Part shown: positions 1 to 34,890 of the stretch, piece after piece
Layout of the letters: each line of letters opens with the position of its first letter
Position numbering within the stretch: position 1 is the first letter of the stretch
Virus record (IMG/VR): IMGVR_UViG_3300035564_000033
Span: 1-34,890 of that record
Source of the DNA: a virus
Reading direction: 5' to 3' (one strand)
Length of the DNA: 34,890 bases
The notes under the pieces: model-generated
Seen by the model: the letters and a program-made list of their open reading frames with translations, nothing else
The model's database searches: none
Told to the model about the DNA's origin: nothing
Position numbers and translations under genes: made by a program

Positions 1-322
1 CCATCCCAAGTTCCATCTGCCGAACGGCAGTAATATCAAAGGGGATAGCGCCACGTAAGAACAGCCACAACTTGCGACGGCTCTCATCTTCATTTTCGCC
101 TTGAGCGGTCTTGAATCGTACCGTGAAGTTCTCAAACGCCATTCGTCTTAGCAGCGACTTCACTTCGCAACCTCCTTGCTCTCTTCGATCTTCCGTCTCG
201 CCTGCTCTCTCGCACCACTCCTCATCATGCTGGCCCCGACGGGCCCAGAACGTGCCGAAGCAGCGGTCGTACCGCCAGCGGTCTTCCGGAGAAAGCGAGC
301 GTTCGTAGGCGGCGCGGGTCAT
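1..322 (-). CDS. Small helical module protein, partial, runs off the left edge
   Basis: An open frame starts at the ATG at 322 and continues to the window edge (about 107 codons visible), so the C-terminus is missing. The ATG overlaps the stop of the radical SAM gene (ATGA). The first 40 residues (MTRAAYERSLSPEDRWRYDR, then RRGQHDEEWCERA) closely match the 61 aa protein at 1131-1316, so the two are paralogues. After the shared module this copy stays open, whereas the other copy stops. A strong AAGGAGG site lies 6 bases before an in-frame GTG near 132, so a second internal start is possible. The part after it is less GC-rich than its neighbours. Function unknown. Confidence 0.6.
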   Translation of the reverse strand, partial: MTRAAYERSLSPEDRWRYDRCFGTFWARRGQHDEEWCERAGETEDRREQGGCEVKSLLRRMAFENFTVRFKTAQGENEDESRRKLWLFLRGAIPFDITAVRQMELGM

Positions 323-1134
323 GCGTGTCCACCCATCGCACACACGCCGCCAACCAATTGATCCCATTCGGCCGGGCGGTGCGTGTAGTTGTCGTCTCTG
401 TAGAACATCGGGAAGACCCTTGCGCCAGTCTCAATGGCCTGCGCGATCCGCCGCTCTGCTTGGTCTGTCGTGTCTCCGGGATACCCCACCATGACGTAGA
501 TCGAAACGTGGTGGCGGAAGGTTCCGGCCTTCCACCCCGACAACGCGCGAAGGATACGACACGCTTGGCGAACAACGCGGAGTTGTTCCGGCCGGTCAAA
601 GGCGAGAAACAAGCGGTCGGGCTTCGTGTCCAGAATCAGCCGCGCCCGTTCCTCCGTGAGCAAGGCCGCCTCCAGGCCGCCCGTGAATCGCGGGCGTTCC
701 GGCTGTCGCTTCAGCATCTCGCAAACGGCTCGTAGATGGTCTAGATCGACCAGCACGTTATTGTCTTGCACTTCCCATCCGTTCGTAATCGGCAAGGTTC
801 TAAACGCTCCTTCTCTGATCGGAACCTTACACCACGGGCAGCGGTTCGGGCAGCCTCGACTCGTGATGACGTAGCCGCGCTTGAGGTATAGGCCGGGCGT
901 GAAATCTCCGCCTGGGTCGCCGTAGGCTGGACCGCCCACCTTCACGACGGCAGACGGGAATCGGAATCGCCATGCGGATGCCAATCGCTCGGCCTCGCGC
1001 CGGTCCCATGTGAACGTGCAGGAGACGTGGACCTCCTCGGCCGATTCCAGCCACAGAGGCGGGTCGCCGACAAACGCCATAGCATCGTCGGGCGTTGCCC
1101 GTGTCCATCGCGGGAATACCCGGATGATGTTCAC
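319..1134 (-). CDS. Radical SAM domain protein
   Basis: 271 aa. The CxxxCxxC motif of radical SAM enzymes is present as GCPNRCPWC (C95, C99, C102), preceded by the typical strand YVITSR. It should bind a 4Fe-4S cluster and cleave S-adenosylmethionine. Downstream are FTGGLEA, a likely SAM-binding strand, and YVMVGYPGDT, typical of the barrel's later strands. I recall similar short radical SAM proteins in phages and bacteria, but the substrate is not known to me. The GTG start at 1134 overlaps the stop of the preceding gene and follows GGGAGCGGGAAG. An upstream in-frame extension to 1200 exists but would overlap the preceding gene further. The stop overlaps the ATG at 322. Confidence 0.85.
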   Translation of the reverse strand: MNIIRVFPRWTRATPDDAMAFVGDPPLWLESAEEVHVSCTFTWDRREAERLASAWRFRFPSAVVKVGGPAYGDPGGDFTPGLYLKRGYVITSRGCPNRCPWCKVPIREGAFRTLPITNGWEVQDNNVLVDLDHLRAVCEMLKRQPERPRFTGGLEAALLTEERARLILDTKPDRLFLAFDRPEQLRVVRQACRILRALSGWKAGTFRHHVSIYVMVGYPGDTTDQAERRIAQAIETGARVFPMFYRDDNYTHRPAEWDQLVGGVCAMGGHA

Positions 1135-1316
1135 CTTCCCGCTCCCTGCGGCCCTCTGGGCATGGCCGCGCGCATGGTTCGCGTCGCTCTCTCGCACCAC
1201 TCTTCATCATGCTGCCCGCGCCAGGCCCACGCTGCCGAAAACGCACGGTCGTAGGCCCGGCGTTCTTCCGGCGAGAGCGAGCGTTCGTAGGCGGCGCGGG
1301 TTATGGCGGGGGCCAC
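1131..1316 (-). CDS. 61 aa helical protein, paralogue of the left-edge gene
   Basis: Starts with GTG at 1316 inside the end of the HNH gene and ends in a GTGA overlap with the radical SAM gene. Residues AAYERSLSPEERRAYDR and RGQHDEEWCERA are nearly the same as in the gene at 1-322. Where that copy has its ATG, this copy has ATA, so translation must begin at the GTG four codons upstream, or at a non-standard codon. The protein is charged, rich in Arg, Glu and Ala, and probably helical. Function unknown. The paralogues flank the radical SAM gene on both sides, which suggests a local duplication. Confidence 0.65.
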   Translation of the reverse strand: MAPAITRAAYERSLSPEERRAYDRAFSAAWAWRGQHDEEWCERATRTMRAAMPRGPQGAGR

Positions 1317-1594
1317 TGGTCACCCTTCTCGACGTTGCACGTTGCGCAGGCGAGCCTGCCGTTGTCGCGGGTGGCCCGGCCGCCCTTAGACCGTGGCCTG
1401 TAGTGGTCAAACGTCGCCGTCGCCTCAGTGAGTTCGCGGCCACAGTAGAAGCAGTGCGGGTCGGCCCTAAGGAGTTGCATTCTGACAATGTGTTCCCTAC
1501 GCAGTTTCTTACTGTTCTTGCACTTCCGCCCAGGCGGCGGCGGATCGTAAGGGCTCACATGTCCCTTGCCTCTATGCATTTGCATCCGCGTCAT
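1301..1594 (-). CDS. HNH endonuclease
   Basis: 97 aa. The compact HNH fold is clear: CFYC (C48, C51), then FDHYRPRSKGG with H64, N78 in RDNGRLACATCN, and a second Cys pair (C83, C86). The two CxxC-type pairs should hold a structural zinc and H64 should be in the metal-dependent active site. Such small HNH proteins occur in phages as free-standing homing-type nucleases or as packaging partners. This one is far from the terminase, so packaging is less likely. The start ATG overlaps the previous stop (ATGA). The N-terminus is Lys/Arg-rich and may bind DNA. Confidence 0.85.
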   Translation of the reverse strand: MTRMQMHRGKGHVSPYDPPPPGRKCKNSKKLRREHIVRMQLLRADPHCFYCGRELTEATATFDHYRPRSKGGRATRDNGRLACATCNVEKGDQWPPP

Positions 1595-1857
1595 TGATTG
1601 GGCTTCCACAGTTCGCATCCCAAACAGATGCTCTTCATCTCTGTAGCCCCTCGAAGTCCGTCAACGCAGCAGGCGTAGGACCAGCAGAAGCATTCCGGCT
1701 CTACCGAGAATGGAAAGGCACATTTCGAGTCAGGATTGCGGTAGGTCCACAATGCCCGCCCGTGAGTCCGGTAGCGCCGTAACTTTGCGTGAGTAGCGAC
1801 GTACCCGCCGCAGACAGAGCATCGGTAGACATGATCTTGACCGAGTGACTTGCTCAC
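1591..1857 (-). CDS. Cysteine-rich small protein, putative zinc binder
   Basis: 88 aa, starting with GTG at 1857 in a GTGA overlap with the preceding stop. Cys pairs are visible at both ends: YRCSVCGGYV near residues 12-20, CFCWSYACC in the middle, and ICLGCELW near the C-terminus. This looks like a treble-clef or ribbon zinc protein, but I do not recognise the family. It sits between another Cys-rich protein and the HNH nuclease. Function unknown. Confidence 0.65.
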   Translation of the reverse strand: MSKSLGQDHVYRCSVCGGYVATHAKLRRYRTHGRALWTYRNPDSKCAFPFSVEPECFCWSYACCVDGLRGATEMKSICLGCELWKPNQ

Positions 1858-2141
1858 CGCCCACCTCGATTCATCTTCCGCGCCGCCCGTTCCGCAACTT
1901 CGTAGACGGGCATCGGCTCTATCGACAGACACGGAACCAGGACACCTTTGTGGACCACGGTAGCCGCTCTGATCTTGAACCGGCCGATACCTACAACGGT
2001 TGGCTGGCCCTCGACTACAGAGGCTTCGTAGATGTAGGGCTTTGCTGCCTCTCTTCGCAGTCGCTTCTTGCAGTCGTTATCGTGGCCGCAGAACGTGCAT
2101 GTTCCGTGAACCCGGCCGCAGTCTGGACAGATATAAGCCAT
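1854..2141 (-). CDS. Zinc-ribbon small protein with C-terminal AAERAA module
   Basis: 95 aa. ATG at 2141 follows GAGAGGAG by 5 bases and overlaps the previous stop (TAATG). The N-terminus has YICPDCGRVHGTCTFCGHD, a C4-type zinc ribbon. The C-terminus ends in VAERAARKMNRGG, matching the tails of the genes at 2141-2434 and 3670-3849. The shared tail is the only similarity seen among the three, so it looks like an exchanged C-terminal module. Function unknown. Confidence 0.7.
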   Translation of the reverse strand: MAYICPDCGRVHGTCTFCGHDNDCKKRLRREAAKPYIYEASVVEGQPTVVGIGRFKIRAATVVHKGVLVPCLSIEPMPVYEVAERAARKMNRGGR

Positions 2142-2434
2142 TACTTGCTCCTCTCGTTCAATCGCCGCGCCGCCCGTTCCGCGGCCTCGCGTACCACGGG
2201 CAACGGCCGCACTTGGCAGGCGCCTAGGCCGACGGCGCACTTGCTAATGTCCCACGCTGTTCGCCAGTCGATACGCGAAGTGGCCGCCGAATCAGGCAGC
2301 CGCCAGACGATTCCGACGAACAGATGCAATCTTCGCCAGAGCCAATACGGCCACGGGCGGACCTTGGCCCAGGTCCAGCCGATGTCGGTTTCGACGAAGA
2401 CTGTACCCCAGTAGATGACATGCGGTTTCCTCAT
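2141..2434 (-). CDS. Trp-rich small protein with C-terminal AAERAA module
   Basis: 97 aa, from an ATG overlapping the VRR-NUC stop (ATGA). The N-terminal half is rich in Trp and aromatic residues (WGTVFVETDIGWTWAKVRPW, then LWRRLHLFVGIVWRL), which could include one weak membrane or interfacial segment. The C-terminus is [16 protein letters not shown], shared with two other genes of this operon. Function unknown. Confidence 0.65.
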   Translation of the reverse strand: MRKPHVIYWGTVFVETDIGWTWAKVRPWPYWLWRRLHLFVGIVWRLPDSAATSRIDWRTAWDISKCAVGLGACQVRPLPVVREAAERAARRLNERSK

Positions 2435-2910
2435 TTCGCACCGTCCAGTTGCCTTATCAGATCCTCCACGCCATCGCGGACGACCAGCACCTGCGCGCCG
2501 GTCTTCTTCCGCAGTTCCTCGTGCCGGGCCAGTTGGGTGGGATGCACTGGGTTCTTGCCGGCCTTGCACTCTACGTAGATGGCATCGGTATACCCCTCAT
2601 TGGATCGGCAGAACTCAAATCTACGCAGGCACAGCAGGTCCGGGTCTCCCTTGACGCCCTGCTTGATCCATCCACCGCCGCCAAGCGGCCTGTCTACCAC
2701 GTTCAGCCGATGCACCGTCCAGCCCCTCGCCTCCAGGTACTTCACGCACGCGGACTTGACGCGGCCTTCCGGCGTCGGCCCACGGCGGCGTTTCGGCCTC
2801 AGAACCCGCTCCGCGGCGGCGCAGAGGCGGGCGATTTCCGGCCGGATCGGTAGGCTCGCCTCCGCCACGCGCCGGGCCAGGCCGGGATGTTTTGATAGGT
2901 CAATGCCCAC
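2431..2910 (-). CDS. VRR-NUC domain nuclease
   Basis: 159 aa. The C-terminal 110 residues fit the VRR-NUC branch of PD-(D/E)XK nucleases: E49 in [26 protein letters not shown] with D89 and D91, then YVECKAGKN with E114 and K116, followed by [18 protein letters not shown]. In phages these proteins are thought to cut branched DNA such as Holliday junctions or to act with recombination and replication genes. The N-terminal 45 residues are basic and may bind DNA. The start overlaps the methyltransferase 3' end by 11 bases. Confidence 0.85.
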
Positions 2911-3679
2911 GTTCGGACTCCTGTAGCAACGTGCTGTCGATCAGCGGTCCCCGCCCGTCGCGTAATTCCAACTCCCGCTCGACCCGCTTGACGGCGATTG
3001 CGAAGTAGGCCGGGTCGATCTCCACTCCGATGAATCGCCGCCCCAGGCGCACGCACGCGACGCCCGTTGTGCCGGAACCCATGAAGGGGTCGAGGACAGC
3101 ACCGCCGGGCTTGCACGCCTTGTCAACCAGCCATGACCACGCGGCCAATGGCTTCGGACACGGATGCCCGTTGTATGGGGCGGGTTCATTCAGCGTGATC
3201 CCGCTTGGCAGAGAGCCCCTACCAGCCCGCCAGTCCCAACCGTAGTAGAGTATGGGCGAGAAAGTGGCGAAGCCCCACGGGCCACGGCGAGGGGCTGCGG
3301 GCGACCAGAAACAGCCCATGTCGTCCGGCCTGGGGTACAAGAAGCAGCACCTTACGCCAGGCGTCACAACTACCGTCGGGTAGTGAGTCCTGCAAACCTC
3401 TACCACTGGAACGCAGATGTCCTTGACATAGGCTTCGGTATCCATTTCGGCCGTCGCATACCGAAGCGGCCGGGGTCGGTCAATCGCATCGTGGCCCGCG
3501 CCGCCTTCCACGCCCCAAGGAGGATCGGCGACCACCGCGTCCACGCTGCCGGCCGGAAGCGTAGGGAGCACGCGCAGACAATCATCCCGGTACAGGACGA
3601 TCCGGCCGCCGTCGAGTTCAACGCAATCAGGCGAGGGCCTGCCCTTGTCTGGCGCGGGGATGGGGCGGATTACGTGCAT
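2900..3679 (-). CDS. DNA methyltransferase (N4-cytosine or N6-adenine type)
   Basis: 259 aa. Catalytic motif IV is DPPW (residues 52-55) near the N-terminus and the SAM-binding motif I is [10 protein letters not shown] (197-206) near the C-terminus, so the order is IV then I, as in beta-class amino-methyltransferases. FIGVEID after motif I fits motif II. It should use S-adenosylmethionine to methylate an exocyclic amino group in DNA, probably protecting phage DNA from host restriction. No restriction enzyme partner is visible beside it. A truncated relative lies at 4297-4554. The ATG at 3679 overlaps the preceding gene by 10 bases. Confidence 0.9.
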
Positions 3680-3849
3680 GGATTGCCCTCGTTCAGTTTC
3701 TTCGCCGCCCGTTCCGCGGCCTCGCGCGAGGCGAACCAGACTACGCGATTGTTCTTGTCCTTCAGGACCGGGTTGTTACAGACGCCCTTGTGCCACAGGA
3801 ACCACGGTCGCTCGCGGTCGGCGCACCAATCGACTCGCCATTTGTTCAT
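3670..3849 (-). CDS. 59 aa protein ending in the AAERAA module
   Basis: Starts at an ATG overlapping the previous stop (ATGA). The N-terminus ([20 protein letters not shown]) is aromatic and charged. The last third, [18 protein letters not shown], is a short helix shared with the genes at 1854-2141 and 2141-2434. A 24-bp stretch at 3703-3726 is identical to 2168-2191, so the module was copied recently at DNA level. Function unknown. Confidence 0.7.
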
Positions 3850-4043
3850 TGTGGATTCTCCAGCAGTGGCAGAGCGTTGGCCGCGCGGCGTCTCTCGGCA
3901 CGGACCCGGCAGTCCGTGAAGTCCGAGCACTGGTAATCGCCGCGCCTGCCTCGCCGATAGGACACGCGGTTCTTCTTACCGCACACTGGGCAAAGCCCGA
4001 CGGGAAGGAGTTGACTCTTTGTGATGTACCCGTCCTTCCTCAT
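3846..4043 (-). CDS. Small zinc-finger-like protein
   Basis: 65 aa, ATG overlapping the previous stop (ATGA). A CPVC pair (residues 18-21), a basic stretch RVSYRRGRRGDY and a second Cys set in CSDFTDCR make a likely zinc ribbon with a basic surface, consistent with nucleic acid binding. Family not recognised. Confidence 0.65.
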   Translation of the reverse strand: MRKDGYITKSQLLPVGLCPVCGKKNRVSYRRGRRGDYQCSDFTDCRVRAERRRAANALPLLENPQ

Positions 4044-4300
4044 GTCTTGCCCTTTCGTGCGAAGCACGCCTTGATCCCGGCCCGGACAATGCGAAATGGG
4101 GTCGGCTTGCCGTTGAACCACCAATGCCGGCACAGTATCTCGTCGCACAACTCCTCCGCCGTCGGCCCCGTCTCCGCCCGGCGCCCGGCGCGGTAGCCGA
4201 ACCTATATCCTTGCGAGGACAATGCCCGTTCCCTCTCGGTACAGTTGATCTTCTCAGCCCACTCGTTCGCCTTTTGACTGACCGTCTTCCTTGCGCTCAC
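4040..4300 (-). CDS. Hypothetical protein, 86 aa
   Basis: GTG start at 4300 in a GTGA overlap with the truncated methyltransferase. The sequence is mixed helical: a Lys/Arg/Glu-rich first half (KANEWAEKINCTERERALSS), then YRFGYRAGRR and CDEILCRHWWFNG. No family recognised. Its place in an unbroken chain of coupled genes supports that it is translated. Confidence 0.6.
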   Translation of the reverse strand: MSARKTVSQKANEWAEKINCTERERALSSQGYRFGYRAGRRAETGPTAEELCDEILCRHWWFNGKPTPFRIVRAGIKACFARKGKT

Positions 4301-4554
4301 TTCGCACCCGCCTTTCTATCGCTCTTGGGTTTCGGCGCAGGCTTGCATGTACAGGAGCCGTCGGGCCCGGCGAAGTCCACTCCATACGGCGGGTCCGTCA
4401 CCACCGCGTCCACGCTGCCGGGCTCCAGCGTCGGCAAGACCTGGAGGCAGTCGCCATTGATGAGCACGATCCGGCCGCCGTCGAGTTCGCAGCGTTCCGC
4501 GTCGGCCAGGCCGGGGACACGCTGGAGGTCAGCCGATGTGATTCTTGCGGCCAT
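4297..4554 (-). pseudogene. Truncated DNA methyltransferase paralogue (motif IV only)
   Basis: 85 aa. Residues [19 protein letters not shown] and GSVDAVVTDPPYGVD match the N-terminus of the methyltransferase at 2900-3679, including motif IV as DPPY (54-57). After that it ends in a Lys/Pro-rich tail (KPAPKPKSDRKAGAK) and has no SAM-binding motif, so it cannot be an active methyltransferase alone. It keeps a good ribosome site (GGGAGCCAAGG before ATG) and overlapping junctions on both sides, so it is probably still translated. It may be a remnant of a duplication about 870 bp away, or a fragment retained for another use. Confidence 0.65.
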
Positions 4555-4756
4555 CCTTGGCTCCCTTCGCTAGTCGCCGTCGATACGCCCGCGCGCCGCC
4601 GCCCAGCGGTACGCCCTGTCGCCAGGCGATCCGGTTGCCACACCTACGGCAGTTAGGAAAGTCGGCGAGCATACCCAGGTTTGCCCACACGGAGGGAGAG
4701 GGCCAATAACAGGAGCACGGCTTGCGCCGCCGGTTAGACTTTGTGACGCTTGGCAT
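4529..4756 (-). CDS. Small zinc-ribbon-like basic protein
   Basis: 75 aa. ATG at 4756 follows GGAG with 5-base spacing and overlaps the upstream gene by 23 bases. CSC near residue 13 and CRRCGNRIAW near residue 36 could form a zinc site. The rest is basic, ending RRRLAKGAKDGRKNHIG. Family not recognised, probably nucleic-acid binding. Confidence 0.6.
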   Translation of the reverse strand: MPSVTKSNRRRKPCSCYWPSPSVWANLGMLADFPNCRRCGNRIAWRQGVPLGGGARAYRRRLAKGAKDGRKNHIG

Positions 4757-5186
4757 TCTGGCTCCTTTGATCGTCGCACTGCGCCAAGTCCATCGACATA
4801 GCGTTCACGCGGGCGATTACCTGCCGCAGCCGGGTGTTCTCCGCCTCCGCCTTGTCCCCCCGCTCCCGCTCGGCGGCCAGTTGCTTCGCCATCGCTTTGA
4901 CTGCACGGGCAATTCCGCCCACCGCGCCGTCTGCCTGCTCGTCATCGACCGGGAATCCCGCGTCGGCCAACGCCGGCGAACACCCGTGCACCATGTTCCC
5001 GTAGCAGGTGGCTTTGACTTTCCAATGGCCTATATCCTCGTTTGCGGCGGCCAGTTGCTCCGCGTAGTGGTCGTGGGCTTTGTCCAGCAGTGATCGGATA
5101 TAATCCTGCCACCATTGGACGTTGCCGCCGCCGTAGTCATTCAGCAGACCGGCATCAAACGCCGTGATCGTCTCTTGCTCGCTCAT
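4734..5186 (-). CDS. Coiled-coil protein, 150 aa
   Basis: The ATG at 5186 is preceded by AAAGGACG; the longer open frame upstream runs through a tRNA-like element and looks non-coding. The N-terminal half has an aromatic segment (YGGGNVQWWQDYIRSLLDKA). The C-terminal half is a heptad-like helix (AKQLAAERERGDKAEAENTR, continuing LRQVIARVNAM), typical of a coiled coil that would drive oligomerisation. Function unknown. It is the first gene after the 5187-5573 non-coding stretch. Confidence 0.7.
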   Translation of the reverse strand: MSEQETITAFDAGLLNDYGGGNVQWWQDYIRSLLDKAHDHYAEQLAAANEDIGHWKVKATCYGNMVHGCSPALADAGFPVDDEQADGAVGGIARAVKAMAKQLAAERERGDKAEAENTRLRQVIARVNAMSMDLAQCDDQRSQNAKRHKV

Positions 5187-5573
5187 CGTAGTCGTCCTTT
5201 CACTACCAGTGGCGGGAGTCGGACCCGCGCCGCCGCTGTACAGGAGCGATGGCCTTGCCGTTGCACTGGCGAATCTTCCGGCGGCCGCCTGGGGAACCGG
5301 CTCACAACGCGGGCTTCGCAACGTCTCCCAGTTTCCGCGCCGTGTGCCGCCGGAAGTTCAACGCCCCGTGGCAGGATTGGCCTGCCGAACCGAGTCTAGT
5401 CAGCGCGATTCGTCGCTCGGAACCGTCGCGCCGACAATCCCTCGCGTGGGCCGCACGGGGCAACATGTCAACTCACTCGCTCCCGCCTCAACGCGGGGGC
5501 TTACACCGTGGCGCACGCTTTCGCGCACGCCACAGAGGAGACAGGCCGACTACGCCGCCGGCCCGCCGTCAGA
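5187..5573 (-). other. Structured intergenic region, candidate non-coding RNA or leader
   Basis: A 387-bp gap in an otherwise gapless operon. On the minus strand it forms many inverted repeats: a 10-bp stem closed by a GAAA tetraloop just after the upstream stop (TGGCGTGCGC, GAAA, GCGTGCGCCA); GGCAGG/CCTGCC; GCGCGA/TCGCGC; TTCCG/CGGAA; and the tRNA-like element at its end. A 55-codon frame starting MLPRAAHARDC lies inside but has no clear ribosome site and a composition I do not trust. The region may be a regulatory leader, a decayed tRNA cluster or a small RNA. Confidence 0.4.
5204..5270 (-). tRNA. Degenerate tRNA-like element, possible tRNA-Thr (UGU)
   Basis: On the minus strand a cloverleaf can be drawn. 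The acceptor is GCCAGTG with CACTGGT (one G-U pair), followed by discriminator A. The anticodon arm is TCGCT/AGCGG around loop CCTGTAC, giving anticodon TGT. The T-arm is GCGGG/CCCGC around TCCGACT. The variable loop is four bases. The D-arm region is only 14 bases, short but like the reduced D-arms of some phage tRNAs. Odd points are C at position 33 instead of U, C at position 55, and no encoded CCA. It could be a decayed or unusual tRNA, or a tRNA-like structure in the leader of the next gene, whose ATG is 17 bases away. Confidence 0.45.
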
Positions 5574-6107
5574 TCACACAGGAATGCCATCAGTCTTGGC
5601 TTCGTTGGGGTCCCAAGTCGAGCCGTCGTCTGGAGGCGTAGGCCCGACAGGCGGCAATACGGTCGCCTTTGCCGGCGGCGCGGCGGGTCTGCCGGCGGGC
5701 TTGGCGGGATGGTTCACTCGCCAGCGGGCATTGGCCTCGCGCACCACGTCGGCGCCGGCGGGTTCAGACGGCGGCGCGGCGCCCGACACGCGGAACTTGC
5801 GCGAGCACTTCCCGTTGTACATGTTGTCGTAACTCTCGAACTGAACGTCCCTGCCGTTGGCGAACTGCATCTTGCCGAAGTCGCCATTGAAGCCGAGTTG
5901 TTCGAGCGTCCGCTCGGTGATCGGCACGGCGCCGCCCGTCATCTGCATGTAGATGACTTCTTGAATGCCCTGGATCGGCTTCCAGTCGCCGTTCTCGGCG
6001 ATCCGGTTGATGCCGATGGTCAGGACCACCTGCGGGTTCTTCTTGCTGTTGAAGGTGTACGTCCCGCTCAGCACATCTCCAAGAAAGTATCCAGTTGCCG
6101 GTTCCAT
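5574..6107 (-). CDS. Putative single-stranded DNA-binding protein
   Basis: 177 aa. The first 110 residues are beta-rich (YTFNSKKNPQVVLTIGINRI; TERTLEQLGFNGDFGKMQF; VQFESYDNMYNGKCSRKFRV). This resembles a phage family that I recall beside recombination genes and that is predicted to have an OB-type fold. The C-terminal third is Pro/Ala-rich and disordered, with acidic residues near the end (DDGSTWDPNEAKTD), as in SSB proteins that recruit partners through the tail. It lies directly after a Sak4-like ATPase, which supports a role in recombination. The ATG at 6107 has only a weak ribosome site (GGCGAG). The exact family is not certain. Confidence 0.55.
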   Translation of the reverse strand: MEPATGYFLGDVLSGTYTFNSKKNPQVVLTIGINRIAENGDWKPIQGIQEVIYMQMTGGAVPITERTLEQLGFNGDFGKMQFANGRDVQFESYDNMYNGKCSRKFRVSGAAPPSEPAGADVVREANARWRVNHPAKPAGRPAAPPAKATVLPPVGPTPPDDGSTWDPNEAKTDGIPV

Positions 6108-6110
6108 GAT

Positions 6111-7022
6111 CTACTCGCCTGCCTTTCCGTTGGTTCCCATCGAGCCGATGATCGTTGCCCACGTCTGCGCCGGGTCGTCGGGGATACTGATCTCTGCCGG
6201 CATTCCAAAGCGATTCTTGGCGTCCCATGCGTCCCGCTGTTCGGCGTACAGGATTCGCTCCGTACCGCCGATGCCCTTGCCCTTCTTGCCGGGCCGGTTG
6301 CCGCTCGCCATCGTGCCGCCCTCGACCACGGTGAAGAACTTGCCGAAGAGAACAGCGTCCGCCCAGCGGTGCGTTACCGCCCACGTCTTCGCGTGACAGT
6401 CGGCCACGTACTTGTCGTAGTCCGGTCCTGCGGGGTTCTTGAACGTCGTCACCTTGGCGTGCGAAAGGACCACGATATTGACGCCCGACTCGCGGGCTCG
6501 GTCCAGCCGGGCCAAGAGGTCCAGCCAGTCCGTTACAGCGATGTCGTAGCCCTTCTGGTATGAGTTGAATCCCTTATCGCCCCACTGGCCGGCGAAGTCG
6601 CGGGCACAGACGGCCTCGTGGCAGAGCCGCTCGGCGCCGCCCAGGGCGTCGATCGCCAGCGTCTCAATTCCGCTCCCGGCGATTTCGTCCACGATGGCCA
6701 ACAGGTCCGCCCAGGCCGTCACGTTGGCGGCCTGTACGTCCGGGGCCAGCCGCGCGTTGCGGAGCGTCTCGTAGCCCGTCTCGGTCCCGATCTCGATGAT
6801 GCCGGGCTTCGGGGCGAAGGCCACGGTGCTGGTCTTGCCCCATCCCTCTACGGCGTTGACGAGGAACCGCCAGCCGATCTTGCGGACGGGCAGAATGCCC
6901 ATCCGCGGGCGGCCGGCCGATGGTCCCTGCGTCGCGTGCCCGTTGCCAATGGCCGGCGGTAGGGGCGCCAGTTTGCCCCGCGGCGGCGCCGGGGGCGGTC
7001 TCGTGGTCGGTGCGGCGGTCAT
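6111..7022 (-). CDS. Sak4-like ATPase (AAA_24 family), recombination
   Basis: 303 aa. After a Pro-rich 45-residue N-terminus it has a RecA-like ATPase core: Walker A as GWGKTS (60-65) and Walker B as TLAIDALGG (121-129), then NIVVLSHAKVTTF, a typical sensor strand. This matches the phage AAA_24/Sak4 group, small RecA-core proteins linked to single-strand annealing and homologous recombination. The neighbours fit: a Cas4/RecB-type nuclease upstream and a putative SSB downstream. The ATG overlaps the nuclease stop (ATGA). Confidence 0.8.
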   Translation of the reverse strand: MTAAPTTRPPPAPPRGKLAPLPPAIGNGHATQGPSAGRPRMGILPVRKIGWRFLVNAVEGWGKTSTVAFAPKPGIIEIGTETGYETLRNARLAPDVQAANVTAWADLLAIVDEIAGSGIETLAIDALGGAERLCHEAVCARDFAGQWGDKGFNSYQKGYDIAVTDWLDLLARLDRARESGVNIVVLSHAKVTTFKNPAGPDYDKYVADCHAKTWAVTHRWADAVLFGKFFTVVEGGTMASGNRPGKKGKGIGGTERILYAEQRDAWDAKNRFGMPAEISIPDDPAQTWATIIGSMGTNGKAGE

Positions 7023-8185
7023 GCTCTGTCTCCTAGTTCCGGGTGAAGTTCATTGGTCCTGACGTACCCCGGAGGCAGGTCAAGACCCTGGCCGGGTTTC
7101 CAGCCTTGGGTACACAATTGGAAATACGGGCACTTCCCGAATCCAATGCAGGCGGACGTGTTGCGGGGCCAGCGCCCAAGCCGTTGGCAATCGCGTAGCA
7201 TCCCCTGCATCATCCAGAGTTCGGCGTCGAACTCCTCCAGGTCCACGGCCAGGCGGGGAATCTCCTTCCGCTGAAAGTACCAATCCGGCCGCTCGCCGAT
7301 GTCCGCGGCCAGCCGCTCGCCGTACTCCTCCGGCGTCTGGCGGCGACTCTGCAAGGTCCAGCCCTTCTCTTTGTCGCCCGCCTGGCGGGGCTTGCCATTG
7401 GCGAGATAGACTCGCTGGCCTGCATCATCCAAGACGATCTTGAAGCCGTCGCTGTCCAGCGTCGGAATGAGTATCGGCTCGATAGACGGCTTGCGGATCA
7501 CGTCGTACAGGACCGACTCAGGCTTGTAGCCGAGTTGTTCGGCGGCACGGAAGTACAGACTGATCTGTTGGTCGATTCGGAGGCGAGCCCAGTAATCGGA
7601 ATCGGGGGCCAGGTCGTCGCTGGTCGTCTTGCACTCTTTTACCAGTACGCGGCCGTCGGGCGCCTTCACCACGCCGTCCATGACGCCGGCGACTCGGAAG
7701 TTGCGGCAGAGGCCGCCCGTCTCTGTGTTGACGATGGGCAACTCGAAGGCTTGTTCCGTCGCCAGGTGCTCCAGCGGCATCGTCTCGTCCCACCGCCAGA
7801 AGTAGCCATTGAGCAGGCAGCCGATGGTGACTCGCTCGATGGCGAAGTCGAAAGCCTTGTCGGGGTCTTCCGGCGTCGGATAATGGTCGTAGTCGGCCAG
7901 CACTGCGGCGGTCGCCTCGCCGGCAGCGGCGCCCTTGGCCCGGAGTTCAATGCCGCGGTGCATGGCCTTGCCCATCCGCAGCGGCTTAGCCTCCACGTCG
8001 GGCACGATGCCGAGTTCGTACCGCCATTCGTGCTTCTTTAGGCACGTCTTCGCGCAGGTCATGCGCGAGTTGGTCAGGAGGTTCGCTCCGATCACTTCCG
8101 CCCGATCTGTTTCCGTGGTCCAGCGCGGCGGGGCTAGTTGTCGTCCTCGTCGTCTGGGATTCCATTTCACGGTTACAAATGCCAT
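7019..8185 (-). CDS. PD-(D/E)XK exonuclease, Cas4/RecB-like
   Basis: 388 aa. The nuclease core is visible: R41 and C44/C48 in NSRMTCAKTCLKKHEW, H76 in GKAMHRGIE, D170 in AGVMDGVV, and E184/K186 in VLVKECKTTS, followed by QQISLYFRAAEQLGY. C-terminal C346, C352 and C358 (CIGFGKCPYFQLC) with the early Cys suggest a 4Fe-4S cluster as in Cas4 and AddB. In phages such enzymes resect DNA ends for an annealing protein, here the Sak4-like neighbour. The first 21 codons lie inside one copy of a 110-bp direct repeat; the other copy at 8756-8865 carries a truncated start of the same gene. Confidence 0.85.
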   Translation of the reverse strand: MAFVTVKWNPRRRGRQLAPPRWTTETDRAEVIGANLLTNSRMTCAKTCLKKHEWRYELGIVPDVEAKPLRMGKAMHRGIELRAKGAAAGEATAAVLADYDHYPTPEDPDKAFDFAIERVTIGCLLNGYFWRWDETMPLEHLATEQAFELPIVNTETGGLCRNFRVAGVMDGVVKAPDGRVLVKECKTTSDDLAPDSDYWARLRIDQQISLYFRAAEQLGYKPESVLYDVIRKPSIEPILIPTLDSDGFKIVLDDAGQRVYLANGKPRQAGDKEKGWTLQSRRQTPEEYGERLAADIGERPDWYFQRKEIPRLAVDLEEFDAELWMMQGMLRDCQRLGRWPRNTSACIGFGKCPYFQLCTQGWKPGQGLDLPPGYVRTNELHPELGDRA

Positions 8186-8234
8186 GTCATTCTCCTCTTG
8201 TGGCCGTGCCGTCTAGTTCACAGTTCCGTCACGC
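8125..8234. repeat. 110-bp direct repeat, copy 1
   Basis: Identical over 110 bp to 8756-8865, with matching bases continuing a little on both sides past single mismatches. On the minus strand it holds the last codons of one gene (VTEL and stop), the intergenic gap with the ribosome site, and the first 21 codons of the nuclease. It marks a 631-bp tandem duplication or an insertion between two copies. Confidence 0.95.
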
Positions 8235-8421
8235 AGACGCGAGATGGCCTGAGTGTGCCGTCGCGGTACAATTCCTGCAGCGTGGCTTTTGATAACTGAA
8301 TCAGACCCTTGCGCGTCCGGCTCATGGGCTCGCCAAAGCACAGATACCAGCCCGCGTCGATGTCCTTGCACTGCCAGCACCAGCACACCACCTGGCACTT
8401 CTTGACCCTGGGCTTCTTCAC
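8218..8421 (-). CDS. Cys-rich small protein, 67 aa
   Basis: The GTG start at 8421 is preceded by AAAGGAG. The N-terminus KKPRVKKCQVVCWCWQCKD is basic and Cys-rich (C9, C13, C15, C18), so a zinc site is likely. The final VTEL and stop come from direct repeat copy 1, so this C-terminus is shared at DNA level with the gene at 8849-9046. Function unknown. Confidence 0.65.
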   Translation of the reverse strand: MKKPRVKKCQVVCWCWQCKDIDAGWYLCFGEPMSRTRKGLIQLSKATLQELYRDGTLRPSRVCVTEL

Positions 8422-8537
8422 CGCAGTTCTCCTTTCACGATCTCCACCTTCAGCATCTTCACGCCCCACGCTTTCGCTTGCGCATGCGTCGGGAAGAAGC
8501 AGTGGTCATGTCGCCCTCCGAAGTAGATCGTGCATGT
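8418..8537 (-). other. Open frame without a normal start; possible frameshifted extension
   Basis: This 40-codon frame reads protein-like: TIYFGGRHDHCFFPTHAQAK, then AWGVKMLKVEIVKGELR, ending in a GGTGA overlap with the next gene's GTG. It has no ATG, GTG or TTG until a GTG at 8462. It lies in the +1 frame of the gene at 8506-8730, whose last ten codons it overlaps. It could be reached by a +1 frameshift, by an unusual start codon, or be a damaged gene. GGAGG with an ATG nearby would only give a 16-residue peptide in a third frame. Confidence 0.35.
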
Positions 8538-8730
8538 TCACCACCACGGCCGCGTTGCCTTTGATGCGTTCCGCGGCGCAGACCATCCGCGCCTCTTGAC
8601 CGCAGAAGCACCACTTCGTCCAGCACTCGTGCGTTGTCTCGCCGACGACGAGGACTGCCCACGGCGTATGAATCTGTGTGCCGTCGGTGTCGATCACTTC
8701 TGTGGGCGTGATTGTGATTTCCGTGGTCAT
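8506..8730 (-). CDS. Hypothetical protein, 74 aa
   Basis: ATG at 8730 overlaps the stop of the 29-codon nuclease fragment (ATGA). The protein is a likely beta-rich domain: TEITITPTEVIDTDGTQIHT, then WAVLVVGETTHECWTKWCFC, with Cys pairs. No family recognised. It lies inside the segment between the two direct repeats and may therefore have arrived by insertion. Confidence 0.6.
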   Translation of the reverse strand: MTTEITITPTEVIDTDGTQIHTPWAVLVVGETTHECWTKWCFCGQEARMVCAAERIKGNAAVVVNMHDLLRRAT

Positions 8731-8816
8731 AGTTCCTGTCTCACCTTCCGCCAGTGCGGCGGGGCTAGTTGTCGTCCTCGTCGTCTGGGATTCCATTTCA
8801 CGGTTACAAATGCCAT
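8727..8816 (-). pseudogene. 29-codon truncated nuclease start (duplicate)
   Basis: This frame repeats the first 20 residues of the nuclease at 7019-8185 (MAFVTVKWNPRRRGRQLAPP) and then diverges to HWRKVRQEL and stops, in ATGA overlap with the next gene. It lies in direct repeat copy 2. It keeps the nuclease's ribosome site, so it may act as a translated leader peptide that couples translation into the gene at 8506-8730. Confidence 0.7.
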
Positions 8817-8865
8817 GTCATTCTCCTCTTGTGGCCGTGCCGTCTAGTTCACAGTTCCGTCACGC
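8756..8865. repeat. 110-bp direct repeat, copy 2
   Basis: Second copy of the repeat at 8125-8234. It carries the end of the gene at 8849-9046, the ribosome site and the nuclease start codons, which here lead into a 29-codon frame rather than the full nuclease. Confidence 0.95.
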
Positions 8866-9046
8866 GGACGCGGACGGCGCGGAGGCCCTCAGCCTCCAGT
8901 TGCTTCCACGTCCTGTCGGGTCGTGTCTTTGCGAAGTGCGCCCAAATCTCATCCTGACTGTAGCCGACAATCGAGGTCAGGAAGTTGTCTACCTCTCGCG
9001 GTCCAGTCCACTTCGCGCACCACATGATCTTGCTGCACTTCTTCAT
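8849..9046 (-). CDS. Hypothetical protein, 65 aa
   Basis: ATG at 9046, 4 bases after the lysozyme gene, with GAGG upstream. Sequence: KKCSKIMWCAKWTGPREVDN, then FLTSIVGYSQDEIWAHFAKT, a small mixed alpha/beta protein. It ends in VRVRVTEL, the tail encoded by direct repeat copy 2. This is probably the original neighbour of the nuclease gene before the 631-bp duplication. Function unknown. Confidence 0.65.
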   Translation of the reverse strand: MKKCSKIMWCAKWTGPREVDNFLTSIVGYSQDEIWAHFAKTRPDRTWKQLEAEGLRAVRVRVTEL

Positions 9047-9050
9047 GGCC

Positions 9051-9977
9051 CTACCTCACGATCTGCGCCTTGACCTTCCGCCAGTACGCCAGCGTCGCCG
9101 TCTTGCTCGGGCCCGTAGGCCCGCCGTTCCAACTCCGGGCCATTTGCTCCGGCGTGGTCATGCCGTAGTGCCGCCAGTAGGCAACGGCGACGGCGCAGGA
9201 CCTATTCCATGAATGAGCATCCTGGGGCCATTTCCAATCCCACCTCATTCGATGGCACGTCTCGGTCCAGAGTGCGCGATGGATTTGTAGTGGCCCACGC
9301 GCCGCGCCGCCGTCGCCGATTGCCATATCGTTACCGCCGCTTTCGACGCGGCGGATTGCGTTCAACAGGGAGGCGACTCGTGGCTGCGCGTCCATCCGGC
9401 CACCGGCAATCGCCTCCGTGCTTCCATCCATGCCATTCGAGGGCTTCCCTACCAAAGAAGAAACCGGCGGTCGCGTCAGGGCCGTTGGGTCGATCCATTC
9501 GACGGCCGCCGGAACGATTGCAAAATCAGCCGCAGGGTTTGCCAGGGTTGCCTCCTCTCGGGTTGGCCTGCGGCTGGACATCATCAAAGGTGCCGGTCTC
9601 TCCCGGCTTGTCACGCCGTTCTGCCTCTTGCTCGCTTCCAGGCGTTCTCGTAGCGCTATGACCGGGTGTGAGGCTTCCGGGGCCGTCCCTAGTCCCGCTC
9701 TTGCGGCCATCCTCGTTTGACTCCTGCGAGCCACGGGAGAGGAACATGCGGACGCGGAGCCGCTCCCAGAAACCCCGTCGGGGTCCGGCTCCGCGATGAT
9801 TTCAACCGCCGGCGTTGTGGCTGCGCCGGCGTCTCTGTTGACGCAACCGCGGGGGGGAACGGCTGCGACGTTACCGGGGTGGCCCCCGGCCTGATTAGAT
9901 CGGTCGTACCACGCCACGCCGAATCCGCAGATCAGCGGGGCGTAGAGGATGGCGAGGATGGCGGAGCGGAACTTCAC
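9051..9977 (-). CDS. Membrane-anchored lysozyme-like protein (endolysin candidate)
   Basis: 308 aa. The GTG start at 9977 overlaps the previous stop (GTGA) with GGAGG eight bases before. Residues 5-23 form a hydrophobic segment (FRSAILAILYAPLICGFGVA), a signal anchor. A long low-complexity linker follows. The C-terminal 105 residues are a lysozyme/transglycosylase domain: LLNAIRRVESGGND with E212 as the likely catalytic acid, then GDGGAARGPLQIH and WNGGPTG. It should cut peptidoglycan glycan strands. The anchor suggests export by the host Sec system (SAR-type or anchored endolysin). It could instead be a virion-associated lysin. Confidence 0.8.
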   Translation of the reverse strand: MKFRSAILAILYAPLICGFGVAWYDRSNQAGGHPGNVAAVPPRGCVNRDAGAATTPAVEIIAEPDPDGVSGSGSASACSSPVARRSQTRMAARAGLGTAPEASHPVIALRERLEASKRQNGVTSRERPAPLMMSSRRPTREEATLANPAADFAIVPAAVEWIDPTALTRPPVSSLVGKPSNGMDGSTEAIAGGRMDAQPRVASLLNAIRRVESGGNDMAIGDGGAARGPLQIHRALWTETCHRMRWDWKWPQDAHSWNRSCAVAVAYWRHYGMTTPEQMARSWNGGPTGPSKTATLAYWRKVKAQIVR

Positions 9978-10174
9978 TTGCCTACCTCCGTCCACTTCAT
10001 CCCCGCCTCCGCAACCAGGGCGTCGGCGAGGGCCTTGAGTTGGTTGACCGTAACGGTGATTAGTTCGTCGTATGAATCCAGATTCTTCACCGCCTCCAGC
10101 AGCGGCAAGAGGCGGTTGCGGCAGGCGGCGAGAAAGTCACAATGCGTCAAGTTGTGCTCGATCTTGAAGGTCAT
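9974..10174 (-). CDS. Hypothetical helical protein, 66 aa
   Basis: ATG at 10174, one base beyond the previous stop. Mostly helical: FKIEHNLTHCDFLAACRNRL, then LPLLEAVKNLDSYDELITVT and QLKALADALVAEAG. No family recognised. It lies directly upstream of, and overlaps, the lysozyme gene, but has no membrane segment, so it is not an obvious holin. Confidence 0.65.
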   Translation of the reverse strand: MTFKIEHNLTHCDFLAACRNRLLPLLEAVKNLDSYDELITVTVNQLKALADALVAEAGMKWTEVGK

Positions 10175-10175
10175 G

Positions 10176-10421
10176 TCACTCTCCCGTCAGTGCGTGGTGC
10201 GCCGCCGCCCATCGCCGCGCTTCGTACATGTCGGATTGTGCTTCCGCCGCCGTCCGTGCGTCCTCCAGGTCCAGTTCGTCCGCGTCGTCGGCGTCCCATT
10301 GGAGAACCATCTTCGTGATTGCCTTGTAGAGTTTCGCTGGCAGCGGGTTCCCGTGGCCGGTGTCCTCGACGCGGATCTCGCCGTCTTCTACCTGGATGTC
10401 GATGTTGAAATGACGGATCAT
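10176..10421 (-). CDS. Hypothetical acidic protein, 81 aa
   Basis: ATG at 10421 follows AAGGAGTGACC, a good ribosome site; this decides the start against a longer upstream extension. N-terminus IRHFNIDIQVEDGEIRVEDT is a beta hairpin. The middle is acidic (QWDADDADELDLEDARTAAE) and the end is helical. Function unknown. Confidence 0.65.
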   Translation of the reverse strand: MIRHFNIDIQVEDGEIRVEDTGHGNPLPAKLYKAITKMVLQWDADDADELDLEDARTAAEAQSDMYEARRWAAAHHALTGE

Positions 10422-10423
10422 GG

Positions 10424-10918
10424 TCACTCCTTCGCGGGGGCGAGCGTGAGGCGATTCCAGAGGGCGATGGCATCGGCGCTGGTGCCAGCCAGAGGGCCAC
10501 GAACGCCGCACTCCGCACCACAGAACACGTAGAACTCGTCATCCGGGGCGTGCTCAACACACCCTTCCGTTCCGCACGCCGGGCAGTTCTGCGGCTTTGG
10601 GGCGAGCGGGGCGAGGATGATCTGCATGACATGTTTGTATTCTGCCCGATGAACTCGGCCCTCTTCCTGCAAAACGTCGCGTCCCCGAGACGGCGCGAAC
10701 GCAACCGCCTTCCACCCCTTCGGCGTCGCCGCCCGGATGTCCGCCAGCACCTTCCGCTCGTCGCTGGTGACTCCGCCGTCGAGGAGTTCGCGGACCGCGG
10801 CGACCATTCGCAGATTTGCGGCACGGGTCTTCTCGCTCTGCTCCGCCCAGGGAGTGTGTATGTCTCCGGCGGCTATCATCCGTTCCGATACAGCCTTCAC
10901 GAGTTCTTCATTCGTCAC
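10424..10918 (-). CDS. Lar-like zinc protein with helical N-terminus
   Basis: 164 aa. GTG start at 10918 overlaps the preceding stop (GTGA). The C-terminal 55 residues match the restriction-alleviation (Lar) type domain: NCPACGTEGC (C112, C115), FYVFCGAECGVRGP (C133, C137), then ADAIALWNRL. Proteins with this domain are common in phages, and Lar itself relieves type I restriction. Whether this one does so cannot be told from sequence. The N-terminal half is helical (AAVRELLDGGVTSDERKVLA) and resembles other phage proteins of unknown role. Confidence 0.7.
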   Translation of the reverse strand: MTNEELVKAVSERMIAAGDIHTPWAEQSEKTRAANLRMVAAVRELLDGGVTSDERKVLADIRAATPKGWKAVAFAPSRGRDVLQEEGRVHRAEYKHVMQIILAPLAPKPQNCPACGTEGCVEHAPDDEFYVFCGAECGVRGPLAGTSADAIALWNRLTLAPAKE

Positions 10919-11136
10919 AGGTCGATCTCCTTTGCCAGCAGCGGCCTCAGCCACCTGTCCGCCGCCGCGTCCAGTTCCGTTTCCGTCTGTGCCCGCATGA
11001 TTTCCTTGAAGCCGCTCATCGTCTGGTCGTCGTCGAGCAGGCCCCGTTCCGCCACGATGCACAGGCAGTCCGCGGCGATCTGGCGCTCCTTCAGGAACGC
11101 CTGGCGATTGAGCCGGGAAGGCCGAAGGGCGTTCAT
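10915..11136 (-). CDS. Hypothetical helical protein, 73 aa
   Basis: ATG at 11136 overlaps the stop of the alpha-CTD-like gene (ATGA). All-helical, charged sequence (LNRQAFLKERQIAADCLCIV; DDDQTMSGFKEIMRAQTETE; LDAAADRWLRPLLAKEIDL). No family recognised. Confidence 0.65.
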   Translation of the reverse strand: MNALRPSRLNRQAFLKERQIAADCLCIVAERGLLDDDQTMSGFKEIMRAQTETELDAAADRWLRPLLAKEIDL

Positions 11137-11618
11137 TGGCCGGCCTCCTGTCTGCGGGCGCGCTCGGCGAGCATGGCGTCGGCGTGGTTGAAAGCGATCC
11201 TTGCGGCCATACTGGGATCGTCAACTAGGCGCTCCGCGTCCTCATTGTCGGCCGCGCACCGGACGCTAGGAAGTCCGCTCGCCAACATCCCCACCAGCGC
11301 CTGCCCCGCGAACCAATCGCGGAGGGTGATGGGCAACTCCACCTTTGGCGGCCCTTCCGGCTCTGTCATGCCCAGCGACAGGCCAATCTCGGAAAGTCTC
11401 TGCTTCACTTCTTGCAGGCATCTCTTTCCGAACGATCTCTGCATGAGAAGGTCATCCTCGTTCAGCCGGCACAGTTGGCCTACTGTGCGGATAGGAGTTC
11501 GGTCTTCGGCCCCAGCATGATAGAAGGTGGCCAAAATGTTCTCGACGCGAACAGACCACCCTATGTGGTCAACAGTTGCCGCCAACTTCTGCGCCATGGT
11601 CCATTCGTTCGGAATCAC
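11133..11618 (-). CDS. Phage protein with RNA polymerase alpha-CTD-like domain
   Basis: 161 aa, GTG start in a GTGA overlap. Residues 20-84 read like the C-terminal domain of RNA polymerase alpha: WSVRVENIL, then IRTVGQLCRLNEDDLL, SFGKRCLQEVKQRLSEIG and LSLGM. Residues matching known UP-element contacts of E. coli alpha are kept: R24 (R265), N27 (N268), G64 (G296), R66 (K298) and E70 (E302); S299 is Cys here. Residues 98-155 form a second region (ITLRDWFAGQALVGMLAS, then ARIAFNHADAMLAERAR) of a kind common in phage proteins of unknown role. It may bind DNA or host transcription factors as a free alpha-CTD mimic, or use the helix-hairpin-helix motif for another DNA role. Confidence 0.75.
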   Translation of the reverse strand: MIPNEWTMAQKLAATVDHIGWSVRVENILATFYHAGAEDRTPIRTVGQLCRLNEDDLLMQRSFGKRCLQEVKQRLSEIGLSLGMTEPEGPPKVELPITLRDWFAGQALVGMLASGLPSVRCAADNEDAERLVDDPSMAARIAFNHADAMLAERARRQEAGQ

Positions 11619-11758
11619 TGGTCGCTCTCCTTCACCGCGTCCACCGGCATCCCGCAGGGGTAGGCCGGGTCATGCCTGTGCGGACAGGTACAGCACGGGG
11701 TACTGTTGCGGACGGCCGGGACAGTCGCCCGGCGTGGTCCGATGCGATCCTGGGGCAT
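11615..11758 (-). CDS. 47 aa putative zinc-finger protein
   Basis: The C-terminal half reads CCTCPHRHDPAYPCG, with enough Cys and His for a zinc site, then ends in a GTGA overlap with the next gene. The ATG at 11758 has no clear ribosome site; translation may be coupled or begin elsewhere. It overlaps the competing frame at 11670-11798. Function unknown. Confidence 0.45.
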   Translation of the reverse strand: MPQDRIGPRRATVPAVRNSTPCCTCPHRHDPAYPCGMPVDAVKESDQ

Positions 11759-11798
11759 CCTGCGAAGCCGTAGGGGCGTTGTGGGTGGTGTCGGTCAT
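11670..11798 (-). CDS. 42 aa frame overlapping the zinc-finger ORF
   Basis: Starts at an ATG in perfect ATGA overlap with the upstream stop, as most genes here do. It encodes a low-complexity peptide (TDTTHNAPTASQDAPGSHRT). It shares DNA with 11615-11758 in another frame. Either both are made, or a frameshift joins the coupled start to the Cys-rich frame. Confidence 0.3.
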   Translation of the reverse strand: MTDTTHNAPTASQDAPGSHRTTPGDCPGRPQQYPVLYLSAQA

Positions 11799-12289
11799 GG
11801 CTGCACCTTGGCGGCGGCGACGGCGGCCAGATAGTCGTTGTCGTCTTTTGTGTAGCCGTCTGGGGTAGAGGAATCGCCGCGGTAGGTCCTGGACAGGTTG
11901 GCCCTGGACAGGCTGGCCGTTTTGTGCGCGGCCAGAATCCTACATCCGAACGTTCGGCCGATCCTCGCGTTTGGTCCGATGATCCAGGCGCCACCGACGA
12001 GAACCATTCGGTCCTCGGTGACGATCATGGCCTCAACACGTCTGCGAAGTTCCGTAGTGGCGGACTCGATCCATTCGTCATCCGCCCAATCCGGCCGCTC
12101 AGCGTCAAACTTGAAGGTCCATGTCTCAGGATCGAACCAGTCCTTCGGAGTGAACTCGACCGGGGTGAACTGCGGAGCGTTGCCGTCGCGCAGGCCGAAG
12201 TAGTCGATGATGTCGTTGTGCGAATCCAGGAGAGGACTGCAGTAGACCTCACCTTTGCGACTGACTATCGCGGAGAGGAAGTTGCACAC
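11795..12289 (-). CDS. Hypothetical protein, 164 aa, first gene of the left operon
   Basis: GTG start at 12289 with AAAGGAG 6 bases upstream, a strong ribosome site. N-terminus CNFLSAIVSRKGEVYCSPLL is followed by SHNDIIDYFGLRDGN and VEFTPKDWFDPETW. I recall similar proteins in phage genomes without a known function. Near the C-terminus, MVLVGGAWIIGPNARIGRTF may be beta-structured. As the first minus-strand gene after the 818-bp gap it probably lies closest to the operon's promoter. Confidence 0.75.
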   Translation of the reverse strand: MCNFLSAIVSRKGEVYCSPLLDSHNDIIDYFGLRDGNAPQFTPVEFTPKDWFDPETWTFKFDAERPDWADDEWIESATTELRRRVEAMIVTEDRMVLVGGAWIIGPNARIGRTFGCRILAAHKTASLSRANLSRTYRGDSSTPDGYTKDDNDYLAAVAAAKVQP

Positions 12290-12309
12290 GTCACGCTCCT
12301 TTCGCCGGC

Positions 12310-12333
12310 GGGGCGGGGGCGGGGCAGGTGGGG
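12310..12333 (+). other. G-quadruplex motif
   Basis: Four runs of at least four G (12310-12313, 12315-12319, 12321-12324, 12330-12333) separated by 1, 1 and 5 bases, which fits the canonical G-quadruplex rule. On the minus strand it is the C-rich leader just upstream of the ribosome site of the gene at 11795-12289. It could affect transcription or replication passing this point. Confidence 0.6.
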
Positions 12334-12338
12334 AGTGC

Positions 12339-12344
12339 TACAAT
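12339..12344 (+). promoter_or_regulatory. Possible extended -10 promoter element
   Basis: TACAAT preceded by TGC, close to an extended -10 consensus, on the plus strand just after the G-quadruplex motif and pointing toward the plus-strand recombinase-like fragment. No convincing -35 is visible because the upstream DNA is the G-rich run. Weak evidence. Confidence 0.2.
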
Positions 12345-12610
12345 AAGAGAGACGGGGTAACGCACGGACGGCCAGGGAAGGCGTGAGGCCGATCCGATGC
12401 AAGACGAGGGAAAACAACGCGGCCGGGCAGGGGCCTTTGAGGCCCCCACCCAGGCCACTGGGCACGCCGTCGGCGCGTGTCAAGGTGCTGACGGCAGCCG
12501 TCTCGTGGACGGCGCAGGATTCACTCCTACGCAACTCATCGTCGATCAAGATGGGGCTGACACGCGCCATACCCCAAGTCTTGCGAGACTGGCCCTATCT
12601 GCCCCGACAC

Positions 12611-12640
12611 CGGTTACAGGTTCGAGCCCTGTCGCCCGTA
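12611..12640 (+). other. tRNA 3'-end-like sequence, candidate attachment site
   Basis: ACAGG, TTCGAGC, CCTGT form a perfect T-arm (5-bp stem, 7-base loop with the TTCGA consensus), followed by CGCCCGT and A where the acceptor strand and discriminator would be. No matching 5' half of a tRNA (ACGGGCG or similar) lies at the right distance upstream. Such tRNA 3' fragments are typical phage attachment-site cores, and a recombinase-like fragment lies 160 bp downstream. Confidence 0.35.
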
Positions 12641-12798
12641 TTTCCTTGCCGTATCGGGACTTACTCGCCGAGAAAAAAGTCGGGTCGGGCGTTTTGGAGG
12701 CGACTGGACACTTGGTATCCGGGAGAAACGCCCTCGCGGAATCTCTGGCAGGCTATGAAGATCGTGAGAAAAGGCGGGCAGGACGGGCCACTGTGAAC

Positions 12799-12945
12799 AT
12801 GAATCTCTCTGTCCTTCGCAGGTTCTTCGCGGGGGCCGGGGACACCGTAGCCGCCATGACGCCCCTCGCCATCGAAGACTACCTCTGTCGGCTGGCGGAG
12901 ACCGGGAACGCCCCCAAGACCGTGGAAAACCATCGAATCACGCTG
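12799..12945 (+). pseudogene. Tyrosine recombinase N-terminal domain fragment
   Basis: From the ATG at 12799 the frame reads MNLSVLRRFFAGAGDTVAAM, then TPLAIEDYLCRLAETGNAPK and TVENHRITL. This matches the SAM-like core-binding domain of XerC/D-type recombinases (FF, ITPxxIEDYL, LAxxGxxPKTVxNHR). The catalytic domain with R, H, R and Y is absent: after ITL the frame turns into unrelated text and overlaps the end of the giant minus-strand gene. It is probably a truncated integrase and cannot be active. Confidence 0.4.
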
Positions 12946-12947
12946 GC

Positions 12948-13100
12948 GTGGTCCTGTGCTTCTTCCTCTTGCACGATGACGTCCGCTGGTGGTGGGCTGG
13001 CCTCTTCGGTCTTGTCGTGGCCGTTCTCGGCTCTGGCCTCCAGAAACAGGAAGATGAGGCCGTCTTACGCGACCGTCACGACGGCTTCTGGGACCGCTGA
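12948..13100 (+). CDS. 50 aa membrane ORF, holin-like size
   Basis: GTG at 12948, stop at 13100, ending 8 bases before the convergent stop of the giant gene. It reads VVLCFFLLHDDVRWWWAGLF, then GLVVAVLGSGLQKQEDEAVL and RDRHDGFWDR: a hydrophobic segment at about residues 14-31 followed by a charged tail. This plan fits small phage membrane proteins such as holins. There is no clear ribosome site, and it begins where the recombinase-like frame ends, so it may depend on coupling or be the tail of a rearranged gene. Confidence 0.35.
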   Translation: MVLCFFLLHDDVRWWWAGLFGLVVAVLGSGLQKQEDEAVLRDRHDGFWDR

Positions 13101-13107
13101 TAGGTGG

Positions 13108-16100
13108 TCACTTCCGGGGCTTCGGCAGGGACGGTTTGAGGCTGGATTTCAGGCCGGAAGAACCGCCCGACGATTTCGGCTGGTGTTCCTGGTAGTTCTG
13201 AACGCCCATTCCGAGCATCGACAGAATGCCCAGAGCGAGGCCAATCGGCACGCCTTCCGCCTGCATCGCCTGGATCATGTCTTGGCCGGATATCGGGAGG
13301 AAATTGAACGCCACGCGGCCCGGAGTGACAGGCTGCCCTACCACGTCCTTCCCGGCCAGGATGTTCCACGCGAGCGCGGGGACGGGGGCCAGTTTCGACC
13401 GCAGGAAGTTCTTGATGACATCGGACATGTCCTGTTGGCCGAACCGGACGTCCCCGCGAAGGGGCTTCACTTCTCCGTGCGCGTTCTTCGTTTCGCCCGT
13501 CGTCATGCGACTGGCAAACGTCGTGATCTGCGCCAAGCCGGTCAGCGGGTCGATCCGCGAATCCCCAAACCGGACCTTGCCGAAGTCGGAAGACCGGGGG
13601 TCTTTCTCCACCTGTCCGCCCGCCGCCATACCCAGGGCGTAGACGACGGCTACGCCCGCCAGGAACCGGCCGTACTCCTTGAGGACCATCGTCCGAGTGC
13701 GCCAGGAACCGCGCCACAGCGGAACGCCCAGCATCATCTGGATTCGGCTGGCAAAGTACCGGGGCGCGAACAGGAAGGTATTGAGCGTAGCGAGTCCGCT
13801 GGACGCCCCGAACGTGCCGCGGCCCGTGGCGATATTGATGAACTTGGCGATGGCTTTCATTTCGGCCGGGGTCGATTCGCCCGTGCGGGACAGGCCGCGA
13901 GTCATCTTCTTGAACATCTCGAACCGCAGCCAGTTCAGCCCCACGGTGTACGCCCGCTGGGACTGCTTCACGCCGGGTACTTTCTCGGCCCAGCGCGACA
14001 TGAACGCCTCTTCCATCTTCGCCAGCGTCTCCCCGTGCCCGGTCAGTTCCAGACCGGCAACTCGCGATTGCCTGTACTGCGGGTCTTGCCGGATGGCGTC
14101 TTCGATCCCAAATGCGGCCTTCTCGGACGCAAGGGCGCGGACCTGCACCTTGACCATCTTCGCCCCGAGGATCGGGTGTCCGAGCGTAATCACGCCCGCC
14201 TGCCGTAAGGTGGCCGACAGGTCCATGCTGGTCATAAAGGACCGGGGCAGGTTCAGGAGTTCCCCGCCGTAGCGCAGGGCCTTCTGCGGAACGGTCTGAT
14301 TGGCGAAGACCCACTTCTGACGGCGTTCCGCCCATTGGCGAAGGACGGTTTCCAGTTTGTAATCGAGGGCAACCTGTTCCGGGGTGCGTGGCAGTTCCCG
14401 TTTGATCTTCTTCGGAAACTGGTTCTCCCGCATCTGCTTTTGCAGGTCCGCAATCCGGTTGACCGTCCGAGTCTTCAGGGACTGAACGGCGCTCTTCAGT
14501 TGCGCCTCCGGGTCCGTGACTTCGTACCCGCCTTCTTCCTTGGCCGCGTTCACGAGTTTGATGAGTTCGCGTTCGGCTTCGCTCGGCTCGCGGCGTTGGA
14601 ACCCCGTCCGCTTCGGGGCTTCCTTGGCGGCCATATCCTCCAGTTTGCCGATCTGCTGCAACTGGCCCTTGAGGTCGCGGAGCGCCGTTTCGATCTCGCC
14701 TTTGGACAGGCCCCGATACTTCCCGTACCCGCTGATGGCGTCCATGACTTCGCGGCGGGTGACTTCCGGGGCGGCCTTCTTGATCTCGGCATGGACGGCA
14801 TCGACCAAGGCGTTGCGGTTCCGAATCCCGGCCTCGACGAAGGACCGGGCCAGCACTTGCGCCGCCGGGGCGATGTCGGCCCGTGGGTCTTTGCTCAGTT
14901 TGCCCGCGAGTCGTCTGACGATGGGTTCGGTGATTCCGGCGAGCGATTCCTTGCGCCCTTCGCGCCAGGCGGCGTTCAGGTGGGGCTCGATTTCCTTGCC
15001 GAAGTTCTTGACCATCTCGGCGGCCCACTTACCGAATTGGCGGACGCCCGCCTTGATGTAGAGGGCGGCCACTTCGCCCAGGTCTTTGACGACGGTAATA
15101 TCCGCGCCTCCCAGGCCCGCGCCCATGCGGGACGGGGAGAGTTTCGCCTTGATGCGAGCGAAGGCGGCAGTAAGCCGGGCCTGTTCCGGCTCGGTAAACC
15201 GGATGCGGCCGGGCGCACGCGGGGGAGCCGGGGCGGCGGGCCCGCCGGACGGCCCCTTGCCCGCCTGCCGTTCCAGCATTCTGGCTTGGCGTTCGGCCAT
15301 GACGGCGCGGCCTTCGGCGGCTTCCTTCGCCCCTTGCATGGCCCGCATTTCTTCAAGCAGTTTCGCATGTGCCGCTTCGGACGCCTTGACCGCTTCGGCG
15401 TCAGCCTTCTGGCCTTCAAGGGCGGCGTTCTTCGCCTCCAGGTCGGCCTTCGTGGTCAGCAGTTCCGCAATCTTGGCTTGGAGCGTTTTGACTTCCGCCA
15501 GTTCCGGGGCGGTCAGCGTGTCGCCCTTGGCGATTGCGGCGGACCGTTCCATCGCGGCAAGGGAGTAGTCCAGATTCATCATGCGGCGTCGGAAGGACAG
15601 AGACTGCGCGACGTGCGTACCGCCGATGGTCGCGGCGTCTGCCCAGCGCCCGAAGTCCAGCGCCGCCTGCGCCGCTTGGCCCGCCGCTTCCCGCTGCGCG
15701 TCCGCGTCGCCGCTCTTGATGGCTTCCGCTTGCGCGGTTTCTGCCCGCTGGCGCTCGACGACGAGCCGGGCGGATTCGTGGAGAAGGATTCCCTCTTCGC
15801 GGACGGTCAGAGGCCGGGGATTGGCAAGAATGCCGTCCACGAGTTTCTTGCCGACGAACGGGTCTTCCTTGAACGCTTGCGCCGCCTCTTCGGCTACCGA
15901 TACGTCAGACCGGGCGGGCCCGTGCTGTGCCGGGGCCTTGCCCGATTCGGACAAGACCTGATCGACCCAGGCATTCTTGACGCCCGCCGTCTGCTCGGGA
16001 TGCTTGCCGATGACTTCCGAGCCTTCCGGCGTGTTGGGGATTTCGCCCCAGATACGGTCGAGGTGCGGCTCTACGTCCTTGCCCTCCGATTCGATCATCC

Positions 16101-19100
16101 GGCGCTTCCAGGCGTCTTTCGTCGCGGCGATCCCGGCGCGGGCCATGTCGCGCAAGACCTGCGCCCCGACGATGGCGTAGTCCTTCACGATGTCATAGAT
16201 GTCGCCCAGGCCGGAACCGAGTGAGACGGACTTGCCGGCCTTGCGCGCGGCGATTCGGGCGCGGGCTGCGTCGGCGGCGTCGTCCAGTGAGGTACGCGCC
16301 GGCTTGGCTTCCTCCGACACGACGCGGCGCGGGGCGGGCTCCGTCCCCGCCGTTCCCCCTTCGCTGGGCGGGCGGGTGACTCCGGGCAGTGCTTCGGCCT
16401 GTCCGGGGAACTTCCTGGCGATCTCCGCGAGGTCGCGTTCTTCTTTCGTCATCGGCTTACGCGGCTCGGCCTGGGCCTCGCGCTTCGGCTGCGGAACGGC
16501 GAACAAGTCTCCCGTCGGCTTCCCGTACAAGTCAGTCTGCGCTAGGTTCGTTCCCTCCGCTGGCGGCTCGCCGATCTTCGCCCCGGAGACTTCGGCGCGG
16601 CGCAGACTGCCGGGGTCGATGATGACTGATTCGTGCCGGTCAACCGTCTTCCGCACTCCGTCCTCGATGATTGCCGCCTCGGTGTCCGGGTCGATGTCCT
16701 TGACGGAGTATCGCTCGCCGTTGATGGTGAACTCGTCACCGGCGGCCAGTTCCAGGGCGGGCATTCGCTCTGCGCCCATCGCCTTTGATGCAAGGCTCGG
16801 TTCGGCGACTGGCGGCTGCTTCGCCGCTCGCCGTTCCTCAACGCGGGCAACGTGCGCCTTCCGGCCTTCCGATAGGCTCAACCCGGTCTGCCGTTCCGCT
16901 TCGGCAACGGCCTCTTTCGGGGCGTAGTACCGCTCGGTATTCCAGTGCTTCCCCTTCCGCGTCTTGAGAGTCAGGAACTCACCGCCAGAGAGGTCTTTGA
17001 TCGCGCGGAGTAGTTGACGGGGAAGGCCGGGCGGAACGTGGGCGAAGTCGCGCAGGTTGGCCTTGTCAAAGACCTTCTTTGCCCGCTGTCCGGGAACTTG
17101 GACGGCTACGTTTCCCTCCATGCGGTAGCCCTTCTGTCCCCAATCGTACAGGGTGCGGCCGTGGTACTCGCGGGGGAGATTCGTCCAGGGGCCTTCATGT
17201 GCCGGCGCAGGCGTCTCCCCCTTCGCTCTCGCGGCGGGGGGCGGGGACTGGGCGGCGCTGCGCTTCCGCAATTCGGCCTCGACGGCGAGTAACTTGGCCG
17301 ACAGGTCCAGTTTCGCTTCCATCCCCTTCGTGCGCGACATGGCGATCTTCGTCTTGCGGGCGATTGCCTTCAGTTCGTCCAGACCCATGCTCGCCAAAAG
17401 TTGTTCGATAGCAGTGGCCTTCCCCGCCCCCTTCCCCTCCCCCGCGCCGGCCTTGGCCGGGGCGGCGTCGGCGGGCTTGGTGATTGCCTTGGGATTCATC
17501 ACGACGATTTCGCCCTTGGACCAACGGATCGCATCGTAGCCATTGTCCTTGGCGTACTTCGCTACTTGGCGCACCCACTCGTGAACGTCAAAGGCCCCGC
17601 TTCCTGGGCGCACCATGTCCACATAGCCGTCCAGGAGTTTCGGATTGTCGCGGACTCGCGGGACTGCTGTTCGCTGGAGGTCCGCACGATAGGCGTCTTC
17701 GATGGCTTTCTGGAGTTCCGCGTGTCCCTTCTGCTCGTACTCTGGATGGATCGTCCCCACGTCCAGAATCCTGGCGTCCGGGTTGAACCGGAAACTACTG
17801 ACGATCTTGCCGTAGTTCTTAGAGTAAGCCGGACTCTCACTGACGTAGAATCCTGGCCCGTAGAATCCGGCATCTCTCTGGCCGAGTTTGGACGTGTCCA
17901 CTTCGGCCACTTCGCCCTCGCCTCCGTGGTGAACAACGGGCATGTCCGCGCCGGACTTATCCCACGCCTCTCTCCCGCCCGGCGCAGGCTTCGCGGCAGG
18001 GGGCGGCGTGTGAATATTCACAGGGGGCATTTCTTGCGCTTGCGCTGCGCCACTGATCTGCAAGCCCTTGTCGGCAATAGGCTTGCCACTCGGTTTTTCT
18101 TGCGCAAGAGCGTCAGCGTGAATATTCACAGCCCCCACCGTCGCCTCCGGGGCGGGTGTCGGGGCCACCCCCCGCGAGATCGCCTCGCCTGGGGCAGCCG
18201 GGGCGGGTTGCGGGGGTGGCTGTGGTAAACTGGGTAATTTCGGAACGTCAGACGTTCCGAGCGGAATGTCAGACGTTCCGGCAGGCCGTTGCACCCCAAA
18301 ATCCGGGTTCTCGGCCATGAGCCGGTCCAGTTCCTGCACCGTCTGCGCCCGGCGAGATTCCGGCACGGTGTTGTAGAGTGCCGCCGCTTCCGGCGAAACC
18401 TCCTCCTGCCCGCCCAGGATCGCATCCAGGCCCGCGCCTTCCGCCTCAGACAACCGCCGCCGGTAGTCGGCCAGTTCCCGCGTCTTGCCAGCCTCGGCCA
18501 TCAACTTCGCGGGTCCCCCGAAGGCCAGGCCGAACGCCCCGCCCGTCACCATCGCCTTCGCCAGCCGGTTCAGTAGGCCGGGTTCCAGTTTGCCCTTCGC
18601 GTAGGCTATCGCCGCCTCGTTACCGCCCTCCATCGCCACTTGAATCAGTGCCTGGTGGAACGCCTCCCCGATGATGTCGCCGGCGACCTGTCCCGTCTTG
18701 CCCGCCATCCGGTGTCCAAGTTCGCCCAGCACGCGGTTGATGAGGCCCGCCTGCGTGCCCTTCGCCATCGACAGGAAGTGAGTCACCCGGCTGTTGCCGG
18801 CCAGTGCCATGACCGCCCCGGTGATCTGCGCGGCCGTCTTGGCGCTCTGTGGGTCCACGCCCTGCGCCGTGAGGCTGTCGTAGGTGTCCTGGGCGGACGT
18901 AGCGCCCCAGTAGGCCATCGCCGCGGCGGTCCCGGCCGTGGGTCCGCCCGCGAACGTGCCGGCTGCGCCCGCCGCGCCTGCGCCTACCAGTTTCGGGACA
19001 GAACCGGCGACGGTCCCCAGGATCGCGGCCGGGTCCGTGGCGAACCCGCCGAAAGACTCCGGCATCTGCGTCCGCCATTGGGGGTTCTGCGCCGCCAGGG

Positions 19101-19530
19101 ACTCCGCACCCTGCGAAGCGGAGCCGAACCACTCCCCGATTCCCGGGTAGTTCAGGGCCTTGAACGTCGTCTCCGCAAGCCGCGTGCCGCTCCGCAGGGC
19201 CTCATTCGTGTCGGCAAGTAGTTCATGGCCCACCGTCTTCAGGACGCCCTTCTCACGGGATGTCTGCGGGGCGTTCGCGGGAACAACGCCCTCGGCCGCC
19301 ATGTCGTCAAGCAGGCTGCTCTTGACCGGCTCGACACCTTGGGCGGCCATGTCGCCGAGAAGCGTTCCCTCCGGCGGAGGCGCGGGTCGCTGCTCGTAAT
19401 TGCCCGCCCCGGTGTTCGTCCAGACCATGCCCGGATGCTCGTCGACCTGCGGTGCATCCGGTGCCCGCCGATAGTCTGGCTTCTGGCGGTCGGCCTCTGT
19501 CGCCCGCGGAAGATCGGCAATCGTGGTCAT
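13108..19530 (-). CDS. Giant polyvalent/internal virion protein with ADP-ribosyltransferase-like domain
   Basis: 2140 aa, ATG overlapping the previous stop (ATGA). Regions by residue: about 170-350 Ala/Gly-rich helices, possibly membrane-active; 415-520 Pro-rich linker with repeated GTSDIP/GTSDVP and VNIH; about 525-685 an ADP-ribosyltransferase-like domain (VVHHGG, FYGPGFYVSESPAYSKNYG, and GEIVVMNPKAI giving an H, Y, E set); about 935-985 a small beta domain (DEFTINGERYSVKDID); about 1345-1420 coiled coil; about 1985-2110 a C-terminal domain (RFGDSRIDPLTG to FLPISGQDM) as in phage large polyvalent proteins. Such proteins are thought to enter the host with the DNA and act on host targets. It lies at the end of the virion gene block, as internal virion proteins of podoviruses do. 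Confidence 0.8.
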   Translation of the reverse strand: MTTIADLPRATEADRQKPDYRRAPDAPQVDEHPGMVWTNTGAGNYEQRPAPPPEGTLLGDMAAQGVEPVKSSLLDDMAAEGVVPANAPQTSREKGVLKTVGHELLADTNEALRSGTRLAETTFKALNYPGIGEWFGSASQGAESLAAQNPQWRTQMPESFGGFATDPAAILGTVAGSVPKLVGAGAAGAAGTFAGGPTAGTAAAMAYWGATSAQDTYDSLTAQGVDPQSAKTAAQITGAVMALAGNSRVTHFLSMAKGTQAGLINRVLGELGHRMAGKTGQVAGDIIGEAFHQALIQVAMEGGNEAAIAYAKGKLEPGLLNRLAKAMVTGGAFGLAFGGPAKLMAEAGKTRELADYRRRLSEAEGAGLDAILGGQEEVSPEAAALYNTVPESRRAQTVQELDRLMAENPDFGVQRPAGTSDIPLGTSDVPKLPSLPQPPPQPAPAAPGEAISRGVAPTPAPEATVGAVNIHADALAQEKPSGKPIADKGLQISGAAQAQEMPPVNIHTPPPAAKPAPGGREAWDKSGADMPVVHHGGEGEVAEVDTSKLGQRDAGFYGPGFYVSESPAYSKNYGKIVSSFRFNPDARILDVGTIHPEYEQKGHAELQKAIEDAYRADLQRTAVPRVRDNPKLLDGYVDMVRPGSGAFDVHEWVRQVAKYAKDNGYDAIRWSKGEIVVMNPKAITKPADAAPAKAGAGEGKGAGKATAIEQLLASMGLDELKAIARKTKIAMSRTKGMEAKLDLSAKLLAVEAELRKRSAAQSPPPAARAKGETPAPAHEGPWTNLPREYHGRTLYDWGQKGYRMEGNVAVQVPGQRAKKVFDKANLRDFAHVPPGLPRQLLRAIKDLSGGEFLTLKTRKGKHWNTERYYAPKEAVAEAERQTGLSLSEGRKAHVARVEERRAAKQPPVAEPSLASKAMGAERMPALELAAGDEFTINGERYSVKDIDPDTEAAIIEDGVRKTVDRHESVIIDPGSLRRAEVSGAKIGEPPAEGTNLAQTDLYGKPTGDLFAVPQPKREAQAEPRKPMTKEERDLAEIARKFPGQAEALPGVTRPPSEGGTAGTEPAPRRVVSEEAKPARTSLDDAADAARARIAARKAGKSVSLGSGLGDIYDIVKDYAIVGAQVLRDMARAGIAATKDAWKRRMIESEGKDVEPHLDRIWGEIPNTPEGSEVIGKHPEQTAGVKNAWVDQVLSESGKAPAQHGPARSDVSVAEEAAQAFKEDPFVGKKLVDGILANPRPLTVREEGILLHESARLVVERQRAETAQAEAIKSGDADAQREAAGQAAQAALDFGRWADAATIGGTHVAQSLSFRRRMMNLDYSLAAMERSAAIAKGDTLTAPELAEVKTLQAKIAELLTTKADLEAKNAALEGQKADAEAVKASEAAHAKLLEEMRAMQGAKEAAEGRAVMAERQARMLERQAGKGPSGGPAAPAPPRAPGRIRFTEPEQARLTAAFARIKAKLSPSRMGAGLGGADITVVKDLGEVAALYIKAGVRQFGKWAAEMVKNFGKEIEPHLNAAWREGRKESLAGITEPIVRRLAGKLSKDPRADIAPAAQVLARSFVEAGIRNRNALVDAVHAEIKKAAPEVTRREVMDAISGYGKYRGLSKGEIETALRDLKGQLQQIGKLEDMAAKEAPKRTGFQRREPSEAERELIKLVNAAKEEGGYEVTDPEAQLKSAVQSLKTRTVNRIADLQKQMRENQFPKKIKRELPRTPEQVALDYKLETVLRQWAERRQKWVFANQTVPQKALRYGGELLNLPRSFMTSMDLSATLRQAGVITLGHPILGAKMVKVQVRALASEKAAFGIEDAIRQDPQYRQSRVAGLELTGHGETLAKMEEAFMSRWAEKVPGVKQSQRAYTVGLNWLRFEMFKKMTRGLSRTGESTPAEMKAIAKFINIATGRGTFGASSGLATLNTFLFAPRYFASRIQMMLGVPLWRGSWRTRTMVLKEYGRFLAGVAVVYALGMAAGGQVEKDPRSSDFGKVRFGDSRIDPLTGLAQITTFASRMTTGETKNAHGEVKPLRGDVRFGQQDMSDVIKNFLRSKLAPVPALAWNILAGKDVVGQPVTPGRVAFNFLPISGQDMIQAMQAEGVPIGLALGILSMLGMGVQNYQEHQPKSSGGSSGLKSSLKPSLPKPRK
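18009..18129. repeat. Repeated palindrome GTGAATATTCAC inside the giant gene
   Basis: A perfect palindrome TGTGAATATTCACA at 18009-18022 and the 12-bp core GTGAATATTCAC at 18118-18129, about 108 bp apart. They encode VNIHT and VNIHA in the Pro-rich linker. The AT-rich core stands out from the GC-rich surroundings and could be an operator-like protein-binding site, or reflect a repeated peptide. Confidence 0.75.
18241..18280. repeat. Tandem 19-bp palindromes (CGGAACGTCAGACGTTCCG)
   Basis: Two 19-bp inverted repeats at 18241-18259 and 18262-18280, spaced 21 bp apart (two helical turns). Copy 1 is a perfect palindrome around a central A; copy 2 differs by one base. They encode GTSDIP and GTSDVP in the linker of the giant protein. 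The two-turn spacing is what paired operator sites usually have. Confidence 0.8.
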
Positions 19531-20978
19531 TTCACCCTCCGCGCCTTGCCGGTATCCACAAGATGCTGAATGAAGGTCCGCTTGTCTTCCGGGGTGAGTT
19601 GATCGTAGAAGGGCGTGCCGTGAAGTTGCTCAAGGCTCGCGCCTTGGTCAACCGCATCGAGTAGGACCGCCAGGGCCTGCACCTGTAGCGGCTTGCCCTT
19701 GGACGCGGCCACGATGTCAGCGGGCTTGGCCGGCTCGACCGATTGTAGGCCGGGCCATGCCGTTGGGTTGCTGGCGTTGCCCTCAAGACCGGACACGCTC
19801 CTCATCGCCGCACCCGCCGCGCCCGCGTTGGCTACGGACTGCGCAGAACCGGCCGGAGCGCCGCCGACGCCGGATTGACCTCTGACGACAGGCGCAGGAG
19901 CCGCCGCGCCGGGCTTGTTCTTGTCGTGGGCATCCAGCCTCTCGCGTGCCTTCTGGGCTACGGCTCTCGCTTGAGCAAGGTTACCCACAGCGCCCGGGGC
20001 CGTCTGGTTCGACTCCCACGAGGCAACTGAGTCCTCGGCGTCCTCCAGGCGGACCTCCAGCCGTAGTCGCTCGGTCGCCCACCTGCCGAACTCCTCGTCC
20101 TTCGCCCTCTGTTTCGCCGCCTCGTTCCGCCACTGTTGTTGACGGTCGAAAACCTCGCGGGCGGTCGGCTTTCGGCCGGTCGCGGTCGGCTGGAACGACG
20201 CCCGCAGCGTGGACGTGGACACCGCGGGCTTCTGCTTCTCGCGCCGGAAGGCCAGCACTTGCTCCGGGGTCATTCGCGGGGCGGCCGTGTCCAGATTCAG
20301 CGTCGGCGTCGTCACCTGGTCCTGACCCGCGCCGAAACCCGCCGCCAGCATGTTCGTGTTCGCCCGGTCGATGGTCTCCTGCGGAACGTAGTCCGCGGAC
20401 GGGGCCTGGTACGGAACGTCGTGGACCAGTGCCGATCCCTGAATCCGGTTGTACCGCCGCTCCGGCGACTCGGCCAACAGGTTCCCCGCGAGATTCGCCG
20501 ACTGCTGACCTGTCATGGTCCCGCGCGGGAGAACGCCCGTCATGTTGCCGAATCCGAGAATACTGCGGCCCGCAACCGCGTCCCGGTCCAGTTGGGCCTG
20601 ATGCTCCGTCGCGTTTTGCTCCGCCGCGAAACTGGCGGGGACGTACCCGGCCGCCACGTTCGCAATCCGCTGGGCCTGCGGGGCCGATCCGGTCTGGCGC
20701 AGGGCCTCATTGTAAATGCCGGGGCCGGTAGTCATGGCGGACGGCAAGGGCGAAGCGGTGTTGTTGAACGCTCCTGTCAGTACCGCGGCCTGCGCGTTTG
20801 GAGACTGCGGAATCGGCTGCGCCCCGGCCTGCGGATACGCGAAGGCCCGCATCACCATGTCCTGCGATTGGGCGGGGGCCTCTTTGGGATAGTTCCGCCG
20901 CCGCTGGGCCAGCGACTCCTGCAACGCCAGATCCTCCAGCGTCGGTTCGTAGTCCTTCGTCAGTCCGATCATCGCCAT
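19527..20978 (-). CDS. Hypothetical virion-type protein, 483 aa
   Basis: ATG at 20978 follows GGAG by 6 bases; a TTG four codons upstream is less likely. The sequence is Ala/Gln/Pro-rich and mostly helical, with a charged coiled-coil-like stretch around residues 275-350 (REVFDRQQQWRNEAAKQRAK; RLRLEVRLEDAEDSVASWES). The C-terminus, LHGTPFYDQLTPEDKRTFIQ, looks like a small folded domain. It is translationally coupled to the 2140 aa protein, so the pair may form an internal or ejection complex, as at the end of podovirus late operons. Inference from position and composition only. Confidence 0.65.
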   Translation of the reverse strand: MAMIGLTKDYEPTLEDLALQESLAQRRRNYPKEAPAQSQDMVMRAFAYPQAGAQPIPQSPNAQAAVLTGAFNNTASPLPSAMTTGPGIYNEALRQTGSAPQAQRIANVAAGYVPASFAAEQNATEHQAQLDRDAVAGRSILGFGNMTGVLPRGTMTGQQSANLAGNLLAESPERRYNRIQGSALVHDVPYQAPSADYVPQETIDRANTNMLAAGFGAGQDQVTTPTLNLDTAAPRMTPEQVLAFRREKQKPAVSTSTLRASFQPTATGRKPTAREVFDRQQQWRNEAAKQRAKDEEFGRWATERLRLEVRLEDAEDSVASWESNQTAPGAVGNLAQARAVAQKARERLDAHDKNKPGAAAPAPVVRGQSGVGGAPAGSAQSVANAGAAGAAMRSVSGLEGNASNPTAWPGLQSVEPAKPADIVAASKGKPLQVQALAVLLDAVDQGASLEQLHGTPFYDQLTPEDKRTFIQHLVDTGKARRVK

Positions 20979-20990
20979 GATGAACTCCAA

Positions 20991-21818
20991 TCACGTCAGG
21001 GAGAGTGTACCGCCCTTGGCCCAGACAATCGCGTTCGTGGTCGTGAGGCACTTGTTGGGATCGTAGATCGACCCGCCTGGATGGATCGTCAACGTGGTAA
21101 TGGTCTTCGCCCGCGCATCTTTCGACAGGTCCAGGACACCGCCGTAGACGACGCAGGCCGTGATCGTGCCTGTGCTGTTGGCGTAGTACCGCCCGCCGCG
21201 AATGTTGAGGTTCGTGACGGTCCCTTGCTCCTGCGTGTACGTCCCGCCCGACAGGTTGACTGTGACGACGGCAGAGTTGTTCTCCACCGTCCCGCCCGTT
21301 TGGTGGAATGTGGTGTTCGTTACGCCAGCCCCCAGGAAGACCTTGCCGCTGGCAACCTGAATCGTGGTGAACGCGGCGACCTGCGTAGCGCCGAAGGCGA
21401 CACCGACCGTGCCGTTGTTGGCGTCCACGATGAGGAGTGCGTTGGCGTCCCCGGACAGGTTGACCCCGAGCCCGCCGTCGCTGGCCGTGGAGGGGGCCTT
21501 GTAGACGCGGACCTCCGTGGAGTTGTCGATGTCCAGATGGGCGGACCCGCTGCCTTCGTACACGAGGTAGTCGGTGTCCAGGTGCAAGGCCGTCACCCGT
21601 GAGCCGAAGTTGACGTAGCAGCCCGCCTCGACCACGGTGTTGACGAGAAGGATGGCGCTTTGATCGGACCCCGCCACATCCTTCGTCGCCGCAGCCGCGA
21701 GCGCGGGAAAGATCGCGCTGTCGGTGCTGACTGGGGCCGAGGGCGCCCAGTTGCCCGCCACCGCAAAGGCGTTGTCGCTTGCTCCACCAGACCAGATGCA
21801 CGTTACGGGGCTCGCCAT
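20991..21818 (-). CDS. Beta-rich repeat protein, putative tail fibre or spike
   Basis: 275 aa, ATG preceded by GGAGAACATC. It opens with CIWSGGASDNAFAVAGNWAP, the tryptophan/glycine signature (WxGGAxDNxxxxxxNW) seen at the start of surface beta-helix proteins. It continues with short beta-strand turns (HLDIDNSTEVRVYKAPSTAS; TTFHQTGGTVENNSAVVTVN; LSGGTYTQEQGTVTNLNIRG), typical of a parallel beta-helix. In a phage this suggests a fibre, spike or other surface appendage that contacts the host. No catalytic motif seen. Confidence 0.6.
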   Translation of the reverse strand: MASPVTCIWSGGASDNAFAVAGNWAPSAPVSTDSAIFPALAAAATKDVAGSDQSAILLVNTVVEAGCYVNFGSRVTALHLDTDYLVYEGSGSAHLDIDNSTEVRVYKAPSTASDGGLGVNLSGDANALLIVDANNGTVGVAFGATQVAAFTTIQVASGKVFLGAGVTNTTFHQTGGTVENNSAVVTVNLSGGTYTQEQGTVTNLNIRGGRYYANSTGTITACVVYGGVLDLSKDARAKTITTLTIHPGGSIYDPNKCLTTTNAIVWAKGGTLSLT

Positions 21819-21860
21819 GATGTTCTCCGATTTCTCAGCCGGGATCGGCCCGGCGCGTTA

Positions 21861-22301
21861 CTATACCTGTTGTGAAAGACTACTGGCCCATCGCTCTGGT
21901 TCTTCTTGTGGCTGTGCTGGCCTTCTGGTTTCAGTACCAGCGTCACGATCTTCTCTACGGGACGGAACCGCCGCCGACGCCGGATGCGGTTCGCGCTCGA
22001 TTCCGGGCTGAAGGCCGCTCGCCGCAAGAGGCCGAGGGGACAATCCGGCAGTTCGAGAAAGCAAGGGGCAACCGGCCAAGTGCGGATGGGGACACTCCCG
22101 ACCGCTGACTCCGCACGTCCACGGCTTTCCGCAGCCGACCCACGTCGCTTTCGCGCAGGGCGGATTCGCCTTCACGGTTCGCTGTGGCTTTCCGTCACAC
22201 GCCTCGCAAGCCGCGATATGCGGGAATCGACCGCGAAGGCCCGCAAGACAGTGAATCCACCGGGGCTTGGGGCCTGCCGACTTGTGGGGACAGTCTCGCA
22301 T
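21861..22301 (-). CDS. Cys-rich protein, 146 aa
   Basis: ATG at 22301 in a TGATG overlap with the preceding stop. The first 65 residues look real and zinc-like: MRDCPHKSAG, then WIHCLAGLRGRFPHIAACEA and CGKPWTCGVSGRECPHPH. The rest (RPLAASGLQPGIEREPHPAS and on) is low-complexity Arg/Pro/Glu and is antisense to the plus-strand membrane ORF, so the true protein may be shorter or the tail a non-functional extension. Function unknown. Confidence 0.5.
   Translation of the reverse strand: MRDCPHKSAGPKPRWIHCLAGLRGRFPHIAACEACDGKPQRTVKANPPCAKATWVGCGKPWTCGVSGRECPHPHLAGCPLLSRTAGLSPRPLAASGLQPGIEREPHPASAAVPSRREDRDAGTETRRPAQPQEEPERWASSLSQQV
21872..22108 (+). CDS. Single-helix membrane protein on the plus strand
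   Basis: 78 aa from GTG at 21872 (KDYWPIALVLLVAVLAFWFQ). One N-terminal membrane helix (residues 5-20) is followed by a charged, partly helical soluble tail (DAVRARFRAEGRSPQEAEGT, IRQFEKARG). No ribosome site is visible, but TACTAT lies just upstream. It is antisense to the 3' half of the gene at 21861-22301, and all surrounding genes run the other way. The plan resembles small phage lysis proteins such as i-spanins, but nothing specific identifies it. Confidence 0.45.
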   Translation: MKDYWPIALVLLVAVLAFWFQYQRHDLLYGTEPPPTPDAVRARFRAEGRSPQEAEGTIRQFEKARGNRPSADGDTPDR

Positions 22302-22828
22302 CAGTACGCCTCCACCACAAGGGCGTCCGGCCCAGCGCAGCCGGAGTCTTTTGAGTATGTGCCCGCTGGCGTCAGTCCGGTCGTTTTGTAACCGAGCCAG
22401 ACGAGCGTTCCGCCGTTGCTGTTGCAGTAGAGGCCCAAGACCCACCGACAGTTGACCGTATCCAGCCAGAGCCTCGACGAACCAGTGCAATCCGACGACG
22501 CCCCGACCGAGAACAACTTGCCGTCGATGCTCCTGTTGTCGCCGAAGGCAAGGGGAGCCCAGCAACAGCCTCGATACTCGTAGACGATGGCAAACGTCCC
22601 ATCCCACGCGGCCAGTTCTGAGGCCGTGCAACTCTCGCACACACTCGCGTCTACGTCGCCATCGACATACCCGGCCAGACGGTAACGGTGGTTGATGCTC
22701 CCGCAGGGAGTGCCCAGGCCCACGACGTCCGTATTCCAGCCCTCTGCGCTGCATGGACAGGTGCAAGGGGCTGGCGGCTCGCCGCCCGCACAGCAGCAGC
22801 CCGCTCGATGGAAGCCAGTGTTACTCAT
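22301..22828 (-). CDS. Cysteine-rich virion-region protein, 175 aa
   Basis: ATG at 22828 overlaps the previous stop (TGATG). It opens with a dense Cys stretch (AGCCCAGGEPPAPCTCPCSA), followed by further spaced Cys (SVCESCTAS, EYRGCCWAP, SDCTG, NCRW, YCN, SGCAG), about 17 in all. The remainder is beta-rich (GTFAIVYEYRG; TVNCRWVLGLYCNSNGGTLV). It could be disulfide- or metal-stabilised, perhaps a surface or fibre component given its place between connector-like and fibre-like genes. Family not named with confidence. Confidence 0.65.
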   Translation of the reverse strand: MSNTGFHRAGCCCAGGEPPAPCTCPCSAEGWNTDVVGLGTPCGSINHRYRLAGYVDGDVDASVCESCTASELAAWDGTFAIVYEYRGCCWAPLAFGDNRSIDGKLFSVGASSDCTGSSRLWLDTVNCRWVLGLYCNSNGGTLVWLGYKTTGLTPAGTYSKDSGCAGPDALVVEAY

Positions 22829-23481
22829 CAATCGCACGTCCCGTCTACGCCGTTGGCGCTGGAGAACCAGTATTCCGTCGTGCCCGTCGCCGCCTCGACC
22901 ACTTCGTGCATGACCACGATGACGCCCGCGGGGATCGGCTGAATGGCAAAGGTGTACGTCGCCGTGTCGAGGTTCGCCACGTCCACTCCGTTCCCCTCGA
23001 CGCCGGCCCCGTTGTTCATGTCCTCCATCATGTTCCGCGCCGGTTTCACGGTCGTCGTGCCGCTCCGCACCGGGGCGGCCTTGTTGGACCAGCCGCCGTA
23101 GCCGGCCGTGGCTTTCGCCTGCTCGGTCCAGGCGTAGACCCAGCGGTTCTGGTTCGGCGTGTCGGCGTCCGCGCTGCCGGTGATCTTGGCGAAGAACTGC
23201 GGGCCGGTCGTCTCCTCCGGCAGCAGGATCGGCTTGAACCGCTCGAAGTCGCCATTGTCGGGGACCGGTTGGGTAGTGTCTTGGTTGACACCATCCGCCA
23301 GGTCGTCCGTGTTCGGGAGCGAGTCCCGCAACTCGACTTCCGCCCGCACGAGGTCGTCAAGGAACGTCTGGATCGCCTCGGCGTCCTGTGCCAGCGGCGC
23401 GGCGAAAGGAATCCCCTCGGCCCGGCGGCGCAGGGCTTCTACCAGTGTGCGGAAGGCGGATGAGATTGGGGAGTCGTTCAC
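22828..23481 (-). CDS. Hypothetical structural-region protein, 217 aa
   Basis: GTG at 23481 overlaps the previous stop (GTGA); a TTG one codon upstream is also in frame. The N-terminal 60 residues are helical and acidic (SSAFRTLVEALRRRAEGIPF; AQDAEAIQTFLDDLVRAEVE), perhaps an assembly or attachment region. The C-terminal half is beta-rich (TATYTFAIQPIPAGVIVVMH, then EYWFSSANGVDGTCD). Probably a virion component by position. Confidence 0.6.
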   Translation of the reverse strand: MNDSPISSAFRTLVEALRRRAEGIPFAAPLAQDAEAIQTFLDDLVRAEVELRDSLPNTDDLADGVNQDTTQPVPDNGDFERFKPILLPEETTGPQFFAKITGSADADTPNQNRWVYAWTEQAKATAGYGGWSNKAAPVRSGTTTVKPARNMMEDMNNGAGVEGNGVDVANLDTATYTFAIQPIPAGVIVVMHEVVEAATGTTEYWFSSANGVDGTCD

Positions 23482-24602
23482 CAACTTGTGAGTCCTGAGA
23501 GATAACTCGCCATGTTGACGGGCGTGAAGAGTTGCCTCGCCTGCGGTTCAACAGCCGTGCCGCTCGTGATGAGTTCGCCGTTCACGACCAATTGCCCGCG
23601 TTTCCAGACCACGGTTTTTCGCCAGTCCTCTTCGTCCAGAAGCGCGCCGTCCGCGTCCAGGGTCGGCGTCGCCTCCACGCCCCACATTCCGATCTGGCTC
23701 TTGACGACGTTGTTCCAGCCGGCCGGTTCGTAGGCGAACGCCCAGTCCAGGTCGATGATGTCGTCCCCGTAGACCCGCGAAGTCCGCAGGCCCTTCAGGT
23801 AGACCGTCCCCGCCGGCGCCGTTCCGAAACCTACGATGGTAAGGGCGTCCGCGTTCACGCATCGGGCAATCGCGTAGGCCCCGGACAGATCAAACAGACT
23901 CGCGTAGTACGCCGTCTGGATGGAGAACTCGGTGCTCAGTTGGGGCACGCGATTCTGGCCCTCGACCACCTTCCAGTAGCCGCTCCAGTGGTTGCCGTCG
24001 CCAACTCCGCAGTCCGGGCCTTCGATGATGTTCTTGCCCCCGCCCGGCTCGCGCGTAATCTCTACTTCCCGGTCGCTCGTCACCGTCACCAACCGCGCCT
24101 TCCCCGGCTTCCTCTTCGTCTCGTAGTACAGGTGAATCAGAGCCAGCGTGTCCACGTTCCACGGATAGAACTCGATGCCCACCCGCTTGACGATAGGAGC
24201 ATTGTCCCCGCCGAAACCGGGGAACTCGCTCTCATAGAACGCTTCGGCCTCGCCTGCGGCGGCACTGGCGAACGTCACCTTGTCCTGCCGCCCGCGCCAG
24301 TAGTTCCGCCCCTCCATTTCCAAGGTAGCCGATGCGCTGGTCTGCGTGATCTGGAGGAAGGTGACGCCGATCCGCAACTTGCCGTCGTCGCTCTTGACCT
24401 GCTGGATCGACTGGACGCGCGGCTGAAGAATGCCCGTGCCCGCCACGTCATTGAGCGCGACCGGATAGCCCTTGGCCGGAATCGTCGACTCCCCGCCCGG
24501 TCCCAAGGTGTACTGCCGCCGGTGGAGTGTGTAGAGCGTCCGCACCTCCGGTTTCGACCGGCCTGGCTTGTACTCAAAATCCTGGAATTGGAGGGCGCTC
24601 AT
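23478..24602 (-). CDS. Hypothetical virion protein, 374 aa
   Basis: ATG overlaps the stop of the connector-like gene (ATGA). Beta-rich throughout: RTLYTLHRRQYTLGPGGEST, then KLRIGVTFLQITQTSASATL and ARLVTVTSDREVEITREPGG, with conserved-looking aromatic positions (WSGYWKVVEGQNRVPQLSTE). No catalytic motif. By place and composition it is likely a tail, collar or baseplate-like component. Family not recognised. Confidence 0.6.
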   Translation of the reverse strand: MSALQFQDFEYKPGRSKPEVRTLYTLHRRQYTLGPGGESTIPAKGYPVALNDVAGTGILQPRVQSIQQVKSDDGKLRIGVTFLQITQTSASATLEMEGRNYWRGRQDKVTFASAAAGEAEAFYESEFPGFGGDNAPIVKRVGIEFYPWNVDTLALIHLYYETKRKPGKARLVTVTSDREVEITREPGGGKNIIEGPDCGVGDGNHWSGYWKVVEGQNRVPQLSTEFSIQTAYYASLFDLSGAYAIARCVNADALTIVGFGTAPAGTVYLKGLRTSRVYGDDIIDLDWAFAYEPAGWNNVVKSQIGMWGVEATPTLDADGALLDEEDWRKTVVWKRGQLVVNGELITSGTAVEPQARQLFTPVNMASYLSGLTSW

Positions 24603-25549
24603 ACGCTGATTCCCGTGTCGCGGTCAAGCAGTTGGATCGAATCCACGTCGTCTTCGTTCCGGGCAAGGTCGGAAAGGACCGCCTCCTCCATCATGGCGAC
24701 GAACGCCGCCTCTTCTGGCATGGCCCGCCCGCCCTGGTTGCTCCGGCGCTCCGCGTCCGCCTTGGCCGCCTGTACGATGACATCGCACAGGTCCGTCCCG
24801 CCGATGGGGTAGACCTCCGTATCATCCGTGAGGGCAACCGCCTTGACCCGGTAGCGATAGGACACGCTCCGGTCGGCAATCGGAGTCGGGGCGAACCAGA
24901 CTTCCCACCGCTGGCCGGTCGCGGCCGTCAGCGGCTGCGCGACGATGGCGTAGAACTCCGGGTCCGCCGGCTGCGGATTGTCCCGATAGATCGCCATGAT
25001 CTGATCGTGAGGGGCCGCCTGAAGTCTAGGAAGGTCCACAGACGAGTCGGGCGTCTGGAGGTACTCAAAGGGCCTATCGAGCCCTCCGAAGTCTTCTGGG
25101 AGGTCTACCGCCCCGTTGTCGGGCACTGTGAGGGTTTCGTTGCCCGCCCAGGAGTGATCGCCGGAGACGGTGACAACCGTTGCCGACGTGTAGCCGTAGA
25201 CCACCATATCGCCTTCGGTGGAAAGGTTGATCGTCCGCCCGACGATGTGCGGGTAGAACTTCGCCACGGCTGCCGTAACGGTCGTAAGGCCCGTCCCCGC
25301 CGCGTAGGTTCCCGTCGCCGTGGTGGTTGATTGCGAGGCCGGGATCGTCAGCGTCGCCACGGGGAGCAAGTGGGTCCAGGTGTGTGCCCGACGACTGGCC
25401 GGCGAGAACCCGCGAAGGACGCGCCGGTAGCCCGCGTTCAGGGATTCCAGGGCCCACGCGGAGTTACCCGGCGTCGGGTCGGGCCACGTCATATAGCCCT
25501 CGACCAGTCTGACCATCGCGGACGCGGACAGGTCCATGTAGTCCGTCAT
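24599..25549 (-). CDS. Head-tail connector/adaptor-like protein
   Basis: 316 aa, ATG with AGGAG upstream. The N-terminus is helical (ASAMVRLVEGYMTWPDPTPG; WALESLNAGYRRVLRGFSPA), like the helical start of phage adaptor proteins. The centre is beta-rich (TVTAAVAKFYPHIVGRTINL; MVVYGYTSATVVTVSGDHSW) and the C-terminus is a helical tail (VIVQAAKADAERRSNQGGRA). Similar layouts occur in head-completion proteins that sit under the portal. Its position two genes after the capsid paralogues supports this. Assigned by layout, not by a definite motif. Confidence 0.5.
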   Translation of the reverse strand: MTDYMDLSASAMVRLVEGYMTWPDPTPGNSAWALESLNAGYRRVLRGFSPASRRAHTWTHLLPVATLTIPASQSTTTATGTYAAGTGLTTVTAAVAKFYPHIVGRTINLSTEGDMVVYGYTSATVVTVSGDHSWAGNETLTVPDNGAVDLPEDFGGLDRPFEYLQTPDSSVDLPRLQAAPHDQIMAIYRDNPQPADPEFYAIVAQPLTAATGQRWEVWFAPTPIADRSVSYRYRVKAVALTDDTEVYPIGGTDLCDVIVQAAKADAERRSNQGGRAMPEEAAFVAMMEEAVLSDLARNEDDVDSIQLLDRDTGISV

Positions 25550-25567
25550 GTTCGACTCCTGCCGCTG

Positions 25568-25596
25568 GGGGGCGGCCGGCGAACCGGCGCGCCCCC
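25568..25596 (-). other. Intergenic hairpin with UUCG tetraloop
   Basis: On the minus strand an outer GGGGGCG/CGCCCCC stem encloses GCCGG, TTCG, CCGGC with a one-base bulge. The C(UUCG)G loop is extra stable. It lacks a following U run, so it is more likely an mRNA-stabilising or processing element between the genes at 25614-25886 and 24599-25549 than a simple terminator. Confidence 0.6.
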
Positions 25597-25613
25597 GCGG
25601 CCCAAGGGTTCGG

Positions 25614-25886
25614 TCAGAACCCGATGCACAGAACGTCCACAGTGACGCCTGTGTCGCTTCCGCTGCTGCTCTTGATGCTGACGCTCCCGCCGCTCACGCT
25701 GTAGCGGTAGGGAACGCCGGCGAGAACAGCGCCCGCTCCGTTTCCGAAGATCACCTGATGCACGGTGTTCAGGTGGGCGTAGAGGACGACCGCCGTCGTG
25801 CCATTCAGTTCGATGGTCGCCGCGAAGCACTTGGTCCGGTGGCCGGTACTCCAGATGTGCTCGTTCGTGATTGTGCCAGCAGCCAT
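25614..25886 (-). CDS. Small beta-rich protein, 90 aa
   Basis: ATG with GGAGTAACGG upstream. Sequence AAGTITNEHIWSTGHRTKCF, then ATIELNGTTAVVLYAHLNTV and YRYSVSGGSVSIKSSSGSDT reads as a compact beta sandwich. Small beta proteins just after the capsid gene are often capsid decoration or head-completion proteins, which is the likely role here. Not recognised by family. Confidence 0.6.
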   Translation of the reverse strand: MAAGTITNEHIWSTGHRTKCFAATIELNGTTAVVLYAHLNTVHQVIFGNGAGAVLAGVPYRYSVSGGSVSIKSSSGSDTGVTVDVLCIGF

Positions 25887-25911
25887 GTTCCGTTACTCCT
25901 GTAGTTGGGGG

Positions 25912-26517
25912 TTAGGTGTCAATGATGTCCGAGTACCCGATGGCGGTCAGAATGCCCGTCACAAGGGCGATTCCGATTGCGTCCGCCGCCAGGTCGCTCG
26001 CCATGAATCCGTTTGTGGCTGTCACGGTCCCGTCCGTGGCGAAGTTGCCGTCGATGTCCGCACCGACGACGGCGACGGGAACATCCCCGCCGCACCAGAA
26101 CCAGCCGTACTTGGGAACCGTTGTAAAGGTCGGCGTCATTACGGAGAGCATGACGGCCGCGTAGGGACTCCCGGTTTTCAGGAGACACCGATCCGGGTCG
26201 TTCGTCACTGTGAAGATGTCGCCCGCCGCCGTGGGGACAACTAGTTGCTTGGCGGCGCAGGTCGGGTTGGCTTCCGTCACCCCGCACAACTTGAGGTAAA
26301 TGAAAGTCGCCCAACCCGCCGGGTGCGCGGACGGAAGAGAGATTTCGGGCAGACGCACCCGCTTCTTCGTGCCCAGCGCGTAGACGGGCGACGTGACGTT
26401 GTGAACGGCCGCAGCCGTCATGTCGCCGTAGTTGACACTGGTTCCCGTCAGGACTTCGCCCGTCGGCCAGTTATCGTAAAGGTGAAGGTCGAGTCCTTCA
26501 ACAACTCCGTCAGCCAT
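25912..26517 (-). CDS. Virion-region paralogue B, 201 aa
   Basis: ATG with GAGGAGAACGAC upstream. Shares motifs with the gene at 26592-27203: FIYLKL, YGWFWCGG, DGN then TDGTV, a Met/Ala helix and a final GY. The two are tandem paralogues of nearly equal length. Beta-rich, no catalytic residues; they could be decoration, fibre or minor capsid proteins. Confidence 0.65.
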   Translation of the reverse strand: MADGVVEGLDLHLYDNWPTGEVLTGTSVNYGDMTAAAVHNVTSPVYALGTKKRVRLPEISLPSAHPAGWATFIYLKLCGVTEANPTCAAKQLVVPTAAGDIFTVTNDPDRCLLKTGSPYAAVMLSVMTPTFTTVPKYGWFWCGGDVPVAVVGADIDGNFATDGTVTATNGFMASDLAADAIGIALVTGILTAIGYSDIIDT

Positions 26518-26536
26518 GTCGTTCTCCTCAGACCCC

Positions 26537-26574
26537 GGACCTGCCGGGCCTCACACAAAGACCCGGCAGGGTCC
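26537..26574 (-). other. Intergenic hairpin between the two paralogues
   Basis: GGACCTGCCGGG pairs with CCCGGCAGGGTCC with one bulged base around a 13-base loop. It lies between the paralogous virion genes. No U run follows. It may set different mRNA levels for the genes on either side. Confidence 0.6.
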
Positions 26575-26591
26575 AAGGATCAGGTTGGTGG

Positions 26592-27203
26592 TTAGGCGTC
26601 CGCCGCGTAGGCGTAGCCGATGGTGGACGCGGTATCCGCCGCGGGGAGCGACAGGCCGATCTCGCCGTAGGTGGTACCGGCGCTCGCCAGGTCCGCCTTC
26701 GCCATCTTGCCGATAGCGACCGTGCCGTCCGTTCCGCAGTTGCCGTCCAGGGAGTACGTCGCGCCGGAGAGGACGTATTCCTCCGGGCAGGGTCCGCCGC
26801 ACCAGAACCAACCGTAGTAGTCGGTGGTCATGGCGCTGATGCCCATCGCAATCGGACCGAAGGTGGCCCCCAGGTCCGAAGCGACCTCGTTCGTGGCGTC
26901 CCAGATGGAGTCGCCGCCGCCGGCCGCGTCCGAGTGCTGGCTGACGAACATCTTGGCCGCCAGTACGTTGGTCGCGTCCTGCATCTCCAGTTTCAGGTAG
27001 ATGAAGGTGGACTCGCCGTAGATCAGCGACGTGCTGCGGCCTTCGTTGCGGACCTTGACCTTGGCGCCGACGGGATACTTCGCCGTGGCAACGTTGTGGT
27101 TGGGGTCCTGGTTGAAGTACCGCGGCCCGCTGTCCAGGAAGCAGCGAGTCGGCCAGAGGTCGTACAGAATGAACAGTTTGGTGTCGAGAGTCGAGTCAGT
27201 CAT
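26592..27203 (-). CDS. Virion-region paralogue A, 203 aa
   Basis: ATG with GGAG upstream, directly after the capsid gene. Motifs shared with paralogue B: STFIYLKLEMQDATNVLAAK, DYYGWFWCGGPCPEE, LDGNCGTDGTVAIG and IGYAY. Its N-terminus (KLFILYDLWPTRCFLD) also aligns with LHLYDNWPTGEVL in paralogue B. Position beside the capsid gene suggests an abundant head protein, possibly decoration or head fibre. Confidence 0.65.
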   Translation of the reverse strand: MTDSTLDTKLFILYDLWPTRCFLDSGPRYFNQDPNHNVATAKYPVGAKVKVRNEGRSTSLIYGESTFIYLKLEMQDATNVLAAKMFVSQHSDAAGGGDSIWDATNEVASDLGATFGPIAMGISAMTTDYYGWFWCGGPCPEEYVLSGATYSLDGNCGTDGTVAIGKMAKADLASAGTTYGEIGLSLPAADTASTIGYAYAADA

Positions 27204-27235
27204 TGGATGATCTCCTGCCTATGTTTCTCGAAACT

Positions 27236-27254
27236 CAGGGCCACGCTGGCCCTG
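27236..27254 (-). other. Hairpin after the capsid gene
   Basis: A perfect 8-bp stem CAGGGCCA/TGGCCCTG around a 3-base loop, 10 bases after the capsid stop, followed on the minus strand by a second small stem (GTTTC/GAAAC). No U run, so probably a stability or partial-attenuation element for the very abundant capsid mRNA. Confidence 0.65.
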
Positions 27255-27264
27255 CATGGGGTTG

Positions 27265-28281
27265 TTAGGACCAGTTGGTCCCGTAGTAGTTGGCGTTCGG
27301 CTGCCAGCAGACGAAGTTGCCCTTGACCAGCACGCGGGCGAGGTACTTGTCGTACCCGTTGGCCGTCTCGCCCTGGTACTTGAAGGGGGACACGCGCGAG
27401 AGGTCGCGCCCGGGGAACAGCCGCAGTTCCCACGACGGTTTGTGGAGCATGAACACCCACGCGGTCGTGGTGGTGTCCGTGTTGGTGTCGAGGAACGGAT
27501 CGTGGAGGATTTCCACGCCGTCGATCTGGATGGTCGTCCAGCCGTACTTGCCCAGGGGGCCTTCGCCCATGTGGGAGTTCGTGCCGCTGGCCTCGACCTG
27601 CGCCTGGAGTTTGCGGAAGATGGCGCCGGGGCAGACGAAGACGAAATCGCTCGCCTTACCGCTGGAGTACCGCTGGCAGCCGGCCAGCACCGTGCGGAAG
27701 TTGTCGATGCTGGCGTCTCGGGCCGTCCCGCCGTCCGCGAAGGACGCGGCGTAGGAGAACGACTGCCACCACTTGTTCGTAACGGTCGTGGCCCGGGTCA
27801 GCGTGCCGTAGGTGTAGTCGAACGTGAGGGCGTCCAGAATGCCCTGGAAACCCTTGTCGCTGTCCGACGTGGTGGACGCGGAAGAGTAGATCGCGCGGTT
27901 CAGGTGCAACTTGGCCGCGCGCAGGCCCTTCTCCACCTTCGTCTTGACGAGATCGACCGGGGCAACGTCGTTGCCGCCGCCGCCCTCGGACTCCTCTTCC
28001 TCGTCGTACTCGATGGGGATTTGGAACTTCTTCCACTTGAACGTCGGCCGGTCGAGGAACTCGAACTTGCCGGAGTTCAACTGCTCGTTGGCCCCGTAGT
28101 CTTGGGCGAGATCGTCGATCTCGGCCATGTCCACGGCCTGCGTGATGCTGTTGCCGCCGCGGACGGTGATCTTGTTTCCCGCTTTGAGCATAGTCAGAAG
28201 CGGGGTTTGGAGGAACACTTGCTCGACCACGCCGGGAACCCACAGTTCCCGGACGGCATTGGTCATGTTGTTTGCACTCAT
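27265..28281 (-). CDS. Major capsid protein
   Basis: 338 aa, ATG with AGGACGACCCA upstream. It follows the scaffold-like gene, and its size and composition fit an HK97-fold coat protein: helical N-terminus (NAVRELWVPGVVEQVFLQTP), then PTFKWKKFQIPIEYDEEEES, a spine-helix-like stretch (VKTKVEKGLRAAKLHLNRAI) preceding FQGILDAL, and late strands (TTIQIDGVEILHDPFLDTNT; WELRLFPGRDLSRVSPFKYQ). The specific coat family is not identified. It would form the icosahedral shell around the packaged genome. Confidence 0.75.
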   Translation of the reverse strand: MSANNMTNAVRELWVPGVVEQVFLQTPLLTMLKAGNKITVRGGNSITQAVDMAEIDDLAQDYGANEQLNSGKFEFLDRPTFKWKKFQIPIEYDEEEESEGGGGNDVAPVDLVKTKVEKGLRAAKLHLNRAIYSSASTTSDSDKGFQGILDALTFDYTYGTLTRATTVTNKWWQSFSYAASFADGGTARDASIDNFRTVLAGCQRYSSGKASDFVFVCPGAIFRKLQAQVEASGTNSHMGEGPLGKYGWTTIQIDGVEILHDPFLDTNTDTTTTAWVFMLHKPSWELRLFPGRDLSRVSPFKYQGETANGYDKYLARVLVKGNFVCWQPNANYYGTNWS

Positions 28282-28329
28282 TGGGTCGTCCTACAGGACG
28301 GCGCGGGCCTTCTCCGGCCGCCTTGGTTG

Positions 28330-29274
28330 TCAGGTTTCGTCGCTCTGCCCGTACTGCCACTTCATCCCGCCGACGCGCCGAAGCGCCTCGGACATGGACT
28401 TGGCCGGCTTCTGGGCTCCCGGCGAACGGCCGCCGCGTCCGGGGTCTGCGGATGGGCCGCCAGAAGGCGACGGGTTCGCTTTGCCGGGCTTGGCTTTCAG
28501 CCGTTCGTACACAGACCGGATCACGGCGCGGACGGCCGACACCGGGGGCGGGTCTTCGGCGGTGAAGCCCTCGTCCTCGAAGATGCGGCTCGCTTCCTGG
28601 ACCGCCTTGTTGCGATGTTGGGCGCCGTGTGCGGCGTCCATCCGGTCCAGGAAGTCGTTGAACTCGCGGTCGCCCTTGACTTGGTTGACCTGCCGGCGAA
28701 GGGATACAATCTCGTCCAGCACGGCCTTCGGCAGCGCAGGCGCACCGTCGGGGCGTGACTTGACCCGCTCGACAACCCGGAGAAGGTTCCGCGTGGCCTT
28801 CGCCACGTCGGCGGGCGAACTGGAGTCGTCAATCGCCTCCAGCGCGTCCTGCGCCGCCTTCAAGTCATCAGAGTCCTTGTCCGCCTGCGGGTCGGCCTTG
28901 GGGCCTTCCGCGCGGGTGGCCAGTTGGGTCTGGAGAGTGTTGACGGTCTGGGTCAACGTGGCGATCTGCGCGTCTCGCGCCTTTCGCTCGTTGGCGTGGG
29001 CCTGGAGGATCGGCTGGATCGACTTATCGAAGCCCTTGGCCGCGGGCTTCGGCTTGTCCTCTGCCTCTTCCTTGTCTGCCTCGTCATCCGTCTCGCCTTC
29101 CGGTTCGTCGGGGTCTTCGTCCTCGACCTCTTCCGGGTCCGGTTCCTTGGCTGGCGCAGACTTGGTAGCCGCCGCTTCATGCAGCGCGCTCCAAGTCGCT
29201 CCGGCCGGGGTTTCCCGGTTGGCGATCTCCGTGTCCGACGCTCGTTCCACTTCCGCTGTCTTTCCGTCTGCCAT
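28330..29274 (-). CDS. Scaffolding-like protein
   Basis: 314 aa, ATG with GGAGACGG upstream. Strongly acidic first third (EPDPEEVEDEDPDEPEGETD) followed by predicted helices and coiled coil (ANERKARDAQIATLTQTVNT; DSDDLKAAQDALEAIDDSSS) and a basic C-terminus with Gly/Pro/Ser (KPGKANPSPSGGPSADPGRG). Position just before the capsid gene and this composition are typical of capsid assembly scaffolds, with the basic C-terminus binding the coat protein. No protease domain is visible. Confidence 0.7.
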   Translation of the reverse strand: MADGKTAEVERASDTEIANRETPAGATWSALHEAAATKSAPAKEPDPEEVEDEDPDEPEGETDDEADKEEAEDKPKPAAKGFDKSIQPILQAHANERKARDAQIATLTQTVNTLQTQLATRAEGPKADPQADKDSDDLKAAQDALEAIDDSSSPADVAKATRNLLRVVERVKSRPDGAPALPKAVLDEIVSLRRQVNQVKGDREFNDFLDRMDAAHGAQHRNKAVQEASRIFEDEGFTAEDPPPVSAVRAVIRSVYERLKAKPGKANPSPSGGPSADPGRGGRSPGAQKPAKSMSEALRRVGGMKWQYGQSDET

Positions 29275-29434
29275 GATTCCGTCTCCTTCGCGGGGCCTTC
29301 GGCGCTAGTCCACGTCCCGCTCTGGCTGTCCTGACGCGCGGGCCATTCCTTTCGGCGCAAGTCCTATTGGCGGCCTTCACGTCCCATTCCGGCCCACGCT
29401 GGGCCGGGTTCTGTCTTCAGTTGTCAGGACCAAC

Positions 29435-29470
29435 AAAAAAGGGCCGTCTCGCTCGTGCACGAGACGGCCC
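29435..29470 (-). terminator. Rho-independent terminator
   Basis: On the minus strand GGGCCGTCTCG pairs with CGAGACGGCCC (11 bp) around an 8-base loop and is followed by six U (plus-strand A run at 29435-29440). A second stem (GCCGGG/CCCGGC) lies just upstream, after the stop of the gene at 29538-29759. It splits the terminase-portal group from the scaffold-capsid group, so the latter probably has its own promoter in 29275-29434, though no clear consensus is visible there. Confidence 0.9.
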
Positions 29471-29537
29471 TTTCGGTCCGGTGGACACGCCGGGGTAATT
29501 ACTCCCGGCCTGTTGGGTATTCAGTTGTCTTGCTGCT

Positions 29538-29759
29538 CTACAGGTTCACTCCCGCAAGGCCGGCGACGTGTTCCACGTCCTGTCGATCTTGCTTGGTCAC
29601 GGCGATCAGGTTCCAGTATCTCGTCGGGTGTAGCCGCTTGGCTCGCCCGATGTACCGCATGAGCCGTAGCCACGACACCCGCGGCACGTTGAACAGTCGG
29701 AAGCGACCCGGTAGTTTCCGGTTGCGAGTTTGCACCATTACGAGAGTGTCCAAGTTCAT
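29538..29759 (-). CDS. Basic small protein, 73 aa
   Basis: ATG in ATGA overlap with the previous stop, AGGAGG 4 bases upstream. Sequence NLDTLVMVQTRNRKLPGRFR, then LFNVPRVSWLRLMRYIGRAK and VTKQDRQDVEHVAGLAGVNL: very basic, mixed structure, possibly nucleic-acid binding. Last gene before the terminator. Function unknown. Confidence 0.65.
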   Translation of the reverse strand: MNLDTLVMVQTRNRKLPGRFRLFNVPRVSWLRLMRYIGRAKRLHPTRYWNLIAVTKQDRQDVEHVAGLAGVNL

Positions 29760-29941
29760 TTCTTCCTCCTCATCAGCGCCGCGCCCATCGAGCCGCGGGC
29801 CTGCTTCTGCTTGGTCTTGACCTCGCCGGCGAACGACTTTCCACCCAGGAAGCAGATATGCATATACTTCCCGCTGCCAAGGGTCTTCGTGCGGACGCGA
29901 CCTCCGCCAGCGACACACGCATCAAAGGCTTGTGGGCTCAC
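29756..29941 (-). CDS. Small basic protein, 61 aa
   Basis: GTG start in a GTGA overlap with the portal stop. Sequence SPQAFDACVAGGGRVRTKTL, then GSGKYMHICFLGGKSFAGEV and KTKQKQARGSMGAALMRRKK. Short Gly-rich and basic proteins of this kind occur near portal genes in other phages, but I do not know their role. Coupled to the genes on both sides. Confidence 0.65.
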   Translation of the reverse strand: MSPQAFDACVAGGGRVRTKTLGSGKYMHICFLGGKSFAGEVKTKQKQARGSMGAALMRRKK

Positions 29942-32085
29942 TTCTTTGCTCCTGCCGGTTCCGGCTTGTTCTTCTTCGCCGCTTCCGCCGCCTTCCGCTT
30001 CAGTTCCAGGTCCAGCGCGGCCTGCCGTTCCTTGATGGTCATGTCCTGCTGCGCCTTGGCGGCCGTGAGCGCCATACCTTGCTGAGCCTGCGCGCCCTTC
30101 ACCTGCATGTCCTGCTGCGCCCCGGCCATTCGCATCTGACCGTCCTGCGCGGCGGCCTGCTGTTCCGCCTGGGCCTGCGCCTGCGCCGCCTGCGATTGGG
30201 CCTGCTGCGCCTGCTCGACGCGGGCCATGATCGCCTCTTTGTCGTCCACTTCGTAGGCTTCGAGCAACTCCGGCAACAGGACCGGCCCGACGATGGGCGC
30301 GGTCATCTGGAACAACTCCGAGTACTTCGCCCGCTCTCGTTCCTTGTCGGCGGGCAGGGCGAAGCCTACCTTGATCGACAGGTCGTACTTCGCGTCGAAC
30401 ATCTCTTGCGTGAGTTGCTGGACCGCCGGCGCGCCCTTCTTGCCCGCCACTCGCACCATGTCGCCCGGCTTCATGTACGCCCGGTCCAGGTCGGCGACTT
30501 GCTCCATGACCTCGACATTCCACAGGTCCAGCATCTTCTGCGGCAGGGCCGCCCGCGTGCTGCTGGCCGTGGACAGTTGCATGATCTCCGTTGCCGTGGC
30601 CTTGCCCTGCGCCTGTCGGCCGCGGGAGACCTCCTGCGAGCCGGTCTGGTCCTGCACTTCGCGGGTGATGATCTGATAGAAGTTCTCCAGGCCGGCGGAC
30701 ATCTGGGGCGGAGGTTCGCGTACCGCTTTGTCTAGTTTGCCGGTAGCAAATCGCCAGACCGCTCCTGCGGCTGAACGGAGGCGGCTGGCGGCCTTGATGT
30801 TCTTCGTATCTCCCGCCAGAGCGCCATCCTCAATCCTGATGATCGGATCGCCGAAGAACTTGACGTAGTTCGCCATGTGGGCCAGGGCGACGTTGATCCA
30901 ATCCTGAAGTCCGCGCGGCATTTCCACGCCGTTCGCGCCCTGCCAGGTGTGGGGCAACAGCCAGTTCGTGCCGATGGCGACGGGCCACTTGCGAAACGCC
31001 CAAATCTGATCCTTGGGGTCCGGGTTCAGGATGATGTCGCCGGCCCGAAGAATCCGTCGGCCGCGGGGGTACATCGGACGGTCGTACTCGCGGGCCACGC
31101 GGGTCGGCCACTTCTCCTGCGGGATGAGTTCTCCCGGCTTCGTCCCGCCCCAGACTTCCGGGTCCAGCGAATAGTAGAGGCCATCACGGACTTCGTAACT
31201 GCCTTTGGGCATCATGTCCAGGGGCGCGGGTTCCTCGACCTTGTGCCGCTCCTCCTCTTCGTCCGTCATAAAGAACTCGGTCAGCATGACGTACCGGGGC
31301 AGCGCCTCCGGCCCCCGCTGTCCGCCCGTGTCCACTCGCGGGGCGATTCCGCGGGCCCGAAGAATCAAGTCCACGAGCCGGCCCTGAATCGAATCGTCCT
31401 TGGTCTGCTCGCCGTCCTTCTGGTTCTCGCGGGCGGCGAAACCCCACGACGCCACGTCGGCGATGTCGTCCTCGGTCGCGCCCTTCTTGGCCGCCGCAAT
31501 CAGTTCCTCCCGACTCTTGGGCCACCGCCGAAGGGCATCGGCCAGCAGAATCTTCCGCCGGGTATAACAGAACGATGCATCCTCGAATCGCTCGGCCTCC
31601 GGGTCCACGCCGAACCGCTCCGGGGCGATCAGGGACAGGCACGGGCCGCCCACCCACTCTTGCTTGCCAATGTCCCACTCCTTGCGGGGCTCCCAGTAGA
31701 CCTTGCCGACGTAGTACCCGTAAATCCAGCCGTCCATCGCGGCGGCCATGTTCATCAACTGCATTTGCAGTTCTTTCTCGAACTGCCATTGGAGGACCGA
31801 CGCCCACAGGTCGGCCTGCGGCTTGTCGTCCGGCTCCCACGGAACGGCGAGAATCTTGGGGTTCCTCTGCGCGATGGTGGAGAGGTTCTGGCACAGGGCG
31901 GGCCAGATGTAGTTCGCGGTGATCTTTTCCCATCCGTCCTTGCGGACCTTGCCGTCCAGTTGGTTGTTGAAGATGTAGTTGTAGCCGTCTCGCCAGAGAT
32001 CCATCCACTCGCGGGTGACGGCGGACGCCTGTTCGATGGAATCGTCCATCATGGCGATCAGGCGGTCGTTGGCTTCGTCGCTCAT
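29938..32085 (-). CDS. Portal protein
   Basis: 715 aa, ATG in overlap with the preceding stop. Large size, Trp/Tyr-rich N-terminal half (WMDLWRDGYNYIFNNQLDGK; MDGWIYGYYVGKVYWEPRKE) and position after the large terminase fit a podovirus-type portal. The middle (GANGVEMPRGLQDWINVALA; NFYQIITREVQDQTGSQEVS) is the usual region of long helices near the tunnel. The C-terminal 95 residues are an Ala/Gln-rich coiled coil (RVEQAQQAQSQAAQAQAQAE onward), resembling barrel extensions of some portals. The dodecamer would form the DNA gate of the capsid and dock the terminase. Confidence 0.8.
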   Translation of the reverse strand: MSDEANDRLIAMMDDSIEQASAVTREWMDLWRDGYNYIFNNQLDGKVRKDGWEKITANYIWPALCQNLSTIAQRNPKILAVPWEPDDKPQADLWASVLQWQFEKELQMQLMNMAAAMDGWIYGYYVGKVYWEPRKEWDIGKQEWVGGPCLSLIAPERFGVDPEAERFEDASFCYTRRKILLADALRRWPKSREELIAAAKKGATEDDIADVASWGFAARENQKDGEQTKDDSIQGRLVDLILRARGIAPRVDTGGQRGPEALPRYVMLTEFFMTDEEEERHKVEEPAPLDMMPKGSYEVRDGLYYSLDPEVWGGTKPGELIPQEKWPTRVAREYDRPMYPRGRRILRAGDIILNPDPKDQIWAFRKWPVAIGTNWLLPHTWQGANGVEMPRGLQDWINVALAHMANYVKFFGDPIIRIEDGALAGDTKNIKAASRLRSAAGAVWRFATGKLDKAVREPPPQMSAGLENFYQIITREVQDQTGSQEVSRGRQAQGKATATEIMQLSTASSTRAALPQKMLDLWNVEVMEQVADLDRAYMKPGDMVRVAGKKGAPAVQQLTQEMFDAKYDLSIKVGFALPADKERERAKYSELFQMTAPIVGPVLLPELLEAYEVDDKEAIMARVEQAQQAQSQAAQAQAQAEQQAAAQDGQMRMAGAQQDMQVKGAQAQQGMALTAAKAQQDMTIKERQAALDLELKRKAAEAAKKNKPEPAGAKK

Positions 32086-32237
32086 TCCGTCGTCTCCTGG
32101 TCAATCGAGATCGGATGGTCGTACAGGGCATCGCTGCGCCCGGACGCCTTCCACGCGGTTTGTGCGCCCAGCCGGAAGGCCAGGAGCATCAAGACGCCCA
32201 TCGTGACGGCCCCGGTAATGGCGGCTAGGATTTCCAT
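32082..32237 (-). CDS. Single-helix membrane protein, 51 aa
   Basis: ATG at 32237, just after the previous stop; its own stop overlaps the portal ATG. MEILAAITGAVTMGVLMLLA is one clear membrane helix, followed by a short polar tail. It could be a holin or an unrelated membrane peptide. Its place between terminase and portal rather than by the lysozyme leaves the role open. Confidence 0.6.
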   Translation of the reverse strand: MEILAAITGAVTMGVLMLLAFRLGAQTAWKASGRSDALYDHPISIDQETTE

Positions 32238-32238
32238 G

Positions 32239-32640
32239 TCAAAACCTGTTCCTCGGCTTGTAGCCCTCAAATCGCGGGCGCTGCTGTCGGAGTTCCGGCA
32301 CGACGATCTGCGGCTTCCGCATCTCTTCCTGCGCCTTCTCGATCACGCGCTTGGCGGCGCAGGTCGCCTCCGTGTCAAACACGAAAAACGCCTCTTCCGT
32401 ATTGTCGGCAACGATGGCGAAGGACGTGGCGATGTGTCCTTGCTGGCCCTGCGGGTTCGTCACGCGGACATTGATGCTGCCCATGAACGTCGGCTTGCCG
32501 CCGTCCGAAGGCTTCAATTCCGTCACCTGCCGGCCCGCATCGTCCCGGTAGTTGTGGAGTTCGTAGAACTTCACCGGCCGGGCGACGACCTCGTATCCGT
32601 CCTTGGGCTGGTCCGTGTTGTTCACCGCGTTGTCAAGCAT
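32239..32640 (-). CDS. Hypothetical protein, 133 aa
   Basis: ATG inside the 3' end of the large terminase (19-base overlap). Beta-rich centre (GSINVRVTNPQGQQGHIATS; FAIVADNTEEAFFVFDTEAT) and a basic helical C-terminus (AKRVIEKAQEEMRKPQIVVP). No family recognised. Its coupling to terminase and portal suggests a role in head assembly or packaging. Confidence 0.6.
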   Translation of the reverse strand: MLDNAVNNTDQPKDGYEVVARPVKFYELHNYRDDAGRQVTELKPSDGGKPTFMGSINVRVTNPQGQQGHIATSFAIVADNTEEAFFVFDTEATCAAKRVIEKAQEEMRKPQIVVPELRQQRPRFEGYKPRNRF

Positions 32641-34349
32641 TCCTCTTCCTCAGTTTCCACGTCGTAGCCGCCGATGTATCCCGCATTCAGACTCGCGGGC
32701 CGAGACAGGACGCCGGCGTGCGGCGTCTCGTGCAACCCGCGCGGGCACAGAAGGTGCAACTGCAAGCAGCCGAAGTGAGCGAACAGGAGATCATCGTGGT
32801 AGCCGTCCTCATGTTCGCGCTTGCCGTCCTTCTTGCGAATGAATGTTCGCTCCTCAGCCACAACCCGCGGATCGTAGACCTCGATCTGGTTCTCGAGCTT
32901 GCGCGTCGGGTGCGGTCGATTGAACGCCAGCCAGTCGTCGATCATCAAGTCCCGATTGGCCGTGGTCGTCTTGAAGCCAAGCAGGTCTTTCTCTTTCCAG
33001 TCCTCGACCGCCTCCGGCATCCCTTGCCGCCGGTACAGGTGGTTGTAGTGCGTCGGCCGCTTGAACGGGACAAGGGCCGCCTGGCCTACGGCGTTGACTT
33101 CCGGCGAGGCCCACGCCTCGTTGTACCATTCGGCCACCATCCGCAACTGCTCACCCCACACGTCGGGGTCTACGCGGGTCACGCACGTTGCCACGAATGC
33201 CTTATCAATCCGATGGAAGACTGCGCCGGCGGAGAAGTCGGGTTCGCTTCGGGGGTCGCTCCGCGTGCTATTCTCACCTTCCGCCACGTCTCCAAAGACG
33301 GTGTAATCGGCACTGTCTTCCGGCTCTTCCCAGACGTGCCACACACATTCGTCGGTTCCTCGCGCATCTCGCACGATCAACTTTCCGCTACCGTCGCGGG
33401 CCAGCACAACCTTCCGCTCCGGCTCGCTCGCCAGTGATTCGTGATGCTGGACGATGTTCATGGGAATCGCGGGCCGTCCGCTGGCAAGGAACGCCTGCTC
33501 CGGGGTAGCCGGGTACTCCTGCTTGAACTTCTCCGGGTCGCCACCGCACTGATCGGCAATCATCATCCGCCGCCAGTACAGTTGCTCCGGCTTCGCGCCC
33601 AGGTCCACAAGTTCCCGTTCGTCTTCGTCCAGTTCGCCAAGTCGGTAGCCCGCCGGCAGCGGCGCGGAGTATTCGGGGAAGTCCAGCCACGAGAAGAACA
33701 GCGGTAGATAGCCGCTCAGGTCTCCGGGGTGCGACGTCCGATGCTTCACGGCCTTTACCCACCGTTCGTAGAACTCGCCGGCCATGCCGTTGGCTGTGGA
33801 CTCCATGACAACCATCGTGCCGGGCAAAGCCGGGACCGCCTGGAGGACCGACAGGAGCGACTGTTCCGCGTTCCGCCAGAACGCCAACTCGGAAATGTGG
33901 AGGTACTGGATCGTAAGGGACCGGCCCAGATTGATCTTGCCGGCCGTTTGCACCCGCATCATCGAACCGTGAGGCGGCTCGAAGACGATCTCCTTCTTGC
34001 TGCTGTACTTCGTGGGCCGCTGCTGGTCCTTCGGCAGGTTGTCCTGGAACCGGTTCGACATTCGGAACAGCATCTCGGAACTATCGTCGTCGTGGGCGGC
34101 CACGAAGCCCTGCACGTTGGGCCGGTCCTTGACCTCGCGGAAGATGATCGCCTCGACAATGGTGGACGTGCCGAACTGCCGGCCCTTGAGGATGATGAGG
34201 CGAACGCCCAGTCCGCGCGACTGTTGCGAAGCCGCGGCCTCCAGGATCGCCAACTGCTGCGAGTTGGGCTCCAAGGGAATGCTCCGCCCGTCCTTCGTCA
34301 GAATCACGAAGTCCGCGAACGGGTGGTCGTCGTGGACGGTTTCAACCAT
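32622..34349 (-). CDS. terL: Terminase large subunit
   Basis: 575 aa. ATPase domain: deviant Walker A in LIILKGRQFGTSTIVEA (K55 to T63), as in many terminases with a KxRQxGxST form, and Walker B YLHISELAFW with catalytic E154. Nuclease domain: TVFGDVAEGE as the first acidic site and DGYHDDLLFAHFG near residue 520 as the last acidic pair. It should pump DNA into the prohead and cut concatemers. The ATG overlaps the preceding gene by 8 bases. It is full length for the family. Confidence 0.92.
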   Translation of the reverse strand: MVETVHDDHPFADFVILTKDGRSIPLEPNSQQLAILEAAASQQSRGLGVRLIILKGRQFGTSTIVEAIIFREVKDRPNVQGFVAAHDDDSSEMLFRMSNRFQDNLPKDQQRPTKYSSKKEIVFEPPHGSMMRVQTAGKINLGRSLTIQYLHISELAFWRNAEQSLLSVLQAVPALPGTMVVMESTANGMAGEFYERWVKAVKHRTSHPGDLSGYLPLFFSWLDFPEYSAPLPAGYRLGELDEDERELVDLGAKPEQLYWRRMMIADQCGGDPEKFKQEYPATPEQAFLASGRPAIPMNIVQHHESLASEPERKVVLARDGSGKLIVRDARGTDECVWHVWEEPEDSADYTVFGDVAEGENSTRSDPRSEPDFSAGAVFHRIDKAFVATCVTRVDPDVWGEQLRMVAEWYNEAWASPEVNAVGQAALVPFKRPTHYNHLYRRQGMPEAVEDWKEKDLLGFKTTTANRDLMIDDWLAFNRPHPTRKLENQIEVYDPRVVAEERTFIRKKDGKREHEDGYHDDLLFAHFGCLQLHLLCPRGLHETPHAGVLSRPASLNAGYIGGYDVETEEEECLTTR

Positions 34350-34716
34350 TAGTAACGTCTTCTCTCAGAACGGGCTGGGGCACGCCAGGAGGCAAGGCCA
34401 GCGGGCGTAGTCCGATGTAGGGGGCCATGAGATCGGCAAGCGTCCGATACTTCCGCATCCCGGCCGGAGTCTCCGGCTTATCTTCGCCTTCCCATCGGCC
34501 GGGGATCGGGCAGCGGTACTTGAACATCAACTCCAGCGCCCACTTGTCGCCTCGTTCGGCCATTTTGTAGACCAAGCGGACAAGTCGGTGAAACTGCTTG
34601 TCGGAAACGTGCTCCTCCAGGGCCGTGCGGAGTTTGTAGGCGCCCGTGCGATGGGACGCGCCCACAGCCTTCTTGGCTATCACCTGGAACGGCTTGTCAT
34701 CCGCCGGTGCAATCAT
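34342..34716 (-). CDS. Candidate terminase small subunit
   Basis: 124 aa, directly upstream of and overlapping the large terminase. Helical core TALEEHVSDKQFHRLVRLVY, then KMAERGDKWALELMFKYRCP, and a Pro-rich C-terminus. No classic helix-turn-helix is evident to me, so this is assigned by position and size. It would recognise the packaging site and load the large subunit onto DNA. Confidence 0.55.
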   Translation of the reverse strand: MIAPADDKPFQVIAKKAVGASHRTGAYKLRTALEEHVSDKQFHRLVRLVYKMAERGDKWALELMFKYRCPIPGRWEGEDKPETPAGMRKYRTLADLMAPYIGLRPLALPPGVPQPVLREDVTNG

Positions 34717-34719
34717 GCT

Positions 34720-34770
34720 CTACTTCACCTTGATCGACGGCAGCGTATACGATGCCGCCGCGGGAATCAC
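34720..34770 (-). CDS. 16-codon ORF repeating the tail of the upstream gene
   Basis: GTG at 34770 to TAG at 34720 encodes IPAAASYTLPSIKVK. The gene ending just upstream finishes with IPNAASYVIPSIKVK. The two tails differ mostly at synonymous positions in DNA, so the peptide has been kept. Read in this frame, the preceding codons AAT GAC also match. It could be a separate peptide, the +1 frameshift extension of the upstream gene, or a relic of a tandem duplication. Confidence 0.4.
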   Translation of the reverse strand: MIPAAASYTLPSIKVK

Positions 34771-34771
34771 G

Positions 34772-34890
34772 TCATTTGACTTTTATTGAGGGTATGACAT
34801 AACTGGCCGCATTGGGAATCGTGAGGTCATTCCCGATTTTCACACCCTGGCAGAAGGCTTCATAGACAGCACCTCGCCACAGGTCGGTAG
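34772..34890 (-). CDS. C-terminal end of an unknown gene, partial at the right edge
   Basis: The frame is open from the window edge to TGA at 34772-34774. The visible 38 residues read TDLWRGAVYEAFCQGVKIGN, then DLTIPNAASYVIPSIKVK. Too short to identify. The tail is repeated in the next 16-codon ORF. The local DNA is more AT-rich than the rest of the window. Confidence 0.6.
   Translation of the reverse strand, partial: TDLWRGAVYEAFCQGVKIGNDLTIPNAASYVIPSIKVK

Follow-up and report, generated by a model that had tools for sequence, protein, structure and literature searches.

A small phage protein with an alpha-CTD-like domain of RNA polymerase, a candidate DNA-binding module at host promoters

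The virus record analysed here, a linear contig of 34,890 bases that represents a fragment (hereafter the window, i.e. the whole stretch of DNA), encodes a 161-aa protein whose first ~85 residues have the sequence pattern and the predicted fold of the C-terminal domain of the bacterial RNA polymerase (RNAP) alpha subunit (alpha-CTD), and whose C-terminal ~65 residues form, judging from a profile match and a structural model, an independent helical domain. We see about an even chance that this is a UP-type minor-groove DNA-binding protein built on an alpha-CTD module, which probably modulates promoters of the host polymerase. DNA binding is the best-supported functional step and is well supported by the residues on the predicted DNA face; a role in the takeover of host transcription is what we infer beyond this step.

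Features of the 161-aa gene and its surroundings, in window positions
Feature	Position	Strand	Basis
73-aa gene, next downstream of the 161-aa ORF	10915..11136	(-)	start overlaps the stop of the 161-aa ORF (ATGA)
161-aa ORF, GTG start at 11618: alpha-CTD-like domain and phage C-terminal helical domain	11133..11618	(-)	ORF list, PF03118 and phrog_2201 matches
C-terminal helical domain, residues 96-157 (...LRDWFAGQAL...ADAMLAER)	11148..11333	(-)	phrog_2201 match; AF2
alpha-CTD-like domain	11388..11594	(-)	PF03118 match residues 9-77; own profile residues 16-83
Second predicted DNA-contact cluster, residues 62-70 SFGKRCLQE (G64=G296, R66=K298, C67=S299, E70=E302)	11409..11435	(-)	column mapping
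9-residue insertion, residues 32-40 FYHAGAEDR, helix1-helix2 loop	11499..11525	(-)	alignment; absent from canonical alpha-CTDs; lower pLDDT
First predicted DNA-contact cluster, residues 24-27 (R24=R265, N27=N268)	11538..11549	(-)	column mapping
AGGAG ribosome-binding site, 8 nt upstream of the GTG start of the 161-aa ORF	11627..11631	(-)	sequence

The record has the content of a tailed phage (terminase, portal, major head protein, a 2140-aa phage protein, Sak4, exonuclease and DNA methylase), and all of its family-assigned genes lie on the minus strand. On the plus strand at 11133-11618 the same frame is interrupted by a stop. The ATGA overlap of the 161-aa ORF with the 73-aa gene suggests coupled translation.

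An alpha-CTD pattern in residues 20-84 had been noticed in an earlier, sequence-only reading, and all of the motifs quoted there are present (SVRxxN at residues 22-27, IRTVGQL at 43-49, FGKRCLxEV at 63-71 and GLSLGM at 79-84). The Pfam family RNA_pol_A_CTD (PF03118) matches the protein with E=3.5e-9 and 36.7 bits (curated cut-off 23.8) over profile positions 8-67 of 67, and a phmmer search of the PDB returned RNAP alpha chains exclusively at E below 0.1, the first non-alpha match being at E=0.79. In line with this, the AlphaFold2 (AF2) model of the N-terminal domain (mean pLDDT 83.5) has helices at residues 23-31, 46-50, 54-58 and 65-77, which is the alpha-CTD order. Each of the best 50 PDB matches listed by Foldseek for this model is an RNAP alpha chain or complex (prob 1.00); among them are a Caulobacter alpha-CTD bound to AT-rich DNA (9zum, TMt 0.83-0.85) and an alpha-CTD with sigma4 on UP/-35 DNA (3n97, TMt 0.85).

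A profile built from a 49-row alignment (the window protein and 48 viral relatives) finds RNAP alpha at 4e-32, followed only at 0.02 by another family, a Ski2-type helicase; since the window contributes one of the 49 rows, this score characterises the set. The RNAP-alpha specificity of the set profile together with the Foldseek matches rules out a generic helix-hairpin-helix (HhH) origin, and the result that would have spoken against the sequence-only reading, a better match to another HhH family with no surface match, did not appear, the main contacts being kept. Full-length rpoA models score the protein at 20-41 bits only (cut-offs 228-523). Compared to the bacterial domain (E. coli RpoA ~250-329; PF03118), with which it shares the helix pattern, the SVRxxN / FGKRxLxE motifs and the predicted fold, the 161-aa protein lacks the alpha-NTD and the inter-domain linker, its alpha-CTD beginning at residue ~9, and it carries a 9-aa insert, has lost the 261 determinant and has a phage domain attached. 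Lacking the alpha-NTD, it cannot take the place of an alpha subunit in polymerase assembly; by its sequence, it has a domain of the PF03118 family and is not an RNAP alpha subunit.

For surface mapping, alignment columns were converted to E. coli alpha numbering, using the E. coli alpha sequence and the assignment of its determinants. Four of the eight UP-element contacts are identical (R265=R24, N268=N27, G296=G64 and E302=E70) and K298 is replaced by another basic residue, R66, so that the expectation of conserved R, N, G, basic and E contacts holds for these five positions; it does not extend to N294, C269 and S299, which correspond to S62, I28 and C67. The N-terminal domain thus appears to retain the majority of the minor-groove contacts to UP-type DNA. 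The inserted loop could alter or block this DNA face. The 261 determinant (D259 and E261), which contacts sigma region 4, is represented by H18 and G20, and the positions of V287 and E288 are both occupied by D.

The strongest evidence for alpha-CTD-like DNA binding by the viral domains comes from residue counts among relatives. The loci had been retrieved by motif patterns, and residues were therefore recounted only in clusters whose retrieval pattern left the respective position free. In these unforced clusters, given as raw counts that ignore phylogeny, R265 is found in 36/36 and N268 in 28/36, K298 in 10/11, S299 in 11/11 and E302 in 9/11, whereas positions 266, 267, 271-274 and 301 vary widely. 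Contacts that are kept while most of their neighbours vary suggest that the DNA surface has been under selection in the viral relatives. The equivalents of R24 and G64 are invariant in the alpha-CTD alignment of the family and are kept in the 161-aa protein.

Two scans of viral contigs yielded 73 loci (with one contig counted twice and one locus being phage V16), which correspond to ~60 distinct short viral alpha-CTD proteins in 39 clusters. These proteins are 84-371 aa long (median 141) and have at most 162 residues ahead of the domain, which leaves no room for an alpha-NTD; among the 60 distinct proteins, the domain lies closer to the N-terminus in 28 and closer to the C-terminus in 32. Two of them are fusions to sigma70 region 4 (L021, 1285-1980, E=4e-10; L033, 4563-5138, E=8e-12), and a third such fusion, with sigma4 just below the Pfam cut-off, is encoded on the fecal-phage scaffold MT835636 (L267:3626-4624). 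These sigma4-alpha-CTD proteins are possible single-chain readers of -35 and UP elements. Further partners comprise weak HTH and weak FitA-like RHH matches, coiled coils, and DUF551-like parts, which were judged by eye and are sub-threshold in Pfam. One protein (L030:4539-5249) carries two alpha-CTD copies in tandem. The MT835636 protein also has an HTH-like part at its N-terminus, before sigma4, and one contig (L050) carries separate genes for two alpha-CTD proteins, one on each strand.

Of 289 alphaproteobacterial genomes, 274 have an alpha-CTD match and only nine have a second one. Some of the second matches stem from rpoA genes that are split, others from alpha-CTD proteins of short or unusual form, which indicates that the module exists beyond phages, too. 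In four alphaproteobacterial loci (L255, L258, L259 and L261), alpha-CTD-like domains are found in non-RpoA proteins of 85 to ~600 aa. Two plasmid matches inspected as candidate mobile modules (C. difficile and Sphingomonas) turned out to be full rpoA genes adjoining ribosomal-protein genes, and most alpha-CTD matches in the 'phages' collection seem to be rpoA genes from contaminating bacterial DNA.

The remainder of the 161-aa protein had been described as a different, phage-type helical domain, and this description is borne out. Residues 96-157 match positions 163-218 of phrog_2201 (E=5e-9), with the RDWFAG and ADAM motifs present, and the AF2 model of this domain is helical and confident (pLDDT 83.6); a structure search of the PDB gave no fold match for it. 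Across 33 sequences of phrog_2201-type C-domains, the residues R, D, A, G, D and R are invariant, and the 161-aa protein keeps them. Similar small proteins are encoded by Paracoccus phage Shpa, by EBPR podovirus 2 and in many, mostly alphaproteobacterial, genomes. Shpa gp37 and EBPR podovirus 2 gp49 share the LRDWFAGQAL...ADAML C-terminal domain with the 161-aa protein, but proteins of their type usually have an N-terminal DGGxAFP stretch; this stretch, which usually precedes the C-domain elsewhere, is absent from the 161-aa protein, where the alpha-CTD takes its place.

Close relatives of the whole protein were found neither in the viral-contig nor in the genome-contig collections, and in 385 alphaproteobacterial genomes only the alpha-CTD part was matched, nearly always in frames of rpoA length. 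Among the matches listed, the exact pair of alpha-CTD and C-domain is absent from 40 genome and 80 viral C-domain loci, and the pair was thus found in no other sequence. The uniqueness implied by the sequence-only reading therefore applies to the exact domain pair and not to the module, which turns up frequently in viral contigs with other partners and is also present in three or more phage isolates.

The isolate phages are Ruegeria phage vB_RpoS-V16, Bacillus phage vB_BmeM-Goe8 and Microbacterium phage Mazun, of which Goe8 and Mazun came to light separately from the two contig scans. V16 gp23, annotated as HTH-domain protein / pyrophosphatase, resembles the 161-aa protein in that PF03118 matches its N-terminal part (E=1.2e-10) and a separate phage domain comes next, but this C-terminal part is a MazG-like pyrophosphatase. 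Goe8 c00050 likewise has an alpha-CTD without alpha-NTD (E=4.3e-22), but the domain is C-terminal there and the phage protein that carries it is a different one. Its gene (L156:1959-2591, L268:8107-8739) is present in both terminal repeats and is annotated as RNA polymerase subunit alpha, although the 210-aa product has only a C-terminal alpha-CTD. In SPO1-like phages, the terminal-repeat region carries host-takeover genes. The N-terminal part of Goe8 c00050 matches phage SBSphiC, and the match stops short of the alpha-CTD. Mazun gp26, annotated as DNA binding protein, is short and matches PF03118 (E=1.7e-13) as does our protein, but has the domain at the C-terminus, next to another partner region.

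According to the reading we favour, the N-terminal domain would bind AT-rich, UP-like DNA close to promoters without being attached to polymerase, and the C-terminal domain would mediate oligomerisation or contact a partner. At host promoters, UP-type sites would most likely be occupied or remodelled, either by competition with the host alpha-CTD or by displacing or attracting activators. An action on transcription is suggested by analogy with the parent domain, by the sigma4 and HTH fusions and by the position of the Goe8 gene; the partners found in other proteins, sigma70 region 4 and HTH- or RHH-like parts, point to promoter DNA as the target of the module. The DNA of the phage itself is poor in candidate sites. 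Only 4 22-mers with at least 16 A/T were seen in the window versus ~17 expected, under a simple independent-base model applied to a fragment, and neither A/T runs of 10 or more nor UP-like AT-rich tracts were found in it. Near the 161-aa gene, there is one promoter-like site only and no AT-rich tract. This lack of AT-rich tracts in the window makes host promoters more probable targets than phage UP elements, and together with the loss of the acidic residues at 259 and 261 it favours DNA binding or competition at host UP sites over recruitment of polymerase to phage UP elements. Counting against the transcription reading are the S299 to C and N294 to S exchanges, the single occurrence of the exact fusion and the gene position, between the gene for the 2140-aa protein (virion side) and the recombination genes, where no early takeover cluster is recognisable.

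Some of the same observations would also fit a general DNA tether, in which the alpha-CTD fold only brings the phage C-domain to DNA for replication, recombination or packaging, without a link to host transcription. The module is joined to many unrelated parts, and the non-regulatory partners of many relatives (MazG in V16, DUF551-like parts), as well as coiled coils, fit such tethering equally well. Genes flanking five viral alpha-CTD loci encode portal, terminase, SSB, Erf and integrase, with a Holliday resolvase also among the flanks of relatives, and in the window Sak4 and the exonuclease lie downstream of the 161-aa gene. In addition, the C-domain mostly occurs elsewhere as a stand-alone small phage protein in alphaproteobacterial prophages and hence needs no promoter-binding partner. 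We nevertheless consider a general tether somewhat unlikely, given that partners such as sigma70 region 4 and HTH-like parts point to promoter DNA and that the profile is RNAP-specific rather than generic for HhH domains.

The alpha-CTD is a hub for activators, and a protein-contact mimic could soak up host activators or dock with sigma region 4 and thereby redirect polymerase to phage promoters. Positions 259 and 261 are mostly acidic in the viral set (21/28 and 25/33 clusters, respectively) and three proteins carry sigma4, which would agree with such contacts in relatives. The 161-aa protein itself has D259H, E261G and D at both V287 and E288, and the scarcity of promoter-like sites and lack of an AT-rich tract around its gene also speak against this mechanism, which we regard as improbable here. 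Even less probable is a decaying or neutral fusion without function: the fusion was seen once and several conserved residues are altered, but the ORF is intact, its ribosome-binding site is strong, it has the ATGA overlap with the next gene, and family-invariant residues are kept in both domains. T4 Alt is an injected ART, and we know of no precedent for an ADP-ribosylation decoy. That R24 (=R265) acts as such a decoy or substrate, absorbing modification by a phage or host enzyme such as an ART of the upstream-encoded 2140-aa protein, appears very remote: T4 Alt/ModA modify R265 (PMC2988021) and the 2140-aa protein (13108-19530) has a possible ART-PolyVal domain (17449-17988, minus strand), but this match is weak and below cut-off (E=0.004), and no relative was found that has the 2140-aa neighbour in common.

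Returning to DNA binding at host promoters, the occurrence of the alpha-CTD on varied proteins in dozens of viral records suggests that viruses have a means of acting on such promoters that has received little study. Tentatively, phages may have repeatedly captured the alpha-CTD as a mobile promoter-binding module with varied partners (sigma4 in three records) to redirect or block host transcription, with the 161-aa protein being a DNA-binding member without sigma contact; we regard this wider scenario as possible. Unrelated phages are known to target the alpha-CTD or its R265, T4 through modification by Alt/ModA (PMC2988021) and LUZ19 through cleavage by Rac (PMC7552054), and P2 Ogr and G1 gp67 are binding proteins. 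All of these act on alpha-CTD function (PMC2988021, PMC7552054), but they modify, cleave, bind or block the host domain, and none of them is an alpha-CTD copy. If the scenario is true, phages that encode alpha-CTD copies in dozens of architectures would follow a tactic unlike these, placing the promoter-reading part of the polymerase on separate proteins; in searches of the open-access literature, we came across no paper that describes such phage-encoded modules. Such a tactic is directly testable, as the proteins are small and classical UP-element promoters are available, and the sigma4-alpha-CTD fusions would offer a simple handle on the joint reading of two promoter elements.

Searches via relatives of the exonuclease and the 2140-aa protein of the phage found no sister phages, the closest relative of its terminase is only 30% identical, and no Rfam RNAs were found in the window. 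Outside the 161-aa gene, we observed a direct duplication of 122 nt (8120-8241 and 8751-8872) whose copies are 98% identical and 631 nt apart; each copy ends a small gene, the two being similar and encoding 65 and 83 aa, and begins the next gene.
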